From the NCBI RefSeq assembly GCF_016405965.1, contig NZ_JAEFCD010000002.1, positions 186,001 to 250,000 on the forward strand: DNA of 64,000 nt, given 5' to 3'. How positions within the stretch are numbered: the first letter of the stretch is position 1; each line of letters starts with the position of its first letter. The stretch comes from Alteromonas sp. IB21 (lineage in GTDB: Bacteria; Pseudomonadota; Gammaproteobacteria; Enterobacterales; Alteromonadaceae). The position numbers and the translations under genes are program-made. Shown here in pieces: positions 1 through 64,000 of this stretch. The notes under the pieces were generated by a model. That model was given only the letters and a program-made list of their open reading frames with translations, ran no database searches and was not told the origin of the DNA.

Positions 1-297
1 AGGCGCTGTGAGTTTAATTAAACCCTGCGGTGAGTTTTGCAATGCGCTTACTGATAGCTGTGCATCTTCAAGCGCTTTTAATGCTGGCAGTGCTTGTTCA
101 CAATATAAAGTACCGGCTTCGGTGAGTGAAACGCTTCGCGTAGTACGATGCAGTAATTTTACGCCAAGCTGCTTTTCTAAAGACGCCACTTTTCGGCTTA
201 TTTGTGCCACCGACGTATCAAGCTTATTAGCTGCGCCGGTGAAATTACCTACCTCAGCAACGGCGCAAAACTCTGCTATGCCCTCTAAATATTTCAT
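1..297 (-). CDS. LysR family transcriptional regulator, N-terminal part (cut by window edge)
   Basis: The reverse strand reads from an ATG at 297 into a typical LysR winged helix-turn-helix: it opens MKYLEGIAEFCAVAEVGNF, passes through the ISRKVASLEKQLGVKLLHRT recognition region and continues to LTEAGTLYCEQALPALKAL. Only about 99 residues are present; the effector-binding half lies outside the window. It is divergent from adhC with about 190 bp between the starts, the usual layout for a LysR protein that controls its neighbour, so regulation of adhC (formaldehyde response) is a reasonable inference. The long plus-strand reading frame across the same bases is a shadow of this gene. The family is certain; the target is not. 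Confidence 0.88.
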   Translation of the reverse strand, partial: MKYLEGIAEFCAVAEVGNFTGAANKLDTSVAQISRKVASLEKQLGVKLLHRTTRSVSLTEAGTLYCEQALPALKALEDAQLSVSALQNSPQGLIKLTAP

Positions 298-476
298 CAA
301 TGCTACTCGTAAATTCGTCAGCTATTAACACGCACGTTGCGCTCCATTCCCCCGATACTAGTCATCTTTCGCCATTATTACAAATATGCAAAAGTGATTT
401 ACTAAAAGTGTATTTATCAATAGTAATTTGTCTCCTATACTTTGGCTTATAAAGCGTTATCAAATAATTGATATAA

Positions 477-1646
<1,170 letters not shown>

Positions 1647-1668
1647 TACGAACCATTGAAAAACATCT

Positions 1669-1692
1669 AAGGAGAGGAGCCCCTCTCCTTTT
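1669..1692 (+). terminator. Rho-independent-like terminator of adhC
   Basis: Perfect 9-bp stem AAGGAGAGG / CCTCTCCTT with a 4-base loop, followed by a short T tract, 20 bases after the adhC stop. Confidence 0.6.
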
Positions 1693-1701
1693 AAACCTAT
1701 G

Positions 1702-1770
1702 CTATATCACTCCCTGCTCTAACGCCTTGAGCACGGCTCTGGTTCTATCTCTCACACCGAGCTTGGCTCT
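1702..1770 (-). pseudogene. Relic of the C-terminal end of a LuxR/NarL-type regulator
   Basis: On the minus strand the frame reads RAKLGVRDRTRAVLKALEQG followed by VI and a stop. This is the last part of the GerE/LuxR helix-turn-helix of NarL-FixJ response regulators (compare the usual KLGVRDRTRAVLKALELG ending). Immediately upstream in frame is a TGA, and no receiver domain or first HTH helices can be found. It is therefore a leftover of a deleted gene between adhC and the phosphatase-like gene. The resemblance is strong over about 20 residues, but the piece is short. Confidence 0.6.
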
Positions 1771-1927
1771 TCATTAGACTAGATCAGGAACTTCCCAAGA
1801 CTAAACCTAGTTCCTAATGTAAACGCTATTGTTTAAGACTTATTCACAGCTTTTACTACTTGGACAATAGGTAGCAAGCGTGTAACGTAGCAATCATAAT
1901 CACATCGGTGTCAACAGTGAGCTCTGA

Positions 1928-2620
1928 ATGATGAAAAAGACCCAACCAGCAGTACTTGCAAAAATGAAAAATACACCATCGCTTCAAAAGTCTACGTTAC
2001 TTCGCGTTGTCACGACCGCATTTATTAGCGTAGGGCTAGGATTGAGTTTATGCGCAAACGCTTATCATGAGGGCAACTCAATTCAGCAAGCGAGTAATGA
2101 CACGCAGATGGAAACAGCACCTACACTTGCAACACTCACCAATTACCAAGAAAACGTGCCATTTATGTATTCTTCTGGCTTGCCCGATGCTGCTCATTTT
2201 TCTTTGCTAAAAGAGAAAGGGCTAACTCACGTTATAGACTTGATCCCAGGAGATCGAAGCAGTGAAATTTTAACTACCTCAGAATTAGGGCTTGATTATT
2301 TTAATGTGCCTGTTGATTGGGAAGGCCCTACGCTCGCTAACTTTTTAAATTACGCAGCGTTTATGCAAAGCGTAGATGTGAGTAAAGACAAGGTACTGAC
2401 CCACTGTAAACTGAATTGGCGAGGTGCTGCTTTTACATACTTATACAGAATCAACGTACTTGGGGAAAATGAACAAAACGCCAAGAAAGATCTTATGGCT
2501 ATTTGGCATCCTAATCCGACATGGTACGCCTTTATGAGCGACGTTATCACTCACTACAATGCGCTAAACAACAGCCAAGTGGCGATGTCCTTCGACGCTG
2601 CCTTGCCAGAACAGGGTTAG
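1928..2620 (+). CDS. Exported protein-tyrosine-phosphatase-like protein
   Basis: A 230-residue protein with a basic start, a hydrophobic stretch at about 26-43 and a likely signal peptidase site after CANA (residue 45), so probably periplasmic. The mature part resembles small dual-specificity phosphatase-like domains. The region SSGLPDAAHFSLLKEKGLTH matches the fold's early strand-helix, and the P-loop candidate is H159-C160-KLNW-R165. That is HCX4R rather than the canonical HCX5R, so phosphatase activity is uncertain. It stands alone between terminators and arsR. The first ATG was used; Met13 is an alternative start, and neither has a clear ribosome site. The true substrate is unknown. Confidence 0.7.
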   Translation: MMKKTQPAVLAKMKNTPSLQKSTLLRVVTTAFISVGLGLSLCANAYHEGNSIQQASNDTQMETAPTLATLTNYQENVPFMYSSGLPDAAHFSLLKEKGLTHVIDLIPGDRSSEILTTSELGLDYFNVPVDWEGPTLANFLNYAAFMQSVDVSKDKVLTHCKLNWRGAAFTYLYRINVLGENEQNAKKDLMAIWHPNPTWYAFMSDVITHYNALNNSQVAMSFDAALPEQG

Positions 2621-2675
2621 GTTTTTTATTTAAGCGGTTGAATACTCGTGTAAACCCACTCTTTAATAACAAAGA

Positions 2676-2752
2676 TATGTGAAATTTCAGATACACAATT
2701 GACACATATGAAATTTCATATACGATACATCACATACGAAATTTCATATGTG
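2676..2752 (+). promoter_or_regulatory. ArsR operator array (three GAAATTTC dyads)
   Basis: Three copies of GAAATTTC lie at 2681-2688, 2710-2717 and 2738-2745, spaced 29 and 28 bp. The middle one is embedded in the perfect 16-bp palindrome ATATGAAATTTCATAT (2706-2721). The third sits in the 22-bp near-palindrome 2731-2752 with a single mismatch. They lie directly ahead of arsR (ATG at 2762), so autoregulatory ArsR binding is the natural reading. Confidence 0.7.
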
Positions 2753-2761
2753 ACGTAATTT

Positions 2762-3094
2762 ATGTCTGAGTGTTTACTGTCGCCCTTAACATTTTTTAAA
2801 TGCCTATCTGAAGACACCCGCTTAAAAACGCTTTTAATGCTCAGCGTAAAAGGCGAACTATGCGTATGCGACCTTACCGACGCGCTGCAATTAAGCCAGC
2901 CAAAAATATCACGTCATCTCGCTGATTTACGAAAATGCGGTCTAGTACTCGATACCCGAAAGGGCAAATGGGTGTATTACCAACTCCACCCTGACCTACC
3001 GGCCTGGGCACGCGACGTCATTAAAAATACCGCTAACTATAACGATGAATATTTCAGCGAAGCCTTAGCGAATTTGTCTTGCACGAGTTGCTGA
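2762..3094 (+). CDS. arsR: ArsR family metalloregulator
   Basis: A 110-residue winged-helix repressor of the ars operon. It shows the ArsR/SmtB fold from FKCLSEDTRLKTLL through the recognition helix LSQPKISRHLADLRKCGL and the wing TRKGKWVYYQL. The ELCVCDL motif carries the vicinal cysteines that bind As(III) in this family, and the chain ends in SCTSC, a further possible thiol site. Known role: it represses until arsenite binds. The start lies only ten bases after the third operator dyad and has no Shine-Dalgarno sequence, so translation may be leaderless or nearly so. arsC follows after 134 bp. Confidence 0.93.
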   Translation: MSECLLSPLTFFKCLSEDTRLKTLLMLSVKGELCVCDLTDALQLSQPKISRHLADLRKCGLVLDTRKGKWVYYQLHPDLPAWARDVIKNTANYNDEYFSEALANLSCTSC

Positions 3095-3228
3095 CGCCCG
3101 AATTTTCTGGCTTACGTCATTGGTGTTAATTGCAGCATAAAACCTCATCAAAGGTCTGCTTTTTAGAAGTTTTTTACGTTTTTCGATGGCTATTCAAAAT
3201 AGCTTCGACCAATTAAACAAGGTGTTAT

Positions 3229-3696
3229 ATGAAGATTTTATATATTTGTACGCATAACCGTTGTCGCAGCATCCTGTGCGAAGCTATCACTAATGCCTCT
3301 ACCGGCAATGTAGAAGCGCGTAGTGCAGGCAGCCAGCCTGTAGGTGAAGTACACCCGCTCTCCCTTAAATATTTGGCTGACCGTGGTATTGATACCGAGG
3401 GCCTTAGAAGCCAATCTTGGGACGAGTTTGAAGACTACAATGCCGACCTTGTGGTAACAGTATGCGACTCGGCAGCTGGCGAATCGTGCCCCGTGTATTT
3501 CGGTAAATCACTTAAAGTTCACTGGGGCTTGGAAGACCCCTCGAAGTTAGAAGGCACAGAGGAAGAAAAAGCTAAGGCGTTCAATACCACAATCGATATT
3601 ATCGAAAAGCGTGTTGCCGCGTTAGCTGAGCTGGCTGAAAAAAATCTAGATAAAGCGGCCCTTAAAGAGGCGCTATCAACGTTAGGAGCGAAATAA
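3229..3696 (+). CDS. arsC: Arsenate reductase, low-molecular-weight phosphatase type
   Basis: Reduces arsenate to arsenite using a cysteine relay, usually re-reduced by thioredoxin. The P-loop CTHNRCR is at Cys7-Arg13 (CX5R), and the second redox pair Cys79 and Cys87 lies in [14 protein letters not shown]. The length of 155 is slightly above the family's usual 130-140 because of a helical, Lys/Ala-rich tail. AAGG precedes the ATG. The stop codon overlaps the start of arsH by one base, showing translational coupling. Confidence 0.93.
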
Positions 3697-4442
3697 TGAG
3701 CAAGGAGGTATCAAACAACAGCACACCTTCTGTACAATCACCGTCTGATAACGCGGTAATGGAACAAATGCACAAGCCTATCATGGCCAACTTTGCCTCG
3801 ACGTTTTCAGAGCATAAGCCTCGCATTTTGTTACTTTACGGTTCGCTTAGAGAACGCTCTTATAGCCGCTTGGTCATTGAAGAGTCGGCTAGATTGCTTG
3901 AATACTTTGGCGCAGAAGCCAAGATCTTTGACCCTCGTGGATTGCCACAACCCGATACTGAAGACGACTCACATCCCAAAGTCAAAGAACTCCGCGAGCT
4001 AATGATGTGGTCTGAAGGCCAAATTTGGTGTTCACCCGAGCGTCACGGCAGCATGACCGGCATTATGAAAAGCGTGATTGACTGGGTACCGCTTAGCCTT
4101 GGCGGCGTGCGCCCGACTCAAGGTAAAACACTGGCCATTATGCAGGTATCAGGCGGTTCACAGTCGTTTAATGCGGTAAACCAAATGCGAATTTTGGGCC
4201 GTTGGATGCGCATGTTAACTATTCCTAATCAGTCTTCGGTAGCAAAAGCGTTTCTCGAATTTGAAGAAGATGGCCGAATGAAACCCTCTCCCTACTACAA
4301 CCGCATCGTAGACGTAGTAGAGGAACTTGTGAAATTCACTTTATTAACCCGTGACAATAAAGACTTTTTAGTCGATCGCTATTCTGAGCGTGTTGAAAGC
4401 GCAGAAGAAGTGAGCAAACGCGTCAACCAAAAATCCATATAA
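3696..4442 (+). CDS. arsH: ArsH, NADPH-dependent FMN oxidoreductase (organoarsenical resistance)
   Basis: Flavodoxin-like NADPH:FMN oxidoreductase of the ArsH branch, known to oxidise trivalent methyl- and aryl-arsenicals to less toxic pentavalent forms. The phosphate-binding loop GSLRERSYS is at 49-57. The family signature [20 protein letters not shown] lies in the middle, followed by the [17 protein letters not shown] block. An N-terminal extension of about 40 mostly polar residues is typical. It overlaps arsC by one base and is followed 11 bp later by acr3, so all three are co-transcribed. Confidence 0.93.
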
Positions 4443-4453
4443 GGTAAATTGAA

Positions 4454-5494
4454 ATGGGATTCTTCGAACGATATTTATCAGTATGGGTTGGCCTTTGCAT
4501 AATTGCCGGAGTGGGCTTGGGCTATGCCGTACCAGGCGTATTTGAGTCTATTGCAGCGCTGGAATATGCACACGTAAACCTTGTAGTGGCAGTACTTATT
4601 TGGTTAATGATTTATCCAATGATGGTACAAATCGACTTTAGCTCAATCAAAGACGTAGGTAAAAAACCAAAAGGCTTGGTGCTTACACTGGTAGTAAATT
4701 GGCTTATCAAGCCTTTCACTATGGCGCTTCTAGGTTGGCTTTTCTTTAAGGGCATTTTTGCCGACTGGGTTGATCCACAAACTGCGACAGAATACATTGC
4801 CGGCATGATTTTACTGGGCGTTGCCCCCTGTACAGCTATGGTGTTCGTGTGGAGTCACCTCACCAAGGGGGATGCGAACTACACTTTAGTACAGGTATCG
4901 ATTAACGACTTAATCATGGTAGTTGCCTTTGCACCGCTTACTGCCATGCTGCTAGGCGTAACAGACATCACGGTTCCTTGGGACACCCTGCTGCTCTCTG
5001 TCGCTCTCTATGTAGTACTGCCGTTGGTAGCGGGTTACATCACGCGCCGTCACATGGAAAAGCAAAGCGCTAACGGGAATGCGGCAATGTCGAAAAATAG
5101 CGTAGTTGACACATTGGTTAGCAAGTTAAAACCATTTTCAGTCATTGGCTTACTACTGACTATCGTTATTTTATTTGGTCTTCAAGCGAAAACCATTTTA
5201 TCGCAGCCCCAAGATATCGTGCTTATTGCCATACCGCTACTAATACAAACGTACGGTATTTTCGCCATTGCCTACTTTGCAGCAAAGCGCATGAAGCTAC
5301 CGCACAATATTGCAGCACCGGCATGTATGATTGGTACGTCTAACTTTTTCGAGTTAGCGGTTGCCGTGGCAATTTCTCTCTTCGGGCTTCACAGCGGTGC
5401 GGCTTTAGCGACTGTAGTAGGCGTATTAGTGGAAGTTCCGGTTATGCTTTCACTAGTGTGGTTTGCTAACAAAACCCGTCATTGGTTTGATTAA
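4454..5494 (+). CDS. acr3: Acr3-type arsenite efflux permease
   Basis: Ten-helix inner-membrane carrier of the bile acid/arsenite/riboflavin transporter superfamily that extrudes arsenite produced by ArsC. The essential cysteine of the family is visible as Cys126 in [20 protein letters not shown], and the conserved C-terminal [18 protein letters not shown] is intact. The length of 346 is normal. AAGG lies 8 bases before the ATG. Last gene of the ars operon, followed by a strong hairpin shared with the convergent response regulator. Confidence 0.94.
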
Positions 5495-5605
5495 TAGTAA
5501 GCATTTGTGTAACTGCACATCCGTTATTTTCTAAATAACGCCAGTGTAGTATCTCTCAGATTAACTATTCTCCACCACCACTATTATTCGTGCTGGTACA
5601 CAACG

Positions 5606-5635
5606 AAAAAGAGCGAACCAAGGTTCGCTCTTTTT
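5606..5635. terminator. Bidirectional terminator between acr3 and the response regulator
   Basis: Perfect 14-bp stem AAAAAGAGCGAACC / GGTTCGCTCTTTTT with a two-base loop. A and T tracts on either side let it act on both strands, between two convergent genes. Confidence 0.85.
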
Positions 5636-5649
5636 TGTAAACGGATAAT

Positions 5650-6048
5650 TTAAACGGCAATTGCAGTCTGGTAGGTTTCAGGCAGAATAAAACCAAAACG
5701 ACAAAGAATGGTTTTCAACGCATCACGTTTAATTGGCTTTTCTATAAAGGATAGCGCCCCTAACGACATCACTTTTTCTTGCATCAGCGGCTGAATATCG
5801 CCAGAAATCACGATAACGAACACCTCAAGCTTACGGTGCTTAATTTCGCTTAATACACCGAGGCCATCTAGAACCGGCATGGTAAGGTCAAGCAAAACCA
5901 AGTCGATGGTGTGATGTGCTAACACCTCTAAAGCATCCATACCGTTTGACACTTCATAGATAGTTTCAGCGAATCCCTCTGGCAAGTTATTTCTCGCCAT
6001 CTTTCTGGCCAGCGAAGAATCATCACAAATAAGAATATTAAAACCCAT
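5650..6048 (-). CDS. Single-domain (CheY-like) response regulator
   Basis: A 132-residue receiver domain without output domain. The acidic pair is in ILICDDSS (Asp9-Asp10), the phosphoacceptor is Asp54 in LLDLTMPVLDG, the switch Ser82 is in VISGD, and the invariant Lys104 is in FIEKPIKRD. No kinase, chemotaxis or output gene lies next to it, so its partner is elsewhere. The start was placed at the ATG at 6048; a longer frame would need three consecutive TTG codons. Function beyond phosphotransfer signalling cannot be read from the sequence. Confidence 0.85.
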   Translation of the reverse strand: MGFNILICDDSSLARKMARNNLPEGFAETIYEVSNGMDALEVLAHHTIDLVLLDLTMPVLDGLGVLSEIKHRKLEVFVIVISGDIQPLMQEKVMSLGALSFIEKPIKRDALKTILCRFGFILPETYQTAIAV

Positions 6049-6227
6049 CAACAACAAACTTATAAATGGTTGATAATCGACCGACAGAATACCTTAAACG
6101 AAAGTATAATAAAATATAAAAAGCCTCTAATAATGCCTAACTTATTCCGGTTATAACCCAAAGTTTTCTCTGAAAAAGAAGGGATTTATGGTAAATCTAG
6201 TAGGTAACAGACCAAGGAAATACGCCA

Positions 6228-7961
6228 ATGCAAGAGTTAGCCGCTAGCGATGATAAGCAATTAGTTAAAAAAGTTGCCTACCAGATTTTGTCTCATTTCG
6301 ATAAGAGCTATCGGTGGTTTACACGTATTACACGTGGCGCTCAGGAGAGGTTTGAAAAGGGAAACTGGAAAGAGACGCAGCTTGCATCAAAAGAGCGTAT
6401 TACTATTTATGAACAAAGCCTTTCTGACGCTGTAGCCGAGATATACCACTTAACGCAAGTTCATCAAAAAGACGATGCTTTTTGGCAAGAACTTAAGAAA
6501 GTATTCGCTTTGCAACTCGAAGGCCACCCACAGTTTGAGCTTGCCGAAACCTTTTACAATTCGGTTATTGGCCGCTTTTTCAAACATAGAAAAATTGACA
6601 ACGACATGATGTTTGTCCTGCCAAGCCGCTGTTTCCTGCCAGGCCAAGACCGAGACAAAGTCATTAACAGCTTTGACACGACAACGACGGTTCGCGAAAT
6701 GTATGAGTCGATTTTCAAAATCTATCGATACAACATTCCGTTTGAAAACTTCGAGCGGGATTTACAGCATCTAGAAGAGGCACTTCGCGCGCGGTTAAAC
6801 AAAGAACAGCTTGCCAGCGTTCAGGCAGTTGAAATTTTAAAACCCACTTTTTTTCGTGGTAAAGCCGCTTATTTGATTGGCCGAATTTGCATGCCCGAAG
6901 AAACACTGCCGTTTGTTATTGCCATGCGAAGATACAATGAGCCCCATATGTTCGTCGACGCTTTGCTTACTGACAGAAAAGATTTAAGCGTTATTTTTGG
7001 TTTTGCTCGCAGCTATTTTATGGCTGATACCCAAAACCCTGCCGAAGTCGCCGCTTTTCTTCAAGAGCTTTTGCCGAACAAAAAGCATTTCGAACTTTAC
7101 ATGTCGATGGGACATTACAAACATGGTAAGACGGTTTTCTATCGAAACTTTTTACAGCACATGGACGAATCTGACGATAAGTTTGAAGCTGCGCCCGGCA
7201 TTCGCGGTTTAGTTATGATGGTTTTTCACCTGCCGTCTTACGGCGTGGTGTTTAAGATTATTAAAGATGAGTTTGCAGAGAGCAAAAAAATTACTCGCGA
7301 TCACGTTAAGGAATGCTACAAACTGGTCAAGATGTCTGACCGCGTGGGCCGAATGGCAGATACTCACGAATACGTAAACTTTAGGTTTCCTTTAGACAGA
7401 ATTGAACCTGAACTCATCGATGAACTCAAGGAAACTTGTGCATCGAGCCTGGAATTTACAGAATCTGAACTCATCATTAAGCACATGTACATAGAGCGAA
7501 AAATGACCCCGCTCAATCTGTACCTGCAAGAAGAAACTGATGAAGAAAAAATCACACGTGCTATTGATGAGTTGGGGTTATGTATCAAACAAATAGCGAT
7601 GGCTAATATATTTCCAGGGGATATGCTCCATAAAAATTTCGGTATTACGCGCCACGGCCGCGTTATTTTCTATGATTACGATGAAATTTGTTTAATGAAC
7701 GAACGTAATTTTAGAGCGCTGCCAAAATCTGATGATCCTTATGCAATCGACACCTTGTCTGTCGGTCCTAACGATGTGTTTCCTGAGCAATTTGAACATT
7801 TCATTGTAGGAAAACGTAAGTTCAAAGATATCTTGAAATCCCTTCACGGCGACTTGATGACGCCTGAATATTGGCATGAAGTACAGGAAAAATGTGCACG
7901 GGGTGATGTACAGCACTTTACACCATACAGCGCGACTATGCGCTTTGAGAGAGGAGAGTAA
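6228..7961 (+). CDS. aceK: Isocitrate dehydrogenase kinase/phosphatase
   Basis: Bifunctional enzyme that phosphorylates and inactivates isocitrate dehydrogenase, or reactivates it, to steer carbon into the glyoxylate shunt. The 577-residue length and the block from KAAYLIGRICMPEETLPFVI through VVFKIIKDEFAESKKITRDH (ATP-site lysine region) to NFGITRHGRVIFYDYDEICL (catalytic Asp and metal site) match AceK along the whole chain. AAGGA precedes the ATG. Unlike in E. coli it is not next to aceB or aceA, so it is expressed as its own unit here. Confidence 0.95.
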   Translation: MQELAASDDKQLVKKVAYQILSHFDKSYRWFTRITRGAQERFEKGNWKETQLASKERITIYEQSLSDAVAEIYHLTQVHQKDDAFWQELKKVFALQLEGHPQFELAETFYNSVIGRFFKHRKIDNDMMFVLPSRCFLPGQDRDKVINSFDTTTTVREMYESIFKIYRYNIPFENFERDLQHLEEALRARLNKEQLASVQAVEILKPTFFRGKAAYLIGRICMPEETLPFVIAMRRYNEPHMFVDALLTDRKDLSVIFGFARSYFMADTQNPAEVAAFLQELLPNKKHFELYMSMGHYKHGKTVFYRNFLQHMDESDDKFEAAPGIRGLVMMVFHLPSYGVVFKIIKDEFAESKKITRDHVKECYKLVKMSDRVGRMADTHEYVNFRFPLDRIEPELIDELKETCASSLEFTESELIIKHMYIERKMTPLNLYLQEETDEEKITRAIDELGLCIKQIAMANIFPGDMLHKNFGITRHGRVIFYDYDEICLMNERNFRALPKSDDPYAIDTLSVGPNDVFPEQFEHFIVGKRKFKDILKSLHGDLMTPEYWHEVQEKCARGDVQHFTPYSATMRFERGE

Positions 7962-8182
7962 TAAATAGTGCGCCTTTCAAGAATGAAATTAACAATTGAA
8001 AAAAACGCTATATGCACAAAAGCTTAAAAGTGATCGTTTCATTGCTCCATGTACGTAAAAGAACCATAAAGCGTTAATGCTTTTTGACTGCTTGAACTCG
8101 CTTGCTGTTAAAAAACCGATGTATCAGGTAATAGCAATGCCAAACAAGCGTTTGAATGTTGATAACCATAAGAAGCGTAATA

Positions 8183-8863
8183 ATGAAAGTGCTACTTGTA
8201 GAAGATGATCCTAAAGTTGCCTCGCACATTGCTAATGGACTGTTGGGCGAAGGGCATGAATGTATTACAGTTGGTGATGGAGCATCTGGCTACCGTGAAG
8301 CGTCACAAAGCGAACTAGACGCCGTGATATTAGATGTCATGCTTCCTGAACTCGACGGTTTTTCAGTTTTAGAAAAGCTTCGCGAGGAAGGCAACACCAC
8401 TCCCGTTTTGTTGCTAAGCGCAAAAAGCCAAGTTGAAGACAAAGTGCGAGGCCTTCGTACCGGTGCAAACGACTACCTGACAAAGCCATTTGCTTTTGAA
8501 GAATTGCTTGCTCGTGTTGAGGGGCTAGCCGGTCGCAATAAAGAAAGCGAGGATAAAACGCTGATAAAGGTGGGCGATCTAACCCTTGATTTGGTCAACC
8601 GTAAAGTACTGCGTGGTGACCAAGAGATTGATTTACAGTCCAAAGAGTTCCAGTTGCTTGAATGCTTGCTCCGCCACAAAGGTAAAGTAGTAACGCGCAG
8701 TATGCTGCTTGAACAGGTTTGGAATTATCATTTCGACCCACAAACAAACGTGATTGATGTGCACATAAGCCGTTTACGTCAAAAAGTAGACAAGGCGTTT
8801 AATGTTCCACTCATCGAAACAGTAAGAGGCACAGGGTACCGCATAGCGGACGAGCTTGCATGA
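8183..8863 (+). CDS. OmpR/PhoB-type response regulator
   Basis: A 226-residue regulator with an N-terminal receiver domain (Asp8-Asp9, phosphoacceptor Asp51 in ILDVMLPELDG, Lys101 in YLTKPF). The C-terminal winged helix covers about residues 130-225 (SKEFQLLECLLRHKGKVVTR and NVIDVHISRLRQKVD), typical of the CusR/QseB group. The ATG at 8183 was chosen because the receiver starts there (MKVLLVEDD); an in-frame ATG at 8156 would add nine unusual residues. It overlaps the kinase gene by four bases (ATGA), so the two form one operon. Confidence 0.92.
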   Translation: MKVLLVEDDPKVASHIANGLLGEGHECITVGDGASGYREASQSELDAVILDVMLPELDGFSVLEKLREEGNTTPVLLLSAKSQVEDKVRGLRTGANDYLTKPFAFEELLARVEGLAGRNKESEDKTLIKVGDLTLDLVNRKVLRGDQEIDLQSKEFQLLECLLRHKGKVVTRSMLLEQVWNYHFDPQTNVIDVHISRLRQKVDKAFNVPLIETVRGTGYRIADELA

Positions 8864-10263
8864 TAGCGATCCGCGACTTTACGCGAAGCTCTAGCTTTCG
8901 TGTAGGCGTATTGCTCACTACCTTAGCTTGCATTGCTATCGTTCTTATCGTTTATTTTTGGCGCTTAACTAGCAGCGATCTATTTATTTCTGAATCTAAC
9001 GCTGCGGTTAACGCCAAAACAAACGCATTAATCACACTTCACGAGAAGCTTGGTATCGAAGCGGTAATCGCCTCCATCAGGTCAGATAATCTCCCCCCTG
9101 ACGCGTCCAACGCCAGTTCCCAAGGGGGCGTTTTCAATAATTTACGCTCATTTATTGCGTTGAGTAAAGATGGTCAAATAGTAGCAGGTAATTTGTCTTC
9201 CGTTCCACTTGTGCTAGAGCGTCACAAAGGGGCGAGTTTTGACACGGCTGAAATCGTTATTACTCGCGAAAACAGTAATTCTCGGAAAATACTCCACCAA
9301 GCGCTAATGAGAGAAACAAGGTTAGGTGAATACGAACTTTACGTTGGGCGAGGTATCGACGACTTGTACAGCGCGCAATGGTTCGGTAAAACCTTTAGCT
9401 GGATAATCGTTATATTGCTTTGTACGTTAAGTGTTTTGAGTTTCGCCATCGCCGTTTATGTCGTAAATAGAATTAACCGTATGTCGCAGACCGCCGACAA
9501 AATTATCAAAACCGGTAGTCTTGAAGAGCGCTTAGAGATCGACAGTAACTGGGATGATTTAAGCAGCCTTTCTTTCGTTTTCAATCAGATGCTTGACACT
9601 ATTGAGAGTTCGGTGAATAACATCAAGTCGGTTACAGATAGCATTGCTCATGATTTGCGAACGCCACTTTCCAGACTTCGCAACACGTTAGAAAAAATTG
9701 AAGACGACGAACTTCGCAATGAGACAACGCAAGAAGCTGACAACTTGCTTAATATGTTTAACAGCCTTTTGCGCATAAGTGGTCTTGAGACCACGAATAA
9801 AAAAGAAGGCTTCTGCAGCACAGATGCACGCGCTATCGTCGAGGACGTGGTTGATCTTTATCATCCCCTTGCCGAGGAACGAAATATTCAACTCTCGAGC
9901 AACCTTGATGACGTAACAATGCTTGCCGACCCCAATTTGCTGTTCCAAGCAGTGGCTAATGTATTAGATAATGCAATCAAATATTCGAATGAAAATAGTA
10001 TGGTTACTGTTCAGCTAACAACCACGCCCAAACATATTGTGATTGCCGTAAATGATGCAGGCATAGGTGTGGGTGAACACGAGATAATAAATTTAGAACG
10101 CCGATTTTATCGGGCCGATGGCAGTAGAACCAGTAAAGGGAACGGGTTAGGTTTATCTCTCGTTTCCGCGATAGTAAAGCTACACGACGGACAAACGTGG
10201 TTCGTACACGACCCCTTAATGAAAGGGCACGGTTTAGGCGTGGTGTTTTGTTTCCCCAAATAG
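8860..10263 (+). CDS. Two-component sensor histidine kinase
   Basis: A 467-residue membrane kinase, the partner of the preceding OmpR-type regulator. Transmembrane helices lie near residues 16-34 and 176-203 and flank a periplasmic sensor of about 140 residues. A HAMP domain follows, then the HisKA box with phospho-accepting His264 (SIAHDLRTPLSRLRN). The ATPase domain shows the N box (NVLDNAIKYS), G1 (DAGIGVG) and G2 (GNGLGLSLV). The periplasmic part has no motif that I recognise as a metal site, so the stimulus is unknown. Start and stop overlap the regulator by ATGA. Confidence 0.92.
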   Translation: MIAIRDFTRSSSFRVGVLLTTLACIAIVLIVYFWRLTSSDLFISESNAAVNAKTNALITLHEKLGIEAVIASIRSDNLPPDASNASSQGGVFNNLRSFIALSKDGQIVAGNLSSVPLVLERHKGASFDTAEIVITRENSNSRKILHQALMRETRLGEYELYVGRGIDDLYSAQWFGKTFSWIIVILLCTLSVLSFAIAVYVVNRINRMSQTADKIIKTGSLEERLEIDSNWDDLSSLSFVFNQMLDTIESSVNNIKSVTDSIAHDLRTPLSRLRNTLEKIEDDELRNETTQEADNLLNMFNSLLRISGLETTNKKEGFCSTDARAIVEDVVDLYHPLAEERNIQLSSNLDDVTMLADPNLLFQAVANVLDNAIKYSNENSMVTVQLTTTPKHIVIAVNDAGIGVGEHEIINLERRFYRADGSRTSKGNGLGLSLVSAIVKLHDGQTWFVHDPLMKGHGLGVVFCFPK

Positions 10264-10314
10264 CGAGTTATTAATTTGGGGGACCAGTGAAGCGATTTTT
10301 AAATACGGTTATTT

Positions 10315-10336
10315 GAAGCAGCCTTATGGCTGCTTC
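10315..10336. terminator. Hairpin between convergent kinase and DUF3833 genes
   Basis: Perfect 9-bp stem GAAGCAGCC / GGCTGCTTC with loop TTAT. The loop contains the stop codon of the minus-strand gene. There is no clear T tract on either side, so termination is plausible but not certain. Confidence 0.4.
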
Positions 10337-10881
10337 TGCATAAATATCGTCACCTCTGCCATAACTAGGCCGAACTTGCGAATGTATGAACGGTTCATCA
10401 TAGTGCTGTCGTCAAACGCCCAAAACCAATCATCGAACGTTACCGAATAGGTGGTATCGTCAACTGGTAAATCCATCTGATAGTGAAAGTTGAATGCATT
10501 GCCGTAGCTGGTGCCTTTAGCTGGCCCATCAATATCACCCGCGCTGCCAATAAAGGTGTTGTCGCTTTGCTTTACAATTTTCCAAGTGCGAGATTTAGGT
10601 CCGTCACCCACGCCATAATCAAACGTTTCATCCAACGTTAGCGTTTCGCCGTCAATAGCACCATCAATATTAACGACGAACCTCTGTACAACTTCTCCAG
10701 AGCGATTTTGGACAATTCCCCAAGCTTTCACATTGCCGTCAAAAAACTGCTCGATATTAAACGCAGGCGTCACTGACTGATAGTCTTCACCCTCAACAGA
10801 GACAGAGCAGCCTGATAGTCCAGCAACACTCAATGTAGCGAGGCTAAGGCCTAAAACGAGTTTACACGCACTTTTTATCAT
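10324..10881 (-). CDS. DUF3833 family lipoprotein
   Basis: A 185-residue protein with a lipoprotein signal peptide (LSGC, lipid-modified Cys25). The body matches the DUF3833 family as I know it, with the repeating pattern of FFDGNVKAWGIVQNRSGEVV, LDETFDYGDG-like and FDDWFWAFDDSTMMNRSYIRK segments suggesting a lipocalin-like beta barrel. An AGGA ribosome site precedes the ATG. It lies 61 bp downstream of the chalcone isomerase-like gene on the same strand and is probably co-transcribed. In related bacteria these two families often occur together; the role is unknown. Confidence 0.85.
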   Translation of the reverse strand: MIKSACKLVLGLSLATLSVAGLSGCSVSVEGEDYQSVTPAFNIEQFFDGNVKAWGIVQNRSGEVVQRFVVNIDGAIDGETLTLDETFDYGVGDGPKSRTWKIVKQSDNTFIGSAGDIDGPAKGTSYGNAFNFHYQMDLPVDDTTYSVTFDDWFWAFDDSTMMNRSYIRKFGLVMAEVTIFMQKQP

Positions 10882-10942
10882 CGAATAATGTCCTACGTAA
10901 TCAATTAAAATATATAGGGTTCAAGAAAGAGTTTGGGCCTTC

Positions 10943-11503
10943 TTACCCCTTGCCGAGCAACTTTTTTCTAAACTTTGGCTCTGAAGTTTTCTCACTCAAC
11001 CAGATATCAAAGAACCGCTGAGTAAAAGCGGAATCTTGGATTTCGTCAGACATTTCGCCATTCACATAGAAAATACTTTTGCCATCTTCAGTTGCGATGC
11101 CGGTAATAACGTCACCTTCACTGACATCAGGAAATATTTTTTCCATCAAAGCCAGCCATTTTTGAGCGTTATCTGAAGACACATCCCCTTGCTTCGTCAT
11201 TTCATCAATAGAACGTTCAGCAATTTTCTTCCCTTCAAGGTCTCTTTGATAAGTTAAACGCAAAGCAAATGGTGGCGCATTGTTGTATGTGCCCTCAGGG
11301 GCAAATAATTCGCCAGTGTAAACATCCCAAAAGTAATAGGAAAACATGCCTTTACCCACTAGTTTTGCTTTAGGTACGTGCTCTTCTATACGCTCAGCGC
11401 TCGCCTTTTGTGAATTTACGTCCTGTGCCAATGTCTTATTCGACATAAATATTGCTCCCATCACAAGGGATATGAAAAAAACGTGAGTTATTATAGTTGC
11501 CAT
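10943..11503 (-). CDS. Chalcone isomerase-like exported protein
   Basis: A 186-residue protein of the bacterial chalcone-isomerase-like family. It has an N-terminal hydrophobic signal (residues 5-22, cleavage likely after TLA) and the family core KLVGKGMFSYYFWDVYTGEL, LTYQRDLEGKKIAERSIDEM and a C-terminal FFDIWLSEKTSEPKFRKKLL. In bacteria the family is not linked to flavonoids, and its ligand may be a fatty acid or related lipid (family knowledge, unproven here). It is divergent from the PLP enzyme gene and upstream of the DUF3833 lipoprotein. Confidence 0.85.
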   Translation of the reverse strand: MATIITHVFFISLVMGAIFMSNKTLAQDVNSQKASAERIEEHVPKAKLVGKGMFSYYFWDVYTGELFAPEGTYNNAPPFALRLTYQRDLEGKKIAERSIDEMTKQGDVSSDNAQKWLALMEKIFPDVSEGDVITGIATEDGKSIFYVNGEMSDEIQDSAFTQRFFDIWLSEKTSEPKFRKKLLGKG

Positions 11504-11611
11504 ATGTATGCTCTATATCAGCGTAATAAAAATTACAGGTTTTTTATTGCGTTTATATCTGGTTATACTCTCGCCAATATGCATTTGATCAAATAAGACC
11601 AGGTTCTTTAC

Positions 11612-12610
11612 GTGCTACCGCTTGAAGCTTTCAAAACATCGCTTACTCTCCCCTCCGCCTTAGTGTCTATTTCTCCTGAATGGAAAGGCGCAGAGAACGT
11701 ATCGCTTTATGTGAAGAGAGACGACGCGATACACCCGATAATTTCAGGTAACAAGTGGCGAAAATTAAATCATTCGCTAACGCAACCTTTTCCTAATGCC
11801 ATAATAAGTTTCGGCGGTGGATTTTCTAACCATCTTCACGCTTTGGGCTTTGTTTGTTTTGAGCTCGGCATTCCTTTTACAGCGATTGTTCGTGGAAATT
11901 ATTCCGCTAATCCTTCGCCAATGATTGAAGATCTCATTCAATGGGAAACAACAATCGAATACGTCAATAGAAAAACTTACCAAAGACGTAATGAAAGCGC
12001 GTATTTAAACGAACTTCATAACAAATATCCTGACGCCCTTATTATTCCCGAAGGAGGAAGCCAAACTCGGGCACTTGCAGGTCTTCAAGACATGATGAAT
12101 GAAATCGACCTTGAATTTGATGTTATGGTTGCCCCAGTCGCTAGCGGTGCCACTTTAGCTGGGATTATCCGAGCTCTAGATAAACGTAACAAGTGCGCTT
12201 ATACAGAGCTTCAAGATATGCCCTCTTCTGCTTGTAATGCTATAGGTATTGGCGTGCTTAAAGGCGAAGGCTATTTAGAGGAATTGGTAGAACAATTCCT
12301 TCCTAACTCGCTCAAAAGGGAAAATAACCGCCATATTGAGTCGAACCAAAACACTGCAAATTTACCGACGCAAACCACTCACCCGTTTTGGCATATTAAA
12401 CACAATTATCACTGGGGCGGATATGCAAAAGCACCGTCTGAACTCGTTGCCTTTTGTGACGATTTTAATAAAACGATGCCCTTTGAAATTGAGCCAGTGT
12501 ATTCAGGAAAAGCCTTTTGGGCCGTGAAAGATATGCTGGCTAAAGGTAAGTTCAAAGACGGTACACGCATTATTATCTTGCACACTGGCGGTCTGCAGGG
12601 TGCAAGATAA
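11612..12610 (+). CDS. PLP-dependent ACC deaminase / D-cysteine desulfhydrase family protein
   Basis: A 332-residue fold-type II PLP enzyme. The cofactor lysine is expected at Lys48 in SGNKWRKL, in the equivalent place to GGNKTRKL of family members. The SFGGGFSNHLHALGF loop contacts the substrate carboxylate, and the C-terminal LHTGGLQGAR block is typical. The reaction is likely removal of ammonia, with or without sulfide, from a small D-amino acid or cyclopropane amino acid; the exact substrate cannot be told from sequence. The start is the GTG at 11612. It is divergent from the chalcone-like gene and convergent with the sterol desaturase gene. Confidence 0.85.
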   Translation: MLPLEAFKTSLTLPSALVSISPEWKGAENVSLYVKRDDAIHPIISGNKWRKLNHSLTQPFPNAIISFGGGFSNHLHALGFVCFELGIPFTAIVRGNYSANPSPMIEDLIQWETTIEYVNRKTYQRRNESAYLNELHNKYPDALIIPEGGSQTRALAGLQDMMNEIDLEFDVMVAPVASGATLAGIIRALDKRNKCAYTELQDMPSSACNAIGIGVLKGEGYLEELVEQFLPNSLKRENNRHIESNQNTANLPTQTTHPFWHIKHNYHWGGYAKAPSELVAFCDDFNKTMPFEIEPVYSGKAFWAVKDMLAKGKFKDGTRIIILHTGGLQGAR

Positions 12611-12629
12611 AATTTTTTGAACTATCTAG

Positions 12630-13442
12630 CTAATCAGCAACAGGATAGCCAAACAGTCTCTTTAGCTTTGCTCTAACTCCTTTTGCCTGCCGAAGCTGTT
12701 CACGCAACACACCTATTTGACTAAAGTTAGCGCTAAGGGGGTTGTCCTTGGGCATTTTTCCTACAATGCCGTACTTTATCGTTATTGCTTTATCTTCTTT
12801 AGCATAGGTGCCAAATAACCTATCCCAGATAATGAGCACACCACCGTAATTTTTATCGATGTAGGGCTTGTTTGTCGCGTGATGAATACGGTGATGAGTA
12901 GGCGTATTAAACACATATTCAACCCACCCCAAGTTTCCAACGGTTTGCGTATGAACAAAAAACTGATAGGCCAAGTTTATTGCAACAATTGCAAATACCA
13001 GGCTTGGTGAGAACCCCACTAAAATCATTGGTATCCAAAACAGCCACATACCAACAAACGGGTATAGAACGCTTTGTCTGAAAGCCGTGGTGAAATTCAT
13101 TTTCGTCGAGCTGTGGTGCACCACGTGCGCCATCCAAAACCAGTGTATGTTGTGTGAGGCCCGATGAAACCAATAATACAAAAAATCCTGAAGCATAAAG
13201 CCAGCAATGAGAGAAATAGCAGTAAGCTCAATCTTAAACAGCGAATACTGGTGAAGCCAAATGAATGCTGGCATGAGAAGAAGCAGCACTAATGCATCGG
13301 CTCCTTGGTGAAGCAAGGCTAAAAGAGCATTGTTCACGCTGTCTTTAACGTTATAAAACTGCCGAGCTTTTTTATATTCAATTAAAACACAAAGGAGAAA
13401 AACTGGGCTTAAGCCAAGTAATACAAGTTCAACAGGGATCAA
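12630..13442 (-). CDS. Sterol desaturase / fatty acid hydroxylase family protein
   Basis: A 270-residue membrane di-iron oxygenase. The eight-histidine pattern is visible: HRASH, then HVVHHS, and the late HHRIHHA, between four or five hydrophobic segments. The family hydroxylates or desaturates lipids and sterols or cleaves ether lipids; the substrate here is unknown. Its start overlaps the end of the SRPBCC gene by 14 bp, so the two are translationally coupled and probably act together. Confidence 0.88.
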   Translation of the reverse strand: MIPVELVLLGLSPVFLLCVLIEYKKARQFYNVKDSVNNALLALLHQGADALVLLLLMPAFIWLHQYSLFKIELTAISLIAGFMLQDFLYYWFHRASHNIHWFWMAHVVHHSSTKMNFTTAFRQSVLYPFVGMWLFWIPMILVGFSPSLVFAIVAINLAYQFFVHTQTVGNLGWVEYVFNTPTHHRIHHATNKPYIDKNYGGVLIIWDRLFGTYAKEDKAITIKYGIVGKMPKDNPLSANFSQIGVLREQLRQAKGVRAKLKRLFGYPVAD

Positions 13443-13857
13443 AACGGGCTCCTAACTTATTCAAACACTGCTCAACATCGTTTTGTAGAAGGCGTTGCAG
13501 CAACCAAGCGGGTAAATACCAAGGTGCACTGCAGGTAATGCGATAAGTGACTAGGGTGCAGTTTTCATGGGGCGTAAACGTAATAACGCCGGTATGTTGT
13601 TTAACGGGAAAATCACCAACTACGGTATATTCAATGTATTGGTCGTCTGCGTGAACAATTTTCTCTTTAAAGCACACGCCTAAAATAGTTACCGCTCTCA
13701 CGCAGCCTTTGCCACCGCTTACCTCATTATCATCTTCCGGCTGAAGAACCTTGAACGACGCATTGAAAAAGTCGCTTAGATTTTGATGGTCGAGTAAGGT
13801 GTCGCGAAGTGCCCGCGGCGTTGTTGCAATATATTTCTGATAATAAACGTTAACCAT
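13429..13857 (-). CDS. SRPBCC (START-like) family protein
   Basis: A 142-residue small helix-grip protein. The pattern VNVYYQKYIATTPRALRDTL, YIEYTVVGDFPVKQHTGVIT and a C-terminal amphipathic helix (WLLQRLLQNDVEQCLNKLGA) fits lipid-binding SRPBCC folds. It is first in a two-gene unit with the lipid hydroxylase-like protein, so binding of the same lipid is a reasonable guess. Start placed at the ATG at 13857; a longer frame would use a TTG nine codons upstream. Divergent from the broken AraC gene. Confidence 0.75.
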   Translation of the reverse strand: MVNVYYQKYIATTPRALRDTLLDHQNLSDFFNASFKVLQPEDDNEVSGGKGCVRAVTILGVCFKEKIVHADDQYIEYTVVGDFPVKQHTGVITFTPHENCTLVTYRITCSAPWYLPAWLLQRLLQNDVEQCLNKLGARFDPC

Positions 13858-13956
13858 GTCGTACTTACTTTGTATGAACAACAAATAGCATAATTTGACA
13901 TTTGCTACCTATCTTGCGCTAATACGCCAGTATTTTTGTTATTTTGCGACAAAGAG

Positions 13957-14973
13957 ATGCCATCCGTATCGTCAGCCTATCAACAAAGCGTTGTGAGTTT
14001 CTTGGTTAGTCTAGGAATCGACTATCAGGAGATACCCGCACCCCTGCGCCCTGATCCTTTAACTTGCAGCAGGGTATCGATGGAAGATTACGTTAATTTA
14101 CTCAACAAAGGGGCAGATTTAACTGGTGACTCCTTGTTCGGCTTCGCACTAGGGAAACATATTCAGGCCAAAGATTATGGTGTGCTGGGGTATTTGGTTG
14201 AAAGTTGCGAGAACCTCGAACAAGCCATTCAAGCATTGACGCGCTTTGATGCATTAGTGGCAGATATCGGTACCACGACCGTGCTTTATGAGATTGATAA
14301 CACGCGCATACAATGGACGCCGCGATGTATCGACTGCAAACAGATGGTGCTGCGCAATACAACTGCTTGGGTTGCTACGGTATACAAGATCTTAGGCCCA
14401 GCTTGTAAACTTACTGCGATAACCTTCACCTTCTCACTGGACAAATCAGAGCAAGAAATACTGCAGGAATGGTTTAGCTGTCAGGTAATGGGCAATGCTG
14501 AAACCAACGCTATTATTTTCCCTAGGCACCTGCTCCACGTTCCCTTTACAAGCGAAAACAAAGCGATGTTTAATGCGCTTGTAGAAGTAACCGAAAAAGA
14601 ACTTTTGGATCAAAACAAAAGCGCTGTTTCCCAACTTACAAACAATAAACAGGAAGAAATAAAACATAAAGCAATTGCTCTTTTGAGGGCTAATCCAACA
14701 CTTAAAAACTGCGATCAGCAACGCATTGCTAATGCACTTTTTATCAGTTCCAGGACCCTGCAGAGGAAACTTAAGCTCAGTGGAACGAGTTTTCAGCAAA
14801 TATTAAATGACTAGCGAAAAGCGCGCGTGGATAAACTATTAATAAACCACACGATTGCCGACACCGCAGACTTACTTGGTTTTCAGGAGCAGTCTTCCTT
14901 TACTCATGCCTTTAAAAAGTGGTTTTCGACCACGCCGATGAAGTATAAAAAGCGTTTAGTGAATCAAGAGTAA
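13957..14973 (+). pseudogene. AraC family regulator interrupted by an in-frame amber stop
   Basis: The gene reads as an AraC regulator with an N-terminal ligand-binding domain (about residues 15-190) and then the HTH. The first HTH sub-domain (QQRIANALFISSRTLQRKLK) is followed by SFQQILND and TAG at 14812-14814. The same frame resumes with RKARVDKLLINHTIADTADL and GFQEQSSFTHAFKKWFSTTP to a TAA at 14971. This is the second HTH sub-domain in perfect register, so a single substituted codon splits an otherwise full-length protein of about 338 residues. Without read-through the product lacks half its DNA-binding domain. The ATG at 13957 was chosen; a TTG at 13936 is possible. Confidence 0.85.
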
Positions 14974-15155
14974 TGTCGCCTATTTTGAAAGAAGGTGAAT
15001 GTGAGTCAGGGTTCGCCTACGAAAGGCGATAAACGCTTAACTTTCTCTCGACACATTAATTCTTTCTACCCCTTTGTCGATTATTAAACTATTGTGACGT
15101 TGAAAGCGTAGGTATTAACGCGTGTCTAGCAACGCTAACTCACAGGAGATAAGCT

Positions 15156-15566
15156 ATGATCGACCGTCCAGTTTCATTGCCAACGCCGTTGAACATTCTG
15201 GTTTCTAAGTCACTGCAGTTATGTGAGTATATGTTACCCGTTTGTGATGTATTTTATCCTTTTGCGGCCATTTATGAGAAAGGTCGGATTGGCTGTATTT
15301 TCAATGAGGAGGATCGAGGTAAGAAACGCGAGTCTCAACTCATTGAACAGTTACAGTGGCGTATTATTGATACGACAACGGATACAGACAGTTACAGCGT
15401 TTTGGTCTACGCCGCCACCGTCAACACACAAAATAGCAAGACGTTAGACGCAATTGCGATTGCAACTGCCACACCCGACCATGAAGAACGCCTTATTCTT
15501 TATCCTTACTACAAGGTAGATGGCAAAGTTGTCATATCACCACCTATCGATGCTGTTACACGGTAA
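15156..15566 (+). CDS. Hypothetical protein (136 residues)
   Basis: A soluble protein with no signal peptide or membrane segment that I can see, starting after a good AGGAGA ribosome site. It has a central segment IGCIFNEEDRGKKRESQLIE followed by mixed strand-forming stretches (SYSVLVYAATVN, RLILYPYYKVDGKVV). I do not recognise the family. It stands alone between the broken AraC gene and the carboxynorspermidine genes, with about 180 and 280 bp of non-coding sequence on its sides. Confidence 0.7.
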   Translation: MIDRPVSLPTPLNILVSKSLQLCEYMLPVCDVFYPFAAIYEKGRIGCIFNEEDRGKKRESQLIEQLQWRIIDTTTDTDSYSVLVYAATVNTQNSKTLDAIAIATATPDHEERLILYPYYKVDGKVVISPPIDAVTR

Positions 15567-15781
15567 CATTAGCAACTTTACTATTTGTTGTTTTTACAGG
15601 TTGTCTTGTGTAAACCTACTCTAGGTTTCACATCACCGAGAAATTTGACGTGATACAACTTAGAAGCAGAACTGGTGAGGTGAAAATTCTGACTTAAAAA
15701 GGAGTTTTCCTTCGCGGTCTATTTCACTTCACATTGTTTGTTACGATTAAAATTTTTTGTACTGTCATGGGCTGTCTTTGC

Positions 15782-15809
15782 TTGCCAAATCCGGTTGGTC
15801 TGCTAGCAT
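15782..15809 (+). promoter_or_regulatory. Candidate sigma-70 promoter of the carboxynorspermidine dehydrogenase gene
   Basis: TTGCCA (15782-15787) and TAGCAT (15804-15809) are separated by 16 bp and would start transcription about 35 bases before the ATG. The rest of the gap 15567-15849 shows no gene. Confidence 0.3.
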
Positions 15810-15849
15810 TCAGCCCAAAATTCATTAGCAAAATTAGGGATTAGTTATT

Positions 15850-17052
15850 ATGTCTCGCGTTTTAATTATTGGTGCTGGCGGTGTTGCGTCGGTAACCGTG
15901 AAAAAATGTGCACGTTTACCACAACATTTTGACGAAATTTACTTAGCAAGCCGCACGGTATCTAAGTGTGAAGCGCTACAGCAAGAAGTAGGAGCGGATC
16001 GCGTTAAAGGTGTCTTCGCTGTTGATGCAGATAACGCGAAGGAAGTTGAAGCACTTATCAACGAAGTAAAACCAGACCTAGTAATCAACCTAGCGTTGCC
16101 ATATCAAGACCTTCCAATCATGGATGCATGTCTTGCAACGAACACTGATTACTTAGACACTGCTAACTACGAGCCAAAAGACGAAGCGAAATTCGAATAC
16201 TCGTGGCAGTGGGCTTACCAAGATAAGTTTAAAGACGCGGGTATTATGGCCCTGCTTGGCAGTGGTTTCGACCCTGGCGTAACTAACGTATACACGGCAT
16301 ACGCGGCGAAGCATTACTTCGACGAAATCCACTACCTTGATATCGTTGACTGTAATGGCGGCGATCATGGTCAGGCTTTCGCGACCAACTTCAACCCTGA
16401 AATCAACATTCGTGAAATCACTCAGCGCGGACGTTTCTGGGAAGACGGTGAGTGGAAAGAAACCGACCCACTGACTGTACGTGAAGACCTAGACTACCAA
16501 AACATCGGCGTTCGTGCGTCTTACCTGATGTTCCACGAGGAGCTGGAATCTATTGTTAAGCACTTCCCAACCCTTAAGCGAGCGCGCTTCTGGATGACGT
16601 TTGGCGATGCTTACTTAAACCACCTGCGTGTACTTGAAGGTATTGGTATGACTAGCATTGAGCCAGTTGAATTCCAAGGTCAGAAGATTGTACCTCTAGA
16701 GTTCTTAAAGGCAGTGCTGCCTAACCCTGGCTCACTTGCTGAAGGTTACAGCGGTATGACGTGCATTGGTACCTACATCACAGGTATTAAAGATGGCAAA
16801 GAAAAAACGATCTTTATCTACAACAACTGTGACCACGCGAAATGTAACGAAGAAGTGGGCGCGCAAGCGGTATCTTACACCACAGGTGTTCCGGCGATGA
16901 TCGGTGCGGCGCTTATGCTTAACGGCACGTGGAAAGAAGCAGGTGTATGGAACATGGAACAATTCGATCCAGACCCATTCATGGACATGCTTAACGAGCA
17001 CGGCCTACCTTGGCACGTACTTGAATGTGAAAGTAGCCCTTTCACTAAATAA
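15850..17052 (+). CDS. Carboxynorspermidine dehydrogenase (saccharopine dehydrogenase family)
   Basis: NADPH-dependent condensation of L-aspartate semialdehyde with a diamine (1,3-diaminopropane, or putrescine) to carboxynorspermidine or carboxyspermidine. The Rossmann start LIIGAGGVASV (GAGGVA at 8-13) and the saccharopine dehydrogenase-type body (LLGSGFDPGVTNVYTAYAAK, NCDHAKCNEEVGAQAVSYTT) are intact across 400 residues. The identification is supported by the next gene, the matching decarboxylase. A hairpin terminator separates the two, so they may be only partly co-transcribed. Cytosolic polyamine synthesis. Confidence 0.92.
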   Translation: MSRVLIIGAGGVASVTVKKCARLPQHFDEIYLASRTVSKCEALQQEVGADRVKGVFAVDADNAKEVEALINEVKPDLVINLALPYQDLPIMDACLATNTDYLDTANYEPKDEAKFEYSWQWAYQDKFKDAGIMALLGSGFDPGVTNVYTAYAAKHYFDEIHYLDIVDCNGGDHGQAFATNFNPEINIREITQRGRFWEDGEWKETDPLTVREDLDYQNIGVRASYLMFHEELESIVKHFPTLKRARFWMTFGDAYLNHLRVLEGIGMTSIEPVEFQGQKIVPLEFLKAVLPNPGSLAEGYSGMTCIGTYITGIKDGKEKTIFIYNNCDHAKCNEEVGAQAVSYTTGVPAMIGAALMLNGTWKEAGVWNMEQFDPDPFMDMLNEHGLPWHVLECESSPFTK

Positions 17053-17062
17053 TTAAACATAG

Positions 17063-17087
17063 GGCGCTTTTTCTAAGCGCCTTTTTT
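17063..17087 (+). terminator. Terminator or attenuator between carboxynorspermidine genes
   Basis: Stem GGCGCTT / AAGCGCC with a 5-base loop followed by six T residues. It sits 10 bases after the dehydrogenase stop and about 120 bases before nspC. Confidence 0.75.
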
Positions 17088-17204
17088 AATTGAAACCTCT
17101 GTTATTGACCTCACCCATCTTAACTTTGAGCTCTGAGTGTATGTGTAATACAGTAGGAATTTCACGAATATTGAAAGTCGTTATATTTTTGGAGCTTTAT
17201 CCCA

Positions 17205-18335
17205 TTGACCGATTTAACCCAACGCACTGATATTCCTTCTCCTTGCTACGTACTGGAAGAGGCTAAATTAATTCGAAACCTTGAATTGATGAAACGAGTT
17301 CAAGATGAGTCTGGCGCGCGGATTATTCTTGCGCTTAAAGGCTTTTCGATGTGGTCTTGCTTTGACATTATCAAACAGTATTTGCATGGCGCGACAGCCA
17401 GTTCGGTATGGGAAGCAAAGCTTGCCGCTGAAATGGGCAAAGAAGTTCATGCCTATTCTCCAGCTTACAAAGCTAACGACGCAAAGGAACTGGCTGGCTT
17501 GGTCAATCACCTGTCTTTTAATAGCTTGTCTCAGTGGAATACGCATAAAGACGCACTAGCAAACGTGTCGTTAGGCCTTCGAATCAATCCTGAACACCAG
17601 GAAGCAGATACGCCATTATATGACCCAGCAGCGCCGGGATCACGGTTAGGTATACGCGCCAGTGAGCTAGAAGGCGTGGACCTGACGGGTATCGAGGGTT
17701 TTCACTGCCATAACCTTTGTGAGTGTGATTCTTTTGCTACTGCACGTACCCTTGAAGCTATCGAAAAGCGTTTTGGTAAATGGCTTGGCCAGTTAAAATG
17801 GTTGAACTTGGGCGGCGGGCATCTTATGACCCGTGAAGGTTATGATGTTGATCACCTCATCAAAACCCTAAAAGACTTCAAAGCTCGCTACCCTCATTTA
17901 GATGTTATCCTTGAGCCAGGTTCTGCTGTTGCGTGGCAAACCGGGCCGCTCATTTGCGAAGTTGTTGATATGGTCGAAAATGAAGGTGATATCGCTATTT
18001 TGGACATTTCAGCGACAGCACACATGCCAGACGTACTAGAAATGCCCTACCGCCCTACAATTTTGGGCGCCGGTATGCCAAATGAAAAAGCACACAACGT
18101 GAAGCTAGGCGGCAATTCGTGTCTTGCTGGTGACGTTATTGATACTTATTCATTCGACGCCAAGCTCAAGGCAGGTGATAGATTACAATTTGAAGATATG
18201 ATGCACTACACCATGGTGAAAACTACGTTTTTCAACGGCGTAGAGCACCCTGCTATTGGCATTTTGCGTTCAAATGGTGACTTCGAATTAGTACGTGAAT
18301 TTAGCTACGAAGACTTTAAAGGCCGTTTGTCGTAA
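17205..18335 (+). CDS. nspC: Carboxynorspermidine decarboxylase
   Basis: PLP enzyme of the alanine racemase-fold decarboxylases that converts carboxynorspermidine to norspermidine (or carboxyspermidine to spermidine). The cofactor lysine is Lys45 in ILALKGFSMW. The GFHCHNLCE and LNLGGGHLMT loops bind phosphate and substrate, and the C-terminal GGNSCLAGDVI carries the active-site cysteine. The start is a TTG with GGAG ten bases upstream; no nearby ATG exists. 376 residues, the normal length. A strong bidirectional hairpin follows the stop. Confidence 0.95.
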   Translation: MTDLTQRTDIPSPCYVLEEAKLIRNLELMKRVQDESGARIILALKGFSMWSCFDIIKQYLHGATASSVWEAKLAAEMGKEVHAYSPAYKANDAKELAGLVNHLSFNSLSQWNTHKDALANVSLGLRINPEHQEADTPLYDPAAPGSRLGIRASELEGVDLTGIEGFHCHNLCECDSFATARTLEAIEKRFGKWLGQLKWLNLGGGHLMTREGYDVDHLIKTLKDFKARYPHLDVILEPGSAVAWQTGPLICEVVDMVENEGDIAILDISATAHMPDVLEMPYRPTILGAGMPNEKAHNVKLGGNSCLAGDVIDTYSFDAKLKAGDRLQFEDMMHYTMVKTTFFNGVEHPAIGILRSNGDFELVREFSYEDFKGRLS

Positions 18336-18342
18336 ACACGTT

Positions 18343-18380
18343 ACAAACACAAAACCCGCCAACTGGCGGGTTTTGTTTGT
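18343..18380. terminator. Bidirectional terminator after nspC
   Basis: Stem ACAAAACCCGCC / GGCGGGTTTTGT with loop AACT, between the convergent nspC and the small minus-strand gene; T-rich in both directions. Confidence 0.8.
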
Positions 18381-18393
18381 CTCAACTTTACGA

Positions 18394-18657
18394 CTAAACC
18401 ACCCCGCTTCCCGACGCAGTTTCAGATTTATCTATCTCGCCTTCAGCTAACACTTCATCATCTAATTCAATTTTAAACGTTGCACCCGGCTTGCCTTGCA
18501 GGCTGTAGCGAAAGCCGTACATTTCACCTTCATTTAACGATACCTCAGTGGAGGTATTAGGGTGAATTAGATCGTAAACGCCAGAATCGTTGGCTTGAGA
18601 AAATATATCTACCAACCATTTGCCTTCCGACATGGTGATCTTTAGTGTCTTAGTCAT
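18394..18657 (-). CDS. Hypothetical small protein (87 residues)
   Basis: A small acidic soluble protein that starts at an ATG preceded by an ideal AGGAGG seven bases upstream, so it is certainly translated; the longer frame from 18675 ignores this site. Strand-rich composition (KTLKITMSEGKWLVDIFSQA, GFRYSLQGKPGATFKIELDD) suggests a small beta sandwich. I do not recognise the family. It lies between nspC and rsmI, transcribed on its own. Confidence 0.72.
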   Translation of the reverse strand: MTKTLKITMSEGKWLVDIFSQANDSGVYDLIHPNTSTEVSLNEGEMYGFRYSLQGKPGATFKIELDDEVLAEGEIDKSETASGSGVV

Positions 18658-18762
18658 CTGCGCCTCCTTTAGCATTTTGCCCTTCGCGTGATTAGGGCAA
18701 ATATTGAATCTCTTACTTTGTATTCGACAGAGACACTTAAGATCAATCTTGCTTGCGACGAC

Positions 18763-19599
18763 TTACGCTTTTGCATCGAGTCCGGCTTGATAAAGCGCAT
18801 TCTTTTTCAAGTCGTAATGACTGGCGACTACAGCTGCTGCCTTTTTCAGCGGCATATGCTCACAAAGTGCGTTTAACAGCGACATCGCTTCACTTGGAAT
18901 TGCCTGCTCACTTATTTGAGCGGGCCCGATCATGACGACAAACTCACCTTTTTGATGAGCGGGCTCAGCATTCAAATAATCAAGTACATTTTGTGCACTA
19001 CCACTGACGTAAGTTTCAAAGGCTTTAGTAAGTTCCTTTGCTACAACTATCTGACGCTCTCCAAGCACACGCTGGATATCGGTAACCGTGTCTAAAATTC
19101 GGCGTGGCGCCTCGTAGTAAACGGTAGTGAAAGTTCTGTCTAAAAGAGAAGACAGCACACCTTCTCTCGCTTGTGTTTTAACGGGTAAAAAACCTTCGAA
19201 CATAAATTTGTCGGTAGGAAGCCCCGACGCGCTTAACGCCGTTATAGCAGCGCATGGGCCAGGTAAAGCACTCACAGGAATGCCTTGTTCTCGGCATTTA
19301 CGCACTAACACAAAGCCAGGGTCACTGATAAGCGGCGTACCGGCATCACTAATTAGCGCCACCGACTCTCCGCCTTTTAAACGCTCACATAGCATTGATG
19401 TTCGCTTATCTTCATTGTGCTCATGCAGCGAAAGTGTTTTAGTTCCAATGCTAAAGTGCTGTAAAAGACGGGCACTATGGCGGGTGTCTTCTGCCGCAAT
19501 CCAGGTAACCTCACTAAGGATGCGAATGGCTCTGGCGCTAATGTCATCTAAGTTACCGATAGGCGTTGGAACAATATATAGGGTGGCGGTGTCTGTCAT
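18763..19599 (-). CDS. rsmI: 16S rRNA (cytidine-1402-2'-O)-methyltransferase
   Basis: SAM-dependent methyltransferase of the tetrapyrrole methylase fold that modifies C1402 in the ribosomal decoding centre. The opening LYIVPTPIGNLDDISARAIR and the loops AEDTRHSARLL, LISDAGTPLISDPGF and PGPCAAITALSASGLPTDKF are the RsmI signatures. 278 residues, slightly short of the usual 285-290 at the C-terminus but complete. Divergent from lpoA, exactly as in enterobacteria. Confidence 0.95.
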   Translation of the reverse strand: MTDTATLYIVPTPIGNLDDISARAIRILSEVTWIAAEDTRHSARLLQHFSIGTKTLSLHEHNEDKRTSMLCERLKGGESVALISDAGTPLISDPGFVLVRKCREQGIPVSALPGPCAAITALSASGLPTDKFMFEGFLPVKTQAREGVLSSLLDRTFTTVYYEAPRRILDTVTDIQRVLGERQIVVAKELTKAFETYVSGSAQNVLDYLNAEPAHQKGEFVVMIGPAQISEQAIPSEAMSLLNALCEHMPLKKAAAVVASHYDLKKNALYQAGLDAKA

Positions 19600-19740
19600 A
19601 ACAGTGGTGTAGTCTTTCGTTAAAGATAAAGATAATGCGATAAGTGTAACACGCCATTAGTCCAGATTATGCTGGCAAGCGTAGATTTTCACTGTGGTTA
19701 AGATAAACTTGACCTATCACGATGTAAAAGGAATGAAACT

Positions 19741-21741
19741 GTGCGTCATATCGGACAAGCTGGAAAAATGTTTACGCTGTCAGCCGTCGCTTCTGTACTG
19801 TTGCTAGCAGGCTGTGGAAGCACGCCTCGATCTCAATCTAAACCTGTGCAAGTGAAGCCTTCACCTATAGAGACTACCCAAGTTGATGATAATGTAACGC
19901 CAGAACATAAGCTACTTGAAGCTAAAAGAGTGTGGGCCCGTACACGCGACAAAAATCAGCGCGATACCTTGTTGCTCCAAGCTGCTGACTTATACATCCA
20001 GAATCAACAGCCGGTTCTCGCACAACAAGTTCTCTTTGAAGTTAAAGAAGACGGCATTTCAGAAGCAAACCAGTCTTATTATTCGTTGCTAATAACCAAA
20101 GCTTATGCGGGAACAACCGATGCAGCCCCAGAAGATTTGCTGGCAATGCTTGATAACGTCATTGAAACAGGCGAAACGGCTTACCAGAAAGCGGAACTAC
20201 AAACACAGCTTTACTCTCGGTTGGGAAACTTTGCGGCAGCGGCAAATAGCGTATTAAAAACGCATTTACCAGACGAGCAAAAAGTAAAGCAAGTATGGGA
20301 ATGGATGACTTCTTTGCCTAAAGAATCGCTTATTGCTATTGGAGAAGAGTATCCAGCACTAACTCCATTTATTACATTGCGAGAACTCACCGAAGAATAC
20401 GCTTCATCCCCCATCAAACTTGCCAATAATTTGCAGCAGTTCCAACAAGTTTATCGCGGTCACGTGCTTGAAAACACGTTGCCGCAAGACGTTGTTAAAG
20501 CCGCGCAGCTGACCGACGCTGGCGCTAACGATATCGCGGTGCTGCTGCCACTTTCCGGAAGATTGGCGCGCACAGGTCAAGTAGTAAAAGACGGCATTAT
20601 GGCGGCGTATTATACCGATGTAGAAAAGCGCCAAGATGAACATCTTTTACCGCGCTTGCGATTTATAGATACCAACGGCGCAGATAGTCAGGAATTAATC
20701 ACCAAAATTGCCGACACTAAATTTATTATAGGTCCTTTATTAAAGGAAACGATCGAAAGCGTAATACCTAATCTCCCCGTTGGGGTTAATGTATTGGCGC
20801 TTAATCGCCCCGACGAGTTACCAGAGCGTTCAATCGCTCAACCTACGCCAAGTTCTATTGCTACTCAACGAGTAGACGTTGACAGTGACGCGGGTAACGT
20901 GGACTTGGCAGAGCCAAAGGCACAAGATGAAGTGAGTGAGTTAAATTTACCTGTCTCATTGAATTATTATGGACTTGCCCCAGAAGATGAGGCGAAACAG
21001 CTTGCCGAACTCATCTTTAACAAGGGGTATAGAGCTCCTATTGTCATTGCTGCGCAGAATAGTCTTTATCAGCGAATGGACGACACGTTTAAAGCCCACT
21101 GGAAAGCGCTCAACAGCGCCGAAAACAAGCAGCGCGCTAATATTACGTCAGTCACATTCAACGACAGCAACTCCCTTCGCGAGGGCATTACTCAAGCGTT
21201 AGATGTTGCGCAAAGCAACGAGCGCATTAATCAAATTGAGTATATGACAAATGACGAGGTATACAATATGCCCCGCAGTAGACGGGACATCGACGCCATC
21301 GTTGCGTTCTCATCACCTCAAGACACCGAATTGCTTAACCCTATAATCGAAGCGAGCTTAAATCCATACGATGGTAAGCAGGTGCCTGTTTATGCCACCT
21401 CGCGCTCGATGGATTACGACAGCGGTAAGAACCAATGGCGTGATTTACAAAACGTTCACTTTATAGACATGCCATGGTTAATGCCGTCACATAAATGGCA
21501 ACCATTAGAACAAGAAGTACAACAAGCATGGCAAAACCAAAATACCATGCAGAAGCGGTTATTCGCATTTGGCTTTGATGCCTATCAGTTGCTGCCTCAG
21601 TTAGGCATGCTTAATACGCTGAAGTACCTTTCGCACGACGGACTGACGGGTAACTTGTCGTTAAACCAACGAGGTGAAGTTGTTCGCAAACAGCCGCAGG
21701 CCATTATACGCAACGAAAAAGTAAGAATGCTTTCGGAGTAA
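19741..21741 (+). CDS. lpoA: Penicillin-binding protein activator LpoA (outer-membrane lipoprotein)
   Basis: Outer-membrane lipoprotein that reaches through the periplasm to stimulate PBP1A in peptidoglycan synthesis. Signal peptide with lipobox LLAGC (Cys25), a TPR-like helical N-terminal part to about residue 250, then a periplasmic-binding-protein-like domain starting at DIAVLLPLSGRLARTGQVVK and ending with the YLSHDGLTGNLSLNQRGEVV block. 666 residues, normal for this group. The start is GTG, with AAGGA ahead. First gene of the lpoA-yraN-diaA-dolP run. Confidence 0.93.
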   Translation: MRHIGQAGKMFTLSAVASVLLLAGCGSTPRSQSKPVQVKPSPIETTQVDDNVTPEHKLLEAKRVWARTRDKNQRDTLLLQAADLYIQNQQPVLAQQVLFEVKEDGISEANQSYYSLLITKAYAGTTDAAPEDLLAMLDNVIETGETAYQKAELQTQLYSRLGNFAAAANSVLKTHLPDEQKVKQVWEWMTSLPKESLIAIGEEYPALTPFITLRELTEEYASSPIKLANNLQQFQQVYRGHVLENTLPQDVVKAAQLTDAGANDIAVLLPLSGRLARTGQVVKDGIMAAYYTDVEKRQDEHLLPRLRFIDTNGADSQELITKIADTKFIIGPLLKETIESVIPNLPVGVNVLALNRPDELPERSIAQPTPSSIATQRVDVDSDAGNVDLAEPKAQDEVSELNLPVSLNYYGLAPEDEAKQLAELIFNKGYRAPIVIAAQNSLYQRMDDTFKAHWKALNSAENKQRANITSVTFNDSNSLREGITQALDVAQSNERINQIEYMTNDEVYNMPRSRRDIDAIVAFSSPQDTELLNPIIEASLNPYDGKQVPVYATSRSMDYDSGKNQWRDLQNVHFIDMPWLMPSHKWQPLEQEVQQAWQNQNTMQKRLFAFGFDAYQLLPQLGMLNTLKYLSHDGLTGNLSLNQRGEVVRKQPQAIIRNEKVRMLSE

Positions 21742-21746
21742 ATACA

Positions 21747-22088
21747 ATGTCAAAACTGCAAGGGAATGCGGGAGAAGATAAGGCTTGTAATTATTTGATA
21801 GAACAAGGCCTTGAACTAAGGTGTCGAAATTACTACACCAGACGCGGTGAACTTGATCTGGTTATGCAAGATGGAAACACCATTGTATGTGTTGAGGTTA
21901 AATACCGAAAAAGAAACCAGTTCGGCAGTGCGCTGGAATTTGTTACTGCTAAAAAACTACAAAGAATTCAGGCTGCGTTTGAGTTCTATTTGTTAGATAA
22001 TGGTATTAATTCAGCGTCTACTCCCCTACGGATCGACGTTATTGCCATAGACGGGCATAACCTTCAATGGTTGAAAAACGTAGGCTAG
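21747..22088 (+). CDS. yraN: UPF0102 / YraN family nuclease-fold protein
   Basis: A 113-residue protein of the YraN family, a restriction-endonuclease-like fold. The segments GEDKACNYLIEQGLELRCRN, GELDLVMQDG (Glu and Asp of the active-site pattern) and VCVEVKYRKRNQFG (ExK) are visible. Biochemical role is not established. It begins five bases after lpoA; GGAG at the end of lpoA serves as ribosome site. Confidence 0.92.
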   Translation: MSKLQGNAGEDKACNYLIEQGLELRCRNYYTRRGELDLVMQDGNTIVCVEVKYRKRNQFGSALEFVTAKKLQRIQAAFEFYLLDNGINSASTPLRIDVIAIDGHNLQWLKNVG

Positions 22089-22206
22089 AGATATTTCTTT
22101 ACGCATTGTTAAAAGAACAAAGCATACGATTTCGGTGTATTTAGGTATAAGTTGTTACTCAAATTACCGTAATTTTTTTCATATCCATAATTCCCCGTCT
22201 TTTTAA

Positions 22207-22818
<612 letters not shown>

Positions 22819-22828
22819 ACAAAGCACT

Positions 22829-23416
22829 ATGATTAAAAGCGCAAGATATTTAGGATTACTTGGGGCTGTTCTTGCTTTCGTACTAAGCTTACAAGGCTGT
22901 GTAGTAGCGGTAGGTGCAGCGGGCGCGATGGCTGCAAAAGTCGCTAATGACAGACGTACTGTGGGTACGCAGCTTGACGATCAAAACGCAGATGCAGCGG
23001 TATCCTATCAATGGTCTAAAAGCGACGCACTGAAAGAGCAAGCCAACCTTCAAGTGGACTTATATAACGGCGTAGCGCTGTTAACTGGGCAAGCGCCAAG
23101 TCAAAGTCTCATCGATGAAGCCGTTAGGCGCGCTCAGGAAGTGAGTTATATCAAGAAGATACACAATCAAATTCGCATAGGCGACCCCATCGGCGCGGGA
23201 ACACAAGCTAACGATATTTGGCTAGCATCAAAGGTGCGTACCAAAATTGTTGCAGATGAGCGCGTTCCTGCTCTTCAAGTTAAAGTGGTTGTACAAGATT
23301 CAGAAGTCTTTTTAATGGGCAGATTAACTAACCTTGAAGCCACTGCCGCTGTAGATATTGCTCGCAATATCACGGGTGTAGCTCGCGTCGTTAGAGCCTT
23401 TGAAATTGTTCAATAG
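22829..23416 (+). CDS. dolP: BON-domain outer-membrane lipoprotein DolP
   Basis: Division- and outer-membrane-associated lipoprotein (formerly YraP) that supports envelope integrity. Signal peptide with lipobox SLQGC, then two BON domains: about 60-125 (VDLYNGVALLTGQAPSQSLI) and 135-195 (VVVQDSEVFLMGRLTNLEAT). The ATG at 22829, just after the diaA stop, gives a compact signal peptide; longer in-frame starts inside diaA are less likely. Fourth gene of the conserved block. Confidence 0.9.
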   Translation: MIKSARYLGLLGAVLAFVLSLQGCVVAVGAAGAMAAKVANDRRTVGTQLDDQNADAAVSYQWSKSDALKEQANLQVDLYNGVALLTGQAPSQSLIDEAVRRAQEVSYIKKIHNQIRIGDPIGAGTQANDIWLASKVRTKIVADERVPALQVKVVVQDSEVFLMGRLTNLEATAAVDIARNITGVARVVRAFEIVQ

Positions 23417-24821
23417 AGAGTTAGCCACTGCCCTTCTGGTTGCAGGGGCACTCTTTATGGAAATTTTAGATGCCACGGTTATTACCACGGCGCTTCCCGT
23501 TATTGCTGCTGACTTTAATGTACCGGCAGCCCACCTTTCTATTGGCGTGTCGGCCTATTTAGTGGCCGTTACGCTCTTCATTCCTTTAAGCGGCTACGCT
23601 GCTGACAAATTTGGTGCTCGCACAATATTTATAGCGGCGATTGCCGTTTTTACTCTGGCGTCGGTGCTGTGTGGCTTAAGCACAACCTTATTCGAATTTA
23701 CCCTATCTCGAATCCTGCAGGGCTTAGGCGGCGCCATGATGGTCCCCGTGGGCAGGTTAGTGGTTCTGCGGGATTTGCCCAAAGAAAAACTAGTAAAAAC
23801 CGTAGCCATTATCACATGGCCCGCCTTGAGTGCACCGCTATTAGGCCCCGTGTTAGGCGGCTATATAGCGACTCACTTTAGCTGGCAGTGGATTTTTTAT
23901 ATGAATATTCCACTGGGTATCATTGCCATCATCGCGTCTCTCTATCTGCTTAGAAATACCAAAGGCGATGTGGGTAAATTCGACGTTAAAGGTTTTCTAC
24001 TTACCGGCGTCGGCTTCGCGCTGTTTATGGCAGGCATTGAATTTCTTGCCAGCGCCAGCGATAAACTTCTTCAATCGCTAGGCATCATCGCCATTGGCCT
24101 AGCGCTCATGGTATTTGCAATACGGCATGTCAAAAAAGCCAAAAACCCGCTATTTTCATTTGGTGCCATGCAGCACAAAACGTTCAGGCTTTCTGTTTAC
24201 GGTGGTTCTGTTGTGCGTGTAGCACTTGGCAGTGCCCCGTTTCTTGTGCCGCTAATGCTACAGCTAGGGCTAGGCTACTCGCCTGTAGAGGCTGGCTCTT
24301 TGTTGCTATGGCTTTTTGCTGGAAACCTAGCAATAAAGCCAGCGACAACGTGGATCATGAATACCTTCGGCTTCAAACGCGTGCTTGTAGTAAACGGTGT
24401 GCTCATCGCCCTTGGCTTTGTGGCGCTGGCGATGATAAACCACACGACATCGTCATTTACTATTGCCGCTATTTTGTTTGTTAACGGTATCACTCGCTCA
24501 ATGCACTTAACGCTAATAAACACCATTGCTTTTGCCGACGTTCCACCCAATAAAATGCGAGACGCAAACACGTTGGGCGCAATTCTAATGCAAATGAACC
24601 GCGGCTTAGGCATCACGCTTTCAGCCCTTGCCATCGCTGTTGCAGCGCTTATATTGGAACAAAGCCCTGATACACCTAACTTGCAAACATTTTCTATCGC
24701 AATGCTGTTTATGGGAGCGATAGCCCTTGTCAGTATTTATGACAGCCTATTATTGTCAAAAGAAGACGGTGTGTCTGTGTTAAATAAACGCAAAGCGAAA
24801 AAAGGGCGGCAGACGCAATAA
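23400..24821 (+). CDS. MFS drug exporter, DHA2/EmrB-like
   Basis: A 473-residue inner-membrane proton-driven exporter with about 14 helices. The family hallmarks are LFMEILDATVITTALPVIAA (motif C-like start of helix 1), the cytoplasmic GYAADKFGARTIF motif A, and GRLVVLRDLPKEKL after helix 4. The substrate is unknown. The frame begins with a TTG at 23400 that overlaps dolP by 17 bp; this is the only start that keeps helix 1 whole, so coupling to dolP translation is likely. The stop is followed by non-coding sequence. Confidence 0.85.
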   Translation: MKLFNRELATALLVAGALFMEILDATVITTALPVIAADFNVPAAHLSIGVSAYLVAVTLFIPLSGYAADKFGARTIFIAAIAVFTLASVLCGLSTTLFEFTLSRILQGLGGAMMVPVGRLVVLRDLPKEKLVKTVAIITWPALSAPLLGPVLGGYIATHFSWQWIFYMNIPLGIIAIIASLYLLRNTKGDVGKFDVKGFLLTGVGFALFMAGIEFLASASDKLLQSLGIIAIGLALMVFAIRHVKKAKNPLFSFGAMQHKTFRLSVYGGSVVRVALGSAPFLVPLMLQLGLGYSPVEAGSLLLWLFAGNLAIKPATTWIMNTFGFKRVLVVNGVLIALGFVALAMINHTTSSFTIAAILFVNGITRSMHLTLINTIAFADVPPNKMRDANTLGAILMQMNRGLGITLSALAIAVAALILEQSPDTPNLQTFSIAMLFMGAIALVSIYDSLLLSKEDGVSVLNKRKAKKGRQTQ

Positions 24822-24945
24822 CCTTTTCAGTACACACATAGTGTCTCAACCTTATTGCGTTTCTTCTTTGTCATTCGACCTTTTTCACTCAGGCTGTCCT
24901 GACCATATAGTGACAAACGTCACATCCTATTGATGATCTTTGTGA

Positions 24946-25308
24946 CTAACCACATTTTCAAAACCAGGTTATATCAAGCGGGCGTTAAGCTTAGGGGTAA
25001 AAGGGTTTATTTTAAAAGAATCGGATAGCGACTATTTAATAAAGGCAATTCACGCTGTATCTGCCGGAGAAAAGGTCATTTCCACCGAGCTTGCGATCAT
25101 GGCATTAGATGACAACAACCCGCTATCAAAAAAAGAAATGTCGGCGCTTAAGCTGGCATCAGAAGGGCTGAAAACTCAAGATATAGCCCGGTCGCTGTTT
25201 TTATCTGAAGGAACCGTAAGAAACTACTTGTCAGAAGCGATATCTAAGCTAGACGCCACAAACCGAGTAGACGCTGCCCGCATAGCGAAACAAAAAGGCT
25301 GGCTCTAA
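24946..25308 (+). pseudogene. 5'-truncated DesR-like response regulator
   Basis: From 24946 the frame reads LTTFSKPGYIKRALSLGVKG and FILKESDSDYLIKAIHAVSA, the last third of a receiver domain with its conserved Lys. A complete GerE HTH follows (LSKKEMSALKLASEGLKTQD through LFLSEGTVRNYLSEAISKLD) and ends KQKGWL. This is the normal ending of DesR/NarL-type regulators. In-frame TGA codons stand at and ahead of 24943, and the first two thirds of the receiver, including the phosphoacceptor Asp, are missing. An ATG at 25099 could still give a 69-residue free HTH. No DesK-like kinase remains nearby. Confidence 0.75.
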
Positions 25309-25328
25309 CGATGGCCAAAAATGCTAAT

Positions 25329-25661
25329 TTAAAACCAAGGTGTCGTGATGCTTTTAGATGTAGAGACTTTTAGCTTTTCAGATAGTCCGGTAAGCACCCG
25401 TTCAGGCCCATATACAATACCTCGGTGGTTAGCTGTCCAAATACAGGTTAAAATACTGGTTCCTTTGCGCAACTCACATTGCCATTTAGCGGTAGTTTCG
25501 GTTAGTCGTTCGTAGTCATCCTCAATCTCCCAACCACTGTCAACATGGTCGACAATAAGTTGTTCAAATTGAGCGAACGGAATAGGCTGAATAATTACCC
25601 ATTCCTTTTTCTTGAATTTGTTCTCTAATCTCGATTTCTTAAAACTGGTAAACAACCCCAC
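25329..25661 (-). CDS. Hypothetical protein (110 residues)
   Basis: A small soluble protein starting with GTG, with GGAG eight bases ahead. Positively charged N-terminus (FKKSRLENKFKKKEWVI), then VDHVDSGWEIEDDYERLTET and an aromatic C-terminal half. No signal peptide or membrane segment; family not recognised. It follows the small lipoprotein gene by 45 bp on the same strand and may be co-transcribed with it. Confidence 0.65.
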   Translation of the reverse strand: MGLFTSFKKSRLENKFKKKEWVIIQPIPFAQFEQLIVDHVDSGWEIEDDYERLTETTAKWQCELRKGTSILTCIWTANHRGIVYGPERVLTGLSEKLKVSTSKSITTPWF

Positions 25662-25706
25662 GCTTCAACTCCGTATGATTGATAGGTCTCACGACTATAA
25701 GCGCCT

Positions 25707-25982
25707 TTAGTATTTCGACACCGTTCCCATAATTTGCCCTGACGGTGTGGGGCACGAACACGAGGTTCCAACCATTTCACCATTTGACGTAGGACATACG
25801 CCATATTCGCCATCACCACTATAGCGACATTGATTACCAAACTCTGGTTTAGCAGTCGCGACTCTTTCCCCCCTAGTGGTGTGATCTTCTTCATCGTCAG
25901 GTAAATACACAGTGTAAGTGCAGCTAAAAAGAAGCGATGTGGCTATCATTACGCTGATGCGGGAAAGTACCTTTAAACTCAT
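25707..25982 (-). CDS. Small cysteine-containing lipoprotein (91 residues)
   Basis: An N-terminal hydrophobic segment with lipobox LLFSC (Cys21) marks a lipoprotein. The mature part has an acidic stretch (PDDEEDHTTRGE) and a C-terminal region with cysteines at NQCRYSG, YGVCPTS and TSCSCPTPSG, likely disulfide-bonded. Family not recognised. Another frame across 25625-25894 is a shadow: it lacks a signal and has lower coding likelihood. Confidence 0.65.
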   Translation of the reverse strand: MSLKVLSRISVMIATSLLFSCTYTVYLPDDEEDHTTRGERVATAKPEFGNQCRYSGDGEYGVCPTSNGEMVGTSCSCPTPSGQIMGTVSKY

Positions 25983-26054
25983 TATTACTTATTGTGCATT
26001 TTTAGAACAGTCTTAAAGCTAAGCTAATAATGAAGATAAAACAAGAAAAAATAA

Positions 26055-26082
26055 GCAAAAAAAACCAGTCTTACGACTGGCT
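26055..26082 (-). terminator. Terminator of the TonB receptor gene
   Basis: On the minus strand: stem CCAGTC / GACTGG with loop GTAA, followed by a run of eight T residues; about 25 bases after the receptor stop. Confidence 0.8.
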
Positions 26083-26107
26083 TTTATATTGTAACTGGTT
26101 GTAGCTA

Positions 26108-28372
26108 TTAGAATTCAGTGGAGAATCTAACACCGAACTCGCTCGCGTCATTGCTTAGAATTTGCAGGATATAGTCACCTGTATTCAAACGCGCGTTGTC
26201 GTAACGCTCATCGAAAATGTTGCGACCGTAAAGTGCGACTGTGTACGCTTCATTCGCTGGTGTATACGCGATATCAAAGTTAACTAACGCACGGCTATCA
26301 AGCTCTGTCATACGCTCTGGTGCAGATGTTGGCTCACCGTACATTTCTGAACGGTAAGAGTAGTCAGCACGCACGCGAATTGAATCGCCACCATCAAGTT
26401 CGAAGGTGTACTGTGGACCAATTGCTAGCGTAAGGTCTGGAGTCAGTGGTGCTACCGGGTTAAACCCATCTTGCTCTTCCACATCAACGTCCATATAACC
26501 AATGCTGGTCATCATGCTGAAGTTGCCATAGTTGAACGTTGCATCGGCTTCAATACCGCGCGATGTTTGTTCAACCACAAGGTTTGCTGTGTCGAAACCG
26601 CCTTCGCTTACGCGACTTACTTGGTAAGGCAAGTCTTCAAACTCAGTGTTAAATACAGCTACACTGATGTCAAAGTAGTCGTTTACACGACCTTTAATAC
26701 CAACTTCATAGTTAGTTGCAGTAATGTTGTCTGACGCTGTGAAGCAGTTATTAGCACGTACGGCAGCTTGCGCACCTTCGATATCATCGAAGCCACCCGC
26801 ACCGAAAAACTGGCCGATTAGGCAGTAAGGACGTGCTGGGAACTGGCCCGACTGATAGCCAGACTGAATAGTCGCGTAACCTGTCATGCCGTTTTCAAAC
26901 GTATAGTTGGTAGCTAGCTCCCAGGTTACTTCATCCCATTCGTTTGAGTCGAATATTGTACCGAGTGCTGAAAACACGTTAGCAGACGCTTCTTTTTCGT
27001 CTTCGGTGTATCGAAGACCACCTGACACGCTTAGCTCATCAGTTAGGTCGCGACGTACATTTACATATACCGCTTTAGACGTGGTTTCTTGGTCTAGCTC
27101 AAGTAAGTTTGGGCCGCCGTCGAAGTTAGAGTCGTCGCCTTGGCGGTTGCTACCTTCTTCATTGAAATAGTAAAGACCAGCAACAAAGTCAGTGTACTCG
27201 TTGATGTAGCCGTTAAGCTGAAGTTCAATAGAGGTTTGGTCAGCTTCACCGCGCTCAGGGAACTGATCTAATGAGAAAACCGTACCGTCATCGTCAAGGC
27301 CCGCTTTGTACTTAGACGTACGTTGGCTAGCTACAACCTTTGCAGTGTAATCATCATTGATATCCCACTCGGTAGTCAGTGAAAGACCACGGGCCTCATT
27401 TGATACGCCAGTGACTGCTTCTGTACCTGTAGCATTATCATAAATGTCAGCACCTTCAGGCGTAACATCTGTGTTACGCAACTCAACACCTAAGCCGTTA
27501 CCGCCACCGAAATAGCGCGCAGAGCCCACTTCATCGATGAGCACAGTGTAAGGACGTAGACCGCCGTCACCATTGTTAGCATCTGCGGTTAGCACCATGC
27601 GGAAATCGTTTGAAGGTTCCCACTTAAGTGAAACACGACCTGAAATATCTTCAGTTTCACCCACATCGTATTCAGCATTTGGTACGTTAATGAATTCACC
27701 GAGACCATCGCGTTTGTTAAACGCTAGATTCATGTTGAACGCAACAGTTTCAGTCAGACCATGGTTAACAAAAATGTCTGCTTTAACGCGGCCGCGGGTA
27801 CCAAATTCGGTATTTACTTTAGTCACGTCACCTTGATCTGGCTCTTTAGTAATGATGTTGATAGCACCGCCAATTGAGTTACGACCATATAGTGTACCCT
27901 GAGGGCCACGAAGCACCTCAATACGCTCGATATTGTTTAAGCTCCAGTTTTGACCTACTTGACGGCCTAGGTAAACGCCATCAACGTAAACACTAACACC
28001 AGGGTCGGTAGTGATAAGGTGATCTTGAAGACCGATACCACGAATGAAAGGGTTTACAGAAGACGTGTGGCCTGCAGAGAAACCGGTAACGTTAAGGTTT
28101 GGTACGAACTTACCTACGTCTGTTAGGTCTGTGATGCCTTGGGCAGCTAGCTTGTCGCCGTCAAAAGCACTGATTGCAATAGGCACTTCATAAATAACTT
28201 GAGGGCGTTTTGTTGCGGTAACGGTAATGGCTTCAAACTTTTGTTCTTCTGTTACTTCAGCTTCTTGAGCAACAGCAATGTTTGAAAGAGCTGGAACGGT
28301 CATCGCTACTGCTAGTGCGACAGGTGAAAGCTTACTGGCGAGTGTCTTAGACACGTCAGTATTGGTTTTCAT
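26108..28372 (-). CDS. TonB-dependent outer-membrane receptor
   Basis: A 754-residue beta-barrel receptor that imports a ligand with energy from TonB. Signal peptide to about residue 36 (cleavage near NIAVAQ), TonB box region FEAITVTATKRPQ, plug domain with IRGIGLQD and IERIEVLRGPQGTLYGRNSI, then the barrel, which ends in aromatic ARFSTEF-type strand (FGVRFSTEF). It belongs to the large group of receptors common in Alteromonadales and Sphingomonadales; the ligand cannot be told. It is divergent from the GntR/prp operon with a 750-bp gap containing two clear dyads, so it probably has its own control. Confidence 0.92.
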   Translation of the reverse strand: MKTNTDVSKTLASKLSPVALAVAMTVPALSNIAVAQEAEVTEEQKFEAITVTATKRPQVIYEVPIAISAFDGDKLAAQGITDLTDVGKFVPNLNVTGFSAGHTSSVNPFIRGIGLQDHLITTDPGVSVYVDGVYLGRQVGQNWSLNNIERIEVLRGPQGTLYGRNSIGGAINIITKEPDQGDVTKVNTEFGTRGRVKADIFVNHGLTETVAFNMNLAFNKRDGLGEFINVPNAEYDVGETEDISGRVSLKWEPSNDFRMVLTADANNGDGGLRPYTVLIDEVGSARYFGGGNGLGVELRNTDVTPEGADIYDNATGTEAVTGVSNEARGLSLTTEWDINDDYTAKVVASQRTSKYKAGLDDDGTVFSLDQFPERGEADQTSIELQLNGYINEYTDFVAGLYYFNEEGSNRQGDDSNFDGGPNLLELDQETTSKAVYVNVRRDLTDELSVSGGLRYTEDEKEASANVFSALGTIFDSNEWDEVTWELATNYTFENGMTGYATIQSGYQSGQFPARPYCLIGQFFGAGGFDDIEGAQAAVRANNCFTASDNITATNYEVGIKGRVNDYFDISVAVFNTEFEDLPYQVSRVSEGGFDTANLVVEQTSRGIEADATFNYGNFSMMTSIGYMDVDVEEQDGFNPVAPLTPDLTLAIGPQYTFELDGGDSIRVRADYSYRSEMYGEPTSAPERMTELDSRALVNFDIAYTPANEAYTVALYGRNIFDERYDNARLNTGDYILQILSNDASEFGVRFSTEF

Positions 28373-29036
28373 GGTGTAACCCCTTTGCGTGAGTGTTAGG
28401 TATTAAAATTGTTTTTTATAGGTTGCTTCAAATTCTTCTTTGGAACTTTGAAAGCCTAAACTCACTGATTAAAGAGGTGCACTTTACCGTGTGCTAGTAC
28501 TGGATAGCAGACAATAAAAAAGTAAGTCGCAATAAAACATTACAAACTTACTTTCAATAAAACTCTGCTTTAAAAGTCGGAATTACTTTTCCAGCCCCCT
28601 AAAATTCAGAAAAAGAATTTAGGCCTGAAGACTGGAACGATATGTTACCGTTACTTTGCGATCTTGCAAAGTAAATTATTGCACTTTCACTGAATTAAAA
28701 CTTCGATAACAGACTAAATGGTTAAGTACTCAAATACTTAATCAGTATAGAAATAAAAGGATAAAACATATACTTTTTAAAAACTTAAGAGGTACAACCA
28801 CTCAAAATTGATGTCTAAGCACCTGGCATCAAAAGCTTGACCAGTTGGACAAAATTCAACCACGTATTATTGCTACGAAGTGGGCGAACTCTACAAGCGT
28901 TTCATCAATCAATTTACACAAAAAAGACAAGTTCAACATCCAACACTTCTTGTGATCGGTGCATACCTTCAATTCTTATCACTACGGGAACGCGATGATG
29001 GTTTTCTACTATGAACGTACGACTAACATCTTACAA
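28373..29036. other. Long intergenic region with two perfect dyads
   Basis: No reading frame worth calling. It contains an inverted repeat AAAGTAAGT (28519-28527) / ACTTACTTT (28546-28554) and a perfect one TTACTTTGC (28651-28659) / GCAAAGTAA (28666-28674). An imperfect TTGACCAGTTGGACAA palindrome lies at 28837-28852. These are candidate operator sites for the TonB receptor promoter on the minus strand. Confidence 0.5.
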
Positions 29037-29038
29037 TT

Positions 29039-29101
29039 TTGTCGACAATATAAGCACCCAAAGGTTGAAAAACCTTCTTAACAGGCCTATATTGTCGACA
29101 T
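29039..29101 (+). promoter_or_regulatory. GntR operator pair upstream of the prp operon
   Basis: TTGTCGACAA at 29039-29048 and TTGTCGACAT at 29092-29101, with centres 53 bp apart (close to five helical turns); the second is 24 bp ahead of the GntR start. A third copy, TTGTCGACAA at 29239-29248, lies inside the GntR gene. Palindromes of this kind fit dimeric FadR-type regulators, so autoregulation and prp control are inferred. Confidence 0.65.
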
Positions 29102-29124
29102 TGATTAAATGACGACTGAATATT

Positions 29125-29787
29125 GTGTTAGCGAAGAGTGAACAAGCCATAACCAATGCCGACCGTACCTTCTTTCAGCTTAGGAAGGACATTGTGGAGG
29201 GCATTATTCCCGCAGGCAGTAAGCTAAGTGAAATGGAATTGTCGACAAAGTATGAGGTCAGCCGTGCAGTTATTCGCGAGGCTATTAATCGCCTAGCCAC
29301 CTGCCATCTTGTAGAACGCAAAGCTAATGTAGGGGCGCGCGTAGTTGCACTCTCACCCGAAGGCCTCATTCAACTTTATCAGGTGCGCGAAGCGTTAGAG
29401 GGTATGGCGGCACGTTTAGCTGCCCGCTATATGAGTGATTCTGAAATTGCCGACATGCAAGCGCTGCTTGATAGTCATTTCGATAAGGTGAAAGACAGCC
29501 ACAGCTATTATCAAGAAGCCGGTGATGTCGACTTTCACTACCGAATTGTCACTGGCAGCAAAAACGACCACCTTATCAGCGTGCTTATTGATGGGCTCTA
29601 CCATTTGGTTCGTATGTACCGCGTACAGCTTGGTATGGCAGGACCTCGGGTAAGCACGGCGTTTGATGAGCACAGACACATTGTTAACGCCATTGCCAAT
29701 CGCGACGAAGAGTTAGCAGAAATGCTCATGCGTCGCCACATTCTTTATTCAAAAAATAATATCGAGAAGAAGCTCAACAATGACTAA
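29125..29787 (+). CDS. GntR family (FadR/FCD subfamily) regulator of the propionate operon
   Basis: A 220-residue regulator: N-terminal winged helix (about 12-78; [20 protein letters not shown]-like recognition region) and an all-helical FCD ligand-binding domain with the metal-binding histidines in [18 protein letters not shown] and MRRHIL. It leads the prpBC-acnD-prpF operon, 65 bp ahead of prpB. In gammaproteobacteria a GntR protein in this position controls methylcitrate genes, with a pathway intermediate as probable effector. The start is GTG at 29125; the ribosome site is weak. An operator copy lies within its own coding sequence. Confidence 0.9.
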
Positions 29788-29852
29788 TACCCATAAGGCT
29801 TCTGCTTACCTATTACACCTCTACCCTACTTTCAAATAAGCGAGTGACTATC

Positions 29853-30731
29853 ATGAGTGCAGGAAAGAAATTCAGAACCGCCTTAGAGAACAACAAACCT
29901 CTTCAAATCGTGGGCACTATCAATGCCTACACGGCCATGATGGCGAAGGCCATAGGCCATCAAGCCATTTATCTTTCCGGTGGTGGCGTAGCTAACGCTT
30001 CGTATGGCTTGCCAGATTTAGGTATGACCTCGCTTAATGACGTGATTGCAGATGTTCAGCGTATTACCAGCGCCTGTGACCTACCGCTTTTGGTCGATAT
30101 TGATACCGGCTGGGGCGGTGCATTTAATATTGCCAAAACCATTCGCGATATGGAAAAAGCAGGCGCGGCCGCTGTACATATGGAAGACCAAGTCGCACAA
30201 AAGCGCTGTGGCCATCGCCCTAATAAAGAAATTGTGAGTACGGCGGAAATGGTAGATCGCATTAAAGCCGCCGTCGATGCCAGAACCGACCCCGACTTTT
30301 TCATTATGGCGCGCACCGATGCGTTTGCTCAAGAAGGGCTAGAAAAAGCCATCGAGCGTGCAAAAGCTTACGTAGCGGCAGGTGCTGACGGCATATTTGC
30401 CGAAGCGGTACAAACCGAAGAACACTATCGCGCGTTTGCTGAAGCGCTAGACGTTCCTATTCTTGCCAATATCACTGAATTCGGCAAAACCGAACTATGG
30501 AACAAAGAAGAGTTGGGCGAATGGGGCGCCGATATGGTGCTTTACCCGCTAAGTGCGTTCCGCGCCATGAATAAAGCTGCAGAAATGGTGTACAAATCTA
30601 TACTTGAAAATGGCGACCAAAAAGCTGTCGTCGACACCATGCAAACACGCATGGAACTATACGATTACCTTGGTTACCACGAATACGAACAAAAGCTAGA
30701 TGCCCTATTTGCAGAAGGCAAAAATCAGTAA
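29853..30731 (+). CDS. prpB: 2-Methylisocitrate lyase
   Basis: Cleaves 2-methylisocitrate to pyruvate and succinate, the last step of the 2-methylcitrate cycle for propionate. A 292-residue TIM-barrel of the isocitrate lyase superfamily. [18 protein letters not shown], the metal-site DIDTGWGG and the catalytic KRCGH loop with Cys119 are all intact. The ATG at 29853 aligns with the family start; the frame could also open at GTG 29844. It lies 65 bp after the GntR gene. A long stem-loop repeat follows before prpC. Confidence 0.95.
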
Positions 30732-30790
30732 AGAGATAAATTCCGCTTGAAGTTGGCGGGCAAGAGGATGCAGGGGTGAAGCTCCTTGGA

Positions 30791-30893
30791 GCAGGGGCAG
30801 TACACAGGGCGTTACCGCGCCGTGAACCTATCCATTGGGGCTCCGTTTCGGCATCCATGCCTCAAAGGGGTGACGCCCTGTGCACCGCCCCCG
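30791..30893. repeat. Large imperfect stem-loop (REP/MITE-like) between prpB and prpC
   Basis: A GC-rich block unlike its surroundings. Left arm 30791-30816 and right arm 30868-30893 are inverted copies matching at 22 of 26 positions (core CACAGGGCGT). The loop contains a second small palindrome GGCATCCATGCC. The insert raises the prpB-prpC gap to 266 bp in what is otherwise a compact operon. It resembles dispersed intergenic repeats of marine Gammaproteobacteria, but no second copy is in this window. Confidence 0.6.
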
Positions 30894-30997
30894 CTATTTC
30901 GGTGCCTCGCACCCAATTTAAGTTGAGTTTTAACCGTTTTAATCAGAAATATTTTTAAAAAGTACCTTACATATTATACAAGACCGGAGACAACAAG

Positions 30998-32119
30998 ATG
31001 GCTAAACAGTTAAGTGGCGCGGGTTTACGCGGCCAAGTTGCAGGTAAAACAGCTTTATCAACGGTAGGTAAATCAGGTTCAGGTTTAACCTATCGCGGCT
31101 ACGACGTGAAAGATTTAGCAGAAAAGTGTCAGTTTGAAGAAGTCGCTTATCTTATCTTAAAAGGTCACTTGCCAAATCAAGCTGAGCTTAATGACTATAA
31201 AACCAAACTTCGCGGTATGCGCGGTCTTCCTGACGCACTGAAAGACGTGCTTGAACGCATTCCTAAAAACGCCCACCCTATGGACGTGCTTCGCACTGGC
31301 TGTTCAATGCTAGGTAACCTTGAAATGGAAACTAGCTTTGATCAGCAGCAAGATGTGACAGACCGCATGTTAGCGTGCTTCCCAAGTATTATTTGTTACT
31401 GGTATCGCTTCTCACACGATGGAGTGCGCATTAATGTGGAAACCGATGACGACTCCATTGGCGGTCACTTCCTTCACATGCTTCACGGCGAAAAGCCACG
31501 TGAGCTTCACGAACAGGTGATGCACGTGTCTCTCATTCTTTATGCCGAGCACGAGTTCAATGCGTCTACATTCACAGCGCGCGTATGTGCCTCTACCCTT
31601 TCTGATATGCATTCTTGCGTAACCGGCGCGATTGGTTCTCTTCGCGGGCCACTTCACGGCGGTGCAAACGAAGCCGCAATGGAAATGATAGAAGGCTTCA
31701 CGTCAGCCGATGACGCTGAAGAAAAAATGATGGGCATGCTAGAGCGCAAAGAGAAGATCATGGGCTTTGGCCACGCGATTTATTCTGAGTCTGATCCGCG
31801 TAACGAAATTATCAAGCAATGGTCTGAAAAACTGGCTGCCGATGTGGGCGATGAGGTGCTTTACCCTGTTTCTGTGCGCTGTGAAGAAGTGATGTGGCGC
31901 GAGAAGAAGCTATTCTGTAATGCAGACTTTTTCCACGCCTCTGCCTATAACTTTATGGGAATCCCTACGCCGCTGTTTACCCCAATATTCGTTATGTCTC
32001 GCCTTACAGGCTGGGCTGCACATGTAATGGAACAGCGCGCTGACAACCGTATTATTCGCCCATCAGCAGAATACACGGGCGAAGAATTGCGCCCTGTTCC
32101 TGCAATCAGCGAACGCTAA
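30998..32119 (+). CDS. prpC: 2-Methylcitrate synthase
   Basis: Condenses propionyl-CoA with oxaloacetate to 2-methylcitrate. A 373-residue citrate synthase-family protein with catalytic residues in the expected blocks: LRGPLHGGANEAAMEM (His), IMGFGHAIYSESDPRNEIIK (His) and CNADFFHASAYNFMGIP (Asp). Its shortness and place between prpB and acnD identify it as PrpC, not GltA. GGAGA precedes the ATG. 15 bp to acnD. Confidence 0.95.
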   Translation: MAKQLSGAGLRGQVAGKTALSTVGKSGSGLTYRGYDVKDLAEKCQFEEVAYLILKGHLPNQAELNDYKTKLRGMRGLPDALKDVLERIPKNAHPMDVLRTGCSMLGNLEMETSFDQQQDVTDRMLACFPSIICYWYRFSHDGVRINVETDDDSIGGHFLHMLHGEKPRELHEQVMHVSLILYAEHEFNASTFTARVCASTLSDMHSCVTGAIGSLRGPLHGGANEAAMEMIEGFTSADDAEEKMMGMLERKEKIMGFGHAIYSESDPRNEIIKQWSEKLAADVGDEVLYPVSVRCEEVMWREKKLFCNADFFHASAYNFMGIPTPLFTPIFVMSRLTGWAAHVMEQRADNRIIRPSAEYTGEELRPVPAISER

Positions 32120-32134
32120 GAGAATAGGTGGTTT

Positions 32135-34726
32135 ATGAATATTGATTACCGTAAACCGCTTCCAAATGCGGGTATCGACTTCTTCGATACTCGTGAAGCG
32201 GTTGATGCCATAGAGCCAGGTGCATACGCCAAGCTGCCGTACACGTCACGTGTGTTGGCTGAAAACTTGATACGCAAATGCGACCCTGCCATGCTAAACG
32301 ATTCACTCAAACAGCTGATATACCGCAAGCGCGACCTCGATTTTCCGTGGTTCCCAGCACGTGTGGTATGCCACGATATTCTTGGTCAAACGGCCCTTGT
32401 AGACTTAGCGGGCCTTCGCGATGCCATTGCGGCGAAAGGCGGCGACCCTGCGAAAGTAAACCCAGTGGTGCCTACTCAGCTAATAGTGGACCACTCCCTC
32501 GCCGTAGAGCACGCGGGCTTTGAAAAAGACGCATTTGAAAAGAACCGTGCTATTGAAGACAGACGAAACGATGACCGCTTTCATTTCATTAACTGGACAA
32601 AAACCGCGTTTAAAAACGTAGATGTTATTCCGCCGGGTAACGGCATTATGCACCAGATTAACTTGGAGCGTATGTCGCCAGTTATTCAAAGCCGTGACGG
32701 CGTAGCCTTCCCAGATACCCTCGTGGGCACAGACAGCCATACCCCGCATGTTGATGCACTTGGTGTAATTGCGGTAGGCGTGGGCGGCCTTGAAGCGGAA
32801 AGCGTTATGCTGGGCCGTGCGTCTTATATGCGTTTGCCTGATATTGTAGGGGTCGAGCTTACCGGTAAGCCACAGCCAGGTATTACGGCTACCGACATCG
32901 TATTAGCGTTAACTGAATTCCTGCGTAAAGAGCGTGTAGTATCTGCATATCTTGAATTCTACGGTGAAGGTGCATCGCACTTAACCCTTGGCGATCGGGC
33001 GACCATCTCGAACATGACACCCGAATACGGCGCCACAGCGGCGATGTTCTATATCGATCAGCAAACTATTGATTACTTGCGCTTAACTGGGCGTGAAGAA
33101 AAGCAAATTGCGCTTGTCGAGAAATACGCTAAACACACTGGGCTTTGGGCTGATGACTTAGAAACTGCCGAGTACGAACGAGTTCTCACGTTTGATTTGT
33201 CTGCCGTAGGCAGAAACATGGCCGGGCCGTCTAACCCGCATGCACGCTTACCCACTAGCGACCTAGAAAGTCGCGGTATCGCAGCTAAGTGGACTGAAGA
33301 AGAAGGTAAAATGCCAGATGGCGCGGTGATTATCGCAGCTATCACCAGCTGTACTAATACCTCTAACCCGCGAAACGTGATTGCAGCAGGCTTACTTGCC
33401 AGAAATGCAAACGCGCGCGGTTTAACCCGCAAGCCATGGGTGAAAAGTTCACTGGCGCCTGGTTCTAAAGCCGTTAAGTTATACCTTGAAGAGGCCAACT
33501 TAATGAGCGAATTGGAAGACTTAGGTTTTGGCGTTGTGGCATTTGCATGTACCACTTGTAACGGTATGAGTGGCGCGCTAGACCCTAAAATTCAGCAAGA
33601 AATTATCGACCGCGATTTATACGCCACAGCGGTACTTTCGGGCAATCGTAACTTCGATGGGCGTATTCATCCCTATGCGAAGCAAGCCTTCTTGGCATCA
33701 CCACCCTTGGTCGTTGCATACGCCATAGCCGGTACCATTCGCTTTGATATCGAAAAGGACGTGTTAGGCACTGATAAAGATGGCAACCCAGTAACGCTTA
33801 AAGATATCTGGCCAAGCGATGAAGAGATTGACGCTATTGTTGCTAAATCTGTCAAGCCTGAGCATTTCAGAAAAGTGTACGAGCCTATGTTCGACTTGAG
33901 TGTGGATTACGGTAAAGACATTAATCCGCTCTACGACTGGCGTGAAATGAGCACCTACATTCGCCGCCCGCCTTATTGGGAAGGTGCAATGGATGCCGAG
34001 CGCACCATGAAGGGTATGCGTCCGTTAGCCATTTTAGGTGATAACATCACCACCGATCACCTATCGCCTTCTAACGCCATTATGGCAAGCAGTGCCGCGG
34101 GGGAATACTTAGCGAAAATGGGGTTACCTGAGGAAGACTTCAACTCCTACGCCACCCACCGTGGAGATCACTTAACCGCCCTGCGCGCTACCCTTGCGAA
34201 CCCCAAAGTGTTCAATGAAATGGTGCTGGAAAACGGCGAAGTCAAACAAGGTTCACTAGCCCGCGTAGAGCCAGAAGGCAAAGTCGTGCGCATGTGGGAA
34301 GCCATTGAAACCTATATGAACCGCAAACAGCCGCTGATCATTGTAGCAGGCGCTGACTACGGTCAGGGTTCATCGCGAGATTGGGCAGCGAAAGGCGTAC
34401 GCCTTGCGGGCGTTGAAGTCATTGTAGCAGAGGGTTTCGAGCGTATTCACCGTACTAACCTTATTGGTATGGGCGTGTTGCCGCTAGAGTTTAAGCCTGG
34501 CACAACCCGTAAAACACTAGAGCTCGACGGTACAGAAACTTACGATGTAAGCGGAGAACCTTCGCCGGGCGCAACACTGACGCTGGTAGTAAACCGTAAA
34601 AACGGCGAGCAACTAGAAGTACCCGTAACCTGTCGTTTAGACACTGCAGAAGAAGTCTCTATTTACAGTGCAGGCGGTGTACTACAACGCTTCGCAAAGG
34701 ACTTCTTGGAAGCTGAAGCTAGCTGA
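32135..34726 (+). CDS. acnD: Fe/S-dependent 2-methylcitrate dehydratase AcnD
   Basis: Aconitase-like enzyme that dehydrates 2-methylcitrate to an isomer of 2-methylaconitate, which PrpF then isomerises. 863 residues. The [4Fe-4S] ligands are in ITSCTNTSNPRN and AFACTTCNGMSG; the swivel domain has GADYGQGSSRDWAAKGVRL and the final GMGVLPLEFKPG. Length and operon position separate it from AcnA. prpF follows ten bases after its stop, with AGGA between. Confidence 0.95.
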   Translation: MNIDYRKPLPNAGIDFFDTREAVDAIEPGAYAKLPYTSRVLAENLIRKCDPAMLNDSLKQLIYRKRDLDFPWFPARVVCHDILGQTALVDLAGLRDAIAAKGGDPAKVNPVVPTQLIVDHSLAVEHAGFEKDAFEKNRAIEDRRNDDRFHFINWTKTAFKNVDVIPPGNGIMHQINLERMSPVIQSRDGVAFPDTLVGTDSHTPHVDALGVIAVGVGGLEAESVMLGRASYMRLPDIVGVELTGKPQPGITATDIVLALTEFLRKERVVSAYLEFYGEGASHLTLGDRATISNMTPEYGATAAMFYIDQQTIDYLRLTGREEKQIALVEKYAKHTGLWADDLETAEYERVLTFDLSAVGRNMAGPSNPHARLPTSDLESRGIAAKWTEEEGKMPDGAVIIAAITSCTNTSNPRNVIAAGLLARNANARGLTRKPWVKSSLAPGSKAVKLYLEEANLMSELEDLGFGVVAFACTTCNGMSGALDPKIQQEIIDRDLYATAVLSGNRNFDGRIHPYAKQAFLASPPLVVAYAIAGTIRFDIEKDVLGTDKDGNPVTLKDIWPSDEEIDAIVAKSVKPEHFRKVYEPMFDLSVDYGKDINPLYDWREMSTYIRRPPYWEGAMDAERTMKGMRPLAILGDNITTDHLSPSNAIMASSAAGEYLAKMGLPEEDFNSYATHRGDHLTALRATLANPKVFNEMVLENGEVKQGSLARVEPEGKVVRMWEAIETYMNRKQPLIIVAGADYGQGSSRDWAAKGVRLAGVEVIVAEGFERIHRTNLIGMGVLPLEFKPGTTRKTLELDGTETYDVSGEPSPGATLTLVVNRKNGEQLEVPVTCRLDTAEEVSIYSAGGVLQRFAKDFLEAEAS

Positions 34727-34736
34727 GGAAAAAAAC

Positions 34737-35918
34737 ATGACAATGTATGCGCCACAACTTCGCGTACCGGCTACCTACATGCGTGGCGGTACCAGTAAAG
34801 GTGTGTTTTTTAATTTAACTGACTTGCCAGAAGCTGCGCAAAAGCCGGGGCCTGCGCGCGATGCCCTGCTTCTGCGTGTTATCGGAAGCCCTGATCCATA
34901 TGGAAAACAAACCGATGGTATGGGCGGTGCGACATCAAGCACCAGCAAAACCGTTATATTAAGCAAAAGCGAGCGTAAAGGTTACGATGTCGACTATCTA
35001 TTCGGTCAAGTAGCCATAGACAAGCCATTTGTAGACTGGAGCGGTAACTGCGGAAACCTGACCGCTGCAGTGGGCGCCTTTGCCATTAGCAACGGCCTCG
35101 TCGATGCCAGCAAAATTCCACAAAATGGCATTGCCACGGTGAACATTTGGCAGGCCAATATCAATAAAGCGATTATTGCTAAGGTGCCAATGACCAATGG
35201 CGAAGTACAGGAGACAGGCGATTTTGAGCTTGATGGTGTGACCTTTCCTGCTGCAGAGGTGGAAGTAGCATTTGTTGATCCGGCTGATGGAGAAGGGGCC
35301 ATTTTTCCTACCGGACGCTTGGTCGACACACTTGAAGTGCCGGGTGTAGGCTCACTTCAAGCGACCATGATTAACGCGGGGATCCCCACTATCTTCATCA
35401 ACGCTGTAGATATCGGATATACAGGCACGGAACTGCAGGATGATATCAACAGTGATGCTGATGCACTTGCAAAGTTTGAAGCAATTCGCGCATACGGCGC
35501 TGTTCAAATGGGCCTAATTAAAGACGTGGGTGAAGCCGCAAACAGGCAGCACACGCCCAAGGTGGCGTTTGTTGCTCCGCCACGAGGATATAAGGCGTCT
35601 AGCGGTAAAGATGTTTTGGGCTCTGATATTGATGTACTCGTTCGCGCCCTGTCTATGGGTAAACTGCACCATGCGATGATGGGCACGGCAGCCGTTGCTA
35701 TAGCTGCAGCAGCCGCTATTCCCGGCACGTTGGTTAATCTAGCGGCAGGTGGGGAGAACAGAGAGTCGGTTACCTTTGGGCACCCTTCGGGTACGTTACG
35801 CGTTGGTGCGAAAGCGTCATTTGAAGGCGACAAGTGGCATATCAATCAAGCTGTAATGAGCCGAAGTGCACGAGTACTTATGGAAGGAACTGTGCGTGTT
35901 CCTGTTGAACAGAGTTAA
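34737..35918 (+). CDS. prpF: 2-Methylaconitate cis-trans isomerase
   Basis: Cofactor-free isomerase of the diaminopimelate-epimerase-like fold that works with AcnD. 393 residues starting VPATYMRGGTSKGVFF, with DGMGGATSSTSKTVIL and DWSGNCGNLTAAVGAFAI motifs and the GHPSGTLRVGA block near the end. The ATG at 34737 follows GAGGA; an in-frame upstream ATG inside acnD has no ribosome site. Last gene of the operon, followed by a clear terminator. Confidence 0.95.
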   Translation: MTMYAPQLRVPATYMRGGTSKGVFFNLTDLPEAAQKPGPARDALLLRVIGSPDPYGKQTDGMGGATSSTSKTVILSKSERKGYDVDYLFGQVAIDKPFVDWSGNCGNLTAAVGAFAISNGLVDASKIPQNGIATVNIWQANINKAIIAKVPMTNGEVQETGDFELDGVTFPAAEVEVAFVDPADGEGAIFPTGRLVDTLEVPGVGSLQATMINAGIPTIFINAVDIGYTGTELQDDINSDADALAKFEAIRAYGAVQMGLIKDVGEAANRQHTPKVAFVAPPRGYKASSGKDVLGSDIDVLVRALSMGKLHHAMMGTAAVAIAAAAAIPGTLVNLAAGGENRESVTFGHPSGTLRVGAKASFEGDKWHINQAVMSRSARVLMEGTVRVPVEQS

Positions 35919-35967
35919 TGGCCGTCGCCTACCCCAACGCGTTACAATATAGACATTCGTATGAAAG

Positions 35968-35990
35968 GCCCTCTACAAGAGGGCTTTTTT
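35968..35990 (+). terminator. Terminator of the prp operon
   Basis: Stem GCCCTC / GAGGGC with loop TACAA, followed by six T residues, 50 bp after prpF. Confidence 0.85.
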
Positions 35991-36036
35991 ATGATTATTA
36001 AGTAAAATAGAGTGATAAGTATCAAGAGAAGCTCAC

Positions 36037-37296
36037 ATGTATAAAGTGCTTGTAGTAGAAGACAGCGTTACTGTCCGCAAGATCGTTAATAAACTTATTG
36101 AGGAAAACCCTCATCTTACCTGTGATCTTTGTGAAGATTTGGCAGAGGCCAAAATCGCACTCGAGAGCGGCACTGAATATCTGGCTGCTATTGTTGATTT
36201 AAATCTTCCTGACGCGCCACGTGGCGAAAGCGTTGAATTAGCCCTTTCTCACAACGTGCCGACTATCGTATTGACCGGTAACTTCGATGAATTTACCCGC
36301 GCGCAACTGCTTGATCAGGGCGTGTTGGACTACATCACAAAAGAGTCTCGCTACTCTTACTTACAGGTATCTAAGCTGGTTGATCGTTTAAGAAAAAATC
36401 TAAACACAAAGGTGCTTGTTGTTGAAGACTCTATGACGAGCCGAAACCATATCTGCTCCTTGCTGCGCAAATTCAAGTTTCAAGTTCACGAAGCAAGCGA
36501 TGGTTTAGAAGCGCTCGATGAGCTTGATAACCATCGCGACATTAAAATGGTCATTGCTGATCATCGTATGCCTAATATGGATGGCTATGAATTGGTTAAA
36601 GCAATACGTCATGAAAAAAGAATGCAAGATTTAGTGTTTATTGGGCTCTCTGCCACCGGCGATAGCGTGCTTACTTCCAAATTTATAAAAAGTGGAGCAA
36701 ATGACTTTCTCTCAAAACCCTTTTATCACGAAGAGTTCTATTGTCGTATTATGCAGAACCTTGAATCGCAGGAAATGATTCAAACTATCCGCGACTCAGC
36801 CAATTTAGACCCACTTACCCGGGTCTATAATCGCCGTTTTCTTTATGAAAAAGCCGAAGAACTATTTGATAATAAGGGCGCTAGAACAAACGTCATCGTG
36901 TCCATGATAGATGCCGACAATTTCAAAGGCGTTAATGATACTTACGGTCACAAAACCGGCGACGTGCTGTTACAAGAGTTCGCTGCGCTTCTAAAAGACT
37001 ACTTCCCGGACGACCTGATAGTCCGCTACGGTGGTGAAGAATTCACTGTAGTATCGGTAAGACCACCAAAAGTTTACCTTTCAGCGCTCGCTACATTCAT
37101 GGATGCCGTGCGTACGACTAAGTTTACTCATCATAAATTCAATGTCACATGTAGCATCGGTGTGTGTGCCGAAGAGCACGAGTGCTTGGAATCTCAATTA
37201 GAAGTTGCTGACGCTCGCTTATACGAAGCGAAACATGCGGGTAAAGACCAAATTATTCTTAGAAGTAAATCACAAAAAGTATCACAACCCGCATAA
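36037..37296 (+). CDS. Diguanylate cyclase with two receiver domains
   Basis: A 419-residue PleD-like architecture: REC1 (about 1-120, acidic VVEDS and Asp in AIVDLNLPD), REC2 (about 128-245, VVEDS, IADHRMPNMDG, SKPF) and GGDEF (about 255-412). The active site reads RYGGEEF, a catalytically competent variant, so c-di-GMP synthesis is expected. The inhibitory I-site (RxxD, nine residues earlier) is replaced by FPDD, so feedback inhibition is probably absent. No partner kinase lies nearby. Its stop is six bases from the convergent ROK gene. Confidence 0.92.
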   Translation: MYKVLVVEDSVTVRKIVNKLIEENPHLTCDLCEDLAEAKIALESGTEYLAAIVDLNLPDAPRGESVELALSHNVPTIVLTGNFDEFTRAQLLDQGVLDYITKESRYSYLQVSKLVDRLRKNLNTKVLVVEDSMTSRNHICSLLRKFKFQVHEASDGLEALDELDNHRDIKMVIADHRMPNMDGYELVKAIRHEKRMQDLVFIGLSATGDSVLTSKFIKSGANDFLSKPFYHEEFYCRIMQNLESQEMIQTIRDSANLDPLTRVYNRRFLYEKAEELFDNKGARTNVIVSMIDADNFKGVNDTYGHKTGDVLLQEFAALLKDYFPDDLIVRYGGEEFTVVSVRPPKVYLSALATFMDAVRTTKFTHHKFNVTCSIGVCAEEHECLESQLEVADARLYEAKHAGKDQIILRSKSQKVSQPA

Positions 37297-37302
37297 ATTA
37301 TA

Positions 37303-38466
37303 TTACAAAAACCAGTCTCTTATAGGCAGTGTTGCAGCGCCAACTGCAACTGGACATTCTGTAACGCCTGCGCAAACTATTTCAGGCATAGGACGTTTGG
37401 CCCCTCGCCTAAACTGTGCGTATACATCAATTCTAGGTATTACCTTTTGAGCGAGCTTAGTGGGTATGTGGCCGCCTATTATTATTGCTTGGCTATCAAG
37501 CAAGGCAGAGCTTGCTGTAGCGACTAAATCAAATGAATCTTGAACCTTGTAAATCCATTCATCAACGCCAGGCCACTCAGGATCAAAAACTTCATTCAAT
37601 CGATACATAGACGGTACATCGACGCCATTTTTCAAGAGTATGCGCTCTAAAAGCTTAAGGTTGGGGTGGCTATACAATTTAGCAGGCAACATGTCGCCCA
37701 ATTCCCCCGCATTTCCATGGGTACCTCGAATCATGTCACCGTTGTTAATTAAGCCCCCACCAAAAGCACTAGAAACAAAGAAATAAACGAAGTTTTTATA
37801 CTTCCGGCCAACCCCCGCAATGCCCTCACCAGCGGCAGCACCGGTTCCATCGTTTACCACCCAAGTGGGTAAATTAAATGCGTCGGCAACAGTCTCAGCT
37901 ATGTTAATGTCAGCCCACTCTTCAATAGCATGATGGGTGTTCATTTTTCCATCAGTAGAACTAAAAAAACCAGAAATTCCAACGCCAATACCAAGTATGC
38001 GTTCGTTGTCTATCTGGTGTTTTGCAGACATTGCGTCAAATTCAGCTACCGCTTTTGAAAGTACAGATGCAATCCCCATGTCGTCTAATTCAACGTGTTT
38101 AGTTGCAACAACTTCACCTTTGAAATTCATCAAAGCAATAGAAATAGCATCAAGCAATATCGACAAACCATAGCTGTAAGCATACTCTGGGTTTGGCTCT
38201 AATCCTGAGGAAGCTTTACCTGAATCACCGACTCCTCTGATAAGGCCATCTTCAATAAGCGTAATGACCAAACGAGAAACAGTTTGCTGGGGAATTTTAG
38301 TGGCAACAGATATTGCTCTTTGCGTGATGCCGTGAGTCCAAAACACCTCTTTGACGATGGCTTTGGGATTGTCTTGCAGCAACTTTTCACCTTTACCAAG
38401 CTCAAAATTACCGCGCAGCAATTGATTATTTCTCGCCGATGTCAGCATAGATCCCACTTTCAACAT
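37303..38466 (-). CDS. ROK family transcriptional regulator
   Basis: A 387-residue NagC/Mlc-type protein: winged helix at about 20-85 (AISVATKIPQQTVSRLVITL) followed by a ROK sugar-kinase-like fold with VVNDGTGAAAGEGIAGVG and GTHGNAGELGDM. The usual zinc motif CXCGxxGCxE after the GHAGELG region is missing; no cysteines occur there. It is the last gene of the minus-strand run glycerate kinase / symporter / TonB receptor (48 bp from the kinase), so it probably represses that locus and senses a sugar released from the substrate. Confidence 0.88.
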   Translation of the reverse strand: MLKVGSMLTSARNNQLLRGNFELGKGEKLLQDNPKAIVKEVFWTHGITQRAISVATKIPQQTVSRLVITLIEDGLIRGVGDSGKASSGLEPNPEYAYSYGLSILLDAISIALMNFKGEVVATKHVELDDMGIASVLSKAVAEFDAMSAKHQIDNERILGIGVGISGFFSSTDGKMNTHHAIEEWADINIAETVADAFNLPTWVVNDGTGAAAGEGIAGVGRKYKNFVYFFVSSAFGGGLINNGDMIRGTHGNAGELGDMLPAKLYSHPNLKLLERILLKNGVDVPSMYRLNEVFDPEWPGVDEWIYKVQDSFDLVATASSALLDSQAIIIGGHIPTKLAQKVIPRIDVYAQFRRGAKRPMPEIVCAGVTECPVAVGAATLPIRDWFL

Positions 38467-38514
38467 ATTCGATTTAAGCTAGGCACATTATACGTAACTC
38501 ACGCCCAGTTCCCA

Positions 38515-39747
38515 CTACGTTGAAACAGAAATCACTCGAAAGTCATTAACATTGGTTCGCGTTGGACCTATCGCTATATGTGCATCAAGCACATCGAAAA
38601 AGCTAAAACTGTTGTGCTCTTTTAATAACGCGTCTACCTCCAGCCCCTTTTTCTCCGCCTCTGCCAGTGTATGCTCGTCGATGTAACCGCCCGCGACATC
38701 TTTGCTGCCATCAACGCCATCTGTATCTGCCGCTAAGGCACTAATTCCTGGTTCTCCGCCCAGTTCACGTGCAAGTGCCATAAGGTATTCTTGGTTTGGT
38801 CCACCCTCGCCTTTTGAATCTCCCAATGTCACGGTAAGCTCACCGCCAGAAAGCAATAAAATAGGTTTCCCTTTTTTCTTATACTCTCGTGCAATTTGCG
38901 CGTGACGTTTAGCTACCGTTTGTGCTTCCCCTTTTTCTGTGTAGCTAATGATTTCAGTATCCCAACCCGCAGCTTTTGCTTTTCCAACTGCTGCATCAAT
39001 GGCACTTTGCGCATTAGCCACCAAGGTATAACCGCCAGAAACCTTCGGAAGCGGTAATGCATGGTTTAAGTAATCGCGAATACGGGACTCGTTGCAAAAG
39101 TCATATTTGTCTAGGATGGCAATCGCGTCTTCAGGTTTTGTAGTGTCTTGCACGGTTAAGCCTGAAGCAATAAAAGCTGGGTCATCTCCTACCACGTCTG
39201 AAATAACTAGGCTTGTATTTTTCCCTTTCGAAGCGGCGGCTAGTCTCCCTCCTTTAATAACTGAAACATGCTTTCTTACCGTATTCATTTCTTCAATGCT
39301 TGCACCACTTCGCAATAAGAACTTGTGCAGCGCAAGTTTTTCATCGAGCGAAATACCGTGAGGTGGCGCACAAGCAAGCGACGATCCTCCACCGGAAATA
39401 AGAAAGATAACGTCCTCTGAAGACTTCACCTTAGATGCCAAAGACAATAACGCTTTAGCCCCTTCTACACTATTTTCATCAGGCACTGGATGTGCAGCAA
39501 GGCGAACCTCAATGTTGCCCGTGGGTTCGGTATTCTCATAGCCATAACGAGTAACCACCAGCCCGTAAGCGTTATCGCCAAAGTATTTATAAGCCTCGAC
39601 CGCCATGTCCGCAGCCGCTTTCCCTGCTCCCAAAATGCATACTCGCTTGTTTCGAGCAAACGATGAAAAGTGCTCTGGTAAACAATATCTAGGCTTACTA
39701 ACTCTTACCGCCTCTTCGTATAAGGATAAAAGAAATGATCTATTCAT
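38515..39747 (-). CDS. Glycerate 2-kinase (MOFRL family)
   Basis: Phosphorylates D-glycerate to 2-phosphoglycerate, feeding glycolysis. 410 residues with an N-terminal glycerate-kinase domain (VCILGAGKAAADMAVEAYKY, LISGGGSSLACAPP, MNTVRKHVSVIKGGRLAAAS) and the C-terminal MOFRL domain (LLLSGGELTVTLGDSKGEGG, ALAADTDGVDGS). The presence of this enzyme next to a GH63-type hydrolase is the key clue that the locus handles a glycosylglycerate. AAAGG precedes the ATG. A hairpin lies between the symporter stop and this gene. Confidence 0.9.
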   Translation of the reverse strand: MNRSFLLSLYEEAVRVSKPRYCLPEHFSSFARNKRVCILGAGKAAADMAVEAYKYFGDNAYGLVVTRYGYENTEPTGNIEVRLAAHPVPDENSVEGAKALLSLASKVKSSEDVIFLISGGGSSLACAPPHGISLDEKLALHKFLLRSGASIEEMNTVRKHVSVIKGGRLAAASKGKNTSLVISDVVGDDPAFIASGLTVQDTTKPEDAIAILDKYDFCNESRIRDYLNHALPLPKVSGGYTLVANAQSAIDAAVGKAKAAGWDTEIISYTEKGEAQTVAKRHAQIAREYKKKGKPILLLSGGELTVTLGDSKGEGGPNQEYLMALARELGGEPGISALAADTDGVDGSKDVAGGYIDEHTLAEAEKKGLEVDALLKEHNSFSFFDVLDAHIAIGPTRTNVNDFRVISVST

Positions 39748-39762
39748 GAAAAACCTTTGGAA

Positions 39763-39780
39763 AGGGCCCCTCGGGACCCT
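39763..39780 (-). promoter_or_regulatory. Intra-operon hairpin before the glycerate kinase gene
   Basis: On the minus strand AGGGTCC / GGGCCCT form a 7-bp stem (one G-U pair) with a 4-base loop. It begins at the symporter stop codon and ends ahead of the kinase ribosome site. There is no long T tract; it may stabilise or segment the mRNA rather than end it. Confidence 0.4.
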
Positions 39781-41350
39781 ATGTAAATAGTGAGGGAAGT
39801 AGTAGACACACAGTCAGCATAAGTGCAAAAAAGCCCAACAATATAGTAATGTCGCTTTTGGTAAGAATGGAGTGAAACCTTAGCTGTTTAACATCATCCA
39901 CACATGTTGACGAAGGCCATATAAATCTTGCGAGGATAGAGACTGCACAAGTAACGACAAAGCCGATAACGTTCCACCAAAACCAGAATATATCTGGTAC
40001 GAAAAGCCAAATTATAATGTTGGTACCTACACCAGCAATAAGCCCCAAATTAACGTGTCGTCCGCTCAGCGTTTTACTTGCTACGGCAAGTAAAAAGAGC
40101 GCGAGTATAGGCCCATAAAATACAGAGCCAACTTTATTGATAGCTTCAATTATTGTTGGTGCAATATTTCCCGCAAAAAGAGAAAGAACAAGCGTAACGC
40201 CCCCCCATATCAAACCAGTTATTTTAGCTACCCGAAGATAACTTTTGTGCTCAAGTTCTGTATCGGTTATGCGGCAATAGTCTTCAACGGTCACCGCCGA
40301 TAGTGAATTTATGGCAGAGCTTAACGACGACATGGCGGCAGATAAAATAGCCACAATCAAAAGGCCAATTAATCCATGCGGAAGATAATTTAGGATAAAA
40401 GTCGGCATGAGCCAGTCTGGGTTATCAGCGGGAATTTTATTGAAAAAGTCAGTGTTGGTTAGGGCAAGTGTGCCGACAATTAACCCAGAAAAACAATAAA
40501 GTAATGTTATGGGAAAACGAATGATACCGTTTGCCACAATCATTTTTCTGAGGTCATTCTCGTTTCTTGCCGATAGCGCACGCTGAGCCTGTGTTTGATC
40601 ACAGCCATAGTAAGATGCGTAGAGGACGATTCCTCCAAACAGCATGGGGAAGAAACCGAAGCCGTCCCCACTGAAGCCTAGCGAAGAGAAGTCTATTGCT
40701 ATTAATCGCTCTTTTGGTGCCTGCGCTACGAGCACGTCAAAGCCACCCAGTGCTTGAAGACCAATGACGATGCACGCAATGGTGCCCAGTACAATTATAA
40801 TCATTTGTATGGCGTCAGCATAAACTACCGCTTTCATCCCGCCCTGCAACGAATAAAGCACAGTAATAATGCCAGTAAGCACTACTGCCTGCCACGCTTC
40901 AATGCCCATTGTGCCTTGCAAAATAATTGACACCGCATAAATCATAATGCCGGTAGCAAATGCACGGCTAAATTGGAAAACAACACTAATTAAAACGCGG
41001 GTTAAACGCCCAAATCTTTGCTCTAGATAGTCGTATATGCTTACCACACCCGACTTATATAAAGACGGAAGGATAGTACCTAGCAGCAGAATCATAGCAA
41101 TAGGAATACCCAGCTCGTAAGACAGCCAGATCATACCGCCGCCATCCCGCAATCCAACAAAAGCTGGGGCAGAAATAAAGCTAATTGCAGAGAGTTGCGT
41201 GGCCATTACGGAAAGGGTTAGTGGCTTCCACCCTAACGTTCTGCCACCGAGAAAATAATCACCTTTGTCTTCTTGCTGTCTTAAGGCGAACCCCATATAC
41301 AGTAAAGCGCCTAGGTAGCCTATCACTACAATGTAATCTAAAAAATTCAT
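39779..41350 (-). CDS. Sodium:solute symporter (SSS family)
   Basis: A 523-residue inner-membrane carrier with about 14 helices of the SglT/SSS group: LGGRTLGWKPLTLSVMATQL-type helix 1, QGGMKAVVYADAIQMIIIVL, and the sodium-site region of helix 8 (LIVAILSAAMSSLSSAINSL). It likely brings the intact glycosylglycerate, or the sugar freed from it, across the inner membrane with Na+. It lies between the TonB receptor gene (upstream) and the glycerate kinase gene (downstream) on the same strand. Confidence 0.92.
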   Translation of the reverse strand: MNFLDYIVVIGYLGALLYMGFALRQQEDKGDYFLGGRTLGWKPLTLSVMATQLSAISFISAPAFVGLRDGGGMIWLSYELGIPIAMILLLGTILPSLYKSGVVSIYDYLEQRFGRLTRVLISVVFQFSRAFATGIMIYAVSIILQGTMGIEAWQAVVLTGIITVLYSLQGGMKAVVYADAIQMIIIVLGTIACIVIGLQALGGFDVLVAQAPKERLIAIDFSSLGFSGDGFGFFPMLFGGIVLYASYYGCDQTQAQRALSARNENDLRKMIVANGIIRFPITLLYCFSGLIVGTLALTNTDFFNKIPADNPDWLMPTFILNYLPHGLIGLLIVAILSAAMSSLSSAINSLSAVTVEDYCRITDTELEHKSYLRVAKITGLIWGGVTLVLSLFAGNIAPTIIEAINKVGSVFYGPILALFLLAVASKTLSGRHVNLGLIAGVGTNIIIWLFVPDIFWFWWNVIGFVVTCAVSILARFIWPSSTCVDDVKQLRFHSILTKSDITILLGFFALMLTVCLLLPSLFT

Positions 41351-41436
41351 ATGCTGTTCTTATTTTTCAAGTCGCGAATTAAAAAGCTGATAGCCCCCGT
41401 TAAGAGCCATCAGCGAAGGGGAAGTGTCAACGTCGA

Positions 41437-43887
41437 CTAAAAATCATAACGCAAACGCAGCGACACGCGGCGCGGTAATATGGGGCGGCCTACAAAGTAA
41501 GATTCACCCGCTGTTTGGCTATTACCTAGACGAGGAGACCCTTCAGTAATACCATCTGAGTCGAATAGATTCCATACAGCTATACTTGCACGAAGTCGCT
41601 CACCCTGCCCGAGTTCCCATGTATAGCCCGTGTCTAAACGGAATACATGGAAGTCGTCTAACTCAACAGAATTAGCGTCATTAGTGAAGTTTTTACCGTG
41701 GTAGTTATGGTAAAAAGAGATATCCCAGTCGTCTAACGTATAGCGCAGCGCTGAGTTAAACATCACCTTTGGCTTTCTTCTTAATTCGTTACCTATTACA
41801 GAAGGGTCAGAATCGTATTCGGTAAATTCATGGTCTGTGTAAGTAAAGTTAGCATCGAAAATCAGGTCATCGGTAATGTTATAGCTACCAACAACTTCAA
41901 CACCATAGGCTTCTGTTGATTGGAAAACCGGAACTTCTATGGCCACACCGTTTTCATCGTTCACGAAGTCAACAGAGCGTCTGTCTTCAAGATCAGTTTT
42001 GAACAACGCTACCGTTCCCACAAAATCATCTAAGAAGAACTTGGCACCTACCTCTGCTTGTTTCACTATTTCACTTTCGTAACGCCCTGGTTGACCGTTA
42101 GGGTTAAACGCAACGCCGCGAAGCTCTGGGAAGAAGAACCCTCTTGAGTAGTTAGCATAAACATTGAAGTTATCGGCCAGCTTGTAGAGCGCTGCTATCG
42201 AATAAGCAAGTTCTGAGTTATCAACGTTACCGTGAGTTAAAGCACCGCTACCCGTTACATTCACCTGTAAGTCTTGATAAAGCATAGGATCGTCGTTAAC
42301 GACAACCGTTTGACTGCCTTCTCGTGTAATCGTGCCGTCTATTTCTTCCCAGCGTAGACCAACATCAATGATCCAATCATCACTTTGCATTTGGTCAGCA
42401 ATATAAAAGGCATTTCTTCGCGCAGAAATCGTCGTATCAGAAAAACTAATGCCAGGGCCTGTTACGCCATTTTGACTGACTATTAGGTTATTATCGTCAG
42501 CATCTGTAATCGATAAATCGACCAAACGTGCTTGATTGTTAAACTCACCAAGATATCGAGTAATTACGTTATTATCTTCTGCCTCAGCGCTTGAGAAAAA
42601 GGTACCAACTGTAATGCTATGGGAGAAATCACCAATATCGAGATATTTAACGATATTCAACTCAGACGAGAAATCTGTCGCCGGTCTGTCCCTATCTAGA
42701 ATGCGGTTTGCAAATAATAGGTCATCTTCGGGTAGCGCAATGTCTGTTCCCGCGTAAGTAAAAGCTGGTGTACCTAACTCATCAAGCCCTCGGTTTGCTA
42801 AATATTCGCTTTGTGTCTCTGGAACATTGATAATGCCATCGCCATCTAGGAACAAATTGAACTGATGGTCATAGCTGGCATACTTTGCTCGAGCAAGTAC
42901 GCTATAGTCATTACCCAAGTCTTTTGAAAATTCCATAGACACTGAACCGCCTCTTGTCGCAACGCCCTCCTCAATCGGCGTGCGATAGCGTCCATCTGCA
43001 GTGTCATAAGACAAACCAGATGCGTAGAAGGTTTGGGTTGATTCTACTTCTCGCCCGTCGTTGCCAGCAACACGCTCTCGGCTTTGAGCGTCAAGCGGCA
43101 GAGGGAGAAAAAATTGCACTTCATCGTTAATGGCTTGACCATAGATAGTGAAGTAACCGCTCCCGTCATCAAACTCTTTGTGAATGTTACCGCGAACTTG
43201 GTAACCTTCGGTGGGCAATCCAGTGTCAATAGGGCCTTCATCATAACGATAAAAACCAGACATAGCGTAATACATACCCTTTTCATTCAAAGGGCCGCTT
43301 GTCGCGAAATCTAAACGCTTGCGATTGTTGTCAGATAACTCCAGCTGAACTGTACTTTCTGAGAGTTCAGTTCCTTTCTTAGAAAGGTAGTTAATAACCC
43401 CAGCGACAGAGCCTTGGCCAAACAGGTTAGATACACCACCGCGCACAAACTCAACGCGCTCAATACCTAAATCGTTTCTAAAGTAAACATCGTATGCAGA
43501 TGAATTAAGACCAAACGCACTCAAAGTGGGTGAGCCGTCATAAAGTAAGGGAGTAAATTGGAACTGACCTGATGAAGGTAAGCCTCGCACTTGCAAGTTA
43601 GTGGCGACTTCACCACCACCGCCTTCTACCTTTATACCCGGTACATAGCGAAGAACATCGGCTTGGCTACTCATCGAGAGTTTCGCTACTTCTTGCGCGT
43701 CCATAGATGTAGTCGACTGCGGCGTTTCCGCCACCAAACGAGCACGACTGGTGCCCGTAACAACGATTTGTTCATAATCTTTTTTAGCTTTGGCGCCTTG
43801 ATCAGCATCCGTTTTTTCTGCGTCCTGAGCGATTGCATTGCCAGCTAATAGCGACGAAATCGTCGTCGCAAGAAGTAGTTTATTCAC
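41437..43887 (-). CDS. TonB-dependent receptor of the glycosylglycerate locus
   Basis: An 816-residue outer-membrane receptor. Signal peptide to residue 20 (NAIAQ), TonB box YEQIVVTGTSRARLV, plug (LRYVPGIKVEGGGGEVATNL, IERVEFVRGGVSNLFGQGSV) and barrel ending in SLRLRYDF. GGAG lies ahead of the ATG. It is the first gene of the minus-strand operon and is divergent from the hydrolase, so outer-membrane uptake of the same substrate is inferred. A receptor for such a small solute is unusual, which could also mean that a larger glycoside is taken up. Confidence 0.9.
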   Translation of the reverse strand: MNKLLLATTISSLLAGNAIAQDAEKTDADQGAKAKKDYEQIVVTGTSRARLVAETPQSTTSMDAQEVAKLSMSSQADVLRYVPGIKVEGGGGEVATNLQVRGLPSSGQFQFTPLLYDGSPTLSAFGLNSSAYDVYFRNDLGIERVEFVRGGVSNLFGQGSVAGVINYLSKKGTELSESTVQLELSDNNRKRLDFATSGPLNEKGMYYAMSGFYRYDEGPIDTGLPTEGYQVRGNIHKEFDDGSGYFTIYGQAINDEVQFFLPLPLDAQSRERVAGNDGREVESTQTFYASGLSYDTADGRYRTPIEEGVATRGGSVSMEFSKDLGNDYSVLARAKYASYDHQFNLFLDGDGIINVPETQSEYLANRGLDELGTPAFTYAGTDIALPEDDLLFANRILDRDRPATDFSSELNIVKYLDIGDFSHSITVGTFFSSAEAEDNNVITRYLGEFNNQARLVDLSITDADDNNLIVSQNGVTGPGISFSDTTISARRNAFYIADQMQSDDWIIDVGLRWEEIDGTITREGSQTVVVNDDPMLYQDLQVNVTGSGALTHGNVDNSELAYSIAALYKLADNFNVYANYSRGFFFPELRGVAFNPNGQPGRYESEIVKQAEVGAKFFLDDFVGTVALFKTDLEDRRSVDFVNDENGVAIEVPVFQSTEAYGVEVVGSYNITDDLIFDANFTYTDHEFTEYDSDPSVIGNELRRKPKVMFNSALRYTLDDWDISFYHNYHGKNFTNDANSVELDDFHVFRLDTGYTWELGQGERLRASIAVWNLFDSDGITEGSPRLGNSQTAGESYFVGRPILPRRVSLRLRYDF

Positions 43888-43987
43888 TGTGTATCTCCAA
43901 CCGTTTTTAATTATGTTGAGTGTTTTAGTAGGGCTTCACACACTGCCGAACACAACACCTCATGATTAACTTCCCATTTACAATAAA

Positions 43988-44041
43988 ACACAAATTTATC
44001 ACTTTCAACCCAAAATGGGTTTTATTTTTAAATCTTTGTGT
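43988..44041. promoter_or_regulatory. Nested dyad in the divergent promoter region
   Basis: The outer inverted repeat ACACAAA (43988-43994) / TTTGTGT (44035-44041) encloses an inner one, AACCC (44007-44011) / GGGTT (44017-44021). Both have nearly the same centre (about 44014). It sits between the TonB receptor and hydrolase starts, a good place for the ROK regulator to control both directions. Confidence 0.45.
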
Positions 44042-44081
44042 AATAATTGCTAAATCTAAAACTCATATTGGGTAAAAAGTA

Positions 44082-45383
44082 ATGATGAATATAGAAAACC
44101 GTGATGCGCATCTCATTGAAGAAGCGAAAGCAACGCTAATTAAAAACGACCTTGGTGGCTATACGGTGCCTACGCACGGACTGTATCCATTTCAGTGGAA
44201 CTGGGATTCAGCTATTGTGGCTTTAGGCTGGCTTCCTTTTGACGAGCCTAGAGCTTGGGAAGAAACTACGTCATTGCTCAGCGCGCAATGGAAGTCAGGA
44301 ATGGTGCCCCATGTTGTTTTCCACAAGCATTCAGATACTTACTTCCCGGGTCCTGATATTTGGGGCGTACAAAACTCACCGGATAGTACGTCTATCACAC
44401 AACCTCCCGTGCTGGCTTCCGTTATCAAGGTTTTGTTTGAGGAGACAAAAGATCGTGCACTTGCTGAGTCTCAGATAAACACTATCGTACCTCAGCTTAT
44501 CGATTACCACTTATGGTGGTATAAGCAGAGAGATCCTGAAAATACAGGGTTGGTTGTAAGTTATCATCCGTGGGAATCGGGTATGGATAACAGCCCTGCG
44601 TGGGATGCAGCACTAGAAGCGGTTCCATGTGTAGACTGGGAATATACTCGCCGTGACACAAGTCACATCGATGCCTCCGAGCGTCCTCACAAAAAGGAAT
44701 ATGACCGCTTTTTGTATCTTGTCGACTTTTTCCGAAAGATGAATTTTGACGATACGTTGATTTATCAAGATTGCCCATATCGTGTAAACGATGTGAGCAT
44801 TATTTCAATTCTGCACCGCGCCACGAAAGACTTGCTGGCAATATGCAAAAAAGTTGGCGTAAGTAACGAACAAACTGCTTACCTTGAAAAACGCTTGAAC
44901 CTGACGGAAGATGCTATCGATAAGCTATGGTGTGCCGATACCAACATGTTTCATAGCTTCGACACAAGAAGCAACACAATGTGTAAAGCACGCACGTCCG
45001 CTGGGTTATTACCATTTTTCGCAGGCCTTGTCAGTGAGCAGCAAACGCAACCACTTATTTCAGTGTTAGATAAATGGCTTGATCACAGCAAATATGCGAT
45101 ATCTTCTACTCACCCTGACGATCCCAATTATGAACCTCAGCGCTACTGGCGCGGCCCTATCTGGATCCATATAAATTGGATGATAGCCATCGGCTTAGAG
45201 GACTATGGCTTCTCACAACAAGCTCAGCGCATTACAGAGGGAAGTCGCGCGTGTATTTATACCAGCGGTTTTAACGAGTCATTCCATGCAGAGACCGGCG
45301 CGCGTAGTGGAGGAGCTGATTTTTCTTGGACCGCAGCCATGGCGCTATATTGGCTGTTACCTGACACCGCGAAAAAAGGTTAA
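44082..45383 (+). CDS. GH63-type glycosylglycerate hydrolase (mannosyl-/glucosylglycerate)
   Basis: A 433-residue (alpha/alpha)6-barrel protein like the bacterial mannosylglycerate and glucosylglycerate hydrolases of GH63, in length and in order of motifs: NDLGGYTVPTHGLYPFQWNW near the start, ESGMDNSPAWD with the likely general acid Asp169, RYWRGPIWIHINWMI, and HAETGARSGGADFSW with the likely base Glu404. The spacing of the two acids matches that known for the family. Reaction: release of mannose or glucose from glycerate. It lacks a signal peptide, so it acts in the cytosol after uptake. The next gene starts 12 bases on. Confidence 0.8.
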   Translation: MMNIENRDAHLIEEAKATLIKNDLGGYTVPTHGLYPFQWNWDSAIVALGWLPFDEPRAWEETTSLLSAQWKSGMVPHVVFHKHSDTYFPGPDIWGVQNSPDSTSITQPPVLASVIKVLFEETKDRALAESQINTIVPQLIDYHLWWYKQRDPENTGLVVSYHPWESGMDNSPAWDAALEAVPCVDWEYTRRDTSHIDASERPHKKEYDRFLYLVDFFRKMNFDDTLIYQDCPYRVNDVSIISILHRATKDLLAICKKVGVSNEQTAYLEKRLNLTEDAIDKLWCADTNMFHSFDTRSNTMCKARTSAGLLPFFAGLVSEQQTQPLISVLDKWLDHSKYAISSTHPDDPNYEPQRYWRGPIWIHINWMIAIGLEDYGFSQQAQRITEGSRACIYTSGFNESFHAETGARSGGADFSWTAAMALYWLLPDTAKKG

Positions 45384-45395
45384 GGAGTGCTTACT

Positions 45396-46604
45396 ATGCT
45401 TTCTCAACCAGATTTTTCATCTAAAGAATTCTTAGATTCGCATATAAAAAGCATACTGGCTTTCTACGAGCCTAATGTAGATGCTCTATCGGGCGGCTTC
45501 TATCAGAACTTTATGGATGATGGCAGTGTGTATGACACGAAGACACGCCACTTAGTGAGCTCTACACGTTTTGTTTTTAACTATGCGAGAGCTTACATCG
45601 CTTTTGGTGATATACGTTACAAGGAGCGTGTCGAGTCTGGTATTGAATTTTTACGTGAGTATCATTTGCAGAAAGATACTAAGGGCTATGCATGGACACT
45701 TTCTGTGGATGGAACCGAAAGCACAATTACTGATGCAACTAACCATTGCTACGGTTTAGCTTTTGTAATTTTAGCCTACAGCTGGGCACTTCGAGCTGGA
45801 GTGAAAGAGGCCGAGCAGTATATTCACGAAACGTTTTCGCTTATGGAAACGCACTTTTGGGATAGCGAATTCGGATTGTATAAAGACGAATTTAATGCTG
45901 ACTTCTCAAAATGCAGTGACTACCGTGGTCAAAATGCCAATATGCATAGTTGCGAAGCCCTTATCGCGGCTTACGAAGCAACACGCTACGCTCCTTTTCT
46001 CGAGCGCGCTATAGCATTAGCTAGGAATATCACTATTCGTCAAGCAAACAAAGCTGATGGTCGAATTTGGGAACACTATACGAACACATGGGACGTAGAT
46101 TGGGATTACAACAAAGATGATCCTAAAAACCTTTTTCGTCCTTGGGGATTTCAACCCGGTCATCATACTGAGTGGGCAAAGCTATTGTTACAAATTCACC
46201 AATATGAACCTCAAGATTGGTTAGTTGAACGAGCTTGTTCGTTGTTTGATTCCGTTATTGAAATAAGCTGGGACGATGCAAACGGAGGCTTATATTACGG
46301 CTTTGCTCCAGACAATAGTATTTGTGACGATGAAAAGTACTTTTGGGTACAAGCTGAATCATTTGCTTGTGCCGCCCGATTAGCGCTAGAAACGGGTAAC
46401 GAAAAGTATTGGCAGTGGTACAACCGGATTTGGGATTACTCTTGGAGGCACATGGTTGATCACATATACGGCGCTTGGTTCAGGATTTTATCGGCTAACA
46501 ATGAAAAGCTAGAAGAGACTAAAAGCCCAGTAGGAAAAACAGATTACCATACTATGGGCGCCTGCTATGACGTGCTAGATGCACTAAAGTTTTACCAAAA
46601 ATAA
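45396..46604 (+). CDS. AGE family epimerase/isomerase, probable D-mannose isomerase
   Basis: A 402-residue (alpha/alpha)6-barrel of the N-acylglucosamine 2-epimerase superfamily, branch with YihS and bacterial mannose isomerases. Active-site histidine blocks are visible in ATNHCYGLAF, ANMHSCEALIAAYEAT, QPGHHTEWAKLL and TDYHTMGACYDVL. The expected reaction is D-mannose to D-fructose without phosphate or metal. The ATG at 45396 was chosen because AAGGAG stands 9 bases ahead; a GTG nine bases earlier overlaps that site. Coupled to the hydrolase gene, which points to mannose as the sugar released. Confidence 0.82.
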   Translation: MLSQPDFSSKEFLDSHIKSILAFYEPNVDALSGGFYQNFMDDGSVYDTKTRHLVSSTRFVFNYARAYIAFGDIRYKERVESGIEFLREYHLQKDTKGYAWTLSVDGTESTITDATNHCYGLAFVILAYSWALRAGVKEAEQYIHETFSLMETHFWDSEFGLYKDEFNADFSKCSDYRGQNANMHSCEALIAAYEATRYAPFLERAIALARNITIRQANKADGRIWEHYTNTWDVDWDYNKDDPKNLFRPWGFQPGHHTEWAKLLLQIHQYEPQDWLVERACSLFDSVIEISWDDANGGLYYGFAPDNSICDDEKYFWVQAESFACAARLALETGNEKYWQWYNRIWDYSWRHMVDHIYGAWFRILSANNEKLEETKSPVGKTDYHTMGACYDVLDALKFYQK

Positions 46605-46636
46605 AGCTTTAACCAAAAATCATACATAATGGTGTA

Positions 46637-46671
46637 AAAGCGCCAGCCTCTAATGAGGCGGCGCTTTTTAA
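46637..46671. terminator. Terminator between the isomerase and PH-domain genes
   Basis: Stem AAAAGCGCC(A)GCCTC / GAGGC(G)GCGCTTTT with loop TAAT, between convergent genes, T tracts on both strands. Confidence 0.8.
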
Positions 46672-46708
46672 CTTAAATTCATAGTGAGTTTCGACAATTT
46701 CCGCTCGA

Positions 46709-48406
46709 TTACATCCAAGATTTTCTCGTCGACTCCACGTCAAACAACACGCTGTCAGCAAGTGTGTTCACGTACTCTTCCGGCAGGAACGGCACAGTCA
46801 CCGCGCCTGAAGCCAGCACGAATTTAATGGTGGCTAGCTTTTTCTTCTTCATAAATATACTCTGCTTAATAATAACTTGCTGCGCTTTATAGGGTTCGAA
46901 GCACTGGTAGTCTACGCCCACTCGTCCTCGTCTTATATAAACATACTTGTTATCGTAAGCTATTCCCCACCGCCACCATCTAAGTGTCAGTAAAAGCGCC
47001 ACTGTGATAAAAGCAGTGACTGCGCCAATCATAATGTCTAAATGAGATGTTACTGCGCCAACGACGAAAACGCCCAGAAGTGGAGTAGTCCAGGCCGCAA
47101 GCAGCCAAAACCGAATGAAACGCCTGCTAATAGTATGATATTGCTGACCACGTAAATCACAACCTGGCATCACTTCCTGGCTAAGCTCAAAGGCTTCATC
47201 CTCAGTTACCGATGGCACAATGAGCTTATTTGGCGACATCAACTCTTGCACCTGTTGTCCAGCGGTAGAGTTCTGCTCGAAATACAAATTTACCCGCTTC
47301 AGCACTTTATCCAACCAGTCTTGCTTGGCTGTTATCATCTGTATACGTGATGCTCGCATGCTAACTTCTAGCTTGTTGAGTAAGCCACTGCGACGTATAT
47401 ATCGGTCTCCCGTTCTCGATAGCGTATAGCCGTAGAAAGTGAAAAGCGCACCGCCAACACTAAGCAGCGCCACCAAGGCCATAAGCATCATTAAAATGAC
47501 AAAAGCGTAAAGACCAAACTGCCACCACGCTACCGTCTGCTCGCCCACGATTTGATTCAGCTGTAAACCTTTGCCTGCTAGCCACTCCGACACCACGCCA
47601 AATACGTCGTCATAAAACGGCGCTGCGGCACCTAAAATGATCCAAATGCGATTATTCGTAATTCCATGGATAATAATGTCTTTGACCGAACGACGGTTAA
47701 GCACTTCTTCATGTGTATGAGCATGCGTTGTGGCAGTATGCATTTTCGATGAATGTAATGTACTACTTCGCTTAGCAGACAATTCATCATCAGATATACA
47801 AGCAACGTCATCCACCTCGTGCTGCACTTTTTCATACAGCACCTGTTTTTTTAGGGCTTCAGCATAAGCTTCGGGTACCGCCACTATTTTGGCTTCTTCC
47901 TTACCACTTCCCGCTGTATCAAGTACCACTAACGCGTAGCCGAAGGGACGATAATAAAACGGTTTTTCTATCTTAACGTTTTGAATGCGCCACAACGGCA
48001 GATTGGTATACCGGCGTTGAAACACGCCATGATGAATTTCTACGTGCTGGTTGTGCACGCGAAATTTGTACATCAAGTAGCTAATTACGCCGCTGCCGCT
48101 AGTGGATAAAAATAGGACGCCAGCGCCAATTAGCACTTGGGGAGAAAAAAGGTTATCCCAAATGTTGAACGAAATAGCTAATGCGGGAATAACGTAAATA
48201 AGCCCTTGCGCGGTATTGGTAACGTTGCGGATGGTAAAATAAAGAATCGAAATAAGAGAGAGGCGCTGCCACTCTCCGCCGGTTTCTACTCTTAGCTTGG
48301 GGTCATCACTCCCACTGTCTTCGCTTTTAGAATGAAGAGAGGCATCTTCTCTTGGCTTTTGTGACTGCATTAGATTGACAGTTTGGTTTTCAGGAGGCGC
48401 TGGCAT
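46709..48406 (-). CDS. PH-domain membrane protein, YdbT-like
   Basis: A 565-residue membrane protein with three bacterial PH-like (bPH2) domains separated by paired transmembrane helices. The first includes KFRVHNQHVEIHHGVFQRRY, the second TLSRTGDRYIRRSGLLNKLE, and the third AYDNKYVYIRRGRVGVDYQC. The function is unsettled; in Gram-positives such proteins relate to envelope stress or bacteriocin-like peptide resistance. Its start overlaps the stop of the smaller PH protein by one base, forming the YdbS-YdbT pair. Confidence 0.85.
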   Translation of the reverse strand: MPAPPENQTVNLMQSQKPREDASLHSKSEDSGSDDPKLRVETGGEWQRLSLISILYFTIRNVTNTAQGLIYVIPALAISFNIWDNLFSPQVLIGAGVLFLSTSGSGVISYLMYKFRVHNQHVEIHHGVFQRRYTNLPLWRIQNVKIEKPFYYRPFGYALVVLDTAGSGKEEAKIVAVPEAYAEALKKQVLYEKVQHEVDDVACISDDELSAKRSSTLHSSKMHTATTHAHTHEEVLNRRSVKDIIIHGITNNRIWIILGAAAPFYDDVFGVVSEWLAGKGLQLNQIVGEQTVAWWQFGLYAFVILMMLMALVALLSVGGALFTFYGYTLSRTGDRYIRRSGLLNKLEVSMRASRIQMITAKQDWLDKVLKRVNLYFEQNSTAGQQVQELMSPNKLIVPSVTEDEAFELSQEVMPGCDLRGQQYHTISRRFIRFWLLAAWTTPLLGVFVVGAVTSHLDIMIGAVTAFITVALLLTLRWWRWGIAYDNKYVYIRRGRVGVDYQCFEPYKAQQVIIKQSIFMKKKKLATIKFVLASGAVTVPFLPEEYVNTLADSVLFDVESTRKSWM

Positions 48407-48960
48407 TAACGTGCACCTATGTCTTTATGCGCCAGTATGAATTCACGTAACTGCTCGGCGCGCGCTATACTTAACCCCGGTATTTCAAACGTGTACATTT
48501 CGCCACCAGCAGAAAAAACTTGAAGTGAAGCGAGGCCCGCCCATCTGTCTAGCGGCCCGCGATTTACCTCTACGTGCTGAACACGCAATATAGGTTGGCA
48601 GGAAAGCTTTCTGAAGATAAGCCCTGACTGCTTGCTAATGTCTTGCTCTCGTATTGCGTAGAATATACGAACATCAGCAAAAAAGTGGTACAGGGCCCAC
48701 ACGCTTCCTATTGCAAGTATACCCGCAACCACATAAGGGTACGCGATAAGCACGTTGTCAGGCAGCGACCAGAAACGTTGGAACCTCATGCCCGCTGCAA
48801 TCCCCGTCAACGCCAAGGCTATTAACCCAATTGAGAAGATATTTAGCGCGCGATACTTTTTGGATATGGGTACCAAGGTAAGCGTTTTAAAAGACGGTAT
48901 TTCATCAGCGCTCAGCTGATTATTTGAAAACACGGTTTCTTGTTGCGTGTCAGTCGTCAT
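48406..48960 (-). CDS. PH-domain membrane protein, YdbS-like
   Basis: A 184-residue protein with two transmembrane helices (about 42-60 and 72-92) followed by one bPH2 domain (VRIFYAIREQDISKQSGLIF, ILRVQHVEVNRGPLDRWAGL, with the end motif LSIARAEQLREFI). The ATG at 48960 is preceded by AAGGAA; the longer frame to 49020 has no such site. One-base overlap with the YdbT-like gene shows they are made together and probably form a complex. Confidence 0.85.
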   Translation of the reverse strand: MTTDTQQETVFSNNQLSADEIPSFKTLTLVPISKKYRALNIFSIGLIALALTGIAAGMRFQRFWSLPDNVLIAYPYVVAGILAIGSVWALYHFFADVRIFYAIREQDISKQSGLIFRKLSCQPILRVQHVEVNRGPLDRWAGLASLQVFSAGGEMYTFEIPGLSIARAEQLREFILAHKDIGAR

Positions 48961-49070
48961 CACAAAAATTCCTTTTACCACTAAATTAGCCCGTTCAGTT
49001 TGCTGATTTACTCTAAACATCTAAAAAAATTCAAGCTTTGGAGCAACCTTGGTCCCCTGATCAAACAATA

Positions 49071-49094
49071 AAAAAGAGGGCAAGCCCTCTTTTT
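49071..49094 (-). terminator. Terminator of arcB
   Basis: Stem AAAAAGAGGGC / GCCCTCTTTTT with a two-base loop, 32 bases beyond the arcB stop on the minus strand. Confidence 0.8.
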
Positions 49095-49125
49095 ACATTA
49101 ATCATTGTAGAGCGCATCGCGCAAC

Positions 49126-51480
49126 TTAATCGTCAACCTGTTGTTCGTTAAGCCAGTCGTGCAGTGCTTTCATATCGTGCTGAACTGCCATCTGCAGCTC
49201 TTCCACCCAGTCATGCACGTTCTCCCACCACGTCGGGTGATCGCCCTGCTGTATTTGGTTAGCAATACGCTGTACACGAGCCAAACCAACAGAGCCAGCA
49301 GCCCCCTTAATCTTATGGGCTTGTGAACACACCTCTGACTTTTCGTCCGCACTTAAGCTCAGCTGCAGTATTTCCATGTACTCAGGCATTTTTTCTTGGA
49401 ATACTTTAACGCTGGCGCGCACCATTTCATCCCCTATGGTATCAACCAACATCTGCAATAAGTCCATATCTAAAATGTTACTTAATGTTTTGTTTGGTTC
49501 AGGGCGCTCTACTTCCCCATCTACTTCTAGAGGAGCAGGAGGAGCATGGAACAACTCATTAAAGACCTCAATAACCCGCGATTTCTTGATCGGTTTAGCA
49601 ATAACGTCATCCATGCCGTTTTCAAGATACTCGTTACGTTTTTTGATGACATTCGCCGTGAGCGCGACAATGGGCGTCTGCATAACTAAGTCTTCTTCAA
49701 TTAACGTGCTTGCCACGTCAAATCCTGTCATGTCTGGCAGTTGTATATCCAACAATATGAGATCGTATTGTGTGGCTCGTGCTTTATCTATCGCTTCTTG
49801 CCCCGTCATAGCTACGTCAACCTTCTGACCAAGCTTTTCTAGCAAGGCTTTGGCCACCATAACGTTCAACTCAATATCTTCTACCAGCAAGATATTGAGC
49901 CCGGTGACTTCTAGCTGGGCTACTTTCATTGGGCTATTAGAAATTTGCACAGGCAACACAATTTCAAACCGCGTTCCTTTGCCTACTTGACTTGAAACGT
50001 GAATTTCACCCTTCATCAAGTCAACCATTTGCTTACAAATCGCCAGACCAATACCGGTCCCTGTTGCCGACTGATGATCAGGATGATCAACCTGATAGTA
50101 CATGGCGAAAATTTTGTCGATCTCGCTTTCAGGTATGCCGACACCCGTGTCTTCTATCACAAATGTCACATACGCTTTATCGCCATCTGGCTTAGTAGCA
50201 GACACCGATAAACTCACATGCCCTTTTTGCGTAAACTTCACTGCGTTAAACAGTATATTCCACAGAATTTGTCGTAGGCGTGTTCCGTCTATCTCGACAA
50301 GACGCGGCAGCGGTTCGTTAATCTTGGTTTTAAAATCGAGTTGTTTATCTCCTGCAAGCAGGCGAATAATACTGCTCAGTTCCTCAGTAAAATCCTTAAG
50401 TGAAATCGTCTTAAGGCTTAACTCAAGCTTATCTCTGTCTAGTTTATCCAGGTCAATAATATCGTTAAAAATATTACCCAACGTTATCGCGCTTGCGTAA
50501 ATAGTACTTACCCAGCTGAATTGCTCATCGTTTAACTCTGTATCACGCAGCATGCGGCTTAAGCCAACAATGCCATTTAATGGCGTACGCAGTTCGTGAC
50601 TAATGGTGGCGATAAAGCGGGTTTTGTCCGTGCTAGCCTTAGCAGCAGCATTCTCGGCCTGTTTACGCTCAGTCATATCTCGACCGAAAGACAGTAAACC
50701 TAAACGGTTACCTTCTTTATCGAAGAATGGCACACGCTTCATTTCGAAGTAGCGTCGACGACCGTCAGCAAAGCGCAACCACAATTCTTCTGTAATACTG
50801 GCGTTGGTTTCTAATACTTCGTGGTCACTGGCAACAATTTGGCGAGCAAGTTCTTCTTCATAGACATCTTTCGGGGTTAACCCCAGCAGCTCTTGCTCGG
50901 TTTTCCCCGTCATAAGTTCGGCTATACGATTACAGCCAGCAAAGCGGCCTTCTTCATTACGGTAGTAAATAAGGTCTGGGGAAGCGTCGATAATCGAACG
51001 AAGCAGTGTAGAGAGACGACGTGCCTGAGCTTCTTGCTCTGACTTATCTTGAATTTCTCTTTCTAAATCTTTAAAGAGAGCTTCACGCTCTTCTTGTGCT
51101 TGTTTACGCTGCTCTATCTCATGGTTTAACTGTCTGATATTACTCTGAAGCTCTCGGTTCAGAAAAACATCCTCTTCTCGCAAACTTTCTAACTGGCTTA
51201 CCACTTCTTTTAAATTAGTTCGTGAGTTTTCTAATTGCTTAATTAACTCACTGAAGAAGTACAATACCCATGGCGCTGAAAGCATCGTAAGGACAACGGC
51301 ACTAATAAAATCATCAGGCTGAACCTGACTCCCCATGCTCACACGAATTACGTATGAACCGCCAAGCGTGAACACAAGCGAAAGAACAACAAAAAGAATG
51401 CTGAGCTTTAGCGTGCCAAAACGCTGCACAAATTGAGCAAAGCGAATTGCCCAGGAATCGTTTGGTGAATCTGAATGCAT
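49126..51480 (-). CDS. arcB: Aerobic respiration control sensor ArcB (hybrid histidine kinase)
   Basis: A 784-residue membrane kinase that senses the quinone pool and passes phosphate to ArcA. Two transmembrane helices near 26-48 and 57-77, coiled coil to about 160, PAS domain (about 160-280), HisKA with ATISHELRTPLNG, HATPase (LWNILFNAVKFTQKG, DTGVGIPE, GTGIGLAI), receiver (DLILLDIQLPDMTGFD) and C-terminal Hpt (AHKIKGAAGSVGLARVQR). The tripartite H-D-H relay and the nearness to gltBD match ArcB of other gammaproteobacteria. arcA is not here. Confidence 0.92.
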   Translation of the reverse strand: MHSDSPNDSWAIRFAQFVQRFGTLKLSILFVVLSLVFTLGGSYVIRVSMGSQVQPDDFISAVVLTMLSAPWVLYFFSELIKQLENSRTNLKEVVSQLESLREEDVFLNRELQSNIRQLNHEIEQRKQAQEEREALFKDLEREIQDKSEQEAQARRLSTLLRSIIDASPDLIYYRNEEGRFAGCNRIAELMTGKTEQELLGLTPKDVYEEELARQIVASDHEVLETNASITEELWLRFADGRRRYFEMKRVPFFDKEGNRLGLLSFGRDMTERKQAENAAAKASTDKTRFIATISHELRTPLNGIVGLSRMLRDTELNDEQFSWVSTIYASAITLGNIFNDIIDLDKLDRDKLELSLKTISLKDFTEELSSIIRLLAGDKQLDFKTKINEPLPRLVEIDGTRLRQILWNILFNAVKFTQKGHVSLSVSATKPDGDKAYVTFVIEDTGVGIPESEIDKIFAMYYQVDHPDHQSATGTGIGLAICKQMVDLMKGEIHVSSQVGKGTRFEIVLPVQISNSPMKVAQLEVTGLNILLVEDIELNVMVAKALLEKLGQKVDVAMTGQEAIDKARATQYDLILLDIQLPDMTGFDVASTLIEEDLVMQTPIVALTANVIKKRNEYLENGMDDVIAKPIKKSRVIEVFNELFHAPPAPLEVDGEVERPEPNKTLSNILDMDLLQMLVDTIGDEMVRASVKVFQEKMPEYMEILQLSLSADEKSEVCSQAHKIKGAAGSVGLARVQRIANQIQQGDHPTWWENVHDWVEELQMAVQHDMKALHDWLNEQQVDD

Positions 51481-51577
51481 GTACGTCTAATTAAAGCTTA
51501 TTTTGCCTTTATCCTATCAGGCTTTCACCACTTCGGGAATGCGTTAAATTTTCTATCAACATGCCCGAGGTGAGTGT

Positions 51578-52525
51578 TTACACTTGAAACGGCAACTTCT
51601 CAGAGATGTCATTGATGTATTGCGTGTTCACCCACCCTGTTTTTGTGAAAGAAACTTTTGCCCACTCCCCCTGCTTTTCAACTATCTTTAACACTTCGCC
51701 TTTGTGCAACGTATTATCCAGTAGCGGAGATGACATGCTCGGCCCCTTACGCACATTTAAAGCGTTGGCGCTTACGCTAGCCACGGCCCCCTCTTTGTCA
51801 GGCAAAAAATTTTCACGCCCCGCATGGTTTTCTTTACGTAAACCGTCTTCTTTGGCTAGCTCATCTATTCGTGAGTGCAATTCCTGCTCATGTGCACGTG
51901 CCATCAACGACTTTCTTAGTGCTTCCATTGGAAATGCCGGACCGGGATCAACCTTGCGAGAAGGCGCTATTTCTTCATGTCCAACCACTGTAGAGATTGA
52001 ATAGTGAGCACAAAGCACGCGACAAAGACTGACTGTTTTAGCGATTTGTATGTCTGAATATTTATGCCAGTAACCCATGACGGATTGATGAGGGTGTTGC
52101 GCGGCCACAACGTCGCGTTCATCATATAGCTTACCAAACCAGCTTTCGAAGAGGCCATCGCCTTTCGGCTCTAGCTGTCCGGCATTATCTAATTCGATAC
52201 CTATCGAATATCGGTTTAAACCACTTCTTCCGGCGTAAGCGCTTTCGCCAGCATGCCATGCTATTTGATTAGTCGGCAGCAATTGTACGATGTCGCCGTT
52301 TCGACCAATGACAAAATGAGCCGAAACGCCACTATTAACACGAGTGAGAACATCGACAGATGACTGTAGACTGCTTCCGGCAGTGAAATGAACGACGATG
52401 GTATCCGGGGCGTTGGGCTCAAATAGCCCAGAGGTATTGGGCGACGCTTTAAAACTCACACTCTCGCCAATCAGCCTATGTTCAATGAGCTTAAGTGAAT
52501 TTTCAGGAAGTGAGGATAGGGGCAT
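51578..52525 (-). CDS. N-acetylmuramoyl-L-alanine amidase (AmpD-like) with SH3 domain
   Basis: A 315-residue amidase_2 domain (about 20-200) with zinc histidines in TIVVHFTAGSS and VVGHEEIAPSRKVDPGP, cutting the lactyl-peptide bond of muropeptides. A linker and a C-terminal SH3b domain (ALNVRKGPSMSSPLLDNTLH and WAKVSFTKTGWVNTQYI) follow. No signal peptide can be seen, so either it is cytosolic (a recycling enzyme) or it leaves by another route; the SH3 domain is odd for a cytosolic AmpD. Stands alone, divergent from gltB. Confidence 0.88.
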   Translation of the reverse strand: MPLSSLPENSLKLIEHRLIGESVSFKASPNTSGLFEPNAPDTIVVHFTAGSSLQSSVDVLTRVNSGVSAHFVIGRNGDIVQLLPTNQIAWHAGESAYAGRSGLNRYSIGIELDNAGQLEPKGDGLFESWFGKLYDERDVVAAQHPHQSVMGYWHKYSDIQIAKTVSLCRVLCAHYSISTVVGHEEIAPSRKVDPGPAFPMEALRKSLMARAHEQELHSRIDELAKEDGLRKENHAGRENFLPDKEGAVASVSANALNVRKGPSMSSPLLDNTLHKGEVLKIVEKQGEWAKVSFTKTGWVNTQYINDISEKLPFQV

Positions 52526-53201
52526 TGTCTACTATTCCTTATTGGTCATGCCTAGCACTGTGACAGTGAACCTTTTTGCTTTACCTCTTACTAACACTTT
52601 CAATTGCCGGCCAGCTAACGCGTAATGTCGAAAGCACTATCAAGTCCAACACACCACATTTAACTTTACACTAGTTCGATTTTTAACCAACATAACAAAG
52701 TTCTTATGTAACCGGAACTAAAACTTTACAATTTAATAAAAATACAGCCCAACCAAGCATTGACTACATAAAACAACAATTAATCAGAATATTTATTCAA
52801 CTAATTTATATAAATGAAAACCATTATCATTTGAGAGGTGTAATATAATTGCTTTTTTAGGCTAATAACATTTTTGTTACAAACTTAAAATAAAGAATAT
52901 AAGCAAATGAAAAGTAAAGACTTAATTATATTTATACTAAAAGCTAACGAACCGACTAATTTTAGCGTTTGATTTTAGTTTTCAATGTGGGTATTTTGTA
53001 CGGCCCGCAACGCAATAATGCATAAAAATGCGGAAACGACTGGTAATCCTCTAATAATAAATAACGACTAGAAAGGCGCACACTGTCAGCAATAACGCTA
53101 GCAGGTTCAAAAGACGTCTAATAATGTTGTGATACGCAAACCTAGGCGCATCTACACACAACGCATACCTTGCCCAGTCAAAAGGTTGAAGGAGTTAAGA
53201 G
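52526..53201. other. AT-rich leader region ahead of gltB
   Basis: 676 bp without a gene, very AT-rich at 52640-52960. Near its left end lies CACTGTGACAGTG (52556-52568), repeated at 61415-61427. No riboswitch or tRNA recognised. Confidence 0.5.
52969..52997 (+). promoter_or_regulatory. Candidate promoter of gltBD
   Basis: TTGATT (52969-52974) and TATTTT (52992-52997) with 17-bp spacing, about 200 bp ahead of gltB. Other weak -10 like boxes exist in the AT-rich stretch. Confidence 0.22.
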
Positions 53202-56200
53202 ATGAGTTTATATAATCCCAATGATTCCCGGGACAACTGTGGGTTTGGCTTAATTGCTCACACTCATGGGGAAGCCAGTCACGAATTGGTAACAACTGCT
53301 ATACACGGCCTTGACCGTATGCAGCATCGTGGCGGTATCGCCGCCGACGGGAAAACCGGTGACGGCTGTGGTTTATTACTACAGAAACCGGATGCGTTCT
53401 TCCATGCAATCGCCGAAGAAAATGGCTGGAAACTCAGCAAAAAATACGGCGTTGGCATGATTTTTTTGAGTCAGGACCCAGTGCTTGCGCAAGCCGCGCG
53501 TGAAGTACTCAATGAAGAACTTGAAAAAGAGACACTCTCAGTAGTGGGCTGGCGCGAAGTGCCTGTCGACCGCTCGGTACTGGGTGAACTCGCGCTAACA
53601 GGCGTTCCACAAATCGAGCAGGTGTTTGTTAACGCACCAGCGGGTTGGAGAAAGCGCGACCTAGAACGTCGCTTGTATATGATCCGCCGCCGCGCTGAAA
53701 AGCGTCTTGAAAAAGATCCCGATTTTTACGTGGCTTGTCTTTCAGGCCTCGTAACGATTTATAAAGGTTTGGTAATGCCAAAAGACTTGCCTGCCTTTTA
53801 TCACGATCTTGCCGATGAGCGTATGCAAAGTGCAATCTGTGTATTCCACCAGCGCTTCTCGACAAACACACTACCGCGCTGGCCGCTAGCCCAGCCTTTC
53901 CGTTTCCTTGCGCACAATGGTGAAATTAATACCATTAAAGGAAACCGTGACTGGGCAATGGCCCGCGCTGCTAAATTCTCAACGCCACTCATTCCAGATC
54001 TAAAAGACGCGGCACCGTTCGTTAACACCGAAGGTTCTGATTCTTCGTCATTGGATAATATGCTTGAGCTATTTCTAGCTGGCGGTATGGATTTATTCCG
54101 TGCCATGCGCCTGCTTGTTCCACCGGCGTATCAAAACAACAAAACCATGGACGATGACCTTCGTGCATTTTACGAGTTTAACTCGATGCACATGGAACCA
54201 TGGGACGGCCCAGCCGGTATCGTTTTAACGAACGGTCGCCACGTAGCCTGCAACCTTGATAGAAACGGCTTGCGCCCTGCACGTTACGTTATCACCAAGA
54301 ATGGCTTCATTACCCTTGCCTCGGAAGTCGGTATATGGGATTACGAGCAGGCTGACGTTTTAGAAAAAGGCCGCGTAGGCCCAGGCGAAATGCTTGCTGT
54401 GGATACTTATACGGGCAAAATCTGGCGTTCTACCGAAATTGACGACGACCTTAAAGTTCGCCACCCTTATAAAGAGTGGTTGGAAAAACACATTCGTCGC
54501 CTTACGCCAATCGAACAGCTTGATGCTTCGCTTATAGGAAAGCGCGTATTTGATGATGATGCCATGGCGGTGTATCACAAGCTTCACGCCTACAGCTATG
54601 AAGAAATTCAACAAGTTGTGAAAGTACTGGCAAAAGACGGACAAGAAGCCGTTGGCTCTATGGGTGACGACACGCCAATGGCGGTCATGTCATCACGCCA
54701 GCGTACTGTTTACGACTACTTCCGTCAGCAGTTTGCGCAGGTTACAAATCCACCTATCGACCCATTACGTGAAAACCACGTTATGTCGTTGGCAACCTGT
54801 ATTGGCCGCGAACAAAACGTATTTAGCGAAACGTCAGGTTACGCTGACCGCGTGCTATTCGACTCGCCAATATTGATGTATACCGATCTTAAACAGCTGC
54901 GTGAATTTAACCCAGATAACTACTATTCAGAAGTAGTAGAACTTCAATACGCACCTCAGGAGGGCTTGAAGAAAGCCATTGAGCGCGTGTGTAACGAAGT
55001 AGAAATGCTGGTTAAAAATAAGCGCGCTGCGTTTGTGATTCTGTCTGACAGAAACATTAAGCAAAGCCGTTTAGTGATCCCTGCTGCAATGGCCGTGGGT
55101 GCGGTACAGCGCCGTTTGGTTGAAAAATCACTGCGCTGCGACGCGAACGTGGTTGTTGAAACAGCGAGTGCCCGTGACCCGCATCACTTTGCCGTACTTA
55201 TTGGCCTCGGTGCAACGGCGGTTTATCCATTCCTTGCCTATGAAACTATCGAACAGCTTTGCGAAAAAGGCGAGCTAGACATATCTCCTATGCAGGCCAC
55301 GTTGAACTACCGTAAAGGTATCAATAAAGGCTTGTATAAGATCATGTCGAAAATGGGTATCAGTACTGTTGCCAGTTATCGCAGTTCTAAGCTATTTGAG
55401 GCTGTGGGTATTAACAATGAAGTCATGAACTTGTGCTTTAAAGGTGTAACTTCGCGTATTCAAGGCGCGGGCTTCGATGATTTCCATCAAGATCTGATAA
55501 ATCTAAACCGCGTTGCATGGCTTAAGCGTAAGTCTGTGGATCACGGTGGCTTGCTTAAGTATGTGCACGGTGGCGAATACCATGCGTACAACCCAGATGT
55601 TGTAAGCACGCTTCAAAAGGCCGTTGTTTCAGGTAATTACGACGATTACCAACAATACGCCAAGCTTGTTAACGAGCGTGCGCCTGCGCACATCCGCGAT
55701 TTGTTAGCCATTAATCCTAATTGTGACCCTATTGATATTAGCGAAGTTGAAGCGCCGGAAAACCTATTCCCGCGCTTTGACACTGCGGCGATGTCAATTG
55801 GTGCACTAAGCCCTGAAGCGCATGAGGCGCTTGCGATTGCGATGAACCGCTTGGGCGGTCAATCAAACTCTGGCGAAGGTGGCGAACACCCTTCTCGCTT
55901 TGGGACTGAAAAGAACTCAAAAATTAAGCAGGTTGCATCAGGACGCTTTGGTGTTACGCCACACTATTTGGTTAACGCTAACGTTATTCAAATTAAAGTG
56001 GCACAAGGTGCAAAACCGGGTGAAGGTGGTCAGCTTCCTGGTGACAAAGTGAATAAATACATCGCACAGCTTCGTTTCTCTGTGCCAGGTGTAACGCTTA
56101 TTTCACCGCCTCCGCACCACGATATCTATTCTATAGAAGATTTAGCACAGCTAATCTTCGACTTGAAACAGGTTAATCCAACGGCGCTTATCTCAGTTAA

Positions 56201-57668
56201 GCTAGTATCTGAGCCGGGCGTGGGTACCATTGCTACGGGTGTAGCGAAAGCCTATGCCGACCTTATCACCGTGTCAGGCTATGACGGTGGTACAGGTGCA
56301 AGCCCGTTAACATCAGTGAAATACGCAGGTAGTCCGTTCGAGCTTGGCCTATCTGAAACGCAACAAGCCCTTATCGAAAATGGCTTACGCCACAAGGTAC
56401 GCGTTCAAACTGACGGTGGTTTGAAAACCGGTCTTGATGTGGTTAAAGCGGGTATATTGGGTGCTGAAAGCTTTGGCTTTGGTACCGGTCCAATGGTTGC
56501 ATTAGGGTGTAAATACTTACGTATTTGTCACTTAAACAACTGTGCGACAGGTGTTGCAACTCAGGATCAAAAGCTGCGTGACGACCACTTCATTGGTTTG
56601 CCTGACATGGTAATGAACTACTTCAAGTTCATTGCTCAGGAAGTGCGTGAAATCATGGCATCTATGGGTATCGCTAAGTTCGACGACCTTGTTGGCCGCA
56701 CGGAGCTACTTAAAGTACTCGATGGCATCACCGCTAAGCAAAATCGTTTAGATTTGTCTCCGTTACTGGCGCAGCCAAAGGCGGGCGAGCATACGCGCTT
56801 ATTCTGCTCACAAACGACCAATGCACCTATCGATAAAGGTGAGTTGAACGCACAGATGCTTAAAGATGGTCAGCAAGCCGTACTCGATGGTAAATCGATT
56901 ACACTTAAATACCCAATTCGCAACACAGACCGTTCTGTAGGCGCATTGCTATCAGGTGAAATCGCTAAACATCACGGTAATCAGGACTTTGAAGATACAC
57001 CGATTAAAGTTGAGCTAACCGGAACAGCAGGCCAAAGCTTCGGCGTTTGGAACGCAGGCGGTTTACACATGCATCTTGAAGGCGACGCTAACGATTACGT
57101 AGGTAAAGGCATGACAGGCGGTAAGCTTGTTATTCATCCACCTCGCGATATCTCATACGACGCACACAACAGTGCCATTATGGGCAACACCTGCCTTTAC
57201 GGAGCAACGGGCGGTAAGCTATTAGCTGCGGGCCGTGCTGGTGAGCGATTTGCTGTGCGCAACTCTGGTGCGATTGCTGTGGTTGAAGGCATTGGCGATA
57301 ACGGCTGTGAATATATGACAGGCGGTATCGTGGCGGTACTTGGCCCGGTTGGTGTTAACTTCGGTGCAGGTATGACAGGTGGTTTTGCCTATCTTTTGGA
57401 TGATAACGATGACTTGGACAACCGCGTTAACGGAGAGCTTGTCGATGTTATGCCAATTGAAGACAAAGCGATTCTTGCTGAGCACTTGCGTGGCTTAATT
57501 AATCAACATTATGAAGAGACAGGCAGTGAGCACTCGTTGTCGCTACTGACTGATTTCGCCGCAACGTTGAAGCGCTTCAAGCTTATTAAGCCAAAAACCA
57601 GTGATGTGAAAAACTTGCTTGGTCACATCAGTCGTTCAAGTGCTGAATTACGCATTCAGGCTCAGTAG
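53202..57668 (+). CDS. gltB: Glutamate synthase (NADPH) large subunit
   Basis: 1488 residues. Makes two glutamates from glutamine and 2-oxoglutarate. N-terminal glutaminase with catalytic Cys13 (DNCGFGLIAH), which becomes residue 1 after removal of a 12-residue propeptide. A central domain follows, then the FMN-binding synthase domain (GAKPGEGGQLPGDKV, TVSGYDGGTGASPLTSVKYA) with the [3Fe-4S] cysteines in CKYLRICHLNNCATG. The beta-helix domain (GYLGGDANDYVGKGMTGG-type repeats) ends the chain. AAGGAG precedes the ATG; gltD follows 13 bases after the stop. Confidence 0.97.
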   Translation: MSLYNPNDSRDNCGFGLIAHTHGEASHELVTTAIHGLDRMQHRGGIAADGKTGDGCGLLLQKPDAFFHAIAEENGWKLSKKYGVGMIFLSQDPVLAQAAREVLNEELEKETLSVVGWREVPVDRSVLGELALTGVPQIEQVFVNAPAGWRKRDLERRLYMIRRRAEKRLEKDPDFYVACLSGLVTIYKGLVMPKDLPAFYHDLADERMQSAICVFHQRFSTNTLPRWPLAQPFRFLAHNGEINTIKGNRDWAMARAAKFSTPLIPDLKDAAPFVNTEGSDSSSLDNMLELFLAGGMDLFRAMRLLVPPAYQNNKTMDDDLRAFYEFNSMHMEPWDGPAGIVLTNGRHVACNLDRNGLRPARYVITKNGFITLASEVGIWDYEQADVLEKGRVGPGEMLAVDTYTGKIWRSTEIDDDLKVRHPYKEWLEKHIRRLTPIEQLDASLIGKRVFDDDAMAVYHKLHAYSYEEIQQVVKVLAKDGQEAVGSMGDDTPMAVMSSRQRTVYDYFRQQFAQVTNPPIDPLRENHVMSLATCIGREQNVFSETSGYADRVLFDSPILMYTDLKQLREFNPDNYYSEVVELQYAPQEGLKKAIERVCNEVEMLVKNKRAAFVILSDRNIKQSRLVIPAAMAVGAVQRRLVEKSLRCDANVVVETASARDPHHFAVLIGLGATAVYPFLAYETIEQLCEKGELDISPMQATLNYRKGINKGLYKIMSKMGISTVASYRSSKLFEAVGINNEVMNLCFKGVTSRIQGAGFDDFHQDLINLNRVAWLKRKSVDHGGLLKYVHGGEYHAYNPDVVSTLQKAVVSGNYDDYQQYAKLVNERAPAHIRDLLAINPNCDPIDISEVEAPENLFPRFDTAAMSIGALSPEAHEALAIAMNRLGGQSNSGEGGEHPSRFGTEKNSKIKQVASGRFGVTPHYLVNANVIQIKVAQGAKPGEGGQLPGDKVNKYIAQLRFSVPGVTLISPPPHHDIYSIEDLAQLIFDLKQVNPTALISVKLVSEPGVGTIATGVAKAYADLITVSGYDGGTGASPLTSVKYAGSPFELGLSETQQALIENGLRHKVRVQTDGGLKTGLDVVKAGILGAESFGFGTGPMVALGCKYLRICHLNNCATGVATQDQKLRDDHFIGLPDMVMNYFKFIAQEVREIMASMGIAKFDDLVGRTELLKVLDGITAKQNRLDLSPLLAQPKAGEHTRLFCSQTTNAPIDKGELNAQMLKDGQQAVLDGKSITLKYPIRNTDRSVGALLSGEIAKHHGNQDFEDTPIKVELTGTAGQSFGVWNAGGLHMHLEGDANDYVGKGMTGGKLVIHPPRDISYDAHNSAIMGNTCLYGATGGKLLAAGRAGERFAVRNSGAIAVVEGIGDNGCEYMTGGIVAVLGPVGVNFGAGMTGGFAYLLDDNDDLDNRVNGELVDVMPIEDKAILAEHLRGLINQHYEETGSEHSLSLLTDFAATLKRFKLIKPKTSDVKNLLGHISRSSAELRIQAQ

Positions 57669-57678
57669 GAGGATTTAG

Positions 57679-59097
<1,419 letters not shown>

Positions 59098-59123
59098 GTT
59101 GCGCTTAAATGTCTGTTAACAGA

Positions 59124-59156
59124 AAGCTCGATAGTCTAACTATCGAGCTTTTTTTT
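59124..59156 (+). terminator. Terminator of gltBD
   Basis: Stem AAGCTCGATAGT / ACTATCGAGCTT with a three-base loop and a run of T residues. Confidence 0.9.
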
Positions 59157-59217
59157 GTTTAAAACTAACGAGATACGCTTTACAGTAGCTACAAGCATAT
59201 ATTGAAAGGATGACATC

Positions 59218-60735
59218 ATGGGCGTGCGTTTATTACTTGTTTACGGATTGGCTTTCGTTTCTTTTTCTCTCTATTCAAAAGCGGATGACCACCGCTCGCT
59301 CACCGAAACGGCAACTTCGGACGTCTTTAATGAGTATTTGGAATACCTTACGCTACCCAATGTAGCCACGCAGTCTGCTGCTGATATTAGAAAGGTCGCT
59401 GAATGGACGGTTGCGAAATACAGTGAATATGGCGTTAATACCCAGCTTCTCGACAATGAGGGGATGCCTATGGTTTATGCTGATTACATGTTGGCTGGTG
59501 AGGATGCCCCTACCGTTCTCTTCTATGCTCATATGGATGGTCAACCGGTTAACCCAGAGGTTTGGGAACAAGAAAGCCCGTGGCAGCCAGTGCTTAAAGT
59601 AGAAGAAAATGGCACATGGGTCGAAAAGCCTCTGTCACTACTAAAAAATCAATATAATCCTAACTGGCGAATATTCGCGCGCTCGGCCTCAGATGATAAA
59701 GCGCCCATTATGATGCTGCTTGCCGCGCTTCACACATTGTCGTTAAACCAAACTTCTCCGTCGGTTAATGTCAAGGTACTGCTAGATTCAAATGAAGAAG
59801 GCGGTAGCCCTTTACTGGCAACAGTTATTGAAAAGAATAAAAACCTGCTATCTGCTGATGCAGTAGTAATGCTAGACGGGCCTATGCATCCGTCTAATGC
59901 CCCAACCGTAGTATTTGGACATCGTGGTGCTACGCTTGTAAAACTGACGACTTATGGGCCTATTTCCGATAGTCACAGCGGTCACTTTGGTAACTACATT
60001 CAAAATCCTGCTTTTATGCTTTCTTCTCTTTTAGCTGGCATGAAAAACGAAAATGGCATGGTGACGATTCCGAATTACTATGGAGATTCACCTTTGCCAG
60101 AAGAAATAAAAAACGTGCTTCGAGAAATACCCATCGATGAAAAGGCGCTACTGGCGCGCCTTGGTGTAGTAAAGGCCGAGTCTGTCGGCAGCAATTATTA
60201 TGAATCTATTAGCCTGCCCTCTTTAAACATCAATGGATTAAGTGCAGCCAGCACGACAGCCGTAAGAACTATCATCCCTTCTTACGCCACCGCATCTATC
60301 GATATTCGAACAACAAAAGACGCCCACTCTTCACGACAAGTTAATCTATTAAAAGACTTTGTTAGGGCCAGGGGATATCACATTGTCGATGAGGTGCCAT
60401 CAAAAGAAGTTCGCCTTAAACATGAAAAACTCATTCGTATGGAGGTCTCCCAAGGTACCGCAGCACTCCAAACACCCCTTGATGAAAGCGTTGGAGTATG
60501 GGCCAAAAAGGCATTACAGTCCGTGAGCGAGGGCAAGGTCGTTGTTATCCCTATGATGGGCGGTACTGTCCCCACCGCTCCCCTTGTAACCCGCTTAAAT
60601 AAACCTGTGATCCTTATTCCATTAGTTAATGCTGATAATAATCAACATGCCCCCAACGAAAATCTGCGTATAGGCAATTTTTACAGTGGTACGAATGCGC
60701 TATATCAATTGCTGACTACCCCTTACTCCCCGTGA
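59218..60735 (+). CDS. Exported M20-type metallopeptidase
   Basis: A 505-residue protein with a signal peptide (cleavage near SKA at residue 22) and the dinuclear-zinc fold of M20 carboxypeptidases. FYAHMDGQP (His and Asp), SASDDKAPIM (bridging Asp), LDSNEEGGSP (catalytic Glu and ligand), a lid domain from about 225, and a final QHAPNENLRIGNFYSGTNAL (His ligand). It likely trims peptides in the periplasm; the specificity is unknown. AAGGA precedes the ATG. Monocistronic, after the gltBD terminator. Confidence 0.88.
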   Translation: MGVRLLLVYGLAFVSFSLYSKADDHRSLTETATSDVFNEYLEYLTLPNVATQSAADIRKVAEWTVAKYSEYGVNTQLLDNEGMPMVYADYMLAGEDAPTVLFYAHMDGQPVNPEVWEQESPWQPVLKVEENGTWVEKPLSLLKNQYNPNWRIFARSASDDKAPIMMLLAALHTLSLNQTSPSVNVKVLLDSNEEGGSPLLATVIEKNKNLLSADAVVMLDGPMHPSNAPTVVFGHRGATLVKLTTYGPISDSHSGHFGNYIQNPAFMLSSLLAGMKNENGMVTIPNYYGDSPLPEEIKNVLREIPIDEKALLARLGVVKAESVGSNYYESISLPSLNINGLSAASTTAVRTIIPSYATASIDIRTTKDAHSSRQVNLLKDFVRARGYHIVDEVPSKEVRLKHEKLIRMEVSQGTAALQTPLDESVGVWAKKALQSVSEGKVVVIPMMGGTVPTAPLVTRLNKPVILIPLVNADNNQHAPNENLRIGNFYSGTNALYQLLTTPYSP

Positions 60736-60895
60736 TAAGGGGTGTTGAAGAAGTCATGCTATAAAACCTAGACCTATACGGAAAACCTGACGGATATACG
60801 TTAATAGACCAAGGTTTAGTTGAAGCACGAGGATTACGTCTTTACTATCATATAAACAAATAAAAAGCACCGCACGTTGGATAAAGAATTTACCT

Positions 60896-61345
60896 ATGAA
60901 GCACGTAAACATCAGAAAACCTGTACTTTGTTTCGCATTAGCCTTAGCGGCGAGTCATGTATGCTTTGCTGATACTATTTCAGTAGATTCTTCAATAAAT
61001 GCTCAAGTCCAAAACCAGACCAAGCATCAAGACGGGCTATCTTCAAAGACAACGCCAAGCACAGTGTCTTGCCCTTCTGATTTTAAACAGGTTAAGATTT
61101 CTGATGATGCGAGACAATGCCAAGCATTTGACGAAAGCATGACCGCGGTAATGATTTATCACTCTCCAGTCTCCCCAAGTGAGATGCTTAGTTTCTATCA
61201 AGCTGCGCACCCATCGCTAAAAGCTCACTCCCCCATTAGCGGTCGCACCTTGCTCACTTCTGAAAATAAGGCGTTAAGGGTAATAATAAGCCCCGATAAA
61301 ACCGGATCTCAAGTCGATATTCTGGTTACATCCAACAGCAAATAA
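60896..61345 (+). CDS. Hypothetical exported protein (149 residues)
   Basis: A signal peptide (hydrophobic 10-22, cleavage after CFA) is followed by a Ser/Thr/Gln-rich linker of about 30 residues. The folded part has cysteines in STVSCPSDF and DARQCQAFD and a segment MIYHSPVSPSEMLSFYQAAH. I do not recognise the family. Not obviously linked to its neighbours; periplasmic by prediction. Confidence 0.7.
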   Translation: MKHVNIRKPVLCFALALAASHVCFADTISVDSSINAQVQNQTKHQDGLSSKTTPSTVSCPSDFKQVKISDDARQCQAFDESMTAVMIYHSPVSPSEMLSFYQAAHPSLKAHSPISGRTLLTSENKALRVIISPDKTGSQVDILVTSNSK

Positions 61346-61551
61346 TCTCTCTGTTTAAAAAGCCGCGTAAACCTACTCATGTTGGCATCTGGCTTGCAAT
61401 TTCAATAAGTACAACACTGTGACAGTGCCTGGCGTCATTTTTATGACACCGATAAAGCGAAGGTGCCCGAGTTAGCTTAAAAAAATGAGCGCACCTTAAC
61501 TAACCGAACTGTCACGGGCTTTTATTTTTTTTGATATTTGCGAGGGTTACG

Positions 61552-62139
61552 ATGGAATTGGCAATTATTCTAATGATGTTACTTATTGTAGTTGCGCTAG
61601 GTGCCATAAAATTGTCAGATGGCGGGGTCGCGTTTCCATTCAGACGAAAGCCACAGTTATTCACGCCTGTTGAACATACGTTCTTAAATCTTATCGAGCA
61701 GGCGGTGGGAAGAGAGTTTAGAATTGTGTGCCGCGTGCGCCTTAACGACCTCATTGCCGTCCGTCAATCGACTAACAAAAAAACGGCTAGTCAAGCGTTA
61801 AGCAGAGCATCTAGTCGTCAACTTGATTTTGTTTTAGTGAACAAACACGACATGAGCCCGGTTATGGCTATTGATCTTGTTCACAGCCAAGGTAAAGAAG
61901 GTTATAAATCTCAAAAAGACTGGTTCGTAACAGGAGCGCTCGACGCTGCTGGTCTTCCTCACGCAAGAATTAAAGTGAAATCTGGCTATACGGTAGATGA
62001 CATTCGAGAATGCGTAGAAAATAAACTCATTCCATACCGTCGCCTACAACAGAAAATGGCTCAGTTGCCGACGCATAACCCTGAACCGACAAAACGACCA
62101 ACTCGCCCAATCCGTTCAAGCAGACCTGCGGCGGCTTAA
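61552..62139 (+). CDS. DUF2726 domain membrane-anchored protein
   Basis: A 195-residue protein: an N-terminal transmembrane helix (residues 2-19), then a DUF2726 domain with the nuclease-like fold pattern FTPVEHTFLNLIEQAVGREF, RQLDFVLVNKHDMSPVMAID and a helix near YTVDDIRECVENKL, and an Arg/Pro-rich tail. The function is unknown. ATG at 61552 follows GAGGG; the longer frame from a TTG at 61531 is unlikely. Confidence 0.8.
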   Translation: MELAIILMMLLIVVALGAIKLSDGGVAFPFRRKPQLFTPVEHTFLNLIEQAVGREFRIVCRVRLNDLIAVRQSTNKKTASQALSRASSRQLDFVLVNKHDMSPVMAIDLVHSQGKEGYKSQKDWFVTGALDAAGLPHARIKVKSGYTVDDIRECVENKLIPYRRLQQKMAQLPTHNPEPTKRPTRPIRSSRPAAA

Positions 62140-62162
62140 TCTAACAAGCCTAACTTCCCCTA

Positions 62163-62218
62163 GCCTTTGTTGCATTGCTATTTTCTTACTCTCAAATAGC
62201 AGTAACAAAGGCGTTTTT
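62163..62218 (+). terminator. Terminator after the DUF2726 gene
   Basis: Stem GCCTTTGTT / AACAAAGGC with an inner GCTATTT / AAATAGC stem, followed by a T run. Confidence 0.7.
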
Positions 62219-62305
62219 CTGTCAGTTTTAAAGATTTCCTTATACAATTAAGCTATTAAAGAGCGTATTCACGCGTTAAATCCCCTCAACATCGTCGGTA
62301 TAGTT

Positions 62306-63007
62306 ATGAAAAAAATTGGTATTTTAGGTGCAATGGACGAAGAAGTTGCGCTACTTAAAGCGTCACTTTGCGATGTAAAAGAAACTCAGTGGAAGCACCT
62401 TACGTTTTACGAAGGCACACTTAACGACCTAGACGTTGTGCTAGTAAAATGCGGGATTGGTAAAGTTGCTGCCGCCCTTGCCACCACGGTACTTATTGAG
62501 CAATATGCTCCCGATGCTGTGGTTAATACCGGTTCAGCCGGTGGCTTTGATAAAACCCTCAATATTGGCGACTTGGTTATTGCTAGCCACGTCATTCACC
62601 ATGATGCCGACCTTACTCATTTTGGTTATAAGCTAGGCCAGTGTGCCGGTATGCCTGAAGATTTTCGTTGTGATACTACACTGATGGAAGCAGCACATAA
62701 TGCTGCGGCAACCATCACATCGCTTCAATCGACAACTGGCTTGATTTGTACTGGCGATGCATTTATCGGTAGCGATGAAGCAGTAGCAGAGCTACGTAAA
62801 AACTTTCCTGATATGAAAGCAGTTGAAATGGAAGGCGTCGCTATAGGCCAAACTTGCTACATGCTTGACACGCCATTTCTTGTGATTCGTTCGCTGTCGG
62901 ACATTGCTGGAAAAACATCATCGGTTAGCTTCAAAGAATATTTAGACACTGCTGCCAAAAATTCAGCACAGCTTGTAATGGCGATGATAAAAGCACTCGC
63001 AAAATAA
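62306..63007 (+). CDS. mtnN: 5'-Methylthioadenosine / S-adenosylhomocysteine nucleosidase
   Basis: Cleaves MTA and SAH to adenine and the thio-sugar in polyamine, methylation and autoinducer metabolism. 233 residues. GILGAMDEEVALL start, GIGKVAAALATTVLIE, NTGSAGGF, and the C-terminal AVEMEGVAIGQTCYM with the ribose-binding Glu pair and SLSDIAGKTS with the catalytic Asp. The MTA made by polyamine synthesis gives a link in function to this type of genome. One base separates its stop from the next start. Confidence 0.95.
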   Translation: MKKIGILGAMDEEVALLKASLCDVKETQWKHLTFYEGTLNDLDVVLVKCGIGKVAAALATTVLIEQYAPDAVVNTGSAGGFDKTLNIGDLVIASHVIHHDADLTHFGYKLGQCAGMPEDFRCDTTLMEAAHNAAATITSLQSTTGLICTGDAFIGSDEAVAELRKNFPDMKAVEMEGVAIGQTCYMLDTPFLVIRSLSDIAGKTSSVSFKEYLDTAAKNSAQLVMAMIKALAK

Positions 63008-63008
63008 G

Positions 63009-63953
63009 ATGACAGACATTATTAGCGACCCTAGATATCAGTCGCTATTAGTACTTTGGTTGGCAGTTGCCGTTGATGCACTGTGGCGCTGGCCCCAAAG
63101 TACTCACCCGTTAACACTAATGCGCTACCTTGTTCAACAGATGGGGCGCAAAGTCGTACCATCGCGCGACTATGGCCCTAGCCAGCATTATATTTCAGGC
63201 TCTCTCGCCGCGCTTGTCCTGCTTGCTCCGTTTGTAATTTGTGTTGCCATTTTGGTCTATATGGCGCAATACCCTGTTTTCTTCGAGGCCATCATACTTA
63301 TTGCGCTACTCGATTTTGGCTATCAGCGCCAACAATATAAAAGGGTGTTGACAAGTGTTGGTAGAAATAAAAAATCTCTTGCAAGAGAGATGGTGCAAAC
63401 AATAACCGCGAGGCAATGTGATTCATTGTCTGATATTGGCATTGCTAAAGCCGCTATTGAGTCACTATGGCTGAAATTTCTTTATCTTTACTGCGGTGTC
63501 ATCTTCTACTATCTAGTCACTGGCCCAATTGGTGCACTCATTTACCGTTTACTGCTACTTACGTCGTGGCAATGGCATTATCGCACGCCAAAAATGGTTT
63601 ATTTTGCCCGACCTGTGCGAAAGCTCGTGTATTTACTTTCCTTTCCACCTGCCTTGTTTGGTGGATTTATAACTCTTCTTGTTAGTCATCCAATCAAGGG
63701 GTTGAGTGCCGTAAAACGTTCACCTGTAAAAGATAAAACCTCGCTACTTCTTGCATTACTGGGCGGCGTGCTCAATATAAAGCTTGGAGGGCCGGCTATC
63801 TACGCAAATAAAAAGTATCGTTACACCCGAGTCGGGGGCGAATGCGATGTAAAATACTCAAACATGATTGCTGCCAAGTCTATCATTACGTATGCAATGC
63901 TAGTAACAACCGCCGTAGCTTCGCTTGTATTGTTGGCAGCAGCCCTCGTTTAG
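63009..63953 (+). CDS. CbiB/CobD-like membrane protein (adenosylcobinamide-phosphate synthase family)
   Basis: A 314-residue protein with about five hydrophobic segments and the family order: LLVLWLAVAVDALWRWP with the charged motif in helix 1, ALLDFGYQRQQY-type loop, YLVTGPIGALIYRLLLL, and KSPVKDKTSLL-like C-terminal blocks. In cobalamin synthesis CbiB joins aminopropanol phosphate to cobyrate. No other cobalamin gene is in the window, so a salvage role or a diverged function is possible. Directly coupled to mtnN. The stop is inside the window. Confidence 0.82.
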   Translation: MTDIISDPRYQSLLVLWLAVAVDALWRWPQSTHPLTLMRYLVQQMGRKVVPSRDYGPSQHYISGSLAALVLLAPFVICVAILVYMAQYPVFFEAIILIALLDFGYQRQQYKRVLTSVGRNKKSLAREMVQTITARQCDSLSDIGIAKAAIESLWLKFLYLYCGVIFYYLVTGPIGALIYRLLLLTSWQWHYRTPKMVYFARPVRKLVYLLSFPPALFGGFITLLVSHPIKGLSAVKRSPVKDKTSLLLALLGGVLNIKLGGPAIYANKKYRYTRVGGECDVKYSNMIAAKSIITYAMLVTTAVASLVLLAAALV

Positions 63954-64000
63954 CCCCCACATGTTGATGGGTGATAACAATCAATGTCCTGCCGGTGATC

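Follow-up and report, generated by a model that had tools for sequence, protein, structure and literature searches.

Some red seaweeds use mannosylglycerate (2-O-alpha-mannosyl-D-glycerate, MG, or digeneaside) as an osmolyte. In Escherichia coli, the MngA/MngB pathway handles it with a phosphotransferase importer and a GH38 mannosidase. A GH38 enzyme is also annotated as mannosylglycerate hydrolase in Microbulbifer (PMC5501506). Digeneaside degradation has already been proposed for marine Flavobacteriia, so the idea that this substrate is used at sea is not new: an excerpt of one paper points to genes for digeneaside degradation in Zobellia galactanivorans and reports homologues in Maribacter dokdonensis (PMC8072126), and digeneaside is named among the possible substrates of loci elsewhere (PMC6298971). 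Within family GH63, the MG hydrolases (MgH) of Thermus and Selaginella are reported to treat MG and glucosylglycerate (GG) alike, and the Mycolicibacterium hassiacum enzyme MhGgH, which prefers GG almost tenfold and cleaves neither glucosylglycerol nor glucosylglycolate, has been proposed to mobilise the GG of the cell itself (PMC6608630). Glucosylglycerate phosphorylase (GH13_18) loci, in which phosphorolysis yields glucose 1-phosphate, likewise end in glycerate. No link between MG hydrolysis and a mannose isomerase was found in the literature that we searched.

Within the window (the whole 64,000-nucleotide stretch of Alteromonas sp. IB21 that was analysed), an ORF check found all six open reading frames of the locus at 37303-46604, each encoding a protein with a Pfam domain that scores above its gathering score. 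ORFs, Pfam families and strands all agree with the two divergent operons that a sequence-only reading of this DNA had described. The minus-strand operon encodes a ROK-family transcriptional regulator (37303..38466), a MOFRL-type glycerate kinase, probably a glycerate 2-kinase (38515..39747), a Na+:solute symporter of the SSS family (39779..41350, Pfam SSF) and a TonB-dependent outer-membrane receptor (41437..43887, Pfam plug and barrel), with gaps of 48, 31 and 86 bp. On the plus strand lie a GH63 mannosylglycerate/glucosylglycerate hydrolase (44082..45383) and, 3 bp further, an AGE-superfamily enzyme, predicted to be a D-mannose isomerase (45387..46604, Pfam GlcNAc_2-epim), and 194 bp of upstream DNA are common to both operons. 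The predicted substrate is that of the E. coli pathway, but a TonB receptor, a Na+ symporter and a GH63 enzyme are found here instead, and neither a PTS importer nor a GH38 mannosidase of the MngAB type is among the six genes by Pfam. With the Zobellia and Maribacter genes, as far as the excerpt describes them, the locus has in common a marine host and the proposed substrate; its receptor has no SusD partner, and the likeness is one of proposed substrate and not of compared enzymes. GC content, tried as a transfer signal, gave nothing clear (0.44-0.45 in the cassette, mostly 0.45-0.46 in the right flank, 0.48-0.51 in the left flank before 36000), and a promoter scan (6 matches vs 17.1 in shuffles) was left unused as evidence.

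We regard the locus as a regulated alpha-glycosyl-D-glycerate catabolic cassette whose main intended substrate is probably MG. MG would cross the outer membrane through the TonB receptor and the inner one through the Na+ symporter, after which the GH63 enzyme, presumably cytoplasmic, would release mannose and D-glycerate. The AGE enzyme would then convert mannose to fructose, to be phosphorylated by a fructokinase encoded outside the cassette, and the MOFRL kinase would convert glycerate to phosphoglycerate, while the ROK protein may repress both divergent operons via two palindromes until an inducer is present. No sugar kinase was found in the six-gene locus, and a fructokinase-like gene lies elsewhere in the genome; the word "complete", used earlier of this uptake and catabolic locus, is therefore too strong, because the fructose-kinase step is encoded outside. 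If this proposal is true, the cassette would provide, in gammaproteobacteria, a genetic marker showing that a defined seaweed metabolite is consumed, would offer a case of one pathway assembled repeatedly, and would test how a cell distinguishes its food from a near-identical solute that it makes itself.

The hydrolase matches Pfam PF22422 (MGH1-like GH63) with 324 bits (cut-off 27), and its nearest PDB chain is Thermus MgH 2z07 (396 bits), the mycobacterial GgH chains scoring 209-217. Sequence identity is 43.5% to the Thermus thermophilus enzyme (TtMgH, PDB 2z07/4wva) vs 33.3% to MhGgH, which we take to be PDB chain 5ohc, as the residue numbering agrees. Across the window hydrolase, MhGgH and TtMgH, 19 of the 21 compared catalytic and contact positions are identical; the catalytic Asp182 and Glu419 (MhGgH numbering) are kept, as Asp169 and Glu399 of the window enzyme by alignment. 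The window hydrolase differs from MhGgH, an enzyme of the same reaction type with a nearly identical active site, at positions 433 and 434, the latter being Phe here and in TtMgH. Active-site residues were rejected as a discriminator between MG and GG, since Phe occupies position 434 in 84 of the 85 sequences in the comparison, whether or not AGE is in the locus, and Gln is found there in 5ohc only; 6g3n, a mycobacterial chain outside that comparison, also has Phe there in the PDB-search alignment. The family assignment made earlier is borne out, as the protein groups with glycosylglycerate hydrolases and by sequence is a GH63 mannosyl-/glucosylglycerate hydrolase of predicted activity, although it falls below the NCBIfam glucosylglycerate hydrolase equivalog cut-off (337 bits vs 550). 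Because all 19 positions common to MhGgH and TtMgH are kept, the enzyme alone cannot separate MG from GG. In a GH63 tree the window sequence groups with Alteromonadaceae at a support of 100 and with further loci of gammaproteobacteria at 95-97. Loci with and without AGE are intermixed in it, with 5 changes; the tree assigns neither substrate, because just two enzymes of known activity are included. What sets the locus apart from TtMgH is its setting, a marine gammaproteobacterium in which importers for both membranes, an AGE isomerase and a glycerate kinase share one cassette.

Genomic context, unlike the hydrolase sequence, favours MG. The AGE protein is 55.9% identical to PDB chain 5x32 over 390 aligned residues and scores 506 bits against it, compared with 150-155 for YihS types, 38-60 for cellobiose epimerases and 32-81 for other chains named GlcNAc or N-acylglucosamine epimerase; the top chains, 3gt5 and 5x32, themselves carry the depositors' name GlcNAc 2-epimerase. 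Its PGHH (257) and DYHT (386) motifs align with those of 3gt5 and 5x32, and in AGE enzymes the PGH and DYHT histidines have a catalytic role. Although its score lies below the NCBIfam D-mannose isomerase equivalog cut-off (222 bits vs 600), we predict that it isomerises mannose to fructose, given that 5x32, from Marinomonas, is described in an excerpt of one paper as a D-mannose isomerase (PMC7762179). The company kept by its relatives agrees: of 22 order-level AGE matches away from GH63, 16 were fetched, and these have a PfkB fructokinase-like neighbour in 12, a GH92-type gene in 6, and at least one of the two in 15. The GH92-bearing loci (L124-L126, L129-L131) hold the same AGE subfamily, and L124, L125 and L131 also have a fructokinase-like gene, but GH92 stands in place of GH63 and the flanks examined gave no GH63 or MOFRL kinase match. 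A PfkB gene sits between GH63 and AGE in L009, L011, L014 and L089. In Marinomonas pollencensis, the AGE homologue adjoins a different ROK gene and the GH63 locus is on another contig. In an AGE tree that takes in all 16 fetched non-GH63 rows, at least three switches between GH63-linked and other rows are forced (parsimony 5). The earlier argument, that GG would not call for an isomerase and that its presence favours MG, thus gains from AGE linkage, the fructokinase and GH92 neighbours, the AGE tree and a separate GG locus. Of the conditions named earlier as refuting, a hydrolase placed outside the glycosylglycerate enzymes and an AGE protein acting only on GlcNAc were checked by sequence, and on neither count was the reading refuted.

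That separate locus (C55), for GG synthesis and phosphorolysis, lies in the same genome and holds a GG phosphorylase (GH13_18, with TETN and loop-A Glu motifs), which is not found in the cassette. All seven members of the genus that fall in the order sample have a GG phosphorylase (GGaP). Where both GGaP and AGE are listed for an order genome, they are unlinked in 11 of 11 cases, five genomes having them on different contigs and six at least 790 kb apart. GG phosphorylase does stand beside GH63 in L010, L013 and L014, with AGE as well in L010 and L014. In Marinomonas L179, too, a GGaP-like gene is found about 8.4 kb away from AGE, which is thus not tied to MG settings. Dual scavenging of MG and GG, with neither substrate dominant and AGE serving the mannose branch only, strikes us as rather unlikely but deserving of weight: characterised MgHs act on both, and GH63, AGE and GG phosphorylase occur together in L010 and L014, but free GG cleavage would waste GG predicted to be made by the cell, unless the repressor holds the hydrolase off. 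We doubt still more that the locus mainly scavenges external GG, with GH63 releasing glucose and glycerate and AGE balancing hexoses or acting on a side substrate. The GG preference of MhGgH (PMC6608630), the GH63 loci without AGE (L012, L013, L015, L016) and those shared with GG phosphorylase would suit such a role, as would the use of GG as an osmolyte by marine picocyanobacteria, among them Prochlorococcus NATL2A, which has it as one of its two main solutes according to an excerpt of one paper (PMC11631117); against it, the seven genus members already own GG phosphorylase, and AGE has switched repeatedly into GH63 loci, with mannose-isomerase relatives and fructokinases.

The remaining minus-strand genes bear on the glycerate half of the molecule and on its uptake. 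The kinase matches Pfam DUF4147 (238 bits) and MOFRL (112 bits) and scores below the NCBIfam glycerate 2-kinase cut-off (207 bits vs 550), and the symporter, a likely inner-membrane importer, exceeds the TIGR00813 cut-off (210 bits vs 184); the TonB-dependent receptor would be its outer-membrane counterpart. Transporters, hydrolase and isomerase alone do not name the aglycone, and the substrate might thus be some other small alpha-mannoside or alpha-glucoside of a hydroxy acid. This seems very improbable given a MOFRL glycerate kinase in the cassette, conservation of the compared glycerate-contact residues, and the failure of MhGgH to cleave glucosylglycerol or glucosylglycolate (PMC6608630).

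The ROK protein has a ROK domain (81.9 bits, cut-off 22.9) and an N-terminal MarR_2-type HTH match that stays under its cut-off (24.3 bits vs 27). The zinc motif of ROK kinases, CxCGxxGCxE, is missing from it by motif scan. Between the operons, a conserved block of the divergent promoter holds two operator-like palindromes, AACCCAAAATGGGTT (44007..44021) and AACTCATATTGGGTA (44060..44074), whose spacing of 53 bp (about five helical turns) recurs in 12 of 12 genus loci. Palindrome 1 has no further exact match in the genome, and allowing one mismatch gave 1 forward and 2 reverse genome matches, compared with 3 and 2 for a reversed control pattern; as there is no enrichment of single sites, it is the conservation and the pairing that carry the argument. 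Across 2.35 Mb scanned, palindrome pairs were found solely at this promoter; in L008, L009 and L011 the pair was not seen, each having a single related site.

The conserved-neighbourhood check that had been suggested was run, and the six-gene divergent layout recurs in ten genus loci (the window, L087, L088 and L186-L192), as well as in A. hispanica L007 and in L008, L009 and L089. In the genus, 12 of 59 genomes have the hydrolase, with AGE adjacent in 11 of these 12, counts that shared ancestry inflates. Seven genus genomes carry the cassette between two flanking genes, and in six others the flank matches lie 25-129 bp apart, and the cassette is movable, occurring or missing as a unit at one common insertion site. 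That unrelated carbohydrate genes became neighbours by chance is a reading for which no support was found, and its probability is negligible, given six genes that occur or are missing together at one site, an order kept in other families, and conserved palindromes. At the order level, five genomes have a close GH63, and all five have AGE next door or one gene away, compared with AGE anywhere in 21 of 389 other genomes. Among 80 wider GH63 loci AGE is near in just 7, and six-frame counts gave 13 for MOFRL kinase, 3 for fructokinase-like genes and 3 for GG phosphorylase, all lower bounds because some loci are short contigs; in 15 of the 80 loci, ORF-based neighbour counts had failed to pick up the hydrolase itself, and the six-frame recount gave the same numbers, also for AGE. 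Aestuariibacter sp. A3R04 (L012) has an 87% identical hydrolase and the other five genes, with no AGE in the genome at the cut-off used.

Returning to the MG cassette, we tentatively propose that this bacterium makes its own GG, recycles it, and carries a separate, moving cassette for feeding on MG, whose hydrolase and repressor are tuned to distinguish these two very similar solutes, and that a mannose branch (isomerase with or without fructokinase) joined GH63 loci several times independently; this extended scenario is possible rather than probable. The TonB receptor is 82-98% identical across the 11 other genus loci, and in A. hispanica L007 it is split into two ORFs. Some matches (G041, G447, G457, G416) had one stop inside or at the end, which we take as terminal, since the fetched ORFs are open over their full length (422 and 393 aa in L089, 431 aa in L187 and L192, 402 aa in L189).

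The six genes of the cassette (37303-46604), comprising a TonB receptor, Na+ symporter, GH63 hydrolase, AGE (predicted D-mannose isomerase), MOFRL kinase and ROK regulator, were confirmed as open reading frames (ORFs) and by Pfam family in the window, which lies within contig C22 of a 4.54-Mb genome. The TonB receptor, Na+ symporter, MOFRL kinase and ROK regulator genes follow one another on the minus strand with gaps of 86, 31 and 48 bp in that order, the GH63 hydrolase and AGE genes lie 3 bp apart on the plus strand, and the two groups diverge from 194 bp of common upstream DNA. A sequence-only reading had proposed a "complete" locus for uptake and catabolism of mannosylglycerate (MG, digeneaside); the interpretation as an MG locus is well supported, a preference of the cassette for MG over glucosylglycerate (GG) is itself unproven, and the word "complete" has been dropped. 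Digeneaside degradation has already been proposed for Flavobacteriia (PMC8072126, PMC6298971), and Marine Group II archaea are reported to carry a glycoside hydrolase possibly degrading MG (PMC6336850).

By PDB sequence comparison, the best solved relative of the hydrolase is the Thermus thermophilus MG hydrolase (TtMgH; 2z07/4wva) at 396 bits, with mycobacterial chains at 209-217 bits. Identity is 43.5% to 2z07 and 33.3% to 5ohc, which we take to be the Mycolicibacterium hassiacum GG hydrolase (MhGgH), consistent with the residue numbers in PMC6608630. At 19 of 21 positions taken from that paper, including the catalytic Asp and Glu, the window protein, MhGgH and TtMgH are identical; position 433 of the hydrolase is variable, and position 434 is Phe in 84 of the 85 sequences compared. 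Membership in the GH63 family of MG/GG hydrolases is settled, and the choice between MG and GG is not decided by the enzyme. According to PMC6608630, MhGgH is almost tenfold more efficient on GG than on MG, and the Thermus and Selaginella MG hydrolases have similar efficiencies on both.

The window AGE shares 59.6% identity with 3gt5, presumably from Xylella, and 55.9% with 5x32, both named GlcNAc epimerases by their PDB depositors. The remaining chains named GlcNAc or N-acylglucosamine epimerases scored 32-81 bits against it, YihS-type isomerases 150-155 bits and cellobiose epimerases 38-60 bits; 5x32 is the D-mannose isomerase of Marinomonas mediterranea according to PMC7762179. Across 394 genomes of the order, 27 AGE matches (E <= 1e-80) occur in 26, five linked to GH63 and 22 unlinked. 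Neighbourhoods were fetched for 16 of the latter: a PfkB fructokinase-like gene adjoins AGE in 12, GH92-type genes occur in six, and 15 have one or both, L127 being the locus with neither (Pfam confirmed GH92 in 4/4 proteins tested and PfkB in 1/1, other assignments being by clustering). Enolase-superfamily genes also lie near AGE and GH92-type genes at L125 10070-11290 and L130 8552-9760 (Pfam on L125 only).

Hydrolase matches (1e-20) were found in 6 of the 394 order genomes, the sixth (G374, 29% identical, no AGE listed) being omitted as not close. AGE adjoins the hydrolase in G000, G204 and G224 and lies ~1 kb off in G041 and G393 (Fisher p = 9e-7, inflated by relatedness). The genus is taken to be Alteromonas in the broad sense, since its members G418 and G450 agree with A. 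hispanica (L007) and Aestuariibacter sp. A3R04 (L012) in the coordinates and lengths of their matches. Among its 59 genomes, 12 carry the hydrolase, 11 of them with an adjacent AGE at least 70% identical; such an AGE occurs in 0 of the 47 hydrolase-less genomes, four of which have an AGE of 52-55% identity (Fisher p = 4e-11, likewise inflated by relatedness). In a tree of 30 AGE proteins, the GH63-linked members are scattered rather than forming one group, with starred branches forcing at least three changes of linkage and parsimony giving five, which may be gains or losses. The window AGE groups with Alteromonas, Paraglaciecola and Kangiellaceae (100/99), those of Pseudocolwellia and G041 fall among AGEs from other loci, several GH92-linked (100/100), two Woeseiaceae AGEs pair (97/91) on the same side of the tree as these, and that of locus L070 groups with Marinomonas, Xylella and L124 (95/91). 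L009 and L011 have sister hydrolases (99, GH63 tree) but not sister AGEs. Our reading is that AGE joined GH63 loci repeatedly, which would be the best sign of mannose release by these hydrolases.

Public genomes hold at least 586 hydrolase relatives, of which the best 80 were used for locus comparison. Matches to all six window proteins occur among these in L007, L008, L009 and L011 (ROK on the far side in L011), and likewise in the separately fetched L087, L088 and L089. Searching the 80 loci in six frames placed AGE in seven (L007-L011, L014, L070), a MOFRL kinase in 13, a fructokinase-like gene in three (L009, L011, L014), a GH13_18 phosphorylase-like gene in three (L010, L013, L014) and an ABC binding-protein-like gene in 45, so that most are of a different, ABC-transporter type (LacI and binding protein Pfam-confirmed in one representative each, remaining ABC parts by reading). 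L070, with a hydrolase 38% and an AGE 60% identical to the window's, is of this type. AGE was absent genome-wide (E <= 1e-60) in L012, L013, L015 and L016, despite receptor and symporter in the locus. At L012 10001-13000 (Aestuariibacter sp. A3R04) the other five cassette genes are present, with an MgtE gene next in place of AGE. L015 and L016 are without the MOFRL kinase; a gene resembling 2-hydroxyacid/tartronate semialdehyde reductase lies at L015 16799-17698 and L016 11144-12010, by reading only. In the A. hispanica cassette (L007 4071-6521) the receptor gene is split over two ORFs of 612 and 201 aa.

A separate predicted locus for GG synthesis and phosphorolysis lies on contig C55 of the same genome (L094 7964-12638), with a GG phosphorylase (TETN, PYEIN), GpgS-like synthase, phosphatase and P-loop kinase-like gene. 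The synthase scores 378 bits, under its cut-off of 700, and the phosphatase exceeds the cut-off of a family that bears the name mannosyl-3-phosphoglycerate phosphatase (423 vs 362), so a mannosyl product would be possible as far as that gene goes; synthase and phosphorylase speak for GG as the predicted product. The phosphorylase occurs in 102 of the 394 order genomes, including 7/7 genus members of that sample. Where order genomes list it together with AGE (n=11), the two are on different contigs in five and at least 790 kb apart in six. Exceptions to this separation are L010 and L014, with both genes in one locus with GH63, and L179 (Marinomonas pollencensis), with AGE ~8.4 kb from a phosphorylase-like gene; AGE there adjoins a ROK gene (L179 130-11497). 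The GH13_18 proteins of GH63 loci have TETN and PYELN, motifs given for glucosylglycerate phosphorylase, and the Woeseiaceae loci L010, L013 and L014 (GH63 plus GH13_18 phosphorylase) are possible joint MG/GG loci.

The divergent promoter holds two palindromes, AACCCAAAATGGGTT at 44007 and AACTCATATTGGGTA at 44060, spaced exactly 53 bp apart in 12/12 loci of the genus; in L089, from another family, the spacing is 52 bp. All motif pairs 45-60 bp apart in the 2.35 Mb examined (duplicates included) lie at the cassette promoter; the pair was not seen in L008, L009 and L011, which have single related sites only. Two ROK dimers might bind there on one DNA face, or form a loop.

The cassette is flanked by response regulator-GGDEF and bPH2 genes, found in 31/59 and 57/59 genus genomes, respectively. 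Among 28 genus genomes with a GGDEF at least 60% identical, the GGDEF and bPH2 matches are separated by 9.39-9.48 kb with the hydrolase inside in seven, by 25-129 bp in six and by 1.1-1.8 kb in nine, and are apart or on separate contigs in six. The six-gene set was confirmed in the other six same-site genomes and in G446 (L186-L192); G446 lacks GGDEF and has the bPH2 side in common with the cassette site, as does L007, and the cassette genes are located elsewhere in G204, G224 and A3R04. In both cassette-less congeners fetched, out of eight with an insert of ~1.7 kb, that insert is a lone Na+ symporter (L182 1396-3015; L184 1590-3167), 61-63% identical to the cassette's, which may be a remnant or an older resident. 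Left of the cassette, the window has aconitase-like and PrpF-like ORFs (32135-35918) resembling a 2-methylcitrate operon, by reading only.
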